45,416 bases of DNA from Candidatus Woesearchaeota archaeon CG10_big_fil_rev_8_21_14_0_10_33_12. GTDB lineage: Archaea > Nanobdellota > Nanobdellia > Woesearchaeales > CG1-02-33-12. The stretch lies in NCBI GenBank assembly GCA_002762865.1, contig PCYE01000012.1, positions 879 to 46,294 on the forward strand, in the 5' to 3' direction. This document shows, one piece after another, positions 1 to 45,416 of this stretch; the stretch's first letter is position 1; each line of letters begins with the position of its first letter. The notes under the pieces were generated by a model. That model worked only from the letters and a program-made list of their open reading frames with translations, was not told the origin of the DNA and did not search any database. The translations under genes were made by a program, and so were the position numbers.

Positions 1-1
1 C

Positions 2-100
2 AATATTGACCTTCTTATACTGTCTGACCTGCAGTTCAGGCAGATGACAAAGTTAGGGGTTTACTCTGGAGAGAAAAAAGTTCTTTGGAAAAGAAAGTGA
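2..100 (+). CDS. C-terminal fragment of an unidentified protein (cut by window start): NIDLLILSDLQFRQMTKLGVYSGEKKVLWKRK*
   Basis: Open frame from the window edge to TGA at 98-100, followed by a T-rich stretch. Confidence 0.4.
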   Translation, partial: NIDLLILSDLQFRQMTKLGVYSGEKKVLWKRK

Positions 101-207
101 TTCCTAAGAAAAAAATTTTCTTTTAAATTTTTATTATAACTACTTTATAGAAATAGTAAAACTTTATATATAGATTAATAAATCATCCCATTGTAAGGTA
201 TAACAAA

Positions 208-627
208 ATGTGGAATTTTTCAAGCAAAGAAAAAATTATCTTTAACTTTTCAATAATCTTAGGTTTATCTTTAGTAATCCTGATATATTTATTACCTGAA
301 ATTTCTGCTGATTGTAAATCTGATTGCAGTAAAACAAGTGATGAAGTTCCAGTATGCCATGCTGACTGTGATGGTGATAATGGCTGTAACTTTGTTGATG
401 AACACACAAAAGAAGTATGCACAGATGTGGGTTCTGTCCTAAATACTTCTGTAGGCAATATTCAATCATATGATGAAGCCAATAAAGTTATATGTTGTAA
501 GGGCTCTCCTTATTCCAATAGAAAGGCGGATGTTGGTATTCCAGGTGCAAAAAATGTTGCTAGAGTTACAAGAATTGTTTTTTGGAGAGGTAAGTTTGTA
601 AAGCTAGTAGTTGATATGTTTAACTAA
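208..627 (+). CDS. Putative membrane-anchored or secreted Cys-rich protein
   Basis: 139-aa ORF; N-terminal hydrophobic segment, then CKSDCSK..CHADCDGDNGC. Confidence 0.6.
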   Translation: MWNFSSKEKIIFNFSIILGLSLVILIYLLPEISADCKSDCSKTSDEVPVCHADCDGDNGCNFVDEHTKEVCTDVGSVLNTSVGNIQSYDEANKVICCKGSPYSNRKADVGIPGAKNVARVTRIVFWRGKFVKLVVDMFN

Positions 628-810
628 AAGAGAAAGGCTAATTTTTATTAATGAATTTTATTGCTTTGGCTTTCAGAAAGCAACTTCAAACAAAACAAAT
701 TGTAAATAAAAAATTTCTATTATATATACTATAAAATAACTATTTAAAAATATAAATGTTTAAATATAGTTATGGATACACTCTTTATAGTAGTATTTGG
801 GGGTTTAATA

Positions 811-1080
811 ATGCAAACTAAAGATATATTTAATGTATTCTTCAGAGAGAAACCTGCAATGATGTTAGTTGAGCTTAAAAATGCAAAAAATGAGATTTAT
901 GCCTCTTCTTTAGCAAAAAATATTGACTGCACTTATTCCCATGTTGTTAAAATACTTCAGGAAATGCAGAAAGCTGGCTTAGTAATCTTTGATAAGCAGG
1001 GAAGACTAAAGCTCTTAACATTAACAAAAAAGGGGACTGAAGTTGCAGAGCATATAGAAAGAATAAAAAACCTTTTGTAA
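811..1080 (+). CDS. Small winged-helix (MarR-like) transcriptional regulator
   Basis: wHTH-like sequence ASSLAKNIDCTYSHVVKILQEMQKAGLV; ATG at 811 preferred over 772 because a TATA-like TTTAAATATA lies at about 757-766. Confidence 0.7.
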   Translation: MQTKDIFNVFFREKPAMMLVELKNAKNEIYASSLAKNIDCTYSHVVKILQEMQKAGLVIFDKQGRLKLLTLTKKGTEVAEHIERIKNLL

Positions 1081-1155
1081 TTCTTTTTTAGAAAAATTTA
1101 AATATTAGTTATAATATATTTTATAATACTATTAAAAAACTATTTTTAGTATAAA

Positions 1156-2073
1156 ATGTTTGTTATAAAAAAAGAAAAAAACCAGATATTGTCATTGCCT
1201 GTAAAAGAGATAACAGCAAAAGAGGCAAAAAACTTCAGTTCTGACCTAGCACTGAAAATTCTTAAGCTATTAATAAAAAAGCCAATGTACCCAATAGAGC
1301 TTGCAAAAGAGCTTAAGGTTCATGAGCAGAAGATATATTATCACATAAGGAACCTTGAGAAATCAGGGATAATAAAAATTAACAAAAAAGAAATAAAGCA
1401 GGGAGCTGTTGCAAAGTATTACTATTTAGACAAACCGGCTTTTGTAATAAGATTAAAAGAATTTGAAGAAACACAGAAAATAATTCCAAAAAGCAGTTCA
1501 AAATTCTTAGAGCCTTTTATAAAAAATGGAGAACTTGACGCAATGATAATAGTTGGCTCTCCTGACCCCCACGGACCTGAAAAAGCCAGGTCAAGGGACG
1601 GCTATTATGGAATTGACCTTGCATTATTCTTAGGAACATTCCTCAACTATGTTCCAGACCTAAATGTAAGGCTTGACACAGAAGTAAGGCAGGAAGAGCT
1701 TAAAAACAACCTCATACTTTTAGGCGGTCCTGTGGTAAACAACATAACCAAAAAGGTTAATGAAAAAATGCCAATATTCTTTGATAAGAACAATCATTGG
1801 GCTATAAAATCAAATATATCCAAGAATGTTTACCCAACAGATGAAACAGGGCTTATAGCCAGCTTCAAGAACCCGTTTAATAAAGAAAAAAGTATACTTC
1901 TTGTTGCTGGAAAAAGGTATTCAGGAACAAGGGCTGCAATAATAGCCTTCCTGAAATATTTCAAAGAAGTATCAAAGGGCAATATCCACAACAACAAAAT
2001 AAAGGCAAGAGTTGTTGAAGGCGTAGATCTTAATTCTGATGGAATCATTGATGATGTTGAATTTAGGGAGTAA
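1156..2073 (+). CDS. ArsR-like winged-helix protein with C-terminal S-layer-like domain
   Basis: N-terminal wHTH (LLIKKPMYPIELAKELKVHEQKIYYHIRNLEKSGII); C-terminal IIVGSPDPHGPEKARSRDGYY.. LLGGPVVN.. LLVAGKRYSGTRAAI. Confidence 0.7.
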   Translation: MFVIKKEKNQILSLPVKEITAKEAKNFSSDLALKILKLLIKKPMYPIELAKELKVHEQKIYYHIRNLEKSGIIKINKKEIKQGAVAKYYYLDKPAFVIRLKEFEETQKIIPKSSSKFLEPFIKNGELDAMIIVGSPDPHGPEKARSRDGYYGIDLALFLGTFLNYVPDLNVRLDTEVRQEELKNNLILLGGPVVNNITKKVNEKMPIFFDKNNHWAIKSNISKNVYPTDETGLIASFKNPFNKEKSILLVAGKRYSGTRAAIIAFLKYFKEVSKGNIHNNKIKARVVEGVDLNSDGIIDDVEFRE

Positions 2074-3499
2074 TATTAACAATCTCTTGCTGAAACTTAG
2101 CAAAACTATTTTCTGCTTCTTTAATAAACTCCTGTTCTCTTTCTGTAGGTATTACTGCTCCTGCTGCGCTTAAATGACCGCCTGCCTCACCATCAACCTT
2201 CTCAGCAATATTTGAGATGATTTTAAACAAGTCAGCATCTGCCTTTCGGTCAGATATTCTCAGGCTTACTTTTGTCTTTCCATTTAACAATCGGGCCATT
2301 GACATTACAAGCGTAATTTTATCAAAACCATTTGAAGATGAAATAATTGAGGCAAGAGTTCCGATCATTGTTGCCATTACATTATCCTTAGCATTTATTA
2401 TAAGCATACCTTTTTTCTTAATTATATCTTCAGAATCCTCATTCTCTTCATACCATTTCATTGTCTTAACAATCTCCCTTTTATACTTTGAGAGATTAGT
2501 TATTGCTTTTTTCTTTATTTTTTCATCATTTAAGCATGCCCCTATTCCTAGAGACGCCTTGTTAAGCCTTCCGCAGGCATTCAACAGTGTGGAAAACTCT
2601 TTTGCATCCCTTAGAGGAGATTCCTTTTCTTCGTCACGCAGAATATAGACCTGACCAAAAATATCCTCTGGCTTTTCTTCATCAAGCCTTTTCATTATAA
2701 TGCCAGCAGATAGCTTTTTAATTTCATCCCCTGTAAGATTAACAAGCTTTTTCCACTCATTTCCCTGTTTTGGGTTTATGTCCAACTGCTGCAAAAACTG
2801 TATTGCATTGCTTTCAGAGCCGGTTACACCTGGTATGTAAACATCTGTGCTGTACTGCAATAGCCTGTATAGCGGTTTTGTCTGTGCTCCAAAAACCTTT
2901 AATCCCCTAATCACTTTTATTTTTCCTTTTGTCTTGGCAGTTTCAAGAATTTCATTATTAAGCCTTGAAAAACCATTATTTTCCTGTACATCACCTATTG
3001 CACCAATGATAGCAATATGAGCCATATCTTCATTTTTCCTGTTAAGGTATTTTGCAAAGAAATAAACAACACCTGCTCCTGAAACCTCCTTTGTTCCGTC
3101 AATTCCAAAAAGATGTGGATTAACATGGACTATATTATTGCCAATATCAGCATCCTCTGGATCGTGGTGGTCAAGAATAAAAACCTCCTTGCCTGCAAGC
3201 AAACTCTTTATGTCATTTAGCTTTCCAGAGCCAATATCAGTAAAGAAAAAACAGCTGTAATTCTCCTTTGATATTTCTGATATAACCTTGCTGTTCAACT
3301 GCTGGACAATAGAAACAGAGTATTTTCTGTTCTCAAGATTCAATGCATTAATCAGTATAGAGCAGGCGCTGATGCCATCAGAATCAAGGTGGGATATAAT
3401 CCTTATCTTCTCTTTTTTATCTAATTTTTTAAATCTTTCAGCTGCCTGCTTTACAGATTCTTTAAATTTTTTATAGTTATCCAATTTTATCCCAATCAT
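2063..3499 (-). CDS. DHH-family phosphoesterase (archaeal RecJ-like)
   Basis: ISHLDSDGISA, LDHHDPED and DHHA1 GGHLSAAGA motifs. Confidence 0.88.
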   Translation of the reverse strand: MIGIKLDNYKKFKESVKQAAERFKKLDKKEKIRIISHLDSDGISACSILINALNLENRKYSVSIVQQLNSKVISEISKENYSCFFFTDIGSGKLNDIKSLLAGKEVFILDHHDPEDADIGNNIVHVNPHLFGIDGTKEVSGAGVVYFFAKYLNRKNEDMAHIAIIGAIGDVQENNGFSRLNNEILETAKTKGKIKVIRGLKVFGAQTKPLYRLLQYSTDVYIPGVTGSESNAIQFLQQLDINPKQGNEWKKLVNLTGDEIKKLSAGIIMKRLDEEKPEDIFGQVYILRDEEKESPLRDAKEFSTLLNACGRLNKASLGIGACLNDEKIKKKAITNLSKYKREIVKTMKWYEENEDSEDIIKKKGMLIINAKDNVMATMIGTLASIISSSNGFDKITLVMSMARLLNGKTKVSLRISDRKADADLFKIISNIAEKVDGEAGGHLSAAGAVIPTEREQEFIKEAENSFAKFQQEIVNITP

Positions 3500-3951
3500 T
3501 CTATAAGAAGCCTTATCTTATCCTGATCATATTTCCAGTCCTTTTCAAGCTTCTTTGTTTTCTTGTAATATTTGACTAATTTTCTGATTTTTGATTCAGT
3601 TAGCTCTAATCCCCTTTTTGCAGGCATATCATGCTTGTTTGATTCCAGATGTTTTCTTAATGTAATGCTTCTTTTTATTAAAGCCATTAAATCTTCTGGT
3701 ATTTTTGACAAAAGATTTTTTTCTTTTAGTATTGCTGTTATGCTCTTTCCACTGATCTGTTTTATATTAGGTATTCCATAGACATCTCTTAAGAATAAGC
3801 CAATCTGGCTTGAGGTCTTTCCCTCTTTTGCCATCTTTGCTATTAATAGCTCTATCTCATTGGACTTGTATCTTATCCAGCTCAGCTTTGTTGCTTTTGA
3901 TGGCTTTGTTGAGCTAGCTTTTCCCTTTCTTCCTGAATACATTCTTGCCAT
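3496..3951 (-). CDS. rps15: 30S ribosomal protein S15 (archaeal/eukaryotic S13-S15 type)
   Basis: MARMYSGRKGKASSTKP.. and IGLFLRDVYGIPNIKQISGKSI; overlaps the DHH gene start by 4 nt. Confidence 0.95.
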   Translation of the reverse strand: MARMYSGRKGKASSTKPSKATKLSWIRYKSNEIELLIAKMAKEGKTSSQIGLFLRDVYGIPNIKQISGKSITAILKEKNLLSKIPEDLMALIKRSITLRKHLESNKHDMPAKRGLELTESKIRKLVKYYKKTKKLEKDWKYDQDKIRLLIE

Positions 3952-3966
3952 TTTATTTTCTCCTAA

Positions 3967-4020
3967 GAGACCAAGAAAAAGAATCTTGTCTCCAGTATAA
4001 CCCAGCCTTGACCGGATTAT
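3967..4020 (-). promoter_or_regulatory. Structured 5' leader of rps15 (two hairpins)
   Basis: GAUAAUCC-loop-GGGUUAU and GAGACAAGA..UCUUGGUCUC upstream of SD AGGAG; TATA-like TTTAAATAAG at about 4047-4058. Confidence 0.45.
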
Positions 4021-4108
4021 CTCTTGATATGAAAAAGAAAACAGGGCTTATTTAAAAAGCTTTCGGGGAATAGCCAGATTAATTAAACCTATTTATAATA
4101 ATAAATTA

Positions 4109-4972
4109 CTAATCAAACAAGGTTTCTGCAACAAATTCAGGACAATCAGACAAATAATGCTCTATTACTGAACCTGTGTGATGATTTATAAAAATAGGGT
4201 TCAATCTTTTTTCAAGGTTTTTCAAGGTTTTTCCAGAAGCAAGATCTTCATCAAAAAACAATACATTCTTTCCCTTATAATCTGAAAGATGCTCCATGTC
4301 TGAGTCTGATATTATTGGATTATTATCATTTCTTTTAAAATGAGAGAATCTAACAAAATATATGTCTGAACCAAGCATATTAGACAATAGTGTCGCAGAG
4401 ATTATTGAGCCATGTGCAGTGCCAACAATCAAATCAATCTTTGATTTTTTGTTAATCTTATCTGCTAAACATATAATTCTTTTTGGATGAGATGCCATCC
4501 ATGTGTATTTATCTTTTTTTGATGTATAGATAAAACCACGCAACTCCTCTGGAATCTTGTTCTTGAAATCTTTCAAACATTCAATTGATCCATCTTTCAA
4601 TGCATAAATGTCTTTTACTAATGATATAGCTTTAATATACAAATCCTGCGAGTTTTTTATTGTATTATGTGTATATTTAAGAGCAATTTTTTGTGAAAAT
4701 TCCACATATTTTTTTGAGTCTAATCTAAGGCCATTTTCTAAAGCAATCTTGTAGTTAAGAATAACATTCACTAATGCAGGAGTCTTGAAGTATATGTTGT
4801 TGCCTTCAGCAAAAATTTTAATCCAGTTTTTAGGATTTTCATGTGATTTTTCAAAATTCAAAATTCTCTTAAGTGATTTTTCAATTTCTGAAAACAAATT
4901 AATATATCTCTCTTGAAATTCCATTTCAGAAGAGGGTTCGTAGTAGTCCATAGAGATATATTTATCAATCAT
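4109..4972 (-). CDS. Phosphoribosyltransferase-fold protein
   Basis: KIDLIVGTAHGSIISATLLSNML and NVLFFDEDLASGKTLKN (PRPP-loop-like). Track start 5026 lies inside the tRNA; ATG 4972 is preferred. Confidence 0.65.
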   Translation of the reverse strand: MIDKYISMDYYEPSSEMEFQERYINLFSEIEKSLKRILNFEKSHENPKNWIKIFAEGNNIYFKTPALVNVILNYKIALENGLRLDSKKYVEFSQKIALKYTHNTIKNSQDLYIKAISLVKDIYALKDGSIECLKDFKNKIPEELRGFIYTSKKDKYTWMASHPKRIICLADKINKKSKIDLIVGTAHGSIISATLLSNMLGSDIYFVRFSHFKRNDNNPIISDSDMEHLSDYKGKNVLFFDEDLASGKTLKNLEKRLNPIFINHHTGSVIEHYLSDCPEFVAETLFD

Positions 4973-4994
4973 GTTTGAAAATCCTTTAAAAATA

Positions 4995-5115
4995 TAGCCC
5001 TGCGCGGATTCGAACCGCGGTCTCAAGCTCCAAAGGCTTGAATGATTGGTCTAAAATCGCAGATTAACCTTTTTGAAAATCTGTGATTTTCAATTGGCCA
5101 CTACACCACAGGGCT
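4995..5115 (-). tRNA. tRNA-Gln(TTG) with 48-nt D-loop insertion (putative non-canonical intron, 5045..5092)
   Basis: Acceptor AGCCCTG/CAGGGCT, anticodon stem CAAGC-CTTTGGA-GCTTG (anticodon TTG), T arm GCGGTTCGAATCCGC; removing 48 nt leaves a normal 73-nt tRNA. Confidence 0.88.
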
Positions 5116-5194
5116 GCAATGCAAAAGAACTGTATTTTGTTTATAAAACTTTTTATTCGAAAGCTTTAAATGAATTATCATTTTATTCCTTTTC

Positions 5195-6424
5195 ATGCAG
5201 CCATTATGCCTTAAATGCAAGGGAAGAGGCTTTTGCGGAAGAACCTTTTGCCCGATTTACGCAAAAAGCCAGGCAATCTTCAAGGTTGAAAAAATGCTTG
5301 ATAAGAGTGATTTTTCTAGCTCAAGCCCTGCCCCGTTTGTCGGCTATTATGGCTATCCAAATGTAAATGTTGGTATACTGAGCCCTGCAAAAATTGAAAA
5401 AAAAGCAGAGCTTTATGACGCTCCAAGATATTGGGCAGATCATAATTTTAAGATACCAGAAATAGTTGATTTAAGGTCCTCTTTAATAAACTCAAGATTC
5501 AAGATAGAGGTAAAAAAACAAAATAAGTTTTTGGAGATAAGCAAAGAGGTTGGAATGGCATCAAAGCCAGTTGATGTTGAACTGTCATTAGATGAAAAGC
5601 CAAGATTCAAGCTAAAAGTTGATTCATATAATGCACCAATGGGCCCAAATGCAAAGCTGAAAAATGTACAAATAACCTCAAACCCAAAAATATCACATTA
5701 TGTTGAAAAAGTTGTTGATGATATTGATTTAAAAGCAAAGAATGCAATACTTTACTTGCATAAAAAAGAGTTTGATGAAAATTTTCTCACAAAACTGTTG
5801 AGTGTTGGAAATATTGGGCTTAAGAAAAACAGAAAATTAGTTCCTACAAGATGGAGCATAACTGCAACAGATGATATGATTGCAAAAGAGCTTATAGAAA
5901 GTATTAAGGATTACAAGCAGGCAGATTATCTTGCTTTTTTTGGCTCTTATCTTGGGAATTATTATTTAATCTTACTGTTCCCAGAGCCATGGTGTTACGA
6001 ACTTTTTGAGACATATATGCCCAAGACAAGTTGGAATGTTGATGAAAATATAAACTTTATGACAGATTATGAGCCATATCATGGAAGAAAAACATATGCT
6101 GAAAACTGCGTAGGAGGCTATTATGCGGCAAGGCTTTCAATAGCTGAAAAACTTGAAAAAATGAAAAAACAGTCCTCTGTTTTGGCATTAAGGTTTATCA
6201 CAGGAGAATATGCAGTTCCTTTAGGTGTTTGGGTTGTAAGGGAGGCAGTAAGAAAAACAATGAAGAACAGGCCAATTGAATTTGCCTCAAAAGAACTGAT
6301 GTTAAAATATGCAGGATTATTAATAAAAAAGAAATTCAACTATGACATTAATAATATCCTCAAAAGCAGCATACTTCTCAGGAACATAAAGAATCAGACA
6401 AAGCTTAGTAAATTTCTTAATTAA
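5195..6424 (+). CDS. nreA: Nre-family archaeal DNA repair protein
   Basis: N-terminal CLKCKGRGFCGRTFCPI Zn cluster and SSPAPFVGYYGYPNVNVGILSP; C-terminal PIP-like QTKLSKFL. Confidence 0.85.
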   Translation: MQPLCLKCKGRGFCGRTFCPIYAKSQAIFKVEKMLDKSDFSSSSPAPFVGYYGYPNVNVGILSPAKIEKKAELYDAPRYWADHNFKIPEIVDLRSSLINSRFKIEVKKQNKFLEISKEVGMASKPVDVELSLDEKPRFKLKVDSYNAPMGPNAKLKNVQITSNPKISHYVEKVVDDIDLKAKNAILYLHKKEFDENFLTKLLSVGNIGLKKNRKLVPTRWSITATDDMIAKELIESIKDYKQADYLAFFGSYLGNYYLILLFPEPWCYELFETYMPKTSWNVDENINFMTDYEPYHGRKTYAENCVGGYYAARLSIAEKLEKMKKQSSVLALRFITGEYAVPLGVWVVREAVRKTMKNRPIEFASKELMLKYAGLLIKKKFNYDINNILKSSILLRNIKNQTKLSKFLN

Positions 6425-6427
6425 GAT

Positions 6428-6518
6428 TGTTGATTATCAACAGATATTAATAAATATGTCTTATTTGTTGATTATAAACAAAAAGGGTTAAATAATTGTT
6501 AAATATTGATTATCAACA
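6428..6518 (+). repeat. Three iteron-like palindromes TGTTGATTATCAACA at 6428, 6466 and 6504 (38-bp period)
   Basis: TGTTGATTATCAACA, TGTTGATTATAAACA, TATTGATTATCAACA; spacers differ. Confidence 0.8.
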
Positions 6519-6557
6519 AAAGCTTTAACAATAAAAGTTTATAGTAATTAACAAGAA

Positions 6558-9086
6558 CTAGTTAATTTTCTTCTTAAAAGATTCCAACTCATCCATGAAT
6601 CTCTTTACTGTTTTCACAAGATGCTCTGGCTGTGTTTTTAATACTTCAGCTGTTTTTGCCAGAATATCCCCATGAAATTTTTCTGTTGATTTCAGCTCAA
6701 AATCCTGTTTGGAGATTCGCTTTTCTTTTTTTAATGCCTTTTTTGCCTTTTTCCATTTAATGAATAATTCTTCTGCCCTTGCAGGAATTTGTGCTTCATT
6801 AACATTTAAAATTTTTGAGAGCTCATCTAAAATCCCCTTCTTTTTATCAATTTCATGCTTAGCTCTCTCCCCTGCAACAAACTCTATCCTCACAACACCA
6901 TCCTGGATTTTTGTTGACTTTAATATTCTTATTTTTCCTACCTCTGAGGTGTTTTTAAGGTGCGTTCCGCCGCAGGCCTCAACATCCAAACCTTTGATTT
7001 CAATAATCCTTATCTCTTTTCCAGGAACAGCACCGCCCTGGTAAATGCCCATTCCATATTTTTTTTCAGCCTCATTTCTTGGCATAAAAATTGAATTAAT
7101 CTGAATTTTATCCTTAACTATTTTATTGGCAAGGTTCTCAATTTTTTCAATCTCGTCATTTGTAATGCTCTGATAATGAGTAATGTCAAGATGAGCTTTT
7201 TCAACAGTTTTTTTTGCACCTGCCTGGTTTATATGGGGTCCTAAGATTTTTCTTGCAGCTGCATTTATTATATGTGTTGCAGTATGGTGATGAGTCAACT
7301 GCAATCTTCTGCCAATGTCGATTATCCCCTCGATATCATCCCTTTCCCTGAATTTAGGCTTTTCAGATAGAGTATGAACAATTACATTTCCCTGCTTGAA
7401 AACATTAATTACATCCTGATTATTTAGTTTTCCATTGTCATGATCCTGGCCCCCGGAGCTGGGATAAAATACTGTCTTATCCAAAACAATGTTATTGCCA
7501 ATAATTTTCAGAACCTTTGCCTTAAACTTATCTTTATGGCAATCGTCAAAATAAAGCGCCTTTGTCTCAGGAATATTTTTTAGGTTAAGATTTTCCTTTT
7601 TTTCAGCAATCTCTTTTTTCTCTTCACTATGAAGCTCTGAAACAAGTGAATAGAAATTCTTTGGAACATCAACTGCCTTTCCAAGCTTCAGGGCTTCCTT
7701 GCTGATGATTTCGGGGTCAATGCCATGACTATCATATAACTCCAAAAGTTTTTTTTCTGTTATTTCCTTTCTGATTAGGTTCTGGATTATCTGTCTTGAC
7801 TTCTGCTTTGTATTTTCATATTTTTCCTTTTCAACATCAAGTATTTTTTCAACTGCATCAAGGTTCTTGCTTAACTCTGGAAATTCACCTTTTAGTTCCT
7901 CTGCATGCCACCTGCAGACAGCTGGCAGGCTAATATCCCAGTTGTATTTGTCAATAAATGAAAATGAGCGTCTTGCAAGCATCCTCAGATTATAACATCC
8001 TCCCATATTAGATGGCAGTGCACCATCGCTTAATGCAATAAGCAAGCCTCGTGCATGCTCTGCAATTGAGTAAAGGGCTGCCATTGGCAATATGGCTTTT
8101 TTTAATTCATCTACACTTATCCCAACTTTACCGGCAACATCTTTCCATGCCTTGTCAATATCATCAACCTCATCAATATTAAGGAATCCTGCATAAGGAA
8201 CATATTTTTTCATAATCTCTTTATCATATGTTATGCCTGTTTTTTCTATGAGTTTTTTTACAACAGATGGGAATGATGCATCATAAATTGTTGGAGTGCC
8301 CTGGCTGAACCATGCGCACCTTTCCATTCCCATCCCCATATCAAGCACTTTTAATGAAAGCTCTTTTGGCTCGGTTTCTGTCTGCTCATACATCATGTAA
8401 ACCTGGTTTCCTATTTCCACTCCCCGGGAAAAGAATTCCATGCATGGCCCAAAATTGCCTCCTCCTGCCCATGCATCTTCATGAAAGGTAATCTCTGAAT
8501 CAGGGATTCCCAAACCATTGTTAAGCCATTTTTTTATATGCCTGAAAACCTTGTTCTGGTCCCATTTATCAGGTGAGACAAACATATGCTGGCCAATCAT
8601 GTTAAAGCAGGTCATGTGGCTGCCTGTTATTCCAACATTATCAATATCTCCAAACCGTAAGCAGAATTGAGGCACTACCAAAGGATTTGCAGGTGGTTCA
8701 ACCTCTCCACTAACAACATATGGCTGGAAATCAGCAATGCTTGCTATTACAAAATCCATGTCAGAGCGCCATCTTGCAACAATAGGATAGCGTTTTATTG
8801 GTGTGTAGCCTAACTCCCTGAACATCTTTGAGAATTTTTGCCATACTTCAATATAACCTAGCTTTTCCTTGCAGGGATTATCCTCAAAAAACCTAAATCC
8901 GCCTGAGCAGGCAGTATCACCGCAAAAATCCCTGTTTTTATTTGTGGTCCAGAAATACTTTCCGCACTTTGTACATTTCTTCCTGGCAAATCCATCTTTC
9001 TTCAAAACATCTGTTGCATAATATTTGTCAGGGTTTTTGCCTGCCTCTTTCCTAAACCATTTTTTTGCTTCTTTGTCTGATAGCAT
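6558..9086 (-). CDS. alaS: Alanyl-tRNA synthetase
   Basis: Archaeal AlaRS N-terminus with CTKCGKYFW; VFYPSSGGQ, HTATHI and DVEACGGTH motifs. Confidence 0.96.
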   Translation of the reverse strand: MLSDKEAKKWFRKEAGKNPDKYYATDVLKKDGFARKKCTKCGKYFWTTNKNRDFCGDTACSGGFRFFEDNPCKEKLGYIEVWQKFSKMFRELGYTPIKRYPIVARWRSDMDFVIASIADFQPYVVSGEVEPPANPLVVPQFCLRFGDIDNVGITGSHMTCFNMIGQHMFVSPDKWDQNKVFRHIKKWLNNGLGIPDSEITFHEDAWAGGGNFGPCMEFFSRGVEIGNQVYMMYEQTETEPKELSLKVLDMGMGMERCAWFSQGTPTIYDASFPSVVKKLIEKTGITYDKEIMKKYVPYAGFLNIDEVDDIDKAWKDVAGKVGISVDELKKAILPMAALYSIAEHARGLLIALSDGALPSNMGGCYNLRMLARRSFSFIDKYNWDISLPAVCRWHAEELKGEFPELSKNLDAVEKILDVEKEKYENTKQKSRQIIQNLIRKEITEKKLLELYDSHGIDPEIISKEALKLGKAVDVPKNFYSLVSELHSEEKKEIAEKKENLNLKNIPETKALYFDDCHKDKFKAKVLKIIGNNIVLDKTVFYPSSGGQDHDNGKLNNQDVINVFKQGNVIVHTLSEKPKFRERDDIEGIIDIGRRLQLTHHHTATHIINAAARKILGPHINQAGAKKTVEKAHLDITHYQSITNDEIEKIENLANKIVKDKIQINSIFMPRNEAEKKYGMGIYQGGAVPGKEIRIIEIKGLDVEACGGTHLKNTSEVGKIRILKSTKIQDGVVRIEFVAGERAKHEIDKKKGILDELSKILNVNEAQIPARAEELFIKWKKAKKALKKEKRISKQDFELKSTEKFHGDILAKTAEVLKTQPEHLVKTVKRFMDELESFKKKIN

Positions 9087-9209
9087 ATTAGACTTATTTT
9101 TTAGCTATTATTTAAATTTTCTTATATTAAAGCATTATATAAGAATAAAAAGAATAAAAGTATATTACATTGCATCAACTATATAACTCAGATTAGTGTA
9201 AATAGCAAA

Positions 9210-9341
9210 CTAAGAGATCCTTGCATGATTTGAGCTGCACCCAAGGCAGTAAGTATGAACAACATTGTCATTGCCAAAATGCAGCCTACAATCTTCTGCA
9301 GAAAGTATAAGCTTTCCGCACGACTCACATTTATCGTACAT
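9210..9341 (-). CDS. Small zinc-binding protein, 43 aa (not in ORF track)
   Basis: MYDKCESCGKLILSAEDCRLHFGNDNVVHTYCLGCSSNHARIS*: CxxC...H...CxxC. Confidence 0.7.
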   Translation of the reverse strand: MYDKCESCGKLILSAEDCRLHFGNDNVVHTYCLGCSSNHARIS

Positions 9342-9452
9342 AAACTACCCTATATTGGCATTGGTTTCCAAGCTTATAAATGTTTTCTTTTTAAAAGCCG
9401 ATAAACAAAAACAAAAGAAAACTTTATTAATTAGACATATTAATAAAATTTC

Positions 9453-10091
9453 ATGAAATATGAAGCGATTGTCTTTGATTTAGATGGAACATTAATCCAT
9501 ACAGCCCCCGAATACAGGTATATCATTGTAGGAAATACCTTAAAAGATTTAGGTGTCTCAGCTTCAAATAAAAAAATAGACAAATTCTGGTTTGAAAAGG
9601 AGAGAAATAAAATAATAAAAAATGAATTTGGAGTAAAAGAACCTCAGAGATTCTGGGAAAAATATGATATCTACGAAAAAACCGATTTAAGGAAGAATTT
9701 TGTAAAAGCTTATGAAGATATAAATTTCATTAAAGAATTAAAAAATAGAGGTTATAAATTAGGAATAGTAACTAGCGCAGCTGAACATATTGTGGATATT
9801 GAGTTAGAACTTATTGGAAAAAAATATTTTGATGCTGTTATAATGGCGAGAAGCTCAAATGGTATAATACCAAAACCTCATCCCCAGGGTTTATTGAAAT
9901 GTCTCGATGAGTTAAAGGTTAATCCAGAAAAATCAATTTATGTTGGAAATGCAGAAGAGGATTTAATATGTGCAGAAAAAGCAAATGTATTAGGAGTTAT
10001 TATATTAAGGAATGAATATAAATTTAAGAATATAAATTCTTGCTTTACAATTAGTTCTTTAGATAAATTAGAAAAAATTCTAAGCTTATAG
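9453..10091 (+). CDS. HAD-superfamily hydrolase (phosphoglycolate phosphatase-like)
   Basis: VFDLDGTLIHT, LGIVTSA, KPHPQGL, YVGNAEEDL. Confidence 0.88.
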   Translation: MKYEAIVFDLDGTLIHTAPEYRYIIVGNTLKDLGVSASNKKIDKFWFEKERNKIIKNEFGVKEPQRFWEKYDIYEKTDLRKNFVKAYEDINFIKELKNRGYKLGIVTSAAEHIVDIELELIGKKYFDAVIMARSSNGIIPKPHPQGLLKCLDELKVNPEKSIYVGNAEEDLICAEKANVLGVIILRNEYKFKNINSCFTISSLDKLEKILSL

Positions 10092-10096
10092 TTAAA

Positions 10097-10169
10097 TGGG
10101 CCCACCCGGAATCGAACCGGGGATCTTCACCCTGTGAAGGTGATGTCATAGCCGCTAGACCATAGGCCC
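10097..10169 (-). tRNA. tRNA-Val(CAC)
   Basis: GGGCCTA...TGGGCCC acceptor; TCACC-TTCACAG-GGTGA anticodon arm; GGTTCGATTCC T arm. Confidence 0.93.
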
Positions 10170-10174
10170 AATGA

Positions 10175-10726
10175 TCATAAAAAATTGTTTCTTTTTCTTA
10201 GCTTTTCTATCTCGTTATGGCTTTTTTTAACCCTTTCCACATATTCCTCTCCAAGTTCTTTTCTGTATCTTTCAATTACTTCTTTTATTGTGCCAACTCT
10301 ACTTCCAAATATTAGATTATCAGCATATGTTATTATTTTTTCTTCTGTTGTTTCAGGAACAAAATCCTTTAAGGGGAGATCGAGGCCTTGTTTTTCTATG
10401 TCTTTTTTTGTTATTCCAACACCAATATGTGTTTCAGCAATTCTTGCATATTTTTTAAGGCCTTCCTTAATTAATATTTCTCCGCCGACAACTCCGTGCC
10501 TTATTGAGTTTTCCTTATAGCATTTAAATCTTCCAATATCATGCAATAAGGAGCCTATCTTAACAAGGTTAATATCAACATCATGATTTTTCTTAACCTC
10601 CTCAGCTATCTCTAAAGCAAGCTTTTGGACAGCTCTTGAATGATTCAATACCTTGTTAAAACTTTCATCATCAGTAGAATACTTCCTCAAAAGTTCAACT
10701 GCCTCTTTTTCAGTTATATCTCTCAT
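10175..10726 (-). CDS. HD-domain phosphohydrolase
   Basis: HSRAVQKLALEIAEE..IGSLLHDIGR..HGVVGGEIL..YADNLIFG. Confidence 0.88.
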   Translation of the reverse strand: MRDITEKEAVELLRKYSTDDESFNKVLNHSRAVQKLALEIAEEVKKNHDVDINLVKIGSLLHDIGRFKCYKENSIRHGVVGGEILIKEGLKKYARIAETHIGVGITKKDIEKQGLDLPLKDFVPETTEEKIITYADNLIFGSRVGTIKEVIERYRKELGEEYVERVKKSHNEIEKLRKRNNFL

Positions 10727-10761
10727 AAAAAAACAGAAATAACAGTTTAATAAAAAGCTTT

Positions 10762-10992
10762 CTAAATTAGTCCCTTATCATTGGAGCCCACATAACCAGG
10801 GTGATAAGCATAGTCTCTCATATTAATAGGACCTCTTGTTCCTCCAATACCAAGAAGGGGTTTAACCTTAGGAAGAGGATCCATTGTATTATTTTTATAA
10901 TCTCTTTTACTTTCATTTGGTGTTTCAAGAAGATGCAATAAACCAAAAGAAATTTCATTAAACAAATTTTTTGCCTTGATCCCTATATCCAT
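10762..10992 (-). CDS. Hypothetical protein
   Basis: 76-aa ORF, no recognised motif. Confidence 0.4.
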   Translation of the reverse strand: MDIGIKAKNLFNEISFGLLHLLETPNESKRDYKNNTMDPLPKVKPLLGIGGTRGPINMRDYAYHPGYVGSNDKGLI

Positions 10993-11008
10993 AACAAAAA
11001 CCTTATTT

Positions 11009-11437
11009 CTATTTTTTATAATTTTTGGAAACTAACTCCGTTATTGTATTGATTTGTGAAGTAATAGTAGAAAAAGCGTTATTCATTGATTCAACTGCAT
11101 CCCAATATTGTTGTTGTTGTTTTTCATAAAAAAATGAATAAGTTCTTGTGCATTCTCCTACAAAACCTCCCAAGTAAAAATATACTGGTTCCTTTGTAAC
11201 TAGTGCTGTTATCGCAGAAGCAACCTCAATTGAATTTGATAACATTTTCTCAAGAAAAACCCTTCTTTCAGCTCCTTTAGTTAGTTCAATCTCTTCAGAC
11301 AATAATTCACTTTCTTCTTTTATTCTATTACTATTGTTATTTTTTATTTTTTCAAAGTAAATTGTTTTGTTTCTATAATATTCTCTTGATTCGGTTCCAA
11401 GAAAGTATTCTGAAACTAATTCCACTAATTTTGACAT
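11009..11437 (-). CDS. Hypothetical protein
   Basis: 142-aa ORF in a gap with no competing frame. Confidence 0.5.
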   Translation of the reverse strand: MSKLVELVSEYFLGTESREYYRNKTIYFEKIKNNNSNRIKEESELLSEEIELTKGAERRVFLEKMLSNSIEVASAITALVTKEPVYFYLGGFVGECTRTYSFFYEKQQQQYWDAVESMNNAFSTITSQINTITELVSKNYKK

Positions 11438-11550
11438 TTTAATAAAAATTATTTTTATTGTTTATAAATATTTCTATACTTTACTACTCTGGAGTATTTA
11501 ATCAACTATCTAACAACTTAAACTATCCTCCTGTTAAGTTAAATTTTAAT

Positions 11551-11610
11551 AAAAAAATAAAGGCTCCCTATTCTTGAGTTTAGGGGTAGTAAGAATTAGG
11601 CAGGGAGCCT
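11551..11610 (-). terminator. Hairpin terminator-like element overlapping the stop codon of the 11609 ORF
   Basis: Minus strand AGGCTCCCT-gccta-ATTCTT-loop-AAGAAT-AGGGAGCCT followed by TTATTTTTTT. Confidence 0.65.
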
Positions 11611-12034
11611 ATATAAATGTGATTTTTGATTTTTTTGGTGGCTTTTTCAGTTCTTCAAGCCACATTGCACCAATATTGATCATTTCCTTTTGGAACTGGT
11701 CTGATATTTTGTATGTTTTTTTGTAAAGATTGAAATTAATAATGCCCATGCTTTTCATTGGTGTTAATATTCTGTCATAAAACTGCCTTTTGTTATATGA
11801 AAGCTTGACCTTCTTGCCTTTGTATGACGGCTCTTCAATCTCTGCAACCAATGTTCCTTCATGAAGCCTTGTGGCAAACAGAGACATTTCTGACTTGCCT
11901 ATCTCACCGCCATTTTCTTTCATGTAATTTATCAGCAGATTGGCAACTATCTTCTGTTGTTTTGTTGCGAATATTACTTCCAGTATATCATCAGGGATAT
12001 TAAATAAGTCAAATAAAATGACCATTTTGAACAT
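11609..12034 (-). CDS. Hypothetical, possibly wHTH protein
   Basis: 141-aa ORF; helical N-terminus resembling HTH regulators. Confidence 0.55.
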   Translation of the reverse strand: MFKMVILFDLFNIPDDILEVIFATKQQKIVANLLINYMKENGGEIGKSEMSLFATRLHEGTLVAEIEEPSYKGKKVKLSYNKRQFYDRILTPMKSMGIINFNLYKKTYKISDQFQKEMINIGAMWLEELKKPPKKSKITFI

Positions 12035-12095
12035 AATAAATCATACTAGTATATAAATGTTACTATTTTGTATACTGGAATAGTTTTTATAATAT

Positions 12096-13967
12096 CTATT
12101 TTTTAGAAAAAAAGTCTTTAATATCATTGAGATAATTTTTAGTAATCTTAATATCCCAGTCAATAGGAAAGCATTTGAAATATGTTGGCCAGCAATATCT
12201 CTGGTCTAAAAATACTATTACCCCTCGATCAGTTGATGACCTTATACAGCGGCCAGCGCTTTGCAAGGATTTATTAAAACCAGGAAGCCTGTATCCATAA
12301 TCCCAGCCTTTGCTAAATTTCATGTCATAGTAATCTATCAATGCCTTTGCCTCAAGGTCTGGCTTTTGCAATGGTATTCCAATAACAACAACACACTTTA
12401 AAACCCCTGGCAAGTCAATTCCCTCTCCAAAAGAACCTGATGCAACGCACAACAAGACTGCTCCTAAATTTTTGTAAGACTTAAATTTTTCCAAGAGCTC
12501 TTTTTTCTCCTCTTTCTTTAGGTTAGGTATTTCAAGAAAAGTTGTTTTTCTGCATAATTTAGTAAAAAAGTGATTAACAGTGTCCCTTATGTAATAGCTT
12601 GGAAAAAAAAGTGCAGAATTTCCAGGGGTTTCATTCACAATATCAGAGCATATTTTTGCTATCCTCCTGAACTGCTTTTCATTTCTTAGAGAATATTTTG
12701 TGCTTGTTTCAGGAACTATAATATTAAGCTGGTTTTTGACTGGAAAAGGGCTTTTATATGATTTTTCAACTGTATTTTCTTCAAAACCTAAAAGGTCTTT
12801 GTACATTAGTGTTGGAGTTAGTGTTCCAGACATTATGATTGTTGAATGTGCATTATTTACTATATCTCTTGTAACTAATGATGGGTCTAAACAGCGGTAT
12901 GACAAAATTATCGCTTTTGGTTTTTTCTCAATTATCCTTACAAATCCTTCATCAGAACCCTGCCATGCACTAAGAAATTTTGCAACTGAGCCAATGCTGC
13001 TCTGCTTTTTTGTTTCCCTGACAGCATCGCCTATGAACTCAAAGTCTGAAACCAGATCATCATAATCTGCAATCTGGCTTATTTTTTTTGCAAACTCATC
13101 TTTTTTTACAATAGTTTCACCATATTCTTTTAGTTCTTTGGCAAGATTTTCCAGAATATTCTTAATCTCAACCAGGCTTTCTCTTGCTTTATTATACTTA
13201 AACTTCTTTGCTTCGCTGATAGCCCTCTTTACTGTAAAGCTTGATAACCGTTCTGTCATTAAATCCCTTACTCTTGAAGCAAGATTATGGCCTTCATCAA
13301 TTATAATAATTGTATTCTCAACATCTTTTTGTATTCTCTTGAAAAAAGAATCTCTTATAGCCGGGCTGAAAATATAATAATAATCTGTGACAATAACATC
13401 TGCATCTTTTGCCAATAATGCTGAGATTTCATATGGGCAAAGCCTGTATTTTGAACATATGTCCTTAACTGTTTCTGTATGGCATGGAGATAATTGTTTT
13501 AATTCTGATAAAACTGCCTTTGCTTTTACAGTTAATTTTGATTTTGTTCTTGTGTTTGCATAAAATTCGCATTTATTGTCTTCTCTTACAGTTTTGCAGT
13601 AATCTGCAAACTCACCTGAATAAAGCATTTCAACACCTGGAACAAGGCACATCCATTTCTTGCCAATTATGTCAGCAGCCTTTATACTCAGGTTGTATTC
13701 TTCTTTTATTTTTTTAAGAGTATTTATTGCAATAATATGCTGTGTATGCCTATTTGTCAGAAAAAATACTGTCAGCTTGTTTTTTATTGCATAAGCCAGT
13801 GCAGGAGCCAGGACGCCAGCAGTTTTTCCAATGCCTGTCGGAGCATGCATAATCAGGCTTTTTTTGTTTTTAAGGGCATTATCAACATCTAATATCATAT
13901 CATCCTGTATTTCCCTGACTTTGGAATGGGGGAATAATAATTTAGCCAGATTATCTTTTGATATCAT
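12096..13967 (-). CDS. XPD/Rad3-like (DEAD_2) Fe-S helicase
   Basis: Walker A APTGIGKTAG, FFLTNRHTQH, Cys cluster (C..C..C..C), IIDEGHNL, SGSFGEGIDLPG, QSAGRCIRS. Confidence 0.92.
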   Translation of the reverse strand: MISKDNLAKLLFPHSKVREIQDDMILDVDNALKNKKSLIMHAPTGIGKTAGVLAPALAYAIKNKLTVFFLTNRHTQHIIAINTLKKIKEEYNLSIKAADIIGKKWMCLVPGVEMLYSGEFADYCKTVREDNKCEFYANTRTKSKLTVKAKAVLSELKQLSPCHTETVKDICSKYRLCPYEISALLAKDADVIVTDYYYIFSPAIRDSFFKRIQKDVENTIIIIDEGHNLASRVRDLMTERLSSFTVKRAISEAKKFKYNKARESLVEIKNILENLAKELKEYGETIVKKDEFAKKISQIADYDDLVSDFEFIGDAVRETKKQSSIGSVAKFLSAWQGSDEGFVRIIEKKPKAIILSYRCLDPSLVTRDIVNNAHSTIIMSGTLTPTLMYKDLLGFEENTVEKSYKSPFPVKNQLNIIVPETSTKYSLRNEKQFRRIAKICSDIVNETPGNSALFFPSYYIRDTVNHFFTKLCRKTTFLEIPNLKKEEKKELLEKFKSYKNLGAVLLCVASGSFGEGIDLPGVLKCVVVIGIPLQKPDLEAKALIDYYDMKFSKGWDYGYRLPGFNKSLQSAGRCIRSSTDRGVIVFLDQRYCWPTYFKCFPIDWDIKITKNYLNDIKDFFSKK

Positions 13968-14017
13968 ATTAAAAAAAGAAAATAGTTGCTATATAAATCT
14001 TTATCTTAAGAAGCAGA

Positions 14018-14710
14018 TTATTTTCCGAGTTTTTCCTTAATCTTTTTTGCAAGCTCTTTTCCTTTTTCAGTTAATAAACTGCCTGTTTTTTTGCCTGTTT
14101 TTTCAAATATTATTTTACCTTTCTTGAGGTTTCTCTCCATTACTAAACTATAATCATGTAAAACAGCAGCCATATCCTTTATCCTATTGCCATATTTTTC
14201 AAGGAATGCAACAGTTGTCAGGGGATATCTTTGAGGAATAGTTGGCTTTTCATCAGAATAGCCGATTGTTATGATTGCCTGGGGTCTTACAGAATCCGGA
14301 ATGTTAAGAACCCTTGAGACTACATTCTCATCAAATGCACCAACCCAGCATGCTCCAAGATCAAGTGAATGTGCTGTTAAAAGCATGTTTTCTATTGCAG
14401 CTGCACAGTTTTGTATAGAATAAAGCCTGCTTCCCCTTACACCATAGAATCTTTCGCTTTTTTTCAGGTCTGCGCAGACAATTATGTAAACAGGAGCTTT
14501 TGACATCCAGTGCTGCCTTAATGAAGCCTCTGCAATTGTTTTTCTTTTGTCCTCATCCTGCACTACAATAAAGTTATAATCCTGTATATTTCCAGAGCTT
14601 GGGGCAAGCCTCCCAGCTTCTAAAATAGTTCCCACTTTGTCCCATTCAACTGGAATATCAAGATATTTTCTTATGCTTCTCCTTGTGCTTATGCATTCAA
14701 AAACTTCCAT
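14018..14710 (-). CDS. Nitroreductase-family protein
   Basis: MEVFECISTRRSIRKYLDIPVEWDKVGTILEAGRLAPSSGNIQ; internal start preferred. Confidence 0.9.
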   Translation of the reverse strand: MEVFECISTRRSIRKYLDIPVEWDKVGTILEAGRLAPSSGNIQDYNFIVVQDEDKRKTIAEASLRQHWMSKAPVYIIVCADLKKSERFYGVRGSRLYSIQNCAAAIENMLLTAHSLDLGACWVGAFDENVVSRVLNIPDSVRPQAIITIGYSDEKPTIPQRYPLTTVAFLEKYGNRIKDMAAVLHDYSLVMERNLKKGKIIFEKTGKKTGSLLTEKGKELAKKIKEKLGK

Positions 14711-14792
14711 ATTAAGCATTATAAAACTCTTTATTAATAAAATTATCGCTTTATTCAAAAATTATTTATAGTAAGGAGATTTATTAAAGGGT

Positions 14793-16718
14793 ATGAAATA
14801 CATTAACCTGGTTGAGGTCTACCAAAAGCTTGACTCAACAACAAAGAGACTTGAGAAAACTTATTTTATATCTGAACTATTAAGAAAAACTCCGGTAGAA
14901 GATCTTTCCAGGATAACATTATTATTGCAGGGCAAAATCTTTCCGCCGTGGGATGAGCGCAAGATTGGCGTTGCATCAAGAATGGTTTTAAAGGCAATAA
15001 ATGTTTCATCTGGCTTAAGTGTTAAGGAAATTGAGGATGAGTGGAAAAAAACAGGTGATCTTGGAAAGACAGCTGAAAACCTTATCCAAAAGAAAAAACA
15101 GGCCACTTTATTCTCTAGTGATTTGTCTGTGAGCAAGGTTTTTGATAATTTAAGAAAACTTGCCACCTTAGAAGGCCTTGGCTCTGTTGACCAAAAAGTA
15201 AAATTAATATCTGAGCTGCTTACATCTGCAAAACCTATTGAGGCAAGATACATCGTGAGGAATGTTTTAGAGGACCTAAGGGTGGGCGTTGGAGCTGGCT
15301 CTTTAAGAGATGCAATTGCATGGGCATTTTTTCCAAAAGTTAGTGGAATATTTTTCAAGTGTGATAAATGCAATAACTATATGCCTAATATAACTAAATG
15401 CCTTGAATGCAACGAAGCTATAGAAAACAAGTTCAATAAAGAAATTGAAAAATTTGATGAAAAAAAAGTTCTTAAACTAAAAAGCATTGACGAGCTTAAG
15501 AAAGCAGATATTAAAAAATATGATTTTATCTTATGCAATGATGAGAATTTAGCAAGGGAAGCTTATAATTATTTTGTTAATGCTGTTCAGGGAGCTTATG
15601 ATGTTGCAAATGACTTTTCTGTTGTTGCAGAAAAAGCAAAAGTTGAGGGTATTAAAGGCTTAATGAGTGTTGGCCTTGAGCCTGGAAGGCCTGTAAAGGT
15701 AATGCTAGCCATAAAAGTAAAGGATATAAAAGAAGGATTTGAAAGAGTTGGCAAGCCAGCTGATATTGAGTATAAATTAGATGGCTTCAGGCTGCAAATA
15801 CACAAAAAAGATAATGAAATAAAGCTTTTTACAAGAAGGCTTGAGAATGTCACAAAACAGTTTCCAGATGTTGTTGATTATGTTAAACATAATATTAAAG
15901 GGGATTCTTTTATAATTGACTCAGAGGGAGTCGGCTTCAGCCCAAAAACAAAAAAATATCTTCCATTCCAGAGCATATCCCAGAGAATTAAACGAAAGTA
16001 TGACATTGAGAATATGGCAAAGGAGTTTCCTGTTGAGCTGAATGTTTTTGATGTTATCTATTACAATGGGAAAAACATGATTAAGACACCTTTTATTGAG
16101 AGAAGAAATATTATTGAGAAAATAGTAAAGCCTGCTGAAAGAAAAATTGTTTATGTCAAGAACCTTATAACATCTGATGAGAAGGAAGTTTTAAAGTTTT
16201 ACAAGGAATCTCTTAAGAGAGGAAATGAAGGGATTATGTTTAAGACACTTGACGCTGTTTACAAGCCAGGTGCAAGAGTTGGGCATATGGTGAAGTTCAA
16301 GCCTATTATGGATACCCTTGATTTGGTTATTGTTGGAGCAGAGTGGGGAGAAGGCAAGCGATCTGACTGGCTGAGTTCTTTTACACTTGCATGTATTGAT
16401 GAAAACAATAATTTTCTTGAGATAGGAAAGGTCGGGACAGGCATTAAGGAAAAATCAGAGCTTGGAGTTTCATTCAGCCAGCTTACAGAGGAATTAAAGC
16501 CATTGATAATCTCTGAAAAAGGAAAAAGTGTTATTGTAAAGCCGGAGATTGTTGTAGAAATAAACTATGAAGAAATCCAGAAAAGCCAGACATACAGCTC
16601 AGGATATGCCTTAAGATTTCCGAGATTGATAAATTTAAGGCTGGAAAGGTCTGCTGAGGAATGCAGCACACTAAACATGGTTGAGGAGTTTTATGAAGGC
16701 CAGAGGCACAGGAAATAA
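14793..16718 (+). CDS. lig: ATP-dependent DNA ligase with zinc-ribbon-like insertion
   Basis: EYKLDGFRLQIH (KxDG), FTRRLENVTKQFPD, EGIMFK, SQTYSSGYALRFPRLINLR. Confidence 0.95.
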   Translation: MKYINLVEVYQKLDSTTKRLEKTYFISELLRKTPVEDLSRITLLLQGKIFPPWDERKIGVASRMVLKAINVSSGLSVKEIEDEWKKTGDLGKTAENLIQKKKQATLFSSDLSVSKVFDNLRKLATLEGLGSVDQKVKLISELLTSAKPIEARYIVRNVLEDLRVGVGAGSLRDAIAWAFFPKVSGIFFKCDKCNNYMPNITKCLECNEAIENKFNKEIEKFDEKKVLKLKSIDELKKADIKKYDFILCNDENLAREAYNYFVNAVQGAYDVANDFSVVAEKAKVEGIKGLMSVGLEPGRPVKVMLAIKVKDIKEGFERVGKPADIEYKLDGFRLQIHKKDNEIKLFTRRLENVTKQFPDVVDYVKHNIKGDSFIIDSEGVGFSPKTKKYLPFQSISQRIKRKYDIENMAKEFPVELNVFDVIYYNGKNMIKTPFIERRNIIEKIVKPAERKIVYVKNLITSDEKEVLKFYKESLKRGNEGIMFKTLDAVYKPGARVGHMVKFKPIMDTLDLVIVGAEWGEGKRSDWLSSFTLACIDENNNFLEIGKVGTGIKEKSELGVSFSQLTEELKPLIISEKGKSVIVKPEIVVEINYEEIQKSQTYSSGYALRFPRLINLRLERSAEECSTLNMVEEFYEGQRHRK

Positions 16719-16755
16719 TATCAACTTTTAGGAGATTATTAAATTTGTTAATACA

Positions 16756-17736
16756 ATGTTAAAATCAAATCACATAGTTAAAAAACTTGATATAAGATTC
16801 TTCAACAGCATGAAGATTGACTACATTAAAGAAACCTTAACAAAATCAACCCTTCACGATGAGAAACTTAATTCTGAGATAGATTGGTATCTATCATTTC
16901 CATCTCACTTCAGAAGGTATTTTCCTAAGATATTTGATTACAGAAAGGGGTATAATCCATACATAAAAATGGAATTTTACAATTATCCTTCACTTGCAGA
17001 TATTTATTTAAATGATAAGCTTCCACTTGACCAGTGGAAAAAAATATTTTTGGATCTTCATGAAATAGTCAAAAAATTTCAATCTGCAAATAAAAAAATA
17101 ACTGAAAAAGAAAAATTTGAGAGTCTTCTTAGTATGTATTATAAAAAAACAATCAAACGGTTAAAACAGCTGGAAATGCAAAATAGCTGGAATAAAATTT
17201 TATCAAATCCAATTTATATAAATGGAAAAAAATATTTTAAAGATAAAATAAAAAAAGACCTTAAAGATTGTCTACACAAATACTTGCTTAACTTACCAAA
17301 AAGAGATTTTTGCTTGATACACGGGGACTTATGTGCAGGAAATATACTCTTTGATAAATCTAACTTTATATTCGTTGATCCGCGAGGAAAGTTTGGAAAA
17401 TTTGTCATATATGGTGACACATACTATGATATTGCAAAACTATCTCACAGTTTTTTGGGATTTTATGATTTAATAGTTGACTCAAAATATAAACTTGATT
17501 TTAATGATAACCATATAAACTATGAAATACTTGCTTCAGATAAACAAAATAAGATATCGGAAGCATTTAAGGAAGAAATTCTATTTAAGTATGATTACAA
17601 GGAAGTTAGATTAATCGAATCCCTTTTGTTCCTAAGCATGCTTCCATTACATGTTGATGATTTTAAAAGGCAAATTGTGCTTTTTTCAAGGGGTCTGGAA
17701 TTATTTTATAGTGTTAAGGATGGTGGTTATTATTAG
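16756..17736 (+). CDS. Choline kinase / aminoglycoside phosphotransferase-like kinase
   Basis: CLIHGDLCAGNILFDKSNFIFVDPRGKFGKFVIYGDTYYDIAKLSHS. Confidence 0.8.
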   Translation: MLKSNHIVKKLDIRFFNSMKIDYIKETLTKSTLHDEKLNSEIDWYLSFPSHFRRYFPKIFDYRKGYNPYIKMEFYNYPSLADIYLNDKLPLDQWKKIFLDLHEIVKKFQSANKKITEKEKFESLLSMYYKKTIKRLKQLEMQNSWNKILSNPIYINGKKYFKDKIKKDLKDCLHKYLLNLPKRDFCLIHGDLCAGNILFDKSNFIFVDPRGKFGKFVIYGDTYYDIAKLSHSFLGFYDLIVDSKYKLDFNDNHINYEILASDKQNKISEAFKEEILFKYDYKEVRLIESLLFLSMLPLHVDDFKRQIVLFSRGLELFYSVKDGGYY

Positions 17737-18430
17737 AATTATCATAACTATGGCAGGTGAAGGAATTAGATTCAAAAAAGCAGGCTACCTCATTCCAAAA
17801 CACATGATAAAAATAAAGGACAAAACAATGTTTGAATGGGCTATGCTAACATTAAAGGATTTTTATGGTGAAGAATTTATTTTTGTTACCTTAGAAAAAA
17901 ATAATGATTTGAGTTTCATTAATGAAAAATGCAAATTATTAGGCATAAAAAAAAGAAAGATTGTATCCATAGATAATATAACTTCCGGGCAAGCAGAAAC
18001 TGTTTTGAAAGCAGAAAAAGAAATAAGTTTGGATGAACCCATACTGATTTATAATGTGGATACTTACGTTGAGCCTTATGAATTAAGAAAAACTGATATA
18101 AAGGGGTATGGCTTTGTTCCGTGTTTTAAGGCAAATGGAACCCACTGGAGTTTTGTAAAATTTGATTCAAATAAAAGAATTTTTGATATTACAGAAAAAG
18201 TAAGGATATCTGAATATGCGTCTATAGGGCTTTATTATTTTTGCAGTTTTTCCTTATTCAAGAAATGTTTTGGTAAATATTATTCGCAGGAATCTAAAGA
18301 AAAATATATTGCCCCTATTTACAATATTCTAATAAAAGATAACAAAGAGGTGTATACTTCAATCTTAGATAGCAAAAAAGTCCATATTTTAGGGACTCCA
18401 GAAGAGGTGAAATCATTTGAGGAGAAATAA
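17720..18430 (+). CDS. Nucleotidyltransferase (NTP_transferase, LicC/GlmU-like fold)
   Basis: IIITMAGEGIRFKKAGYLIPKHMIKIKDKTMFEW; start at 17720 preferred over 17651. Confidence 0.8.
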   Translation: MVVIIRIIITMAGEGIRFKKAGYLIPKHMIKIKDKTMFEWAMLTLKDFYGEEFIFVTLEKNNDLSFINEKCKLLGIKKRKIVSIDNITSGQAETVLKAEKEISLDEPILIYNVDTYVEPYELRKTDIKGYGFVPCFKANGTHWSFVKFDSNKRIFDITEKVRISEYASIGLYYFCSFSLFKKCFGKYYSQESKEKYIAPIYNILIKDNKEVYTSILDSKKVHILGTPEEVKSFEEK

Positions 18431-19160
18431 GTCAGATAATATCCTTGTTTTTGTGCCTGGTTATAATGTTGAAAACACAATTGAAAAAGTTTTTTTTGGT
18501 TTAATGAAAACAAAGAAAGAATTGAATTTTGACATTTTGTTTATTGACAACAGAAGCAAGGATAATACATTCGAAAAACTAAAAGAATTAGTAGAAAACA
18601 AAAAACAAAAAGGGATAAAACTGGTCAGAAACTCCAAAAATTTAGGTTATGGTGGCTCACAAAAGGTTGCATTTGGGTATGCATTCAGGAAAAAATATGA
18701 CTATCTTATTGAGTATGATGGGGATATGCAATATCCAGTTGCAAATATCCTTGATTTATATGCAAAAATAAAAAAAACAAAGTTAGGTATTGTTTTTGGC
18801 TCAAGAGTCACAACCAAAGAAAATATATCTCAGATGCCCTTTTGGAAGGCTTTTGGGAACAAATTTTTTAACATGCTAAACAAATGGGCATTAGGCATTA
18901 AAGTTTCTGAGATACATACTGGTTTTAGAATTTACAACCTCAAGAATATTAAAGGGTTTAATTTTAATAGGTGCCATAATGATTATAGGTGGACAATAGA
19001 TAGTGTTGTGGAGATACTAAAAATAAATAAGAATTTATCTGAAATACCTACAAAGGCTTTATACACTAAATATTCAAGTGCCCCAAGTTTCAAGCAGTTG
19101 TTTAAGACAATGGTGTATATGTTTTTTAGGGCACTGGAATACAAATTCTTAAGACTATGA
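18417..19160 (+). CDS. Family 2 glycosyltransferase (dolichyl-phosphate-sugar synthase-like)
   Basis: VFVPGYNVENTI, DILFIDNRSKDNT, YDYLIEYDGDMQYP; TTG start. Confidence 0.88.
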   Translation: MRRNKSDNILVFVPGYNVENTIEKVFFGLMKTKKELNFDILFIDNRSKDNTFEKLKELVENKKQKGIKLVRNSKNLGYGGSQKVAFGYAFRKKYDYLIEYDGDMQYPVANILDLYAKIKKTKLGIVFGSRVTTKENISQMPFWKAFGNKFFNMLNKWALGIKVSEIHTGFRIYNLKNIKGFNFNRCHNDYRWTIDSVVEILKINKNLSEIPTKALYTKYSSAPSFKQLFKTMVYMFFRALEYKFLRL

Positions 19161-20747
19161 CTTTTCTTTTTCCTTAATTAAATATAAATCCCTAGGGTCA
19201 TATTTTGGTGGAGGAAGGTGGTCTATAATAGTGTAATGGCTCATGTTGAAATTCTGGATTCTTGATGTAAGAATGTAATCTGCTGTTTTAATATCATCAG
19301 TTATAGTATATGCAAATCTTGGATTTATGTTGGTTAATCTGGTTAGGTTTAAATCATTATATCTTATGAGAGCATCACATCTATAATTGTAATGTAATGG
19401 ATCATCTAAATGTTCTGTATCAATGTATACTTTGGATCCTTGTTCCACATTTATTATTAATTCTGAAGTGAAAGAGAAATATGTGGGGGTATAATCATTT
19501 GGATTTTGCATATTTTTTGCAATTTGCAGAAAATTAAACAAAAACAATAAGCTGATGATAAATAAGAGGATATGGTTACCATATTTTCTGAATAATCTCT
19601 TGCAGATTACATAAATAAAATCATAAAACAAATAAAAATAAATCAAGTAAAACATTGTGACATATCTAAACTCAAAGTGATGGCCTTTGATGTTATAGAA
19701 AAAAAAGAAGAATATATCTGAGAATATAAACATCAAAACCCAAAATTTATTTTTTTTACTAATTATATTATAAATTAAAATAAGGTATAATGCTAATGAT
19801 ATCCATATTGAATTAAACTTATGTAGGAACAAATAATTTTTAAAAGTGCCTTCTCTAATGTTTTTTAAAAAATAATTTGAAATTGATTTCATTGTAAATC
19901 CAAAATCCCTTACTTCAAAATTACCTCCAGCACCCTGATCAATATCAGACATTAATCGGTTACCTCTTAATCCTGTGGATATTGTAAAATATATTAAAAA
20001 ACCAATTAAAAATATTATCCATATTTTTTTTAAGTAAGACCATTTTTCTTTTTTATAAAAATAGTAGTAGAATGTAAGGAAAATCAAAAGTATTGGAATT
20101 ATCAAGTAACTTATATTTTTTGTAAAAAATAAAAGAGAAACCAAAAGTGTAAGTGAGATGTTATTCTTCTTATGGTTTTTATCAAACTCATATAAGTATA
20201 TAAGAAATATTGAAAAAACAAGCATATATGTCAAATCAATATAAAAAGAGAGAAGCGTCTCAAGAAAGAATTTGCTTCCCAGTACAAGTAAAATTAGTGT
20301 AAAAGCCTTGAATGGTTTTTCTATTTTCAAAAGAGTTCTAAATAAGATTATCAAAAGAAACATGTTTATAAAATAATTTGAGAAGTTGAAAGTAAGTGTG
20401 GTAGATGTAAACAAAAGGAAAAAGGGAATTCTACCCAAAATAATCAATTTATCAGCATAGGTAAGTAAAAATAGTTGATAGAAATCTTTAAACTCTAAAT
20501 TCCTTATTTTTTCAGTTAATATTACAGATGAAGTATAATATTCATAATAATGGATTCCAGTGAAGTTAGAAGGCATTCTTTTTATTGCATTAAAATAGAA
20601 AAAAGACAGAAGAATGATTAAAAATATAAGGATTACATAGAAAATGATTATCTTAGAATTTGGTTTTTTAAAATTATATTTTATTTTGTTGGTTTTGTTT
20701 TTCCCTCCTTTTTTGGTTGATTTGTACATAAGGTATAATTTTATCAA
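19155..20747 (-). CDS. Polytopic membrane protein, GT-C-like glycosyltransferase candidate
   Basis: Many hydrophobic segments; C-terminal soluble part. Confidence 0.6.
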   Translation of the reverse strand: MIKLYLMYKSTKKGGKNKTNKIKYNFKKPNSKIIIFYVILIFLIILLSFFYFNAIKRMPSNFTGIHYYEYYTSSVILTEKIRNLEFKDFYQLFLLTYADKLIILGRIPFFLLFTSTTLTFNFSNYFINMFLLIILFRTLLKIEKPFKAFTLILLVLGSKFFLETLLSFYIDLTYMLVFSIFLIYLYEFDKNHKKNNISLTLLVSLLFFTKNISYLIIPILLIFLTFYYYFYKKEKWSYLKKIWIIFLIGFLIYFTISTGLRGNRLMSDIDQGAGGNFEVRDFGFTMKSISNYFLKNIREGTFKNYLFLHKFNSIWISLALYLILIYNIISKKNKFWVLMFIFSDIFFFFFYNIKGHHFEFRYVTMFYLIYFYLFYDFIYVICKRLFRKYGNHILLFIISLLFLFNFLQIAKNMQNPNDYTPTYFSFTSELIINVEQGSKVYIDTEHLDDPLHYNYRCDALIRYNDLNLTRLTNINPRFAYTITDDIKTADYILTSRIQNFNMSHYTIIDHLPPPKYDPRDLYLIKEKEKS

Positions 20748-20815
20748 GTAGTATTTAAATTTTATTAATGTTTAGATAAATAATAAAATTTTTATGATTA
20801 ACCATCCTAAATACA

Positions 20816-20854
20816 AAAAGCCCAACTTACAGCTTCGGATATGCATTAAGGTAA
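20816..20854 (+). pseudogene. Relict of a DNA ligase C-terminal motif (KSPTYSFGYALR*)
   Basis: About 29/35 nt identity to the intact ligase segment encoding KSQTYSSGYALR near 16.6 kb. Confidence 0.45.
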
Positions 20855-21034
20855 ACTATTTAAACCTTTTGTCCTTAAACAGATTAGGAATTCTCAAAAA
20901 TTAATTTCAGATGGAAATAAGTAAATTTTTCTCAACAAAAATCTTAAAATTATCGCCGGGAGATTTCTAAAATAGAAAGGTTAATAAGCAAGTTTATACA
21001 TTAACGATTAACCAAATTCGAAGAGGTGCATTGG

Positions 21035-21070
21035 ATGGCAAAAAAGAAAGCAGCTAAGAAAAAGAAATAA
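21035..21070 (+). CDS. 11-aa Lys-rich microprotein MAKKKAAKKKK
   Basis: ATG...TAA with SD GAGGTG at 21023-21028, TATA-like sequence upstream and T-tract downstream. Confidence 0.5.
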   Translation: MAKKKAAKKKK

Positions 21071-21114
21071 ATTCATAAAATTCAAATAAAATCATTTATT
21101 TTTTTATTTTTATT

Positions 21115-22164
21115 TTATTTTGCAGGCTTTTTTTCCTGTGAAATCTGTAACTCTTTTCTTATGTTTTCAACAAACTTTTCAAAATCCTTATTTTTTATAC
21201 AGGCACCGCAGGCATACTCATGGCCACCACCATAGCCGTCAATTCCAACAAGTGCTTTTTTCAGTATGTTTGAGACTGAAAGATGGTCTGATGAGCGAAG
21301 GCTGCATTTCATCTCACCGCCTTTCTCACGTGCAACTAAAATGAGTTTTTTTGGAAACCTGTAAAGAAGCTCGTTTGACAAGTCACCTGTAAAACTCATT
21401 CTGTTTGAGTAAATGAATAAAATCATTTTATCATCATCAATATTTTTAAGAGCTTTTTTAAGCATGATTTCATATTCTTCTTCTATTTTTTTGAATCTCT
21501 TAATAATGAATCTTGCCTGTGCTGTCTCTCCGTTAAGCAGTTCATAAGGGGTTTTGATTCTTGTCAATATTTTAACGCAGCTTAAAACATCTGATATTTT
21601 TCCCTTGAGAATAAAGGACAATATTCTTACAAGCTCTCCGAGTTTTGTTTCATACAGGGCTTTTTCTGGTTTAGTTATTTTTGCCGGCAGCAAATCAGGA
21701 TATTCTTTTGAGAACTTTGCTGAAAAATCAGGCAGAGACCAGTCAGCAACTGCTCCGCATGCTGCAATCCACAAGTCCTGCTTAACAACCCTATAACAAA
21801 TGCATGATGCAGGCTCTCCAAATCCGTCTTTTCTTGAGTTATAGTATTTTGTTCCGCTGTTCTTGATAATGTTATGATGGTCTATCCATATTATTGGAAC
21901 TTTTACAGCATCAATAAAATCAGGGCTTACCATTGGCTTGTCAACTATAAAAACCTTGTCCGGGCTGTAATCCTCAACAGTTTTTATAAAAATTGGCTTA
22001 AGCTCAGGGCTGCTCTTTACAACAACACCCTTTCCTTCTCTTTTATACCTATAAAGCAAGATAAAAGAGCAAAGCCCGTCAGGGTCATCATCAAAAAAGA
22101 ACAAAGGTCTCTTGCAGCTGTCAAGCTCTTCTCTTATTTCATTGTAGTGTTTTTCTGTAAGCAT
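21115..22164 (-). CDS. DHH-family phosphoesterase (second paralog)
   Basis: FFDDDPDGLCSF, IWIDHHNI, GYGGGHEYACGA; start MLTEKHY at 22164. Confidence 0.85.
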   Translation of the reverse strand: MLTEKHYNEIREELDSCKRPLFFFDDDPDGLCSFILLYRYKREGKGVVVKSSPELKPIFIKTVEDYSPDKVFIVDKPMVSPDFIDAVKVPIIWIDHHNIIKNSGTKYYNSRKDGFGEPASCICYRVVKQDLWIAACGAVADWSLPDFSAKFSKEYPDLLPAKITKPEKALYETKLGELVRILSFILKGKISDVLSCVKILTRIKTPYELLNGETAQARFIIKRFKKIEEEYEIMLKKALKNIDDDKMILFIYSNRMSFTGDLSNELLYRFPKKLILVAREKGGEMKCSLRSSDHLSVSNILKKALVGIDGYGGGHEYACGACIKNKDFEKFVENIRKELQISQEKKPAK

Positions 22165-22267
22165 ATTAAAAATAAAAAACATCTCTTATTTAAAATTATG
22201 TTTTAGAAATTGTTATTAACCTGATTAATTATCATTTTTTACTAAAAAATGGTAACAAAACAAAAAA

Positions 22268-22276
22268 CTTAAATAG
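22268..22276 (+). promoter_or_regulatory. TATA-like element CTTAAATAG for leaderless uORF and cysteine synthase transcript
   Basis: About 27 nt upstream of ATG 22299, preceded by an A-rich BRE-like tract. Confidence 0.5.
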
Positions 22277-22298
22277 TAGTTGTGTTAAACCAGTTAAC

Positions 22299-22367
22299 AT
22301 GAAACAGCTAAATTCAATATTCAAAAGATTTAATAGGGTTTTCTTAGCTGAAGCTGTTTGTTGTTAG
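22299..22367 (+). CDS. uORF leader peptide MKQLNSIFKRFNRVFLAEAVCC*
   Basis: 23-codon ORF ending in tandem TGT codons, upstream of cysteine synthase. Confidence 0.5.
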   Translation: MKQLNSIFKRFNRVFLAEAVCC

Positions 22368-22446
22368 TTCTTGATTCATTGTCTTTAATTTAAATTATTT
22401 TCTTGGCTTTTGTCTAAAAATTTTTAAAATAAATATGAGGTAAAAA

Positions 22447-23346
22447 ATGGAAAATCTAAAAAAAATTGAGCAAGCCTTTGATGTGTTGAGCATTGTAGGA
22501 AAAACTCCTATGATTAAAATAAGAAAAATACATGCAAAGCTCGAGACAACAAACCCAAGCGGAAGTGTAAAAGACCGCATGGCTGATTACATGGTAAAAA
22601 AAGCAGAGCAAAGAGGTGAGCTAAAGAAAGGCAGCAGGATAATTGAGGTTACAAGCGGCAATACTGGAATAGCTTTTTCAATGATCTCAGCAATAAAGGG
22701 CTATAAGTTTACAGCAGTAATGCCAGAGCATATGAGCGTAGAAAGAATAAAGATGATAAAAGCATTTGGGGCTGATGTTGTATTAACCCCAAAAAAGGAG
22801 GATATGAATGGAGCAATTAGGAAATACAATGAGCTTGTGAGGAAATATCCTAATGCATGGCTTCCAAACCAGTTTGAGAATCAGGACAACATAGAGGCTC
22901 ATGAACTTGGATTGGGAAAAGAGATAATAGCTCAGTTCAAGGGCAGGATAGATGCATTTGTTGCAGGAATCGGAACAGGCGGGACTTTGCTTGGTGTTGC
23001 AAGGGCACTTAAAAAAGAATTTCCTAATGCAAAAATAATTGGTGTTGAGCCAGCTGAATCAGCTGTTTTATCAGGAGGGAAACCAGGCATGCATAAGATA
23101 CAGGGAATCGGCGAGGGCTTTATTCCAAAGCTTGTTAAGGACAACATGAATATGATTGATGAGGTTATTGCAATAAAAAGCAGCGATGCTATCAATATGA
23201 GAAAAAAACTTGCAGAAGAGAATGGAATATTTGTTGGAATAAGCTCAGGAGCAAATCTGCTGGCAGCAATTAAAGCAAGGGAAAGATATGAGAATGTGAT
23301 TACTGTCCTGCCAGACAGAGGAGAGAGATATTTAAGTGGAAATTAA
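22447..23346 (+). CDS. cysK: Cysteine synthase (PLP-dependent)
   Basis: NPSGSVKDRMADYMV, VTSGNTGIAF, GIGTGGTLLGV; SD GAGGT upstream. Confidence 0.92.
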   Translation: MENLKKIEQAFDVLSIVGKTPMIKIRKIHAKLETTNPSGSVKDRMADYMVKKAEQRGELKKGSRIIEVTSGNTGIAFSMISAIKGYKFTAVMPEHMSVERIKMIKAFGADVVLTPKKEDMNGAIRKYNELVRKYPNAWLPNQFENQDNIEAHELGLGKEIIAQFKGRIDAFVAGIGTGGTLLGVARALKKEFPNAKIIGVEPAESAVLSGGKPGMHKIQGIGEGFIPKLVKDNMNMIDEVIAIKSSDAINMRKKLAEENGIFVGISSGANLLAAIKARERYENVITVLPDRGERYLSGN

Positions 23347-23909
23347 ATATCTTCTGAAACCATTTTATATAAATTAATTTTTAATTCCTCTTTTTTTATT
23401 ATTTCCAGCTTGGCCTTTGTTGCCGGATGTCCCGGAACAAAAAGGCATTTTTTGTTTTCTGATAATTCATAGGTGTTTATTTTTTTTGCAATATTAATTA
23501 TTTCATTCTTGTCAAAGCATAGCAATGGCCTTAAAACATTTGTTTTTATTGATTCATCAAGAACAGCAAGATTATCTAATGTCTGGGAAGCGACCTGGCC
23601 GAGGTTTTCTCCTGTTACTATGAATTCTGCTTTTTCTTTTTTGGCAAGGTTTTCAGCAATCCTGTACATGACTCTTTTGCACAGCAAACATGTGTATTTT
23701 GGGTTTGTATTGTTTTTTATTTGGGTGAGAATTTCTTTGTGGTTAATATAATGGACTTTTTTTATTCCAAGCTTTTTGGCTATTTTATCAACTGCATTGT
23801 GGTTGTCCATAAAGAAGTTGAGGCCAATCAGTTCAAGGCCCTTCTCTTCCATTAAACAAGCTGCAACAGGGCTGTCTATGCCTGGGCTGAGGAGTATTAT
23901 TGCTTTCAT
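23343..23909 (-). CDS. ThiI-like PP-loop tRNA thiolation domain protein
   Basis: ILLSPGIDSPVAACLM, CLLCKRVMYRIAE, VTGENLGQVASQTLDNL. Confidence 0.85.
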   Translation of the reverse strand: MKAIILLSPGIDSPVAACLMEEKGLELIGLNFFMDNHNAVDKIAKKLGIKKVHYINHKEILTQIKNNTNPKYTCLLCKRVMYRIAENLAKKEKAEFIVTGENLGQVASQTLDNLAVLDESIKTNVLRPLLCFDKNEIINIAKKINTYELSENKKCLFVPGHPATKAKLEIIKKEELKINLYKMVSEDI

Positions 23910-23967
23910 GTGTTAGTAGGATATTGGTTAGTATAAAAAGGTTTTGAGAATTAATTAGAATATTAAT

Positions 23968-24007
23968 TATTGTTATTATTAATAAGTAGTTAAAAATAGA
24001 AAGATTT
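23968..24007 (+). repeat. Promoter-proximal 40-nt direct repeat, copy 1
   Basis: 38/40 identical to 25146..25185. Confidence 0.85.
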
Positions 24008-24035
24008 ATATACTAATTAATGATACAAACCATTT

Positions 24036-25043
24036 ATGGGACCAAATCATGAGTATTCTATAAAGGAATTAAAAACACCTTTCGGAAATGGAATAGAAGT
24101 ATCTGAAAAAGGTAGTAGGGATTATTACCAACAAATCAAATCCAATGATGGTTTAATAGCAAGAATATTTTCAACTGAAGAAAATCATAAGAGACTTGGA
24201 AATAAATGTATAAGTGTTATATCCAAATATCCATTTAAAGATAATAAGGAAAATCATTTATTATTTAGGGAATTAACGGGCAAATTAAATAAAATACAAG
24301 ATGAAACAATTAATAGTGGGTCTTGGCCCTTAAAAATATACACAGATCAGGGACTTGAAAAAAAATTAGGTAATGGAACAACTATAAGAATAAATAAAGA
24401 AGACAAAAAAGAATTCCCTAAGGAAGCTTATAATTTTGTAGATGGAGTTGGTTACTTTACAGGGAATGTTGCTCATGCTAGTTCTTTTATGATATATTTA
24501 ACTACACTTGGTCTTTCTATTGGACATTTATTAGCAAACACAACAGTAAGTAATTGGTTATGGCATGCACCACTTTATACGGCAACCACTATCTTTAGTT
24601 TGTTTGGTGAATTAGATTATATGATTACAAAAGAGTGCATTAAAGATATGGGTGATACCAAACCTAGTGTTGGAGTAACATATTGGATAGCTCATACAAT
24701 AGGAGTTAAACTTGCAACAAGTAATTTTGAGGAAAGGTTAAGAAAAAAAGATTATGCTTTAAAAAAATTTTTGTTATCTCATAAATCTGCGAAACGAGCA
24801 ATTAGTGATAATCATATGGGATATGTCTATTTTAAGGATGAGAAATGGGCCGATAGGAGGGAGAAATGGAATCGTGAGCATAGAGATGATGTTTATGAAG
24901 CACTTACAAAGATGTTTGAATTTACGCCATACCAAAGGGGATTTTCAATTACTACTGAACACAAAGATAAAGCAAATGCATTAAGATTCTTAGACTCTCT
25001 TTTAACAGATAAAAAAGAAACTCCTCAAATAAGTCTTACATAA
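24036..25043 (+). CDS. Hypothetical protein with possible membrane hairpin
   Basis: 335-aa ORF; SSFMIYLTTLGLSIGHLL..LYTATTIFSLFGEL. Confidence 0.6.
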   Translation: MGPNHEYSIKELKTPFGNGIEVSEKGSRDYYQQIKSNDGLIARIFSTEENHKRLGNKCISVISKYPFKDNKENHLLFRELTGKLNKIQDETINSGSWPLKIYTDQGLEKKLGNGTTIRINKEDKKEFPKEAYNFVDGVGYFTGNVAHASSFMIYLTTLGLSIGHLLANTTVSNWLWHAPLYTATTIFSLFGELDYMITKECIKDMGDTKPSVGVTYWIAHTIGVKLATSNFEERLRKKDYALKKFLLSHKSAKRAISDNHMGYVYFKDEKWADRREKWNREHRDDVYEALTKMFEFTPYQRGFSITTEHKDKANALRFLDSLLTDKKETPQISLT

Positions 25044-25072
25044 TTAATTATTTCTCTTTCTAAAAATTTGAT

Positions 25073-25138
25073 TTATTTTTTCTTTGCAGTCAGTTTATTG
25101 GCTGCAAGGCAGATGCAAAGTAAAATGAATAAAATAAA
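25073..25138 (-). pseudogene. C-terminal relict of a paralog of the 27533..28081 membrane protein
   Basis: FILFILLCICLAANKLTAKKK* versus SLCICLVANKLTAKKK* in the intact gene. Confidence 0.7.
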
Positions 25139-25145
25139 AGATTGA

Positions 25146-25185
25146 TATTGTTGTTATCAATAAGTAGTTAAAAATAGAAAGATTT
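25146..25185 (+). repeat. Promoter-proximal 40-nt direct repeat, copy 2
   Basis: tATTGTTgTTATcAATAAGTAGTTAAAAATAGAAAGATTT. Confidence 0.85.
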
Positions 25186-25212
25186 TTAAAGTGAGTGGTT
25201 TTTCTATATTTT

Positions 25213-25707
25213 ATGAATAAATTATCCTTATTATTAGTGGGTCCAAGATACTCGCACTCTTTAGGTGAAATAGTTAGAACATCTATTGCGGCGGGAGTTG
25301 TAGAAAGAACATACATAGAGGACAGTAGGAAGATATTTCAAGATGATCATGAAAATCAAATACAAAGATTTTCTGCTGGATATAGTGATTTTCGAGAGAT
25401 AGTTCTAATAAAAGATAGCCTGGAATTCTTAGATGTTAATAAAGGCAATTATCGCAGGATTGCAACAGTGATTGGTCCCGCTGCGGAAAATTTGTTTGAA
25501 TTTAAGTATATGGAAAATGATCTTTTGGTTTTAGGAGAGGAAAGAAAAGGATTAGATGACAAAGTCATAGCTGCTTGTGATACAACTTTAACTATTCCTC
25601 AAGTAGTAAATAAATATAAATGCTACACACTTTGCTCTGCAGTAGCAATGTTTCTTTATGAGAAAATGAGGCAAGCTTATGAAGGGATTCCCCATTCAAT
25701 GCAGTGA
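25213..25707 (+). CDS. SpoU/TrmH-like SPOUT RNA methyltransferase
   Basis: LLLVGPRYSHSLGEIVRTS, LLVLGEERKGLDDKVIAACDTTLTIPQ, TLCSAVAMFLYE; start 25213 preferred. Confidence 0.75.
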   Translation: MNKLSLLLVGPRYSHSLGEIVRTSIAAGVVERTYIEDSRKIFQDDHENQIQRFSAGYSDFREIVLIKDSLEFLDVNKGNYRRIATVIGPAAENLFEFKYMENDLLVLGEERKGLDDKVIAACDTTLTIPQVVNKYKCYTLCSAVAMFLYEKMRQAYEGIPHSMQ

Positions 25708-25964
25708 ATGGTGTCCATTACTTCTTTTTTTGGTGATTCATAAGGTGGTTTGCCAAGAAATTCGTTTGGAGAATAATACCATTCTACATAGTTATCTTCC
25801 TTAATAACTCCTTCCATTGCATCCTTTATATCTTTAGGTATCTGATTAAGAAGTGAATTATATTTATTAAGTACACCCTGTTCAGCTTCTGAAATACAAG
25901 ATCTGGGTTTATCAAGCAGTTTCTTATGTTGTTTTAATATATGTTCAATATCTTCCTTTTCCAT
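25677..25964 (-). CDS. Hypothetical protein
   Basis: 95-aa ORF; tail-to-tail with the SPOUT gene. Confidence 0.5.
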   Translation of the reverse strand: MEKEDIEHILKQHKKLLDKPRSCISEAEQGVLNKYNSLLNQIPKDIKDAMEGVIKEDNYVEWYYSPNEFLGKPPYESPKKEVMDTIHCIEWGIPS

Positions 25965-26164
25965 AATAATAAAATAGATTTAATTATTTATTAATGTTTC
26001 TTTTTTGTGGTTATACAACCAAGAGATCAGCACGCCTATGCAGATGAGCCTTGCCAATTAGAACAAAGGATTAACCTTCCTTTCCAGAAGTATCTACTGA
26101 AGAATAGATAATTTTATAAACTTCTTTATTCCATTATCTTAATTATTAATTGGAGGTAATAAAA

Positions 26165-26491
26165 ATGACTCAGGTGAAATTAGAAGATTTAAAAAAGCAG
26201 GGGATAAACGAAGGATGTCTAGTTGAGATAATACTCAAGGAGGGAGCAAAGCCAAATTTACGGACAACGGCTTTAGTTAGTTACTATGGCCCTGAAGTGG
26301 ATACTGGAAGACCATCAACAGTAAATTATTCTGGATATATTAAGTGTATTAAGATAGAAAAAGATCAAGAAGTGATTGCGTTATTCCATGGATGGGATAA
26401 TCAAAATAAACAAATTCCTCAAGATGCCCGCATAGGGGGTGTTTATATTTACTTAGATGCTATATACTCCTGCGTAAAACCAAAAAAGTAA
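26165..26491 (+). CDS. Hypothetical protein
   Basis: ATG 26165 preceded by SD GGAGGT. Confidence 0.6.
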   Translation: MTQVKLEDLKKQGINEGCLVEIILKEGAKPNLRTTALVSYYGPEVDTGRPSTVNYSGYIKCIKIEKDQEVIALFHGWDNQNKQIPQDARIGGVYIYLDAIYSCVKPKK

Positions 26492-26525
26492 ATTTTTGAT
26501 TATTATTTTTTAATTTATATTATGT

Positions 26526-26939
26526 TTAGTCAATCTTTTCTTTAACTATTTCTTTTAGTTTATTAATAAGTTTTAATATATCTTCTAATTTTCTTTGAAT
26601 ATAGGTTTCTTCAACAAAAAATCCATTATAGGATATTTTATTTCTCGTTATTCTTAAACTGTCTATTAAAGATATTTCATAACTATTAAACTGTTTATAG
26701 TTTTCTTCTAAATAACCTATTAATCTTCTGTGGGCTCCTTCACCAAATGTTTTATAGCCATCTAATAAAAGAATAATGGTCATTAGTTCCCTTATAATTT
26801 CATAATATTCCTTAGTTACATTTGATGCAAATTTAGTTATGTCTATCTGCTTAACCATTTCAAGGCTGGTTTCCACCATTTTTAAAATAGATTTTGCCTT
26901 TTCCTTGTTTGGAGTTATCCTGATCAAGTTTTCTTTCAT
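26526..26939 (-). CDS. HEPN-like protein partner of MNT
   Basis: Helical; SLRITRNKISYNGFF signature-like segment; adjacent to the MNT gene. Confidence 0.65.
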   Translation of the reverse strand: MKENLIRITPNKEKAKSILKMVETSLEMVKQIDITKFASNVTKEYYEIIRELMTIILLLDGYKTFGEGAHRRLIGYLEENYKQFNSYEISLIDSLRITRNKISYNGFFVEETYIQRKLEDILKLINKLKEIVKEKID

Positions 26940-27489
26940 CTTGTTTTTCAAATTTGCATTTGAGATACCCCACTAACATATCTCCATTGATGATATTTGT
27001 TTTTAATTCCTGGCTCAGATTATCAAAATTGCTTTCAAAGAACAAGCTTACCCTTCTTTTTAACTTTTTCTCGAATTTATCCGGAGATATTTTCTTTTCT
27101 TCGGATTGCAAATATAAATCAACATCGCTTTCTTTGATATCCTCTCCTTTTGAAGCAGAACCAAACAAGATTATTGCATCTGGCATGCACTTTTCATTAA
27201 GATAATCCAAAAGCCCGGATTCTTTTATTTTTCTTTGAATATCAATTTTTTTCAAGAATTTGAAATAATCATTGTCTCTATTTGCATAATAAACCGGGTA
27301 TTTGTGTATTCTATGCTCTTTTTTAACTATAAGCTTCTCTTTTTCAAGTTTTTCTAAATAGAGTTTAACAGATTTTGGAGCTAATTTTATCTTCCTGCTT
27401 ATCTCCCTTAATTGAAATCCTATGCCCTGTGGCAAGGGATCATCAAAAAATACTTCCAAAACCCTATACAGATTATCTTTTCTTAACAT
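26860..27489 (-). CDS. HTH-MNT nucleotidyltransferase
   Basis: N-terminal wHTH; ILFGSASKGEDIKESDVDLYL (GSx10DxD-type). Confidence 0.82.
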   Translation of the reverse strand: MLRKDNLYRVLEVFFDDPLPQGIGFQLREISRKIKLAPKSVKLYLEKLEKEKLIVKKEHRIHKYPVYYANRDNDYFKFLKKIDIQRKIKESGLLDYLNEKCMPDAIILFGSASKGEDIKESDVDLYLQSEEKKISPDKFEKKLKRRVSLFFESNFDNLSQELKTNIINGDMLVGYLKCKFEKQDERKLDQDNSKQGKGKIYFKNGGNQP

Positions 27490-27532
27490 ATGTAATAAGA
27501 TTATTACAACTGTTATATAAATATTACGTTTT

Positions 27533-28081
27533 TTACTTTTTCTTCGCAGTCAGCTTATTGGCTACTAAACAAATGCATAATGAAGTGAATGGAATTGTGA
27601 TTAAAACACCTATTCTGACAAGGCCGCCAATGCTGTTTAGCACTGCAATCAAAATCATGAGCACTGCTGAAAAAGCAAAGTTCTTTTTTGCTATTTCATA
27701 GCTTCTCTCCAAAGAGCTGATTGCCCCTTTTTTCTCAAGTATTGCAAATACAGCTGCATACTGGAACATTACCATCAAGAGCAGTCCAGGGATTACCAAT
27801 AAAGCAAGTCCAACAGCTATTGTAAGAAAAGCCACAATAAACAATCCCCAGCTTGTAAAGAAATAATCAAAGCCCCTGAAAATATCAGAAATCTGTGCTT
27901 TCTTTCCTTTTGCTGCATTTATGCACATGAAATAAATCCCAAAAACCAAAGGAGGGATTGTAATTATAAATACCATTCCTAAAAGAGCAACCAGTGTTCC
28001 AAGAATAAGGGTCACATATTGCTTCTTGAAAATATTAAAAGATTTTGTTACAATCTCATTAATCATATCTTCCATACTCAT
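27533..28081 (-). CDS. Polytopic membrane protein (DUF4013/glycerophosphodiester-phosphodiesterase-membrane-domain-like)
   Basis: Several TM segments, SLERSYEIAKKNF. Confidence 0.7.
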   Translation of the reverse strand: MSMEDMINEIVTKSFNIFKKQYVTLILGTLVALLGMVFIITIPPLVFGIYFMCINAAKGKKAQISDIFRGFDYFFTSWGLFIVAFLTIAVGLALLVIPGLLLMVMFQYAAVFAILEKKGAISSLERSYEIAKKNFAFSAVLMILIAVLNSIGGLVRIGVLITIPFTSLCICLVANKLTAKKK

Positions 28082-28176
28082 ACTATCACCTAATATACAG
28101 TTGTAATATAATATTTAAATATTTATCTGAAAAACTAATCAAAACCTTTAAAAGGTCCAGCTTTCTATCCTATTTT

Positions 28177-29199
28177 ATGGTATTGTATATTTACTCAAAT
28201 GTTACTGGAAGTTTTGTTTTCAACACAGGCTTCAGGATAATTGACCAGGCTTTGTTTGACGAGAAAGATACAGTCAATAATGCAATAAAGCTAAACAATA
28301 ATGAATGGCTTGAGGAGGAAAAGGCCTTAATAAAAAAGCACGGCCATAAGATAATATTCTTAGGTAAGAAAAAAACTGAACTAAATGGAATAGAATTATC
28401 CCCTGAAGATAAATTTGAAATAATAAATGAAAGGATATCTGAAATTCCTAATTTTTACCAGCTTATGAGAAAAGCAGGAATAACAATAACAAGAAACAAA
28501 ATAAAAAACTCAGTAAAGTCTGACACACTTGTAATCCAAGCAATAAGCAATATTGACGAGCTTGATAGGGTTGCAAACACTTTAGTAAAAAGATTAAGGG
28601 AGTGGTATGAGCTTTACCTGCCAGAGTTTTCGAAACAATTAAGAAACAATGAAAAGTTTGTTGAATTAATACTTAAAAATAAGAAAAGCGAGCTTCTAAA
28701 AGAAATCAATATAAGCAGCAAGAAAAGCATGGGTGCAAACCTTGCTGAAGCTGATATAAAGCCAATAGAAGAACTGGCAAAAAGAATTTCTTCATTATAC
28801 GACCTGAGAGAATCACAGTCAGATTATCTTGAATTAATAATAAAAAAAACATACCCTAATATGTATGCAATAACTGGCTCACAGATAGGAGCAAAATTAA
28901 TCAGCTTTGCAGGAAGTTTTGAAAGGCTTGCAAAATTTCCTGCCTCAACAATACAATTGTTGGGAGCAGAAGAAGCATTGTTCAGGCATCTGAAAACCGG
29001 TGCAAAATCGCCAAAATATGGAATACTGCACGAGCATCCGCTTGTAACCCAAGCAAGAGCATCTGAAAGAGGAAAAGTAGCAAGGGCATTAGGTGATAAG
29101 ATTTCAATAGCTGTAAAAGTTGATTTTTTCAAGGGAAAATTCATTGGAGAAAAACTAAGAAATGATTTAGAGAAAAAATTCATTAAAAAGAAAAAATGA
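28177..29199 (+). CDS. nop5: Nop5/Nop56-like C/D box RNP protein
   Basis: ITGSQIGAKLISFAGSFERLAKFPASTIQLLGAEEALFRHLKTG. Confidence 0.95.
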   Translation: MVLYIYSNVTGSFVFNTGFRIIDQALFDEKDTVNNAIKLNNNEWLEEEKALIKKHGHKIIFLGKKKTELNGIELSPEDKFEIINERISEIPNFYQLMRKAGITITRNKIKNSVKSDTLVIQAISNIDELDRVANTLVKRLREWYELYLPEFSKQLRNNEKFVELILKNKKSELLKEINISSKKSMGANLAEADIKPIEELAKRISSLYDLRESQSDYLELIIKKTYPNMYAITGSQIGAKLISFAGSFERLAKFPASTIQLLGAEEALFRHLKTGAKSPKYGILHEHPLVTQARASERGKVARALGDKISIAVKVDFFKGKFIGEKLRNDLEKKFIKKKK

Positions 29200-29873
29200 T
29201 AATGCAGCCAACAAGGTTTCATGGAATTTATGAAACCATAAAAGGAAAGAAAAGATTATTATTAACAATAAACCTCTCTCCAGGAAAAAAAGTATATGAT
29301 GAAATCTTGATAAGAGATCAGGGTGTTGAATACCGCACATGGAATCCAAAAAAAAGCAAATTAGCAGCAGCAATAATGAAAGGAGCATCCCAGATAGGGA
29401 TTAAACCCTCAAGCATAGTGCTTTACCTTGGCTGTGCATCCGGAACAACTGCATCCCATGTTTCTGATATTGTCGGAAAAAACGGCTTTGTGTTTGCGCT
29501 TGATTTTGCTCCAAGAGTAATGAGGGAAATGGTTTTTGTATGTGAAGCAAGACAGAACATAATGCCAATAATGGCAGATGCAAACAATACTGAAAGCTTT
29601 GAGAAATATATAACAATGGTTGATGTTATCTTTCAGGATATTGCTCAGAAACAGCAGGCAGAGATATTCCTTAAAAACACCAGGAAATTCCTAAAACCAG
29701 GCGGCTTTGCTCTTTTAAGTGTCAAGGCAAGAAGCATTGATGTTGCAAAAAAGCCAAAAAAGGTTTTTGAGGAAATAAGAAGAAAGCTTGAGAATGAGCT
29801 TACAATAGTTGATTACAGGACACTTGAGCCTTTTGAATTAGATCACTGCATGTTCATATGCAAAAAGAAATAA
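29196..29873 (+). CDS. flpA: Fibrillarin (rRNA 2'-O-methyltransferase)
   Basis: YLGCASGTTASHVSDIVG, VFALDFAPR; overlaps the nop5 stop by 4 nt. Confidence 0.95.
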   Translation: MIMQPTRFHGIYETIKGKKRLLLTINLSPGKKVYDEILIRDQGVEYRTWNPKKSKLAAAIMKGASQIGIKPSSIVLYLGCASGTTASHVSDIVGKNGFVFALDFAPRVMREMVFVCEARQNIMPIMADANNTESFEKYITMVDVIFQDIAQKQQAEIFLKNTRKFLKPGGFALLSVKARSIDVAKKPKKVFEEIRRKLENELTIVDYRTLEPFELDHCMFICKKK

Positions 29874-29898
29874 ATATCAAACCAGTATATTAAAACAA

Positions 29899-31311
29899 AT
29901 GAGCCTAAAACTGTACAATACATTAACAAGGAAAAAAGAAGAGTTCAAGGAAATAAAGAAAGGATATGTTAATATTTATAGTTGTGGTCCTACTGTCTAC
30001 AACTTTGCCCACATAGGAAACTTCAGGGCAAATATATTTGCAGATCTTATAAGAAGATACATAAAGTACAAGGGATACAAGCTAACTCATGTTATGAACA
30101 TTACTGATGTTGATGACAAGACAATAAGGGACTCAAAAAAAGAAAATCTTTCTTTAAAAGAATTCACAGAAAAATACACAAAATACTTTTTTGATGACTT
30201 AAAAACCTTAAATATAGAAAAAGTAGAGGTTTATCCAAGGGCAACAGAACATATTAAGGAAATGATTAACTTGATTAAAAAGCTTCTTGAAAAAGGCTAT
30301 GCCTATAAGGCAGATGATGCAATATATTATGACATCAAAAAATTCAAGGAGTATGGCAAGCTTTCGCATTTAAAGATAAGCGAGTTAAAAGCAGGAGCAA
30401 GAGTTTGCCAGGATGAATATGACAAAGAGCATGTAAATGATTTTGCACTATGGAAATTCTGGGACAAAGAAGATGGAGATGTTTTCTGGGAAACAGAGCT
30501 GGGAAAAGGACGCCCTGGATGGCATATTGAATGCTCTGCAATGAGCATGAAGTATTTAGGAGAGACATTTGACATTCATACAGGAGGGGTTGACTTGATA
30601 TTTCCACATCATGAGAATGAAATAGCCCAAAGTGAGGCTGCAACAGGAAAAAAGTTTGTTAATTACTGGCTGCATAACGAGCATCTGCTGGTTGACAGCA
30701 AAAAGATGAGTAAAAGCCTTGGAAACTTTTACACATTAAGGGATTTATTAAAAAAAGGATACAGCCCAAGGTCAATAAGATATGTCCTGATGGCAACCCA
30801 TTACAGGCAGAAGATGAACTTCAGCTTTGAAGGCCTGAATGCAGCAGACAACGCAATAAATCGCCTTGATGAATTCATGGCAAAACTAGATAATATTAAA
30901 GGAGACAGGCATAACCCAAAAATATCCGAACTTATTGAAAAAGTAAAAAGTGATTTTGAGGATGCAATGGATGATGACCTGAATGTTTCAATTGCTTTGT
31001 CAGTTATGTTTGATTTTATGAAGAAAATAAACACCTTCATAATGAATGATAAAATGAGCAGGAAAGATGCTGAAAAAGCAATTGCCTTAATGTATGATTT
31101 TGATTCTGTTTTTGGAATTCTAAAAAAGGAAGAAAAAAAAGAAGAGATAAACAAGGAAATAAAACAATTAATAGAAAAAAGACAGGAAGCAAGAAAAAAC
31201 AATGACTATGAGTTAGCAGACAAGATAAGAGACCAGCTAAAGGAAAAAGGCATAATTCTCAAGGACACAAAAGATGGTGTCAGATTGGAAAAAATAACTA
31301 CTTCAAAATAG
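29899..31311 (+). CDS. cysS: Cysteinyl-tRNA synthetase
   Basis: YSCGPTVYNFAHIGNFR, HIECSAM, HTGGVDLIFPHHENE, KKMSKSLGN. Confidence 0.97.
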   Translation: MSLKLYNTLTRKKEEFKEIKKGYVNIYSCGPTVYNFAHIGNFRANIFADLIRRYIKYKGYKLTHVMNITDVDDKTIRDSKKENLSLKEFTEKYTKYFFDDLKTLNIEKVEVYPRATEHIKEMINLIKKLLEKGYAYKADDAIYYDIKKFKEYGKLSHLKISELKAGARVCQDEYDKEHVNDFALWKFWDKEDGDVFWETELGKGRPGWHIECSAMSMKYLGETFDIHTGGVDLIFPHHENEIAQSEAATGKKFVNYWLHNEHLLVDSKKMSKSLGNFYTLRDLLKKGYSPRSIRYVLMATHYRQKMNFSFEGLNAADNAINRLDEFMAKLDNIKGDRHNPKISELIEKVKSDFEDAMDDDLNVSIALSVMFDFMKKINTFIMNDKMSRKDAEKAIALMYDFDSVFGILKKEEKKEEINKEIKQLIEKRQEARKNNDYELADKIRDQLKEKGIILKDTKDGVRLEKITTSK

Positions 31312-31360
31312 AAACTTTTAAATAAGGGCTATTTTAATCTTTAAATAGGAGGTAAACAAA

Positions 31361-31861
31361 ATGACAGGCAAAACAGGACAACAAACAGCAGGAACTGGAA
31401 GTAGTATATGGTATAGTATACCAAAAATCAGCAAACCTTACTTATTGGTCATAGGGGATATTTCTACAGGTGATTATAATATAATAGACTATCCCACAGA
31501 AGGAAAAGCAAGAAAAAGGCAAGAACAAGAAGAGGGGCTTGCTAAAATATTGAAAGCTATTCCTCTTGAACAGATAAGAGTAGAAGATACAAATATGTAT
31601 GAAAAAAAGGTTAGAAATAAATATAAATTAGAAAGTGCAGTTGGTTGCGCAGTTTATAGGACAGTAGATAAGGATCATGGCTTATTCACAATTCTTTCAC
31701 AAAATGATGTTTTTCTTGGCAACAATTCAAAAATACAGTTAGAAAATGCAAAGAAAAGGAAAGAGAAATACACAACAAACCTAAAGGATGAAAAAAATCC
31801 TGTTTATGGAATGTTTAGGGATGACCAGATTATAATCAGCGCTTTAATTCCAGTTGAATAA
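31361..31861 (+). CDS. Hypothetical protein
   Basis: ATG preceded by SD GGAGGT. Confidence 0.6.
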   Translation: MTGKTGQQTAGTGSSIWYSIPKISKPYLLVIGDISTGDYNIIDYPTEGKARKRQEQEEGLAKILKAIPLEQIRVEDTNMYEKKVRNKYKLESAVGCAVYRTVDKDHGLFTILSQNDVFLGNNSKIQLENAKKRKEKYTTNLKDEKNPVYGMFRDDQIIISALIPVE

Positions 31862-31880
31862 AAATAAGAGGTAAAATAAA

Positions 31881-32303
31881 ATGGCAGTTAAAATACTAAC
31901 AGGTACACCAGGGATAGGAAGTCTAAACAGAATCAATTTAGAAATAAACACAAAGAAGTATTATCTCGATAATGTCACAAAGGACGAGATTAAAAAACTT
32001 GAAGAATTAGAGCCAGTTCCAGAACAGACAAAAATCAGGGAAGCATATTATGGCAGAGCGCAATTTGAGCCATATAAGAGTGGGCTAAATCTTATAATAG
32101 ATTACAAAGATAAGTTTGTTGATGGCATAAGTTTTGCCAGATTATCAGTTATTTTCACAAAAAAGAAGGATATTGAAGGGATAATGAATGAATTAAATGT
32201 AGATAGAGTAGAGAATTTAGCTTACAAGAAAATTTTAGCATACAGGATTGAATCAGAAGATCTTGGAAAAAAGTTAATTGCTATTTCAGCATATCCTAAA
32301 TAA
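31881..32303 (+). CDS. Hypothetical protein, likely co-transcribed with the preceding ORF
   Basis: SD GAGGT; 19-nt gap. Confidence 0.6.
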   Translation: MAVKILTGTPGIGSLNRINLEINTKKYYLDNVTKDEIKKLEELEPVPEQTKIREAYYGRAQFEPYKSGLNLIIDYKDKFVDGISFARLSVIFTKKKDIEGIMNELNVDRVENLAYKKILAYRIESEDLGKKLIAISAYPK

Positions 32304-32314
32304 GCAATCAGCAA

Positions 32315-34747
32315 TCACATCTCAATTCCGAGTTTAATATCTTCTTGGCATTCAATCTCTGCTTTATCGCCAAAAACAATTTCTTCTGCTTTTACTGTTT
32401 TTTTTATGTCTTTTAGCACGGAATTAAGGTCTTTCTTTGTTTTTTCATCGCACTTAATAATTAGTGTTTTAATAGGCTTGTTCAGTGAGAGGTTTTTTTC
32501 TGACTTGAACTTTCTCACAGCTGAAATAATACTGACTGCATTATCACCTGCAAGCTCTGCTTTTTCATCAGCAAGTCCTTTTTGGTATTTAGGCCAATCA
32601 GAAACATGAATGCTTTTCAAACCCTCAATCTCTGCAAAATAAAGGTGATAGATTTCTTCTGTAATATGCGGTAGTATGGGGGCCATTAACTTTAGTATTG
32701 CTAAAGTTGTATTATACAATGTATAATGTGCTGAGTCAACTGCTTCCTTGCTATAATCAGCTGAATTATATAACCTATCCTTAACAATCTCTAAATAATT
32801 ATCACAGAACTGCTGCCAGAAAAACCTTTCTGTTTCTGATTTTGTTCTTGAGAAATCATATTCTAAAAATGAATCTGTGCAGGCCTTAATAAGCTTGTTA
32901 AGCTTTGAGAATATCCATTTATCAATTATCTCAAGCTTTGTTTTCTTTGGATTATAACCTTTAAGGTTCATTATTGCAAACTTTGAAGCATTCCACATCT
33001 TTGTCATCATCTTCTTTCCAGAAACAAGCTCTTTTTCCTGGTATGGAATATCTGAGCCAAGCTTTGCAGATGCTGCCCAGAATCGCATTGCATCTGATCC
33101 GTGCTTTTCAAGAACAACCTTTGGCTCAACAATATTTCCCTTGCTCTTGCTCATCTTTTTTCCCTTTGGGTCAAGTGCATGGCCGTTTATCATCACATCT
33201 TTCCATGGCAGCTTGTCTTCATGCAAAAGCATTTTTACAACAGTGTTGAAAAGCCAGAAAGTTATTATGTCATGCCCATTGCTTCTCAAGGACATTGGAA
33301 TCATCTTATTAAAGAATTTATCATCTTCTTTCCACTTTGTTGCAATCATCGGGCTTAAGCTTGAGGTTGCCCATGTGTCAAATACATCCTTCTCAGGAAT
33401 TAATTTATCACAGCCGCATTTTGGGCATTTATTTACAGGCGGCTTGTCTGTTGTAGGATCAACAGGCAAATTTTCCTCTTTTGCAAGAATTACTTCATCA
33501 CATTTTTCGCAATACCAGACCGGAATTGGAACACCATAAAAGCGCTGCCTTGAAAGGCACCAGTCCCATTGCAGTCCATTTACCCAGTTATCATATCTGA
33601 CCTTCATATGCTTTGGATACCAGTTTAGTTTGTTTCCAGCTTCCAAAAGCTTGTCTTTTATATCAAGATATTTCAAAAACCATTGCTTTGTAACCAGGAA
33701 CTCGACCTCTGTTCCGCAGCGCTCATGAACATTAAGTGTGTGGGTTATCTGCTCCTGCTTTACCATAAAGTTATTTGATTTTAAATCCTCAATTATTTCT
33801 TTTCTTGCGTCATTAATTTTAAGCCCTTTATATTTTCCCGCAAGTCCATTCATAACTCCATCAATAGTTATGCTTATTTTCAAAGGCAGATTATAAGCGC
33901 TCCACCATTCAATATCAACCAAATCACCAAATGTACAGCACATAACTATTCCAGTTCCTTTCTCAGGGTCTGCTCTTTTATCTCTCTTTATTGGAACCTT
34001 ATAATCAAATAAAGGAACAACTGCATTTTTTCCTATCAAGCCCTTATATCTTTTATCATCTGGATTTACAAAAACAGCTACGCATGATGGCAATAGCTCT
34101 GGCCTTGTTGTTGCTATTTCTAATTTCTTGTTAGAATTTTCAAGCCCAAACAGGATATGATTAAAAAAGCTTGTCTCTTCTTTATCTTCTAATTCAACCT
34201 GTGCAATTGCTGTCTGGCACTTTGGGCACCATATTGTCGGGGCCTCCTTTCTGTACTCGCGCCCTTTTCTGTATAAATCTAAAAATGACCTTTGGGATGT
34301 CTTTCTGCACCATTCGTCAATTGTCCTGTAATTAATGGACCAGTCTGGCGATATTCCTAATGATGACCAGTCTTTTTTAAGCTCTTTTTCAGCCTCCTTT
34401 GTTTCATTAAGGCATATCTTTATGAATTCAGGCCTTGGAATATCCCTTGCTCTTATGTTGCATTTTTTCTCAACAAAACGTTCTGTTGCAAGCCCATTGT
34501 CATCAAAACCGAATGGATAAAATATATTTTTTCCAAGCATTCTCTGAAATCTCATAACATAGTCTGCCTGTGAGTATGCCATTGCATGGCCTATGTGCAT
34601 CTTTCCTGAAACAGTCGGAGGTGGAGTGTCGCATGAAAACGGTTCTTTCTTTGACTTAGGGTCAAATCTGTAAATTCCCTGTTTTTCCCAATAGGCCTGC
34701 CATTTCTTTTCTGCTTCTTTTGGCTCATAATGCTTTGATAGTTCCAT
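32315..34747 (-). CDS. valS: Valyl-tRNA synthetase
   Basis: PPPTVSGKMHIGHAM, KKMSKSKGNIVEP. Confidence 0.97.
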   Translation of the reverse strand: MELSKHYEPKEAEKKWQAYWEKQGIYRFDPKSKKEPFSCDTPPPTVSGKMHIGHAMAYSQADYVMRFQRMLGKNIFYPFGFDDNGLATERFVEKKCNIRARDIPRPEFIKICLNETKEAEKELKKDWSSLGISPDWSINYRTIDEWCRKTSQRSFLDLYRKGREYRKEAPTIWCPKCQTAIAQVELEDKEETSFFNHILFGLENSNKKLEIATTRPELLPSCVAVFVNPDDKRYKGLIGKNAVVPLFDYKVPIKRDKRADPEKGTGIVMCCTFGDLVDIEWWSAYNLPLKISITIDGVMNGLAGKYKGLKINDARKEIIEDLKSNNFMVKQEQITHTLNVHERCGTEVEFLVTKQWFLKYLDIKDKLLEAGNKLNWYPKHMKVRYDNWVNGLQWDWCLSRQRFYGVPIPVWYCEKCDEVILAKEENLPVDPTTDKPPVNKCPKCGCDKLIPEKDVFDTWATSSLSPMIATKWKEDDKFFNKMIPMSLRSNGHDIITFWLFNTVVKMLLHEDKLPWKDVMINGHALDPKGKKMSKSKGNIVEPKVVLEKHGSDAMRFWAASAKLGSDIPYQEKELVSGKKMMTKMWNASKFAIMNLKGYNPKKTKLEIIDKWIFSKLNKLIKACTDSFLEYDFSRTKSETERFFWQQFCDNYLEIVKDRLYNSADYSKEAVDSAHYTLYNTTLAILKLMAPILPHITEEIYHLYFAEIEGLKSIHVSDWPKYQKGLADEKAELAGDNAVSIISAVRKFKSEKNLSLNKPIKTLIIKCDEKTKKDLNSVLKDIKKTVKAEEIVFGDKAEIECQEDIKLGIEM

Positions 34748-34808
34748 TTTACTAAGAACAGGTGGCTTATTATATAAAGTTTTTGCTGAAAATCAGGTTA
34801 AAATGCAA

Positions 34809-35693
34809 TTAGATTATTAAGATTACACCAACAAACATCAAAGTTATAGCAATCAGTTTTAGCAGTATAGCTGACTTTCCAATTTCTTCCTTTAGTATTT
34901 TTGGATAAAAAACACTTAAAATTACAGCAATTAATAAAACAAAAAATGGCTGGACTGAGGATAGGGCATTTACCAAAGTTATATATCCCTTTGTCATTGC
35001 AATTGTAATCAGTATAACAGCAAACAAGGCAAGTATTTCATTTAAAGATATTAAAATAACTGTTTTTTTGCCATGCTCCCTTACTGCAAGTATTAAATCC
35101 TTAAAACTAAAGCAGAATGTTGGAATTAAAGCAAAAAATGCTCCAATCCGAATATATGAAAATATAGTCCAGAAATCAACAAAATTAAGAAGATATTTTG
35201 TTATAACTGCATTTATAGAGAATACTAAGGAAGCAAGAACCATAAACCAAAAAGCTTTTCCAAAACCAAATTTTATGAAATTTTTTGAAGAGATAGAAAC
35301 TGCACCAATTATCAATAAAAATATGCCTAAATATTTTATAGGTGTAAAAATTTCTCCCAGGAATATTGCTGCAAGAATTGAAACAAATAATGAACTTAAA
35401 TAAAGTAAAGGAATAACCCGTGAAATTTCCTCTATTTTTACTGCTTTGAAATAAAAAAGAATTCCTATAACATATAAAATTCCAGCAACAAAAGCCAAGG
35501 CAATATTAAAATAAGACAGATAGGAAAAGCCGTGAAACAAATGCACAAAAAAACTTGCAATTAATCCAATTATACCAAGAATCATAAGGGGAACAACAGG
35601 TTTTTTAACCAGTTTTGTAAGAACATATTTATCTACTGTATTTACGATCGCCCATACTGCGGCTGATAAAATTGAAAATAATATCCATGACAT
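34809..35693 (-). CDS. EamA/DMT-family transporter
   Basis: About 10 hydrophobic segments, EamA-like duplication, VIPLLYLSSLFVSILAAIFLGE. Confidence 0.8.
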   Translation of the reverse strand: MSWILFSILSAAVWAIVNTVDKYVLTKLVKKPVVPLMILGIIGLIASFFVHLFHGFSYLSYFNIALAFVAGILYVIGILFYFKAVKIEEISRVIPLLYLSSLFVSILAAIFLGEIFTPIKYLGIFLLIIGAVSISSKNFIKFGFGKAFWFMVLASLVFSINAVITKYLLNFVDFWTIFSYIRIGAFFALIPTFCFSFKDLILAVREHGKKTVILISLNEILALFAVILITIAMTKGYITLVNALSSVQPFFVLLIAVILSVFYPKILKEEIGKSAILLKLIAITLMFVGVILII

Positions 35694-35841
35694 ACTAATC
35701 AGTTAAGGGGTATACTTAATAAATTTTCCTAAAACATGGTGTTGGTTAATCTTCGGTTGGTAAATAAGGGCTGTTAAGAATCGGTTGATAAAAAAATTAA
35801 ATAAGAAAAGATTTATAACTTCAAGTATATTTTATAATAGT

Positions 35842-35994
35842 ATGGGAGTAGAACACGAATCTGCTAAAAGAATCTTAACTAACGAAAAATGTCCTAAATG
35901 TGGAAGTAGACTGTATAAATCACGATTTTACAAAGCGACAATTATTGAGTGTAGTAAATCTACTTGTGGATATGAAAAAACGTTAAAATTTTAA
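35842..35994 (+). CDS. Small zinc-ribbon protein (50 aa)
   Basis: CPKCGSRLYKSRFYKATIIECSKSTCGYEK; start ATG 35842. Confidence 0.65.
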   Translation: MGVEHESAKRILTNEKCPKCGSRLYKSRFYKATIIECSKSTCGYEKTLKF

Positions 35995-36332
35995 TTTTGG
36001 ACTGCTTTTTGCAGTAAGTCTTTCCATAAATCACTTTCTTGAATTTTTGCTCTTTGTGCTGGTGTCATCTTTAATTCTTGATGTTGCCTTACAAAATTGT
36101 AATAAGTCTTAAAGTTCTCTGCATACTGTTTTTGATTTCCCTTAAATCCCCTCATAGTCTTATCCTTTTGCCTAAAGCTTTCATAGAAGCGTTCTATTAC
36201 ACTATTGTTGCTATCATGCTGTCTTAAACTGACATACTTATAATGAGGATTGGGATTTTTTAAAACGAAAGATTTATAAGTAGCATACTTATAAGCTTTA
36301 AAGTAATATACTTTTATGAATAAAAATAGCAT
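35991..36332 (-). pseudogene. IS6/IS240-like DDE transposase C-terminal remnant
   Basis: RQHDSNNSVIERFYESFRQKDKTMRGFKGNQKQYAENFKTYYNFVRQHQELKMTPAQRAKI; no catalytic N-terminal part. Confidence 0.75.
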
Positions 36333-36340
36333 ACTTATAA
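36233..36340 (+). promoter_or_regulatory. Operator-like cluster: 3x CATACTTATAA and palindromes TTATAAGT-N5-ACTTATAA and AAAGTA-ATA-TACTTT
   Basis: Exact copies at 36233, 36284 and 36330, directly upstream of ATG 36342. Confidence 0.6.
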
Positions 36341-36341
36341 A

Positions 36342-36512
36342 ATGCCATCTGACAAACGAATTGCAGGTTATCTTTCTGAAGAAGATTATGGATTATTCAA
36401 AACCGCACTCAAAAAATATGATGTTGGAGAATCAGGATTGATTCAAGAAATTGTTCACGCTTGGCTGTTTGCCAATAAACTACAGCTCAATCAAAAAAAT
36501 AAAAAAGTCTAA
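36342..36512 (+). CDS. 56-aa putative CopG/RHH-like or R-M controller protein (not in ORF track)
   Basis: MPSDKRIAGYLSEEDYGLFKTALKKYDVGESGLIQEIVHAWLFANKLQLNQKNKKV*. Confidence 0.6.
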   Translation: MPSDKRIAGYLSEEDYGLFKTALKKYDVGESGLIQEIVHAWLFANKLQLNQKNKKV

Positions 36513-36526
36513 ACAAAAGGATTACT

Positions 36527-38281
36527 ATGAAAAAGAATGGGCATTCAACACCAGAAAGAAAGAACGGCACAGTATATACTCCAGAAAAGCTTTCTCAATA
36601 CGTAGCAAAAAAATTGTTAGAATATGCTTTGAATGATAACTTATTTAGGAATTTAAAGAAGATAAGTGTTGTAGACCCTGCGTCGGGGGATGGGATACTT
36701 CTTAAAAACGTTGCAGAAAATATATTACAACAAAAACTCCTTATGGGAAAAAAAATTATAGTTGTAGGGACTGATATTGACCAACAAGCCATAATTTTTT
36801 GTAGAAAGAGATTGTCTTTAATATCAAATGATAGATTGAACATTGAATTAGTAAATACCAATGCATTCATTCCACTCAAAGAATATTCTTTGACAAAAGG
36901 ATGGCAAGGAATACTAAAAAAAGTAGATGTTAAGAAAGGATTTGATCTACTCATTGCTAATCCTCCGTGGGGGGCTGATATTTCAGAATATAAAGATAAA
37001 CTCAATTTATCCGATTTCAAAACTCTTCAAGGGCAGTTTGATTCTTTTGAGTTATTCATAGAACTGGCAATAAAAATCGTTAAAACCGGTGGATATTTTG
37101 GGTTTATCATTCCTGATTCAATACTTAATCATGGCAAAAGCATTCTACGAGGAATCCTTTTAAAAAGAACACAAATATGTTTTATAGCCAGATTAGGAGA
37201 GAAGATATTTCCTAATGTGAATAGAGCGTGTGTCGTAATAATTTGCAAGAACACGTCCCCTACAGAGAAGAATATTGTTGATTGCTTTAGACTCTCAAGC
37301 AAAGATAGGAATAAAATCCTTAATGGAATGCTCACATTTACAGAAGCAGAAACCACATCAGCACACAAAGTTCCTCAAGAACGATTTATCAAAAATTCAT
37401 ATCAGCGATTTGATATTGACCTTAAAGAAAGTGAAACAAATATATTAAAGAAATTTAAGAAATTTGATAAGACACTTGCTTCTGTTCTATCAAGCACGAG
37501 AGGGGTAGAACTTGGTAGGTCAGGAATGATCTGCCAGTGTAATAATTGCTCTTCATGGTCTCCATTATCTGAACAGGAAAAAATTATCTGCTCTTCATGT
37601 GGTAAAGAGTTTAACCCAACGACAGCACCAAAAAAAAGTATCATATCTAAAGATAAAATACAACTATCTGTTCCGTTTATTACTGGTGGGAATTTAAGAA
37701 GATATGTTGGTCGCCCTTCCCTTTGGATTAAACTTGGAGTTAAAGGGATAAACTACAAACCTGAAAGCACCTATAAATCACCAAAAATACTTGTAAGAAA
37801 AACTGGAGTTGGTATAACTGCAATTCTTGATTATAACGATGTTTATACTAATCAAGTAGTTTATATTCTAAAAAATATTCCAGAAAAAGAAAAAAATCTT
37901 GAATTTTTTATCGGACTGATAAATTCAAGAGCATACTATTTCTATCTGGTAAAATCATTTGGGGAACTTGAATGGAAATCCCATCCATATCTTACTCAAA
38001 CTCAAATACTTAGCTTGCCCCTTCCAGACATGCAATCAGAAAAAAATAAAAAGATTATTCAAGAAATAATAGAATTGCTTCGTCCAATTCTTAAGAAAGA
38101 AATTATTCCATCAAATGATGTTGATATAAAAGTGGAGATACTTGTAGGTAAACTATTTTCCCTTAATGAGAAAGATTATAGGATAATTTTTAATGCAATT
38201 GAAGAATCCGATGATTTGATACCTGTAATGGAACTCAAAAAGATAACAGTAAGTGATATTATAAATAAACTCAAGAAGTGA
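36527..38281 (+). CDS. N6-adenine DNA methyltransferase (Eco57I/TaqI-like, with zinc ribbon)
   Basis: TVYTPEKLSQYVAKKLLEY, VDPASGDGILL, LLIANPPWGADI; C..C..C..C ribbon; specificity-domain-like C-terminus. Confidence 0.9.
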   Translation: MKKNGHSTPERKNGTVYTPEKLSQYVAKKLLEYALNDNLFRNLKKISVVDPASGDGILLKNVAENILQQKLLMGKKIIVVGTDIDQQAIIFCRKRLSLISNDRLNIELVNTNAFIPLKEYSLTKGWQGILKKVDVKKGFDLLIANPPWGADISEYKDKLNLSDFKTLQGQFDSFELFIELAIKIVKTGGYFGFIIPDSILNHGKSILRGILLKRTQICFIARLGEKIFPNVNRACVVIICKNTSPTEKNIVDCFRLSSKDRNKILNGMLTFTEAETTSAHKVPQERFIKNSYQRFDIDLKESETNILKKFKKFDKTLASVLSSTRGVELGRSGMICQCNNCSSWSPLSEQEKIICSSCGKEFNPTTAPKKSIISKDKIQLSVPFITGGNLRRYVGRPSLWIKLGVKGINYKPESTYKSPKILVRKTGVGITAILDYNDVYTNQVVYILKNIPEKEKNLEFFIGLINSRAYYFYLVKSFGELEWKSHPYLTQTQILSLPLPDMQSEKNKKIIQEIIELLRPILKKEIIPSNDVDIKVEILVGKLFSLNEKDYRIIFNAIEESDDLIPVMELKKITVSDIINKLKK

Positions 38282-38285
38282 TACA

Positions 38286-39365
38286 ATGGGATACCGTTAT
38301 ATTGGAGCAAAGACCAAAATTAGCAATGAGATTATATCAGAAATCTCTAAGATTGTGCCTAGTGGTGGAAAGATAGCAGACATCATGTGCGGAACTGGAG
38401 TGATTTCTCTTGAACTTAGAAAAAAAGGATACGAAGTTATAGCTTCTGATGTTATGTACCAAGCGTGCCATATCACTAAAGTTAAGGTTCTGCTTCAGCA
38501 AGCACCGCCATTCAATGGAGCAAAAAAATATTTCTCCAAGAAAGGGCAACTGTTGCTAACTGGGTATTCTGGATATGAAGCAATAATTCAAGCACTTAAT
38601 AATTTACATCCGTTCAAAGGATATTTTTGGAGGGAATTTAGCCCAGAAGGAAAACCAAAAAATGGTTCTGCACCACGAAGATACTTTACAGCAGAAAACG
38701 CACAAAAAATTGATTCTGCGAGGGCATTTATCAAAAAGCTAAAAGAAGAAAATGCTATTACTAACATTGAGTATTCCTTGCTTGTCCATGATTTAATCTT
38801 TGCGGTAAATGACGTAGCCAATATTGCAGGAACGTATGGTCACTACCTTTCAAAATTTGTTGAAAGGGCAAAACAGCTAATAAGATTTACACCAACAAAG
38901 TTTGAAAATGGTGGAATCACAGAAGGGCATAAAATATTTCAAGGACATGCTGAAGAACTGGTAATTAATATGCAAGCCGACCTTTGTTATATTGACCCAC
39001 CGTACATAAAAAGACAATATGGAGCAAATTATCATATACTTGAAACTATTGCTAAAGGAGACGAACCTACAGCAGAAGGAAAAAGTGGTTTAAGACCATG
39101 GAGAGATGAATATTCTGATTTTTGCTCTAAAGTAAAGATTCGTAGTGCTTTTGAAAAAATATTTAATGGTATGAAATGCAAAAATTTCTTAATAAGTTAT
39201 AGCTCAGATGGGTTACTATCAAAAAAACAACTGATGGAACTTTTTGAAAAGTTCGGCACAGTTATTGTTAAAGAATTTTCCCATAAGAGATTCAAAAGCA
39301 GAAATGAAGATGCCGATGAAAACGTTACAGAATATCTTTTTTTTCTGAAGAAGACTAACTCTTAG
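38286..39365 (+). CDS. D12-class (DPPY) adenine DNA methyltransferase
   Basis: YRYIGAKTKISNEI, IADIMCGTGVISLEL, DLCYIDPPYIKRQYGANYH. Confidence 0.88.
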   Translation: MGYRYIGAKTKISNEIISEISKIVPSGGKIADIMCGTGVISLELRKKGYEVIASDVMYQACHITKVKVLLQQAPPFNGAKKYFSKKGQLLLTGYSGYEAIIQALNNLHPFKGYFWREFSPEGKPKNGSAPRRYFTAENAQKIDSARAFIKKLKEENAITNIEYSLLVHDLIFAVNDVANIAGTYGHYLSKFVERAKQLIRFTPTKFENGGITEGHKIFQGHAEELVINMQADLCYIDPPYIKRQYGANYHILETIAKGDEPTAEGKSGLRPWRDEYSDFCSKVKIRSAFEKIFNGMKCKNFLISYSSDGLLSKKQLMELFEKFGTVIVKEFSHKRFKSRNEDADENVTEYLFFLKKTNS

Positions 39366-40459
39366 TTAAATTGGGTTACAATTTTTGCATGTTCTGGATG
39401 CCATGTTATGGTATACTCTTCTCCGTTAATCTTAAAAGTAAGTTTATTGTCTTTAATTTTCTTCAAATCAAGACCTTCAACATTTGCGTAATGAAGCTTC
39501 CTATGAATTAATGGATTTATAATCACTATGTTACGAGCCGAATCAGAACCGTTCTGTCCTAATAAAATAAGGTGATGACCTTCTGAATAATACTTTCCAT
39601 TACGTTTTTTGAATGCATACTGTTCTCCAGAAATCTGACATATATTTTGATAAAGTTCCTTGAGTTTTCTTACAGCTTTGGTGTTGCGAATTCTAACCTT
39701 TCTCATTAATTCTTTTACTATTGCTGGAGCATCGTTGGCAACCTCTTCATCTTCATCAAAGAAAACTTTTTGGGAATTTTGAGCCTTATCAGAAATTTCT
39801 TCTTCAGGTTCTGTCTCTAGTTCGTCAGAATCACCAATAAAATTGTCAAGAGAAGGAGGTGCTTCTGCTCTTGGAATTACCTTAAAAGCCCATGCAGGGT
39901 CTGATGTATCAAAGAGAACTTCTCCATTAAACTCTATGTAGCCTGCATTCTCTGTAAACATCCTATTAAGTTTTCTATTTACCGCCCAATCTGGTTCTGG
40001 TGTGCCTGCCTGAAACCATCCAGCCCAATACTCTCCGTTATCCAATTTAGCAATATAAACATGAAGGTTCTCAATATGGATTCTCACAGAAGGGTCGGCT
40101 GGTTGAGGAAATCCTGTAAGGTCTGGTCTCCAAGCATGAACTCTATTATTTTCACTACTTCGTATTTTTTGTGAAGCTATACTAACTGAATTTGCCCTAC
40201 GTTGATATATTTTAACCCTCTGAGTCCCAGTATCAGCTCCAAGACTTAAGATTGGGACTTCCCAACTTGAACCTTGTGTAAACTGTATAGGTGTGATTCC
40301 TCGTAAAAAAGTGTTCCAGTTTTGAAGAGTTACTCCTGAAGTTGGAAAATCAATATATGACTATCCACCGCCACCTACTTCAATTCCAGCGGGTTTATTT
40401 ATATTAAAAAAATCCGCATCCGTTATCTTTCTGAAAACGACACTTTGGACTACTTGCAT
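39362..40459 (-). pseudogene. HNH restriction endonuclease gene interrupted by in-frame TAG (codon 33, 40361-40363)
   Basis: SEGHHLILLGQNGSDSARNIVIINPLIHRKLHYA HNH motif; same frame continues upstream through SYIDFPTSGVTLQNWNTFL to ATG 40459. Confidence 0.8.
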
Positions 40460-40460
40460 G

Positions 40461-40499
40461 TAACGTAGAGAATAAGTTCTTATTTATAAATATACGTTA
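40461..40499 (-). promoter_or_regulatory. REase promoter with TATA box (TATTTATAAATA) inside nested inverted repeats
   Basis: TAACGTA...TACGTTA and AATAAG-TT-CTTATT; TATA centre about 27 nt from ATG 40459. Confidence 0.6.
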
Positions 40500-40608
40500 T
40501 TACCCGCCATGCAATACCCTAACTTGAAACAACATCACAAACAAAATAGAAATATTTATAAATATAAGTATATTTCTTATTTCACACATAATGTGGAGGT
40601 TAAGCAAA

Positions 40609-40929
40609 ATGGCAAAAAACAAAGAAGGAACAAAAACAATAAAATTGGGTATTTATTTTTGGACAAATTTGGATAAAAAGAATACTAATGAAGGTATTGA
40701 CATGCCTAAAAAGACTTGCTGGGATAGCGGATTTGTTAATGTTGTTTCGAACAATAGGCACGGACTAAGGTCTGGGATTTATAGTAATTTCAATAATTTT
40801 GATGAATTGCCTAATGCTGTAAAAGATGCACTTAAAAGAAGTGGAGTAAGGGTAGTTCAAAGTAAAAAGGATAAGGAGTATAAAGAAGCCCTAAAAAAGA
40901 TGAAGGAATCTGAATTAATAGCAAATTGA
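40609..40929 (+). CDS. Hypothetical protein
   Basis: SD GGAGGT before ATG 40609. Confidence 0.6.
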   Translation: MAKNKEGTKTIKLGIYFWTNLDKKNTNEGIDMPKKTCWDSGFVNVVSNNRHGLRSGIYSNFNNFDELPNAVKDALKRSGVRVVQSKKDKEYKEALKKMKESELIAN

Positions 40930-41010
40930 GAAAATGATTTGTCAGCCGATACTTAACAGCTTTCACTTGACATCCCATGGTTGAACAATACCCTAAAATA
41001 TTGAGCATGC

Positions 41011-42216
41011 TCAAGATGAATTAGAAATTGTTGTTTTAACTAGTTCTTTAAGGGTTTCAATGATTTTTTCAGAGAATTCTACTTTTATTGAGCCCATTGC
41101 AAAGTTATCACGGCCGCCGCCCTTGCCATTAAACTTATCCATAAGGTTTTTTAGAAGTTCATTAGCCTTAAATCCAGAATCTTCTGAAGCAACAATAATT
41201 ATCTGTGCATTATCACAAAGCTTGTTCAGAAAGCAAACAACTGTTTTTTCTTTTTTTAATGATGCTGCCTGGTCAATAAGCTGCTTTTTTTCAACCTCAT
41301 CAAAGGTATTGTAAACAAAGTTAATATCATTAATCTTTTCCTCATTGAATTCTTTTACAAGGCTTGCGCTTAACTCCCTCAGCTTAGCAGTTTTCTTTTC
41401 ATTTTCCTGCATTAAGTTTTCAATAAACTCAGGAACCTCCTTAACATCTTTTTTTATTATTGAAGAAGATAGTCTTGCTATGCGGGCAAGCTCAAACAAG
41501 TCTTCTGAAACATTTGTCTTAAATCTTATTTCATAATCTCCTTTAAAAAGGTTGAATTTTGTTACAAGAAAATTGCCAATAAAATTTGTTTTTAAAGCAT
41601 GGGTTCCAGCGCATGCTGAGATGTCATGATCCTTTATCTCAACAATCCTTATTTTTTCGTCTTTTATGCGGTCAAGCTTTATCCTTAATCCAGGAATTTT
41701 TGCTGCTTCTTCTTTTGTAATCTCTTTAACAATTATGTCTCTGTTTTCTTTTATGATTTTGTTTGCAAGCTTTTCTGCCTCAAAGATTTTTTCCCATGTT
41801 AAATTTTTACAGATTACAAAAAGTGAGGATTCATCTTCATCTAATCTTACCTTGTTAACTTTGATGTCTTTTATTGTTTTTAGCAAAGCTCCCATAAAGA
41901 TATGCTCGCCTGAATGCATTCTTACAAGTCTGAGCCTTCTATTAATACTATGCTCACATGAAACCATATCATCTATTTTTAAAGTTCCATCAATAATCTT
42001 AACCTTATGAACTATCTTACCATCTTTTTTAGAAATATTAACAACCTTTCCCTCAAAATAATTATTTTTTATAATGCCTGTATCGCAGGGCTGTCCTCCT
42101 CCAGCAGGATAAAAAATAGTATCATCCAGCTCAACCAAAAGAAAGTCTTCTTTTTCTTCAATATTTGTTATTTTTGCGTCTTTTTTATGCAAAAAAGATT
42201 CTTGGTAGGTTTCCAT
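41011..42216 (-). CDS. alaX: Alanyl-tRNA editing protein AlaX (long, with DHHA1)
   Basis: TIFYPAGGGQPCDTG, RMHSGEHIF, SACAGTHAL, FNGKGGGRDNFAMG. Confidence 0.92.
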   Translation of the reverse strand: METYQESFLHKKDAKITNIEEKEDFLLVELDDTIFYPAGGGQPCDTGIIKNNYFEGKVVNISKKDGKIVHKVKIIDGTLKIDDMVSCEHSINRRLRLVRMHSGEHIFMGALLKTIKDIKVNKVRLDEDESSLFVICKNLTWEKIFEAEKLANKIIKENRDIIVKEITKEEAAKIPGLRIKLDRIKDEKIRIVEIKDHDISACAGTHALKTNFIGNFLVTKFNLFKGDYEIRFKTNVSEDLFELARIARLSSSIIKKDVKEVPEFIENLMQENEKKTAKLRELSASLVKEFNEEKINDINFVYNTFDEVEKKQLIDQAASLKKEKTVVCFLNKLCDNAQIIIVASEDSGFKANELLKNLMDKFNGKGGGRDNFAMGSIKVEFSEKIIETLKELVKTTISNSS

Positions 42217-42217
42217 T

Positions 42218-43597
42218 TTAATTAATCAGCTTTGTGAATATCTGTTTTAATTCTTTTGGCGAGGCCTTCCCTTTGGTAGCTTTCATTACCTGGCCTATTA
42301 AAAAATGAAGTGCCTCTTTTCTTCCTTTTTTGTAGTCAGAAACAACCTTTGGATTTTTTAGTATAACATCCCTGCATATTTTTTCAAGCTCTTTAACACC
42401 TGAGATAGCCATTAGTTTATGCTCTTTTACACAACTGTTTATATCAAATGGCTTTTCAGCAAGTTTTTCAAGGATTTTCTGCGCAGTTGTTTCTGTTATT
42501 TTATTTTCTTCAATTAATGTTAATAAGCTAATCATGTGTTTTTCATTTATTTCTGTTTCAGAAAGCTCTTTTTTATTATAGTTCAAAACCCTTAAAAGCT
42601 CAAACCTCAGCCATCTTGCTGCAAGCAATGGATTTATTTTCCTGGCTGTTTTCTCAAATAGTTCGGAAAGCATTATATCAGAGCAGATAACAAACGCATC
42701 CTGTTTTTTTATTTTATACTGCTTTGCTAATCTTTCTATTTTTTTGTCAGGACTTTCAGGCAGTGTTTTTATTATTTTTTCGATATAATTATCATCAATA
42801 TTTATTGCCGGAAGGTCTGGCTCAGGGATAAACATGTAGTCAGCTGCTTCTTCTTTTGAGCGCATGAAAATAGTTTTATTATGCTTTTCATCAAATGCGC
42901 GGGTTTGCTGCTTTATTTCCTTTCCTTCCTTTATCTCTTCTTCCTGCCTTAAAACCTCGTACTCTGCTGCCTTTACAATGTTGCTGAATGAATTAACATT
43001 TTTTACCTCAACCCTGCTGAATTTTGGGCCAATAGAAATATTTGTATCTGCTTTTACTCCGGAGTTTTTGTCAATTGCCTTTATGTAATTTAATGTTGTT
43101 AACAATGCTTTTAGCCAGTCTCTTAGTTCATTTGTTGATTTAAAGTCCGGCTCTGTCACAATCTCAACCAATGGAAAACCTGAGCGGTTATAGTCAACAT
43201 TTCCTGTTACAGGATCCCATCTTGCAGGGTCTTCCTCAAGGTGGACATCAGATATTCTTATTCCGAGGAATTTTCCGTTTACGCCGACAGGGTTAGAATA
43301 TGAGCCTGACATTGTTTTTTGAAAGCCGGCAGGAAGGTCTGGCCATGAGTAATGCTTTCTCTGGAAAAGCATTCTTTTGTTTATTTTGCATCCAAGCATT
43401 AAGGCGATTGCAATTATCTTATCTACGGCCTGCTTGTTTGGAAGCATCGGCTTTGAGCCGGGCATTGCTGTGCATATCGGGCAGATGTTTGTGTTTGGAG
43501 TTGCATCTTCCTCAATAGAGCAGTTGCAGAATAATTTAGTCTTATTCTCTACATTAATATAGCCATGAATCTCTAGGCCACACTTTATCTCAGTCAT
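42218..43597 (-). CDS. gatB: Aspartyl/glutamyl-tRNA amidotransferase subunit B
   Basis: CGLEIHGYINVENKTKLFC, NICPICTAMPGSKPMLN-type, NRSGFPLVEIVTEPD, VEVKNVNSF. Confidence 0.96.
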   Translation of the reverse strand: MTEIKCGLEIHGYINVENKTKLFCNCSIEEDATPNTNICPICTAMPGSKPMLPNKQAVDKIIAIALMLGCKINKRMLFQRKHYSWPDLPAGFQKTMSGSYSNPVGVNGKFLGIRISDVHLEEDPARWDPVTGNVDYNRSGFPLVEIVTEPDFKSTNELRDWLKALLTTLNYIKAIDKNSGVKADTNISIGPKFSRVEVKNVNSFSNIVKAAEYEVLRQEEEIKEGKEIKQQTRAFDEKHNKTIFMRSKEEAADYMFIPEPDLPAINIDDNYIEKIIKTLPESPDKKIERLAKQYKIKKQDAFVICSDIMLSELFEKTARKINPLLAARWLRFELLRVLNYNKKELSETEINEKHMISLLTLIEENKITETTAQKILEKLAEKPFDINSCVKEHKLMAISGVKELEKICRDVILKNPKVVSDYKKGRKEALHFLIGQVMKATKGKASPKELKQIFTKLIN

Positions 43598-43629
43598 ATA
43601 GTAGAATGATTATAAAATGTTTATATAAC

Positions 43630-44187
43630 TTACGGATTTACAACTTTTATTACAAAGGCTTTTGTTGCGTAGCTTTCTGGGCCAATCAGTGCCTTGCACT
43701 TGTAATCTGTAGGCTTTGCATTCTCAGTTGCTTTTACAACAAGAGGGAAAACCTCAATCTGGTCTTTTTTAAGGCCTTCTATCTTTTCAGTGTATATAAA
43801 AATAATGTCTGTTTCTGGTTTTGCAGCTGAATCAAATGCCTCATCGCAAAAGAACTCTACCGTAAAGTCAGATGATTCATCTTTCTGGTTCATCACACCA
43901 AAATAAAGTGTTTTTTCAGTTTTCCTTTCAATCTCAAAACCAGATTCAGTTATTGCAAACTTATTTTTTTTATCAGCAATATTTTCTTTTAGTTCAACTG
44001 CTTCCTGCGGCTCTGTTTCTTCAACTTCTTCCTCAGCTGGTTCAGCTGGCTCTTGTTCAACTATCATAGGAACTTCCTCAATAACACCAGCAGTATTACC
44101 AGCACTTTCATTATTTTCAGCCTTTTCAGTGCACCCTGAAATCAAAAACAAACCTATTACCAAAAAAAGCAATATTATTTTTCTCAT
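43630..44187 (-). CDS. Lipoprotein-like secreted protein
   Basis: MRKIILLFLVIGLFLISGCTEK lipobox; Glu/Pro-rich linker. Confidence 0.7.
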   Translation of the reverse strand: MRKIILLFLVIGLFLISGCTEKAENNESAGNTAGVIEEVPMIVEQEPAEPAEEEVEETEPQEAVELKENIADKKNKFAITESGFEIERKTEKTLYFGVMNQKDESSDFTVEFFCDEAFDSAAKPETDIIFIYTEKIEGLKKDQIEVFPLVVKATENAKPTDYKCKALIGPESYATKAFVIKVVNP

Positions 44188-44241
44188 ACAATCACCCTTT
44201 GTGTTAATTTATTTTGTTATTATTTAAATTTTGCTATTAAT

Positions 44242-45416
44242 TTAAGGTGTTTTTCTTAACATTGTTCTTGGGAAAGGTATTGTATCTTTTATGTTATCTA
44301 ACTTGCAGAGCCATGCAATTACCCTTTCAACCCCGAGGCCATAGCCAGAATGAGGCACTTTCCCATATCTTCTTGTGTCAAAATACCACTCATATTTTTC
44401 AGGTTTTTCACCCTGCTCTGTTAATGCTTTTTTCATCTCTTCAATATCAGTGTCTCTTTCGCTTCCGCCGATTATCTCGCCGTATCCCTCTGGAGCTATT
44501 ATATCAAAGCACAATGCTGTCTTTGGGTTTTTAGGGTCTTTTGGTTTGTAGAAAGCCATTATTTTTTTAGGATAGTTTGTAATAATCACAGGCTTTTCAT
44601 AATGCTTAGCAATTGTATCCTCTTCAGTTGTTCTTAGGTCTTTTCCCCACTCAGCCTCTAATCCATCTTTCTTTAATGTCTCCAAGGCCTCTGTGTAAGT
44701 AATTCTTGGGAATGGTGTTTTTATTTTCTTAAGCTTCTCAATATCCTGGCCCAAAAACTTTAATTCTTCTTCATTATTTTCAAGGACATATTTCACAATA
44801 AAGGCAACCAAATCTTCTGCATTCTTCAGTATGTCATCAAGCTTAAACCATGCAATTTCTGTTTCAGCCATCCAGAATTCTGACAAGTGTCTTGATGTTT
44901 TTGAGCGCTCTGCCCTAAAGCATGGAGAAATTGTGTAAATTTTTTCCAGAGCAGAAATCATGGCTTCAGCATAGAGCTGCCATGACTGCGTTAAATACAT
45001 AATACCCTCAAAGTATTTTACTTCAAAAAGAGTTGAGCCACCCTCACAGCTTGTTGGCGAGAACATTGGCGAATGCTCCTCATAAAAGCCTTTGTCATTG
45101 AAAAATTTTCTTATTGCCTGGAAAACAGCTGACCTTACTTTTAAGATTGCAGTCATTTTTCTTGACCTTATCCAGAGGTGCCTTTCATCTAACAAAAATT
45201 CAGGGCTCTGGTCTTTTGTTATTGGGAATGTGTCGCTTTCTCCAACTATATTTAATGAAGAAACAGAAATCTCATAGCCAGTTGGAGCGCGGTCATCTTT
45301 TTTTATCTCCCCTGTTATTTCAAGAGAGCATTCCATTGTGGCTTTTAATGCCTCATTCCAAAGTTCATCAGTTAGTTTTGATTTTTCAACAACACATTGT
45401 ATTATTTCTGTTGAAT
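44242..45416 (-). CDS. asnS: Asparaginyl-tRNA synthetase (5' part cut by window end)
   Basis: FRAERSKTSRHLSEFWMAETE, GEIIGGSERDTD, GYGLGVERVIAWL; frame open to window edge (STEIIQCVVEKSKLTDELWNEALKATM). Confidence 0.93.
   Translation of the reverse strand, partial: STEIIQCVVEKSKLTDELWNEALKATMECSLEITGEIKKDDRAPTGYEISVSSLNIVGESDTFPITKDQSPEFLLDERHLWIRSRKMTAILKVRSAVFQAIRKFFNDKGFYEEHSPMFSPTSCEGGSTLFEVKYFEGIMYLTQSWQLYAEAMISALEKIYTISPCFRAERSKTSRHLSEFWMAETEIAWFKLDDILKNAEDLVAFIVKYVLENNEEELKFLGQDIEKLKKIKTPFPRITYTEALETLKKDGLEAEWGKDLRTTEEDTIAKHYEKPVIITNYPKKIMAFYKPKDPKNPKTALCFDIIAPEGYGEIIGGSERDTDIEEMKKALTEQGEKPEKYEWYFDTRRYGKVPHSGYGLGVERVIAWLCKLDNIKDTIPFPRTMLRKTP

Follow-up and report, generated by a model that had tools for sequence, protein, structure and literature searches.

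The progress of a ribosome over a run of cognate codons reports the supply of charged tRNA; this is the principle of attenuation. Control of genes by leader peptides has long been known in bacteria, whereas it is apparently unreported in archaea. In the bacterial trp, his, leu and ilv attenuators a regulatory codon run precedes genes that make or charge the amino acid. T-box riboswitches act on aminoacyl-tRNA synthetase genes and respond to uncharged tRNA. In the E. coli tnaC/Rho system (PMC8429421) a held ribosome covers the site of a termination factor right behind the stop codon, with no competing hairpin. Hairpin-free poly-Cys leaders of actinobacteria were predicted in 2005 (PMC1262725), and leaderless poly-Cys sORFs of mycobacteria, the precedent named in the initial annotation of our locus, were reported to be active attenuators by Canestrari et al. 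2020 (cited in PMC13236596). For archaea, no transcription attenuation or antitermination was known as of 2021 (PMC8448881), and we found no later report in openly accessible papers.

The locus described here lies in the window, i.e. the whole 45,416-nt stretch of DNA that was analysed, from a genome of 1.05 Mb in 53 contigs. The gene content of the window is archaeal (archaeal alaS, fibrillarin-like and NOP56-type proteins, archaeal-type valS). The locus has the following parts (here and below, peptides are given up to the stop codon):

22268–22276, forward strand: TATA-like box CTTAAATAG, starting at −31 from the uORF ATG
22299–22367, forward strand: leader uORF MKQLNSIFKRFNRVFLAEAVCC, 22 codons, predicted to be leaderless, with its ATG as predicted transcription start
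22302–22359, forward strand: pairing arms, present here, no feature of the leader family
22359–22364, forward strand: two adjacent Cys codons, TGT TGT, where the ribosome is predicted to stall when Cys-tRNA is scarce
22365–22367, forward strand: uORF stop codon TAG
22368–22381, forward strand: conserved post-stop RNA element UUCU-UGAU-UCAUUG (DNA TTCTTGATTCATTG), directly 3′ of the stop
22398–22401, 22408–22411 and 22421–22425, forward strand: short T-runs, a candidate termination region between element and cysK, judged from the sequence
22437–22441, forward strand: Shine–Dalgarno-like (SD-like) GAGGT of cysK
22447–23346, forward strand: cysK, cysteine synthase A, the predicted controlled gene, above cut-off for TIGR01139 (362 bits, cut-off 351) and TIGR01136

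On rechecking the sequence, the uORF, the Cys codons and the arms were all where the initial annotation had placed them. Its distance of about 27 nt from TATA box to uORF holds for the box centre (the box starts 31 nt before the ATG), its spacing of about 80 nt between the Cys-ended uORF and cysK is 79 nt counted from the stop, and TIGR01139 agrees with its naming of cysK. The post-stop element is absent from it. Over the whole 45-kb window, on both strands, no other short ORF has a TATA-like box at about −30 together with CATTG behind; no leader was found for cysS (29899–31311), downstream of the NOP56 and fibrillarin genes, nor for valS (32315–34747), near cysS on the other strand.

A protein search across 359 genomes of the same archaeal order detected cysK in 61. 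At the 64 cysK loci preceded by 200 nt or more of sequence, we counted, free of hand curation, ATG-started ORFs of 4–40 codons located no more than 300 nt upstream whose last two codons were both Cys. Such a uORF was found at 28 of the 64 loci, against 0.23 in dinucleotide shuffles, and at least three Cys among the last four codons at 23 loci, against 0.05, with loci taken as independent although some are related (e.g. the MIRQDYYRC.CCC leaders of one genus). Any other amino acid formed the terminal pair at 0–2 of the 64 loci. By these counts the Cys-ended uORF upstream of cysK is not a chance occurrence. Leaders of relatives carry two to six Cys codons, TGT and TGC mixed, for example:

L020, a close relative: MKQHNTNQVESNYSYSAEAVSCCC, ending ..SAEAVSCCC
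L029: MQSNIICCC
L031: MLKAVCCC
L038: MINAICCC
L050: MTKTTCCCDCCCC
L051: MYRYCCCCC
L115: MKQQNMNLKKSSKTILIEISCCC, with TATA and TTCT

Since synonymous codons are mixed and the N-terminal peptides differ while the terminal residues are the same, selection is on the amino-acid run and not on a DNA repeat or a peptide. Conservation in close relatives had been set beforehand as a test of the uORF, and the Cys codons are indeed kept in the closest ones, L020 and L115. The latter is a record labelled Candidatus Diapherotrites archaeon, its cysK being 70% identical; it has the only convincing leader among the 79 cysK loci examined in a genome collection (the 78 others nearly all bacterial). Outside the order, within the same class, a search for the Cys element gave chance-like matches only, none with a proper in-frame leader. 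At the search sensitivity used, the Cys system thus looks confined to the order plus L115. A plain poly-Cys pattern, TGYTGYTGYTRR, gave too many frame-shifted chance matches and was replaced by TATA-containing patterns; the pattern TGYTGYTRR..TTCT, run on three other named genomes, was too loose to be informative. In L051 two poly-Cys leaders stand in tandem, at −284 and −175 before cysK.

Like the mycobacterial sORFs, the archaeal leaders are short and, by prediction, leaderless, have Cys codons at the stop, precede cysteine genes and show no obvious terminator hairpin. The archaeal leaders differ in their archaeal promoter and ribosome, in the UUCU..UCAUUG element, in having cysS and tRNA-Cys as targets and in their Leu and Val versions. 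No sequence relation was seen in a comparison that covered the 79 collection loci; convergence is likelier than common descent.

A set of leaders was curated by hand from 87 candidates by removing 27 weak ones (no TATA, no element) and adding five. The start of the TATA-like box falls between −31 and −29 in the resulting 65 leaders, two-Cys leaders having entered the set only with a TATA box or element and some leaders having been found by a TATA-containing pattern; an SD-like site precedes the leader ATG in 1 of the 65. As a check on this bias we took 31 leaders with at least three Cys found by protein search alone: 24 have a TATA box at −33 to −27 versus 1–6 at shifted offsets, with a small residual bias, the ATG with a box having been preferred where several were possible. 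Archaeal transcription starts about 25–27 nt past the TATA box centre; as the spacing fits this distance and SD-like sites are nearly absent, we infer that the leader ORFs are leaderless. The leaderless start that had been predicted for the window uORF gains from this, its TATA box being at the conserved distance and an SD being absent.

Behind the codons the leaders share an element whose consensus (logo) is UUCU-N-UCAUUG-UUUUAG, located 5–15 nt past the cognate codons. TTCT occurs no more than 16 nt behind the codons in 55 of the 65 leaders (shuffled mean 5.8, maximum 14), CATTG in 34 (mean 0.9, maximum 4) and the two in this order in 27 (mean 0.06, maximum 1); the protein-search subset has TTCT in 25/31 and CATTG in 15/31. 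In L019 the Cys run is not terminal: Trp and other codons come after it, so that the element falls inside the ORF, at an unchanged distance from the Cys codons, which argues that its position is set by the codons and not by the stop.

Cysteine synthase is not the sole target. A pattern made up of TATA, ATG, three Cys codons and a stop, with no gene specified, was run over 351 genomes and detected in-frame leaders upstream of cysS (TIGR00435 above cut-off); gene-blind and element searches recover leaders of cysS, tRNA-Cys, cysE and cysK. The element search gave a leader before a cysE-like gene in L357, while in L207 a cysE-like gene lies between leader and cysS; both genes match Pfam hexapeptide transferases, and from sequence features and our own reading we take them to be cysE. 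A tRNA-Cys(GCA) gene starts 24–38 nt past the Cys run in ten loci, in two of them with introns, and lies farther downstream of the leader in two more (ARAGORN). Introns are predicted in the leader-downstream tRNA-Cys genes of L038, L201, L206 and L358. L030 has leader, tRNA-Cys, cysK and cysS in this order. In L208 (673–1518) and L209 (434–1285) a PIG-L deacetylase with similarity to bacillithiol BshB lies between the leaders and cysS, a possible sign that these archaea have a low-molecular-weight thiol; L208 also has two tandem poly-Cys leaders, one at 494–517 and a second ORF ending at 627.

A codon-blind search with TTCT and CATTG returned mostly chance matches, yet it gave a poly-Leu leader (L401, below). 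The leaders for amino acids other than cysteine are:

L401, 2752..2720, reverse strand: MKTTILLLLL, TATA at −31, element TTCTTTCATTG, before an archaeal leuS; Leu codons TTG CTT CTC CTC CTG
L404, 81–119, forward strand: MNNLGLALLLLL, poly-Leu, TATA at −30, UCAUUG, before leuS
L407, 1379–1423, reverse strand: MKLNGLDLLLLLVL, poly-Leu, TATA at −30, UCAUUG, before leuS
L437 (G111:C40), 1531–1566, reverse strand: MFKTVVVVVVG, poly-Val, TATA at −30, UCAUUG, before valS; Val codons GTG GTC GTA GTT GTG GTG, four of them different

The leuS of L404 is the second leuS of the genome of L401 (G180), each copy having its own leader. The assembly breaks the valS reading frame of L437 close to an A-run. L404 and L407 came from a survey of leuS genes, which also gave weaker candidates in L417 and L427; no leader turned up in 40 regions lying before ileS-, valS- and other leuS-like genes. 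Among the loci examined, no non-Cys leader besides the four listed combines TATA, CATTG and at least four identical residues among the last six, three of the four loci having been chosen for holding leuS. A second codon-blind scan covered 134 genomes, its matches being listed and translated by eye and by script. Among the matches listed, eight in-frame leaders of at least six codons end no more than 9 nt before TCATTG, with the very short MRSS and the five-codon-plus-Met MYCKSC left out: four Cys, one Leu, one Val and two without a run (MYAYMLKKYI and MSASCSITGR). An amino-acid run thus ends six of these eight listed leaders, and in all six cases the gene behind is one for the amino acid of the run. 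MYAYMLKKYI (G062:C1:22434–22503, reverse strand), a leaderless-type ORF, has three Tyr, no terminal run, and TTCATTG right behind the stop. A scan for leaderless ORFs in eight genomes revealed by eye no further amino acid. The leaders would form a widespread archaeal family of starvation sensors, for cysteine and apparently for leucine and valine too.

The 22-codon ORF is probably the sensor of an amino-acid attenuator, in which a stalled ribosome would shield the element from premature termination or cleavage. Sensing by ribosome stalling on the Cys codons is strongly supported by the sequence comparison: as in the bacterial attenuators, a short upstream ORF repeats the codons of the amino acid with which the genes behind it are concerned. 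Less certainly, control would be exerted through termination by FttA. As predicted from TATA spacing and the lack of an SD, RNA polymerase would start at the leader AUG and the ribosome would load on the 5′-end. With ample Cys-tRNA the ribosome would pass the Cys codons and leave at UAG, exposing the U-rich Cys-codon tract and UUCU..UCAUUG; the transcript would be terminated or cleaved there, and cysK would not be made. With Cys-tRNA scarce it would stall at the Cys codons, with its front over the element about 10–12 nt downstream, and transcription would proceed into cysK. The T-box riboswitches differ in that the archaeal leaders would sense by translated codons; an Rfam search of region 22100–22600 had no match at E ≤ 1, hence no T-box structure. 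From tnaC, where free tryptophan is sensed via the nascent peptide and acts as inducer, the archaeal leaders differ in that they are predicted to sense uncharged tRNA by codons. The conserved element does sit directly behind the codons, as in a tnaC/Rho-type arrangement, with both the factor and its blocking predicted. To our knowledge, archaea have no Rho; we propose FttA instead.

The terminating factor would most likely be FttA/aCPSF1, with no hairpin required. According to PMC11616081, FttA contacts U-rich RNA 30–36 nt behind the RNA 3′-end and cuts about 23 nt behind it. It is favoured because (UGU)n followed 7–13 nt on by UUCU..UCAUUG fits this published footprint, and a ribosome held at the Cys codons would hide the U-rich tract as well as the element. 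Mutual exclusion of ribosome and FttA/aCPSF1 on the elongation complex has been proposed, with no example (PMC8116511, PMC11616081), and the leaders are natural compact substrates for this question. Leu and Val runs contain less U than UGU does, which suggests that the signal would reside in the element and not in the codons. Three points count against the favoured reading: a recognisable leader is missing at about half of the cysK loci, the window leader carries two Cys codons only, and we know of no evidence that UCAUUG is an FttA signal.

Control of transcript elongation or cleavage is favoured because tRNA-Cys often starts so near the codons: 24–38 nt is too close for a terminator hairpin, and SD masking cannot control a tRNA. 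It is this tRNA-Cys, the untranslated first gene in at least ten loci, that makes it rather unlikely that the stalled ribosome acts by making the start site of the next gene more or less accessible (SD masking or coupling) with transcription unregulated. An SD-like site is present at 24 of 54 downstream cysK/cysS genes, the mycobacterial analogue is called translational in PMC13236596, and at loci without tRNA-Cys such control may be tenable; yet leader-to-gene distances spread widely, the 65 leaders have no conserved SD-sequestering fold, and the conserved element adjoins the codons, not the SD.

The same geometry as for termination, with an element that is sequence-specific and unstructured, would suit a switch of RNA stability, UUCU..UCAUUG being an endonuclease site protected by the stalled ribosome and not a termination site. 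We consider this improbable: we know of no nuclease with UUCU..UCAUUG specificity, and FttA is itself an endonuclease, so that the proposal shades into the shielding reading.

The competing hairpins of the initial annotation, in which the 5′ arm (AAACAGCT, 22302–22309) pairs either with TTAGCTG (22344–22350) or with AGCTGTTT (22352–22359) as an antiterminator/terminator switch, have very little chance of being the mechanism. The arms are real and the pairing AAACAGC/GCTGTTT is retained in L020; however, that identity is explicable by the shared residues MKQ..AEAV, the 8-nt arms were found in the window and L020 only, and many leaders are just 6–12 codons long. Over the 65 leaders the mean folding z-score is +0.29 (below −2 in one leader), and complementarity of 5′ and 3′ arms equals that of shuffles. 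Trp-type exclusive hairpins and a terminator with U-run were thus not found in the folding of the 65 leaders, nor do they fit tRNA-Cys starting 24–38 nt past the codons; in this, and in being leaderless, the archaeal leaders differ from the bacterial trp, his, leu and ilv attenuators. Of the cysteine attenuator proposed there, the sensing of Cys codons is thus well supported, by conserved leaders and cognate genes, and the hairpin switch is not supported, there being no folding excess. A small Cys-rich functional or metal-binding peptide, suggested by the clustered Cys residues, deserves practically no credence, since in the homologous layout Leu takes the place of Cys at leuS genes and Val does so at valS, the N-terminus is not conserved between families, the run ends at the stop and many products have 6–12 residues.

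Returning to the shielded element, we come close to accepting, while leaning slightly against, a wider statement: that archaea independently evolved a hairpin-free attenuation in which leaderless Cys, Leu and Val ORFs would gate FttA termination at UUCU-N-UCAUUG-UUUUAG and so control synthetase, tRNA (including tRNA-Cys) and biosynthesis genes. Amino-acid regulation in these small-genome, mostly unculturable archaea would gain a mechanism, and one whose codon-sensing leader stands even before a tRNA gene.

The motif is usable for annotating more aminoacyl-tRNA synthetase and biosynthesis genes. In L032 a poly-Cys ORF, MYTYDCFCCC, lies at −49 to −16 before cysK without TATA or element, possibly a different, coupled mode. 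In L356 (G175:C1) a Cys-Cys leader with the element precedes an ORF at 2279–3031 on the reverse strand (250 aa, no Pfam match), a candidate for a new cysteine-related gene.
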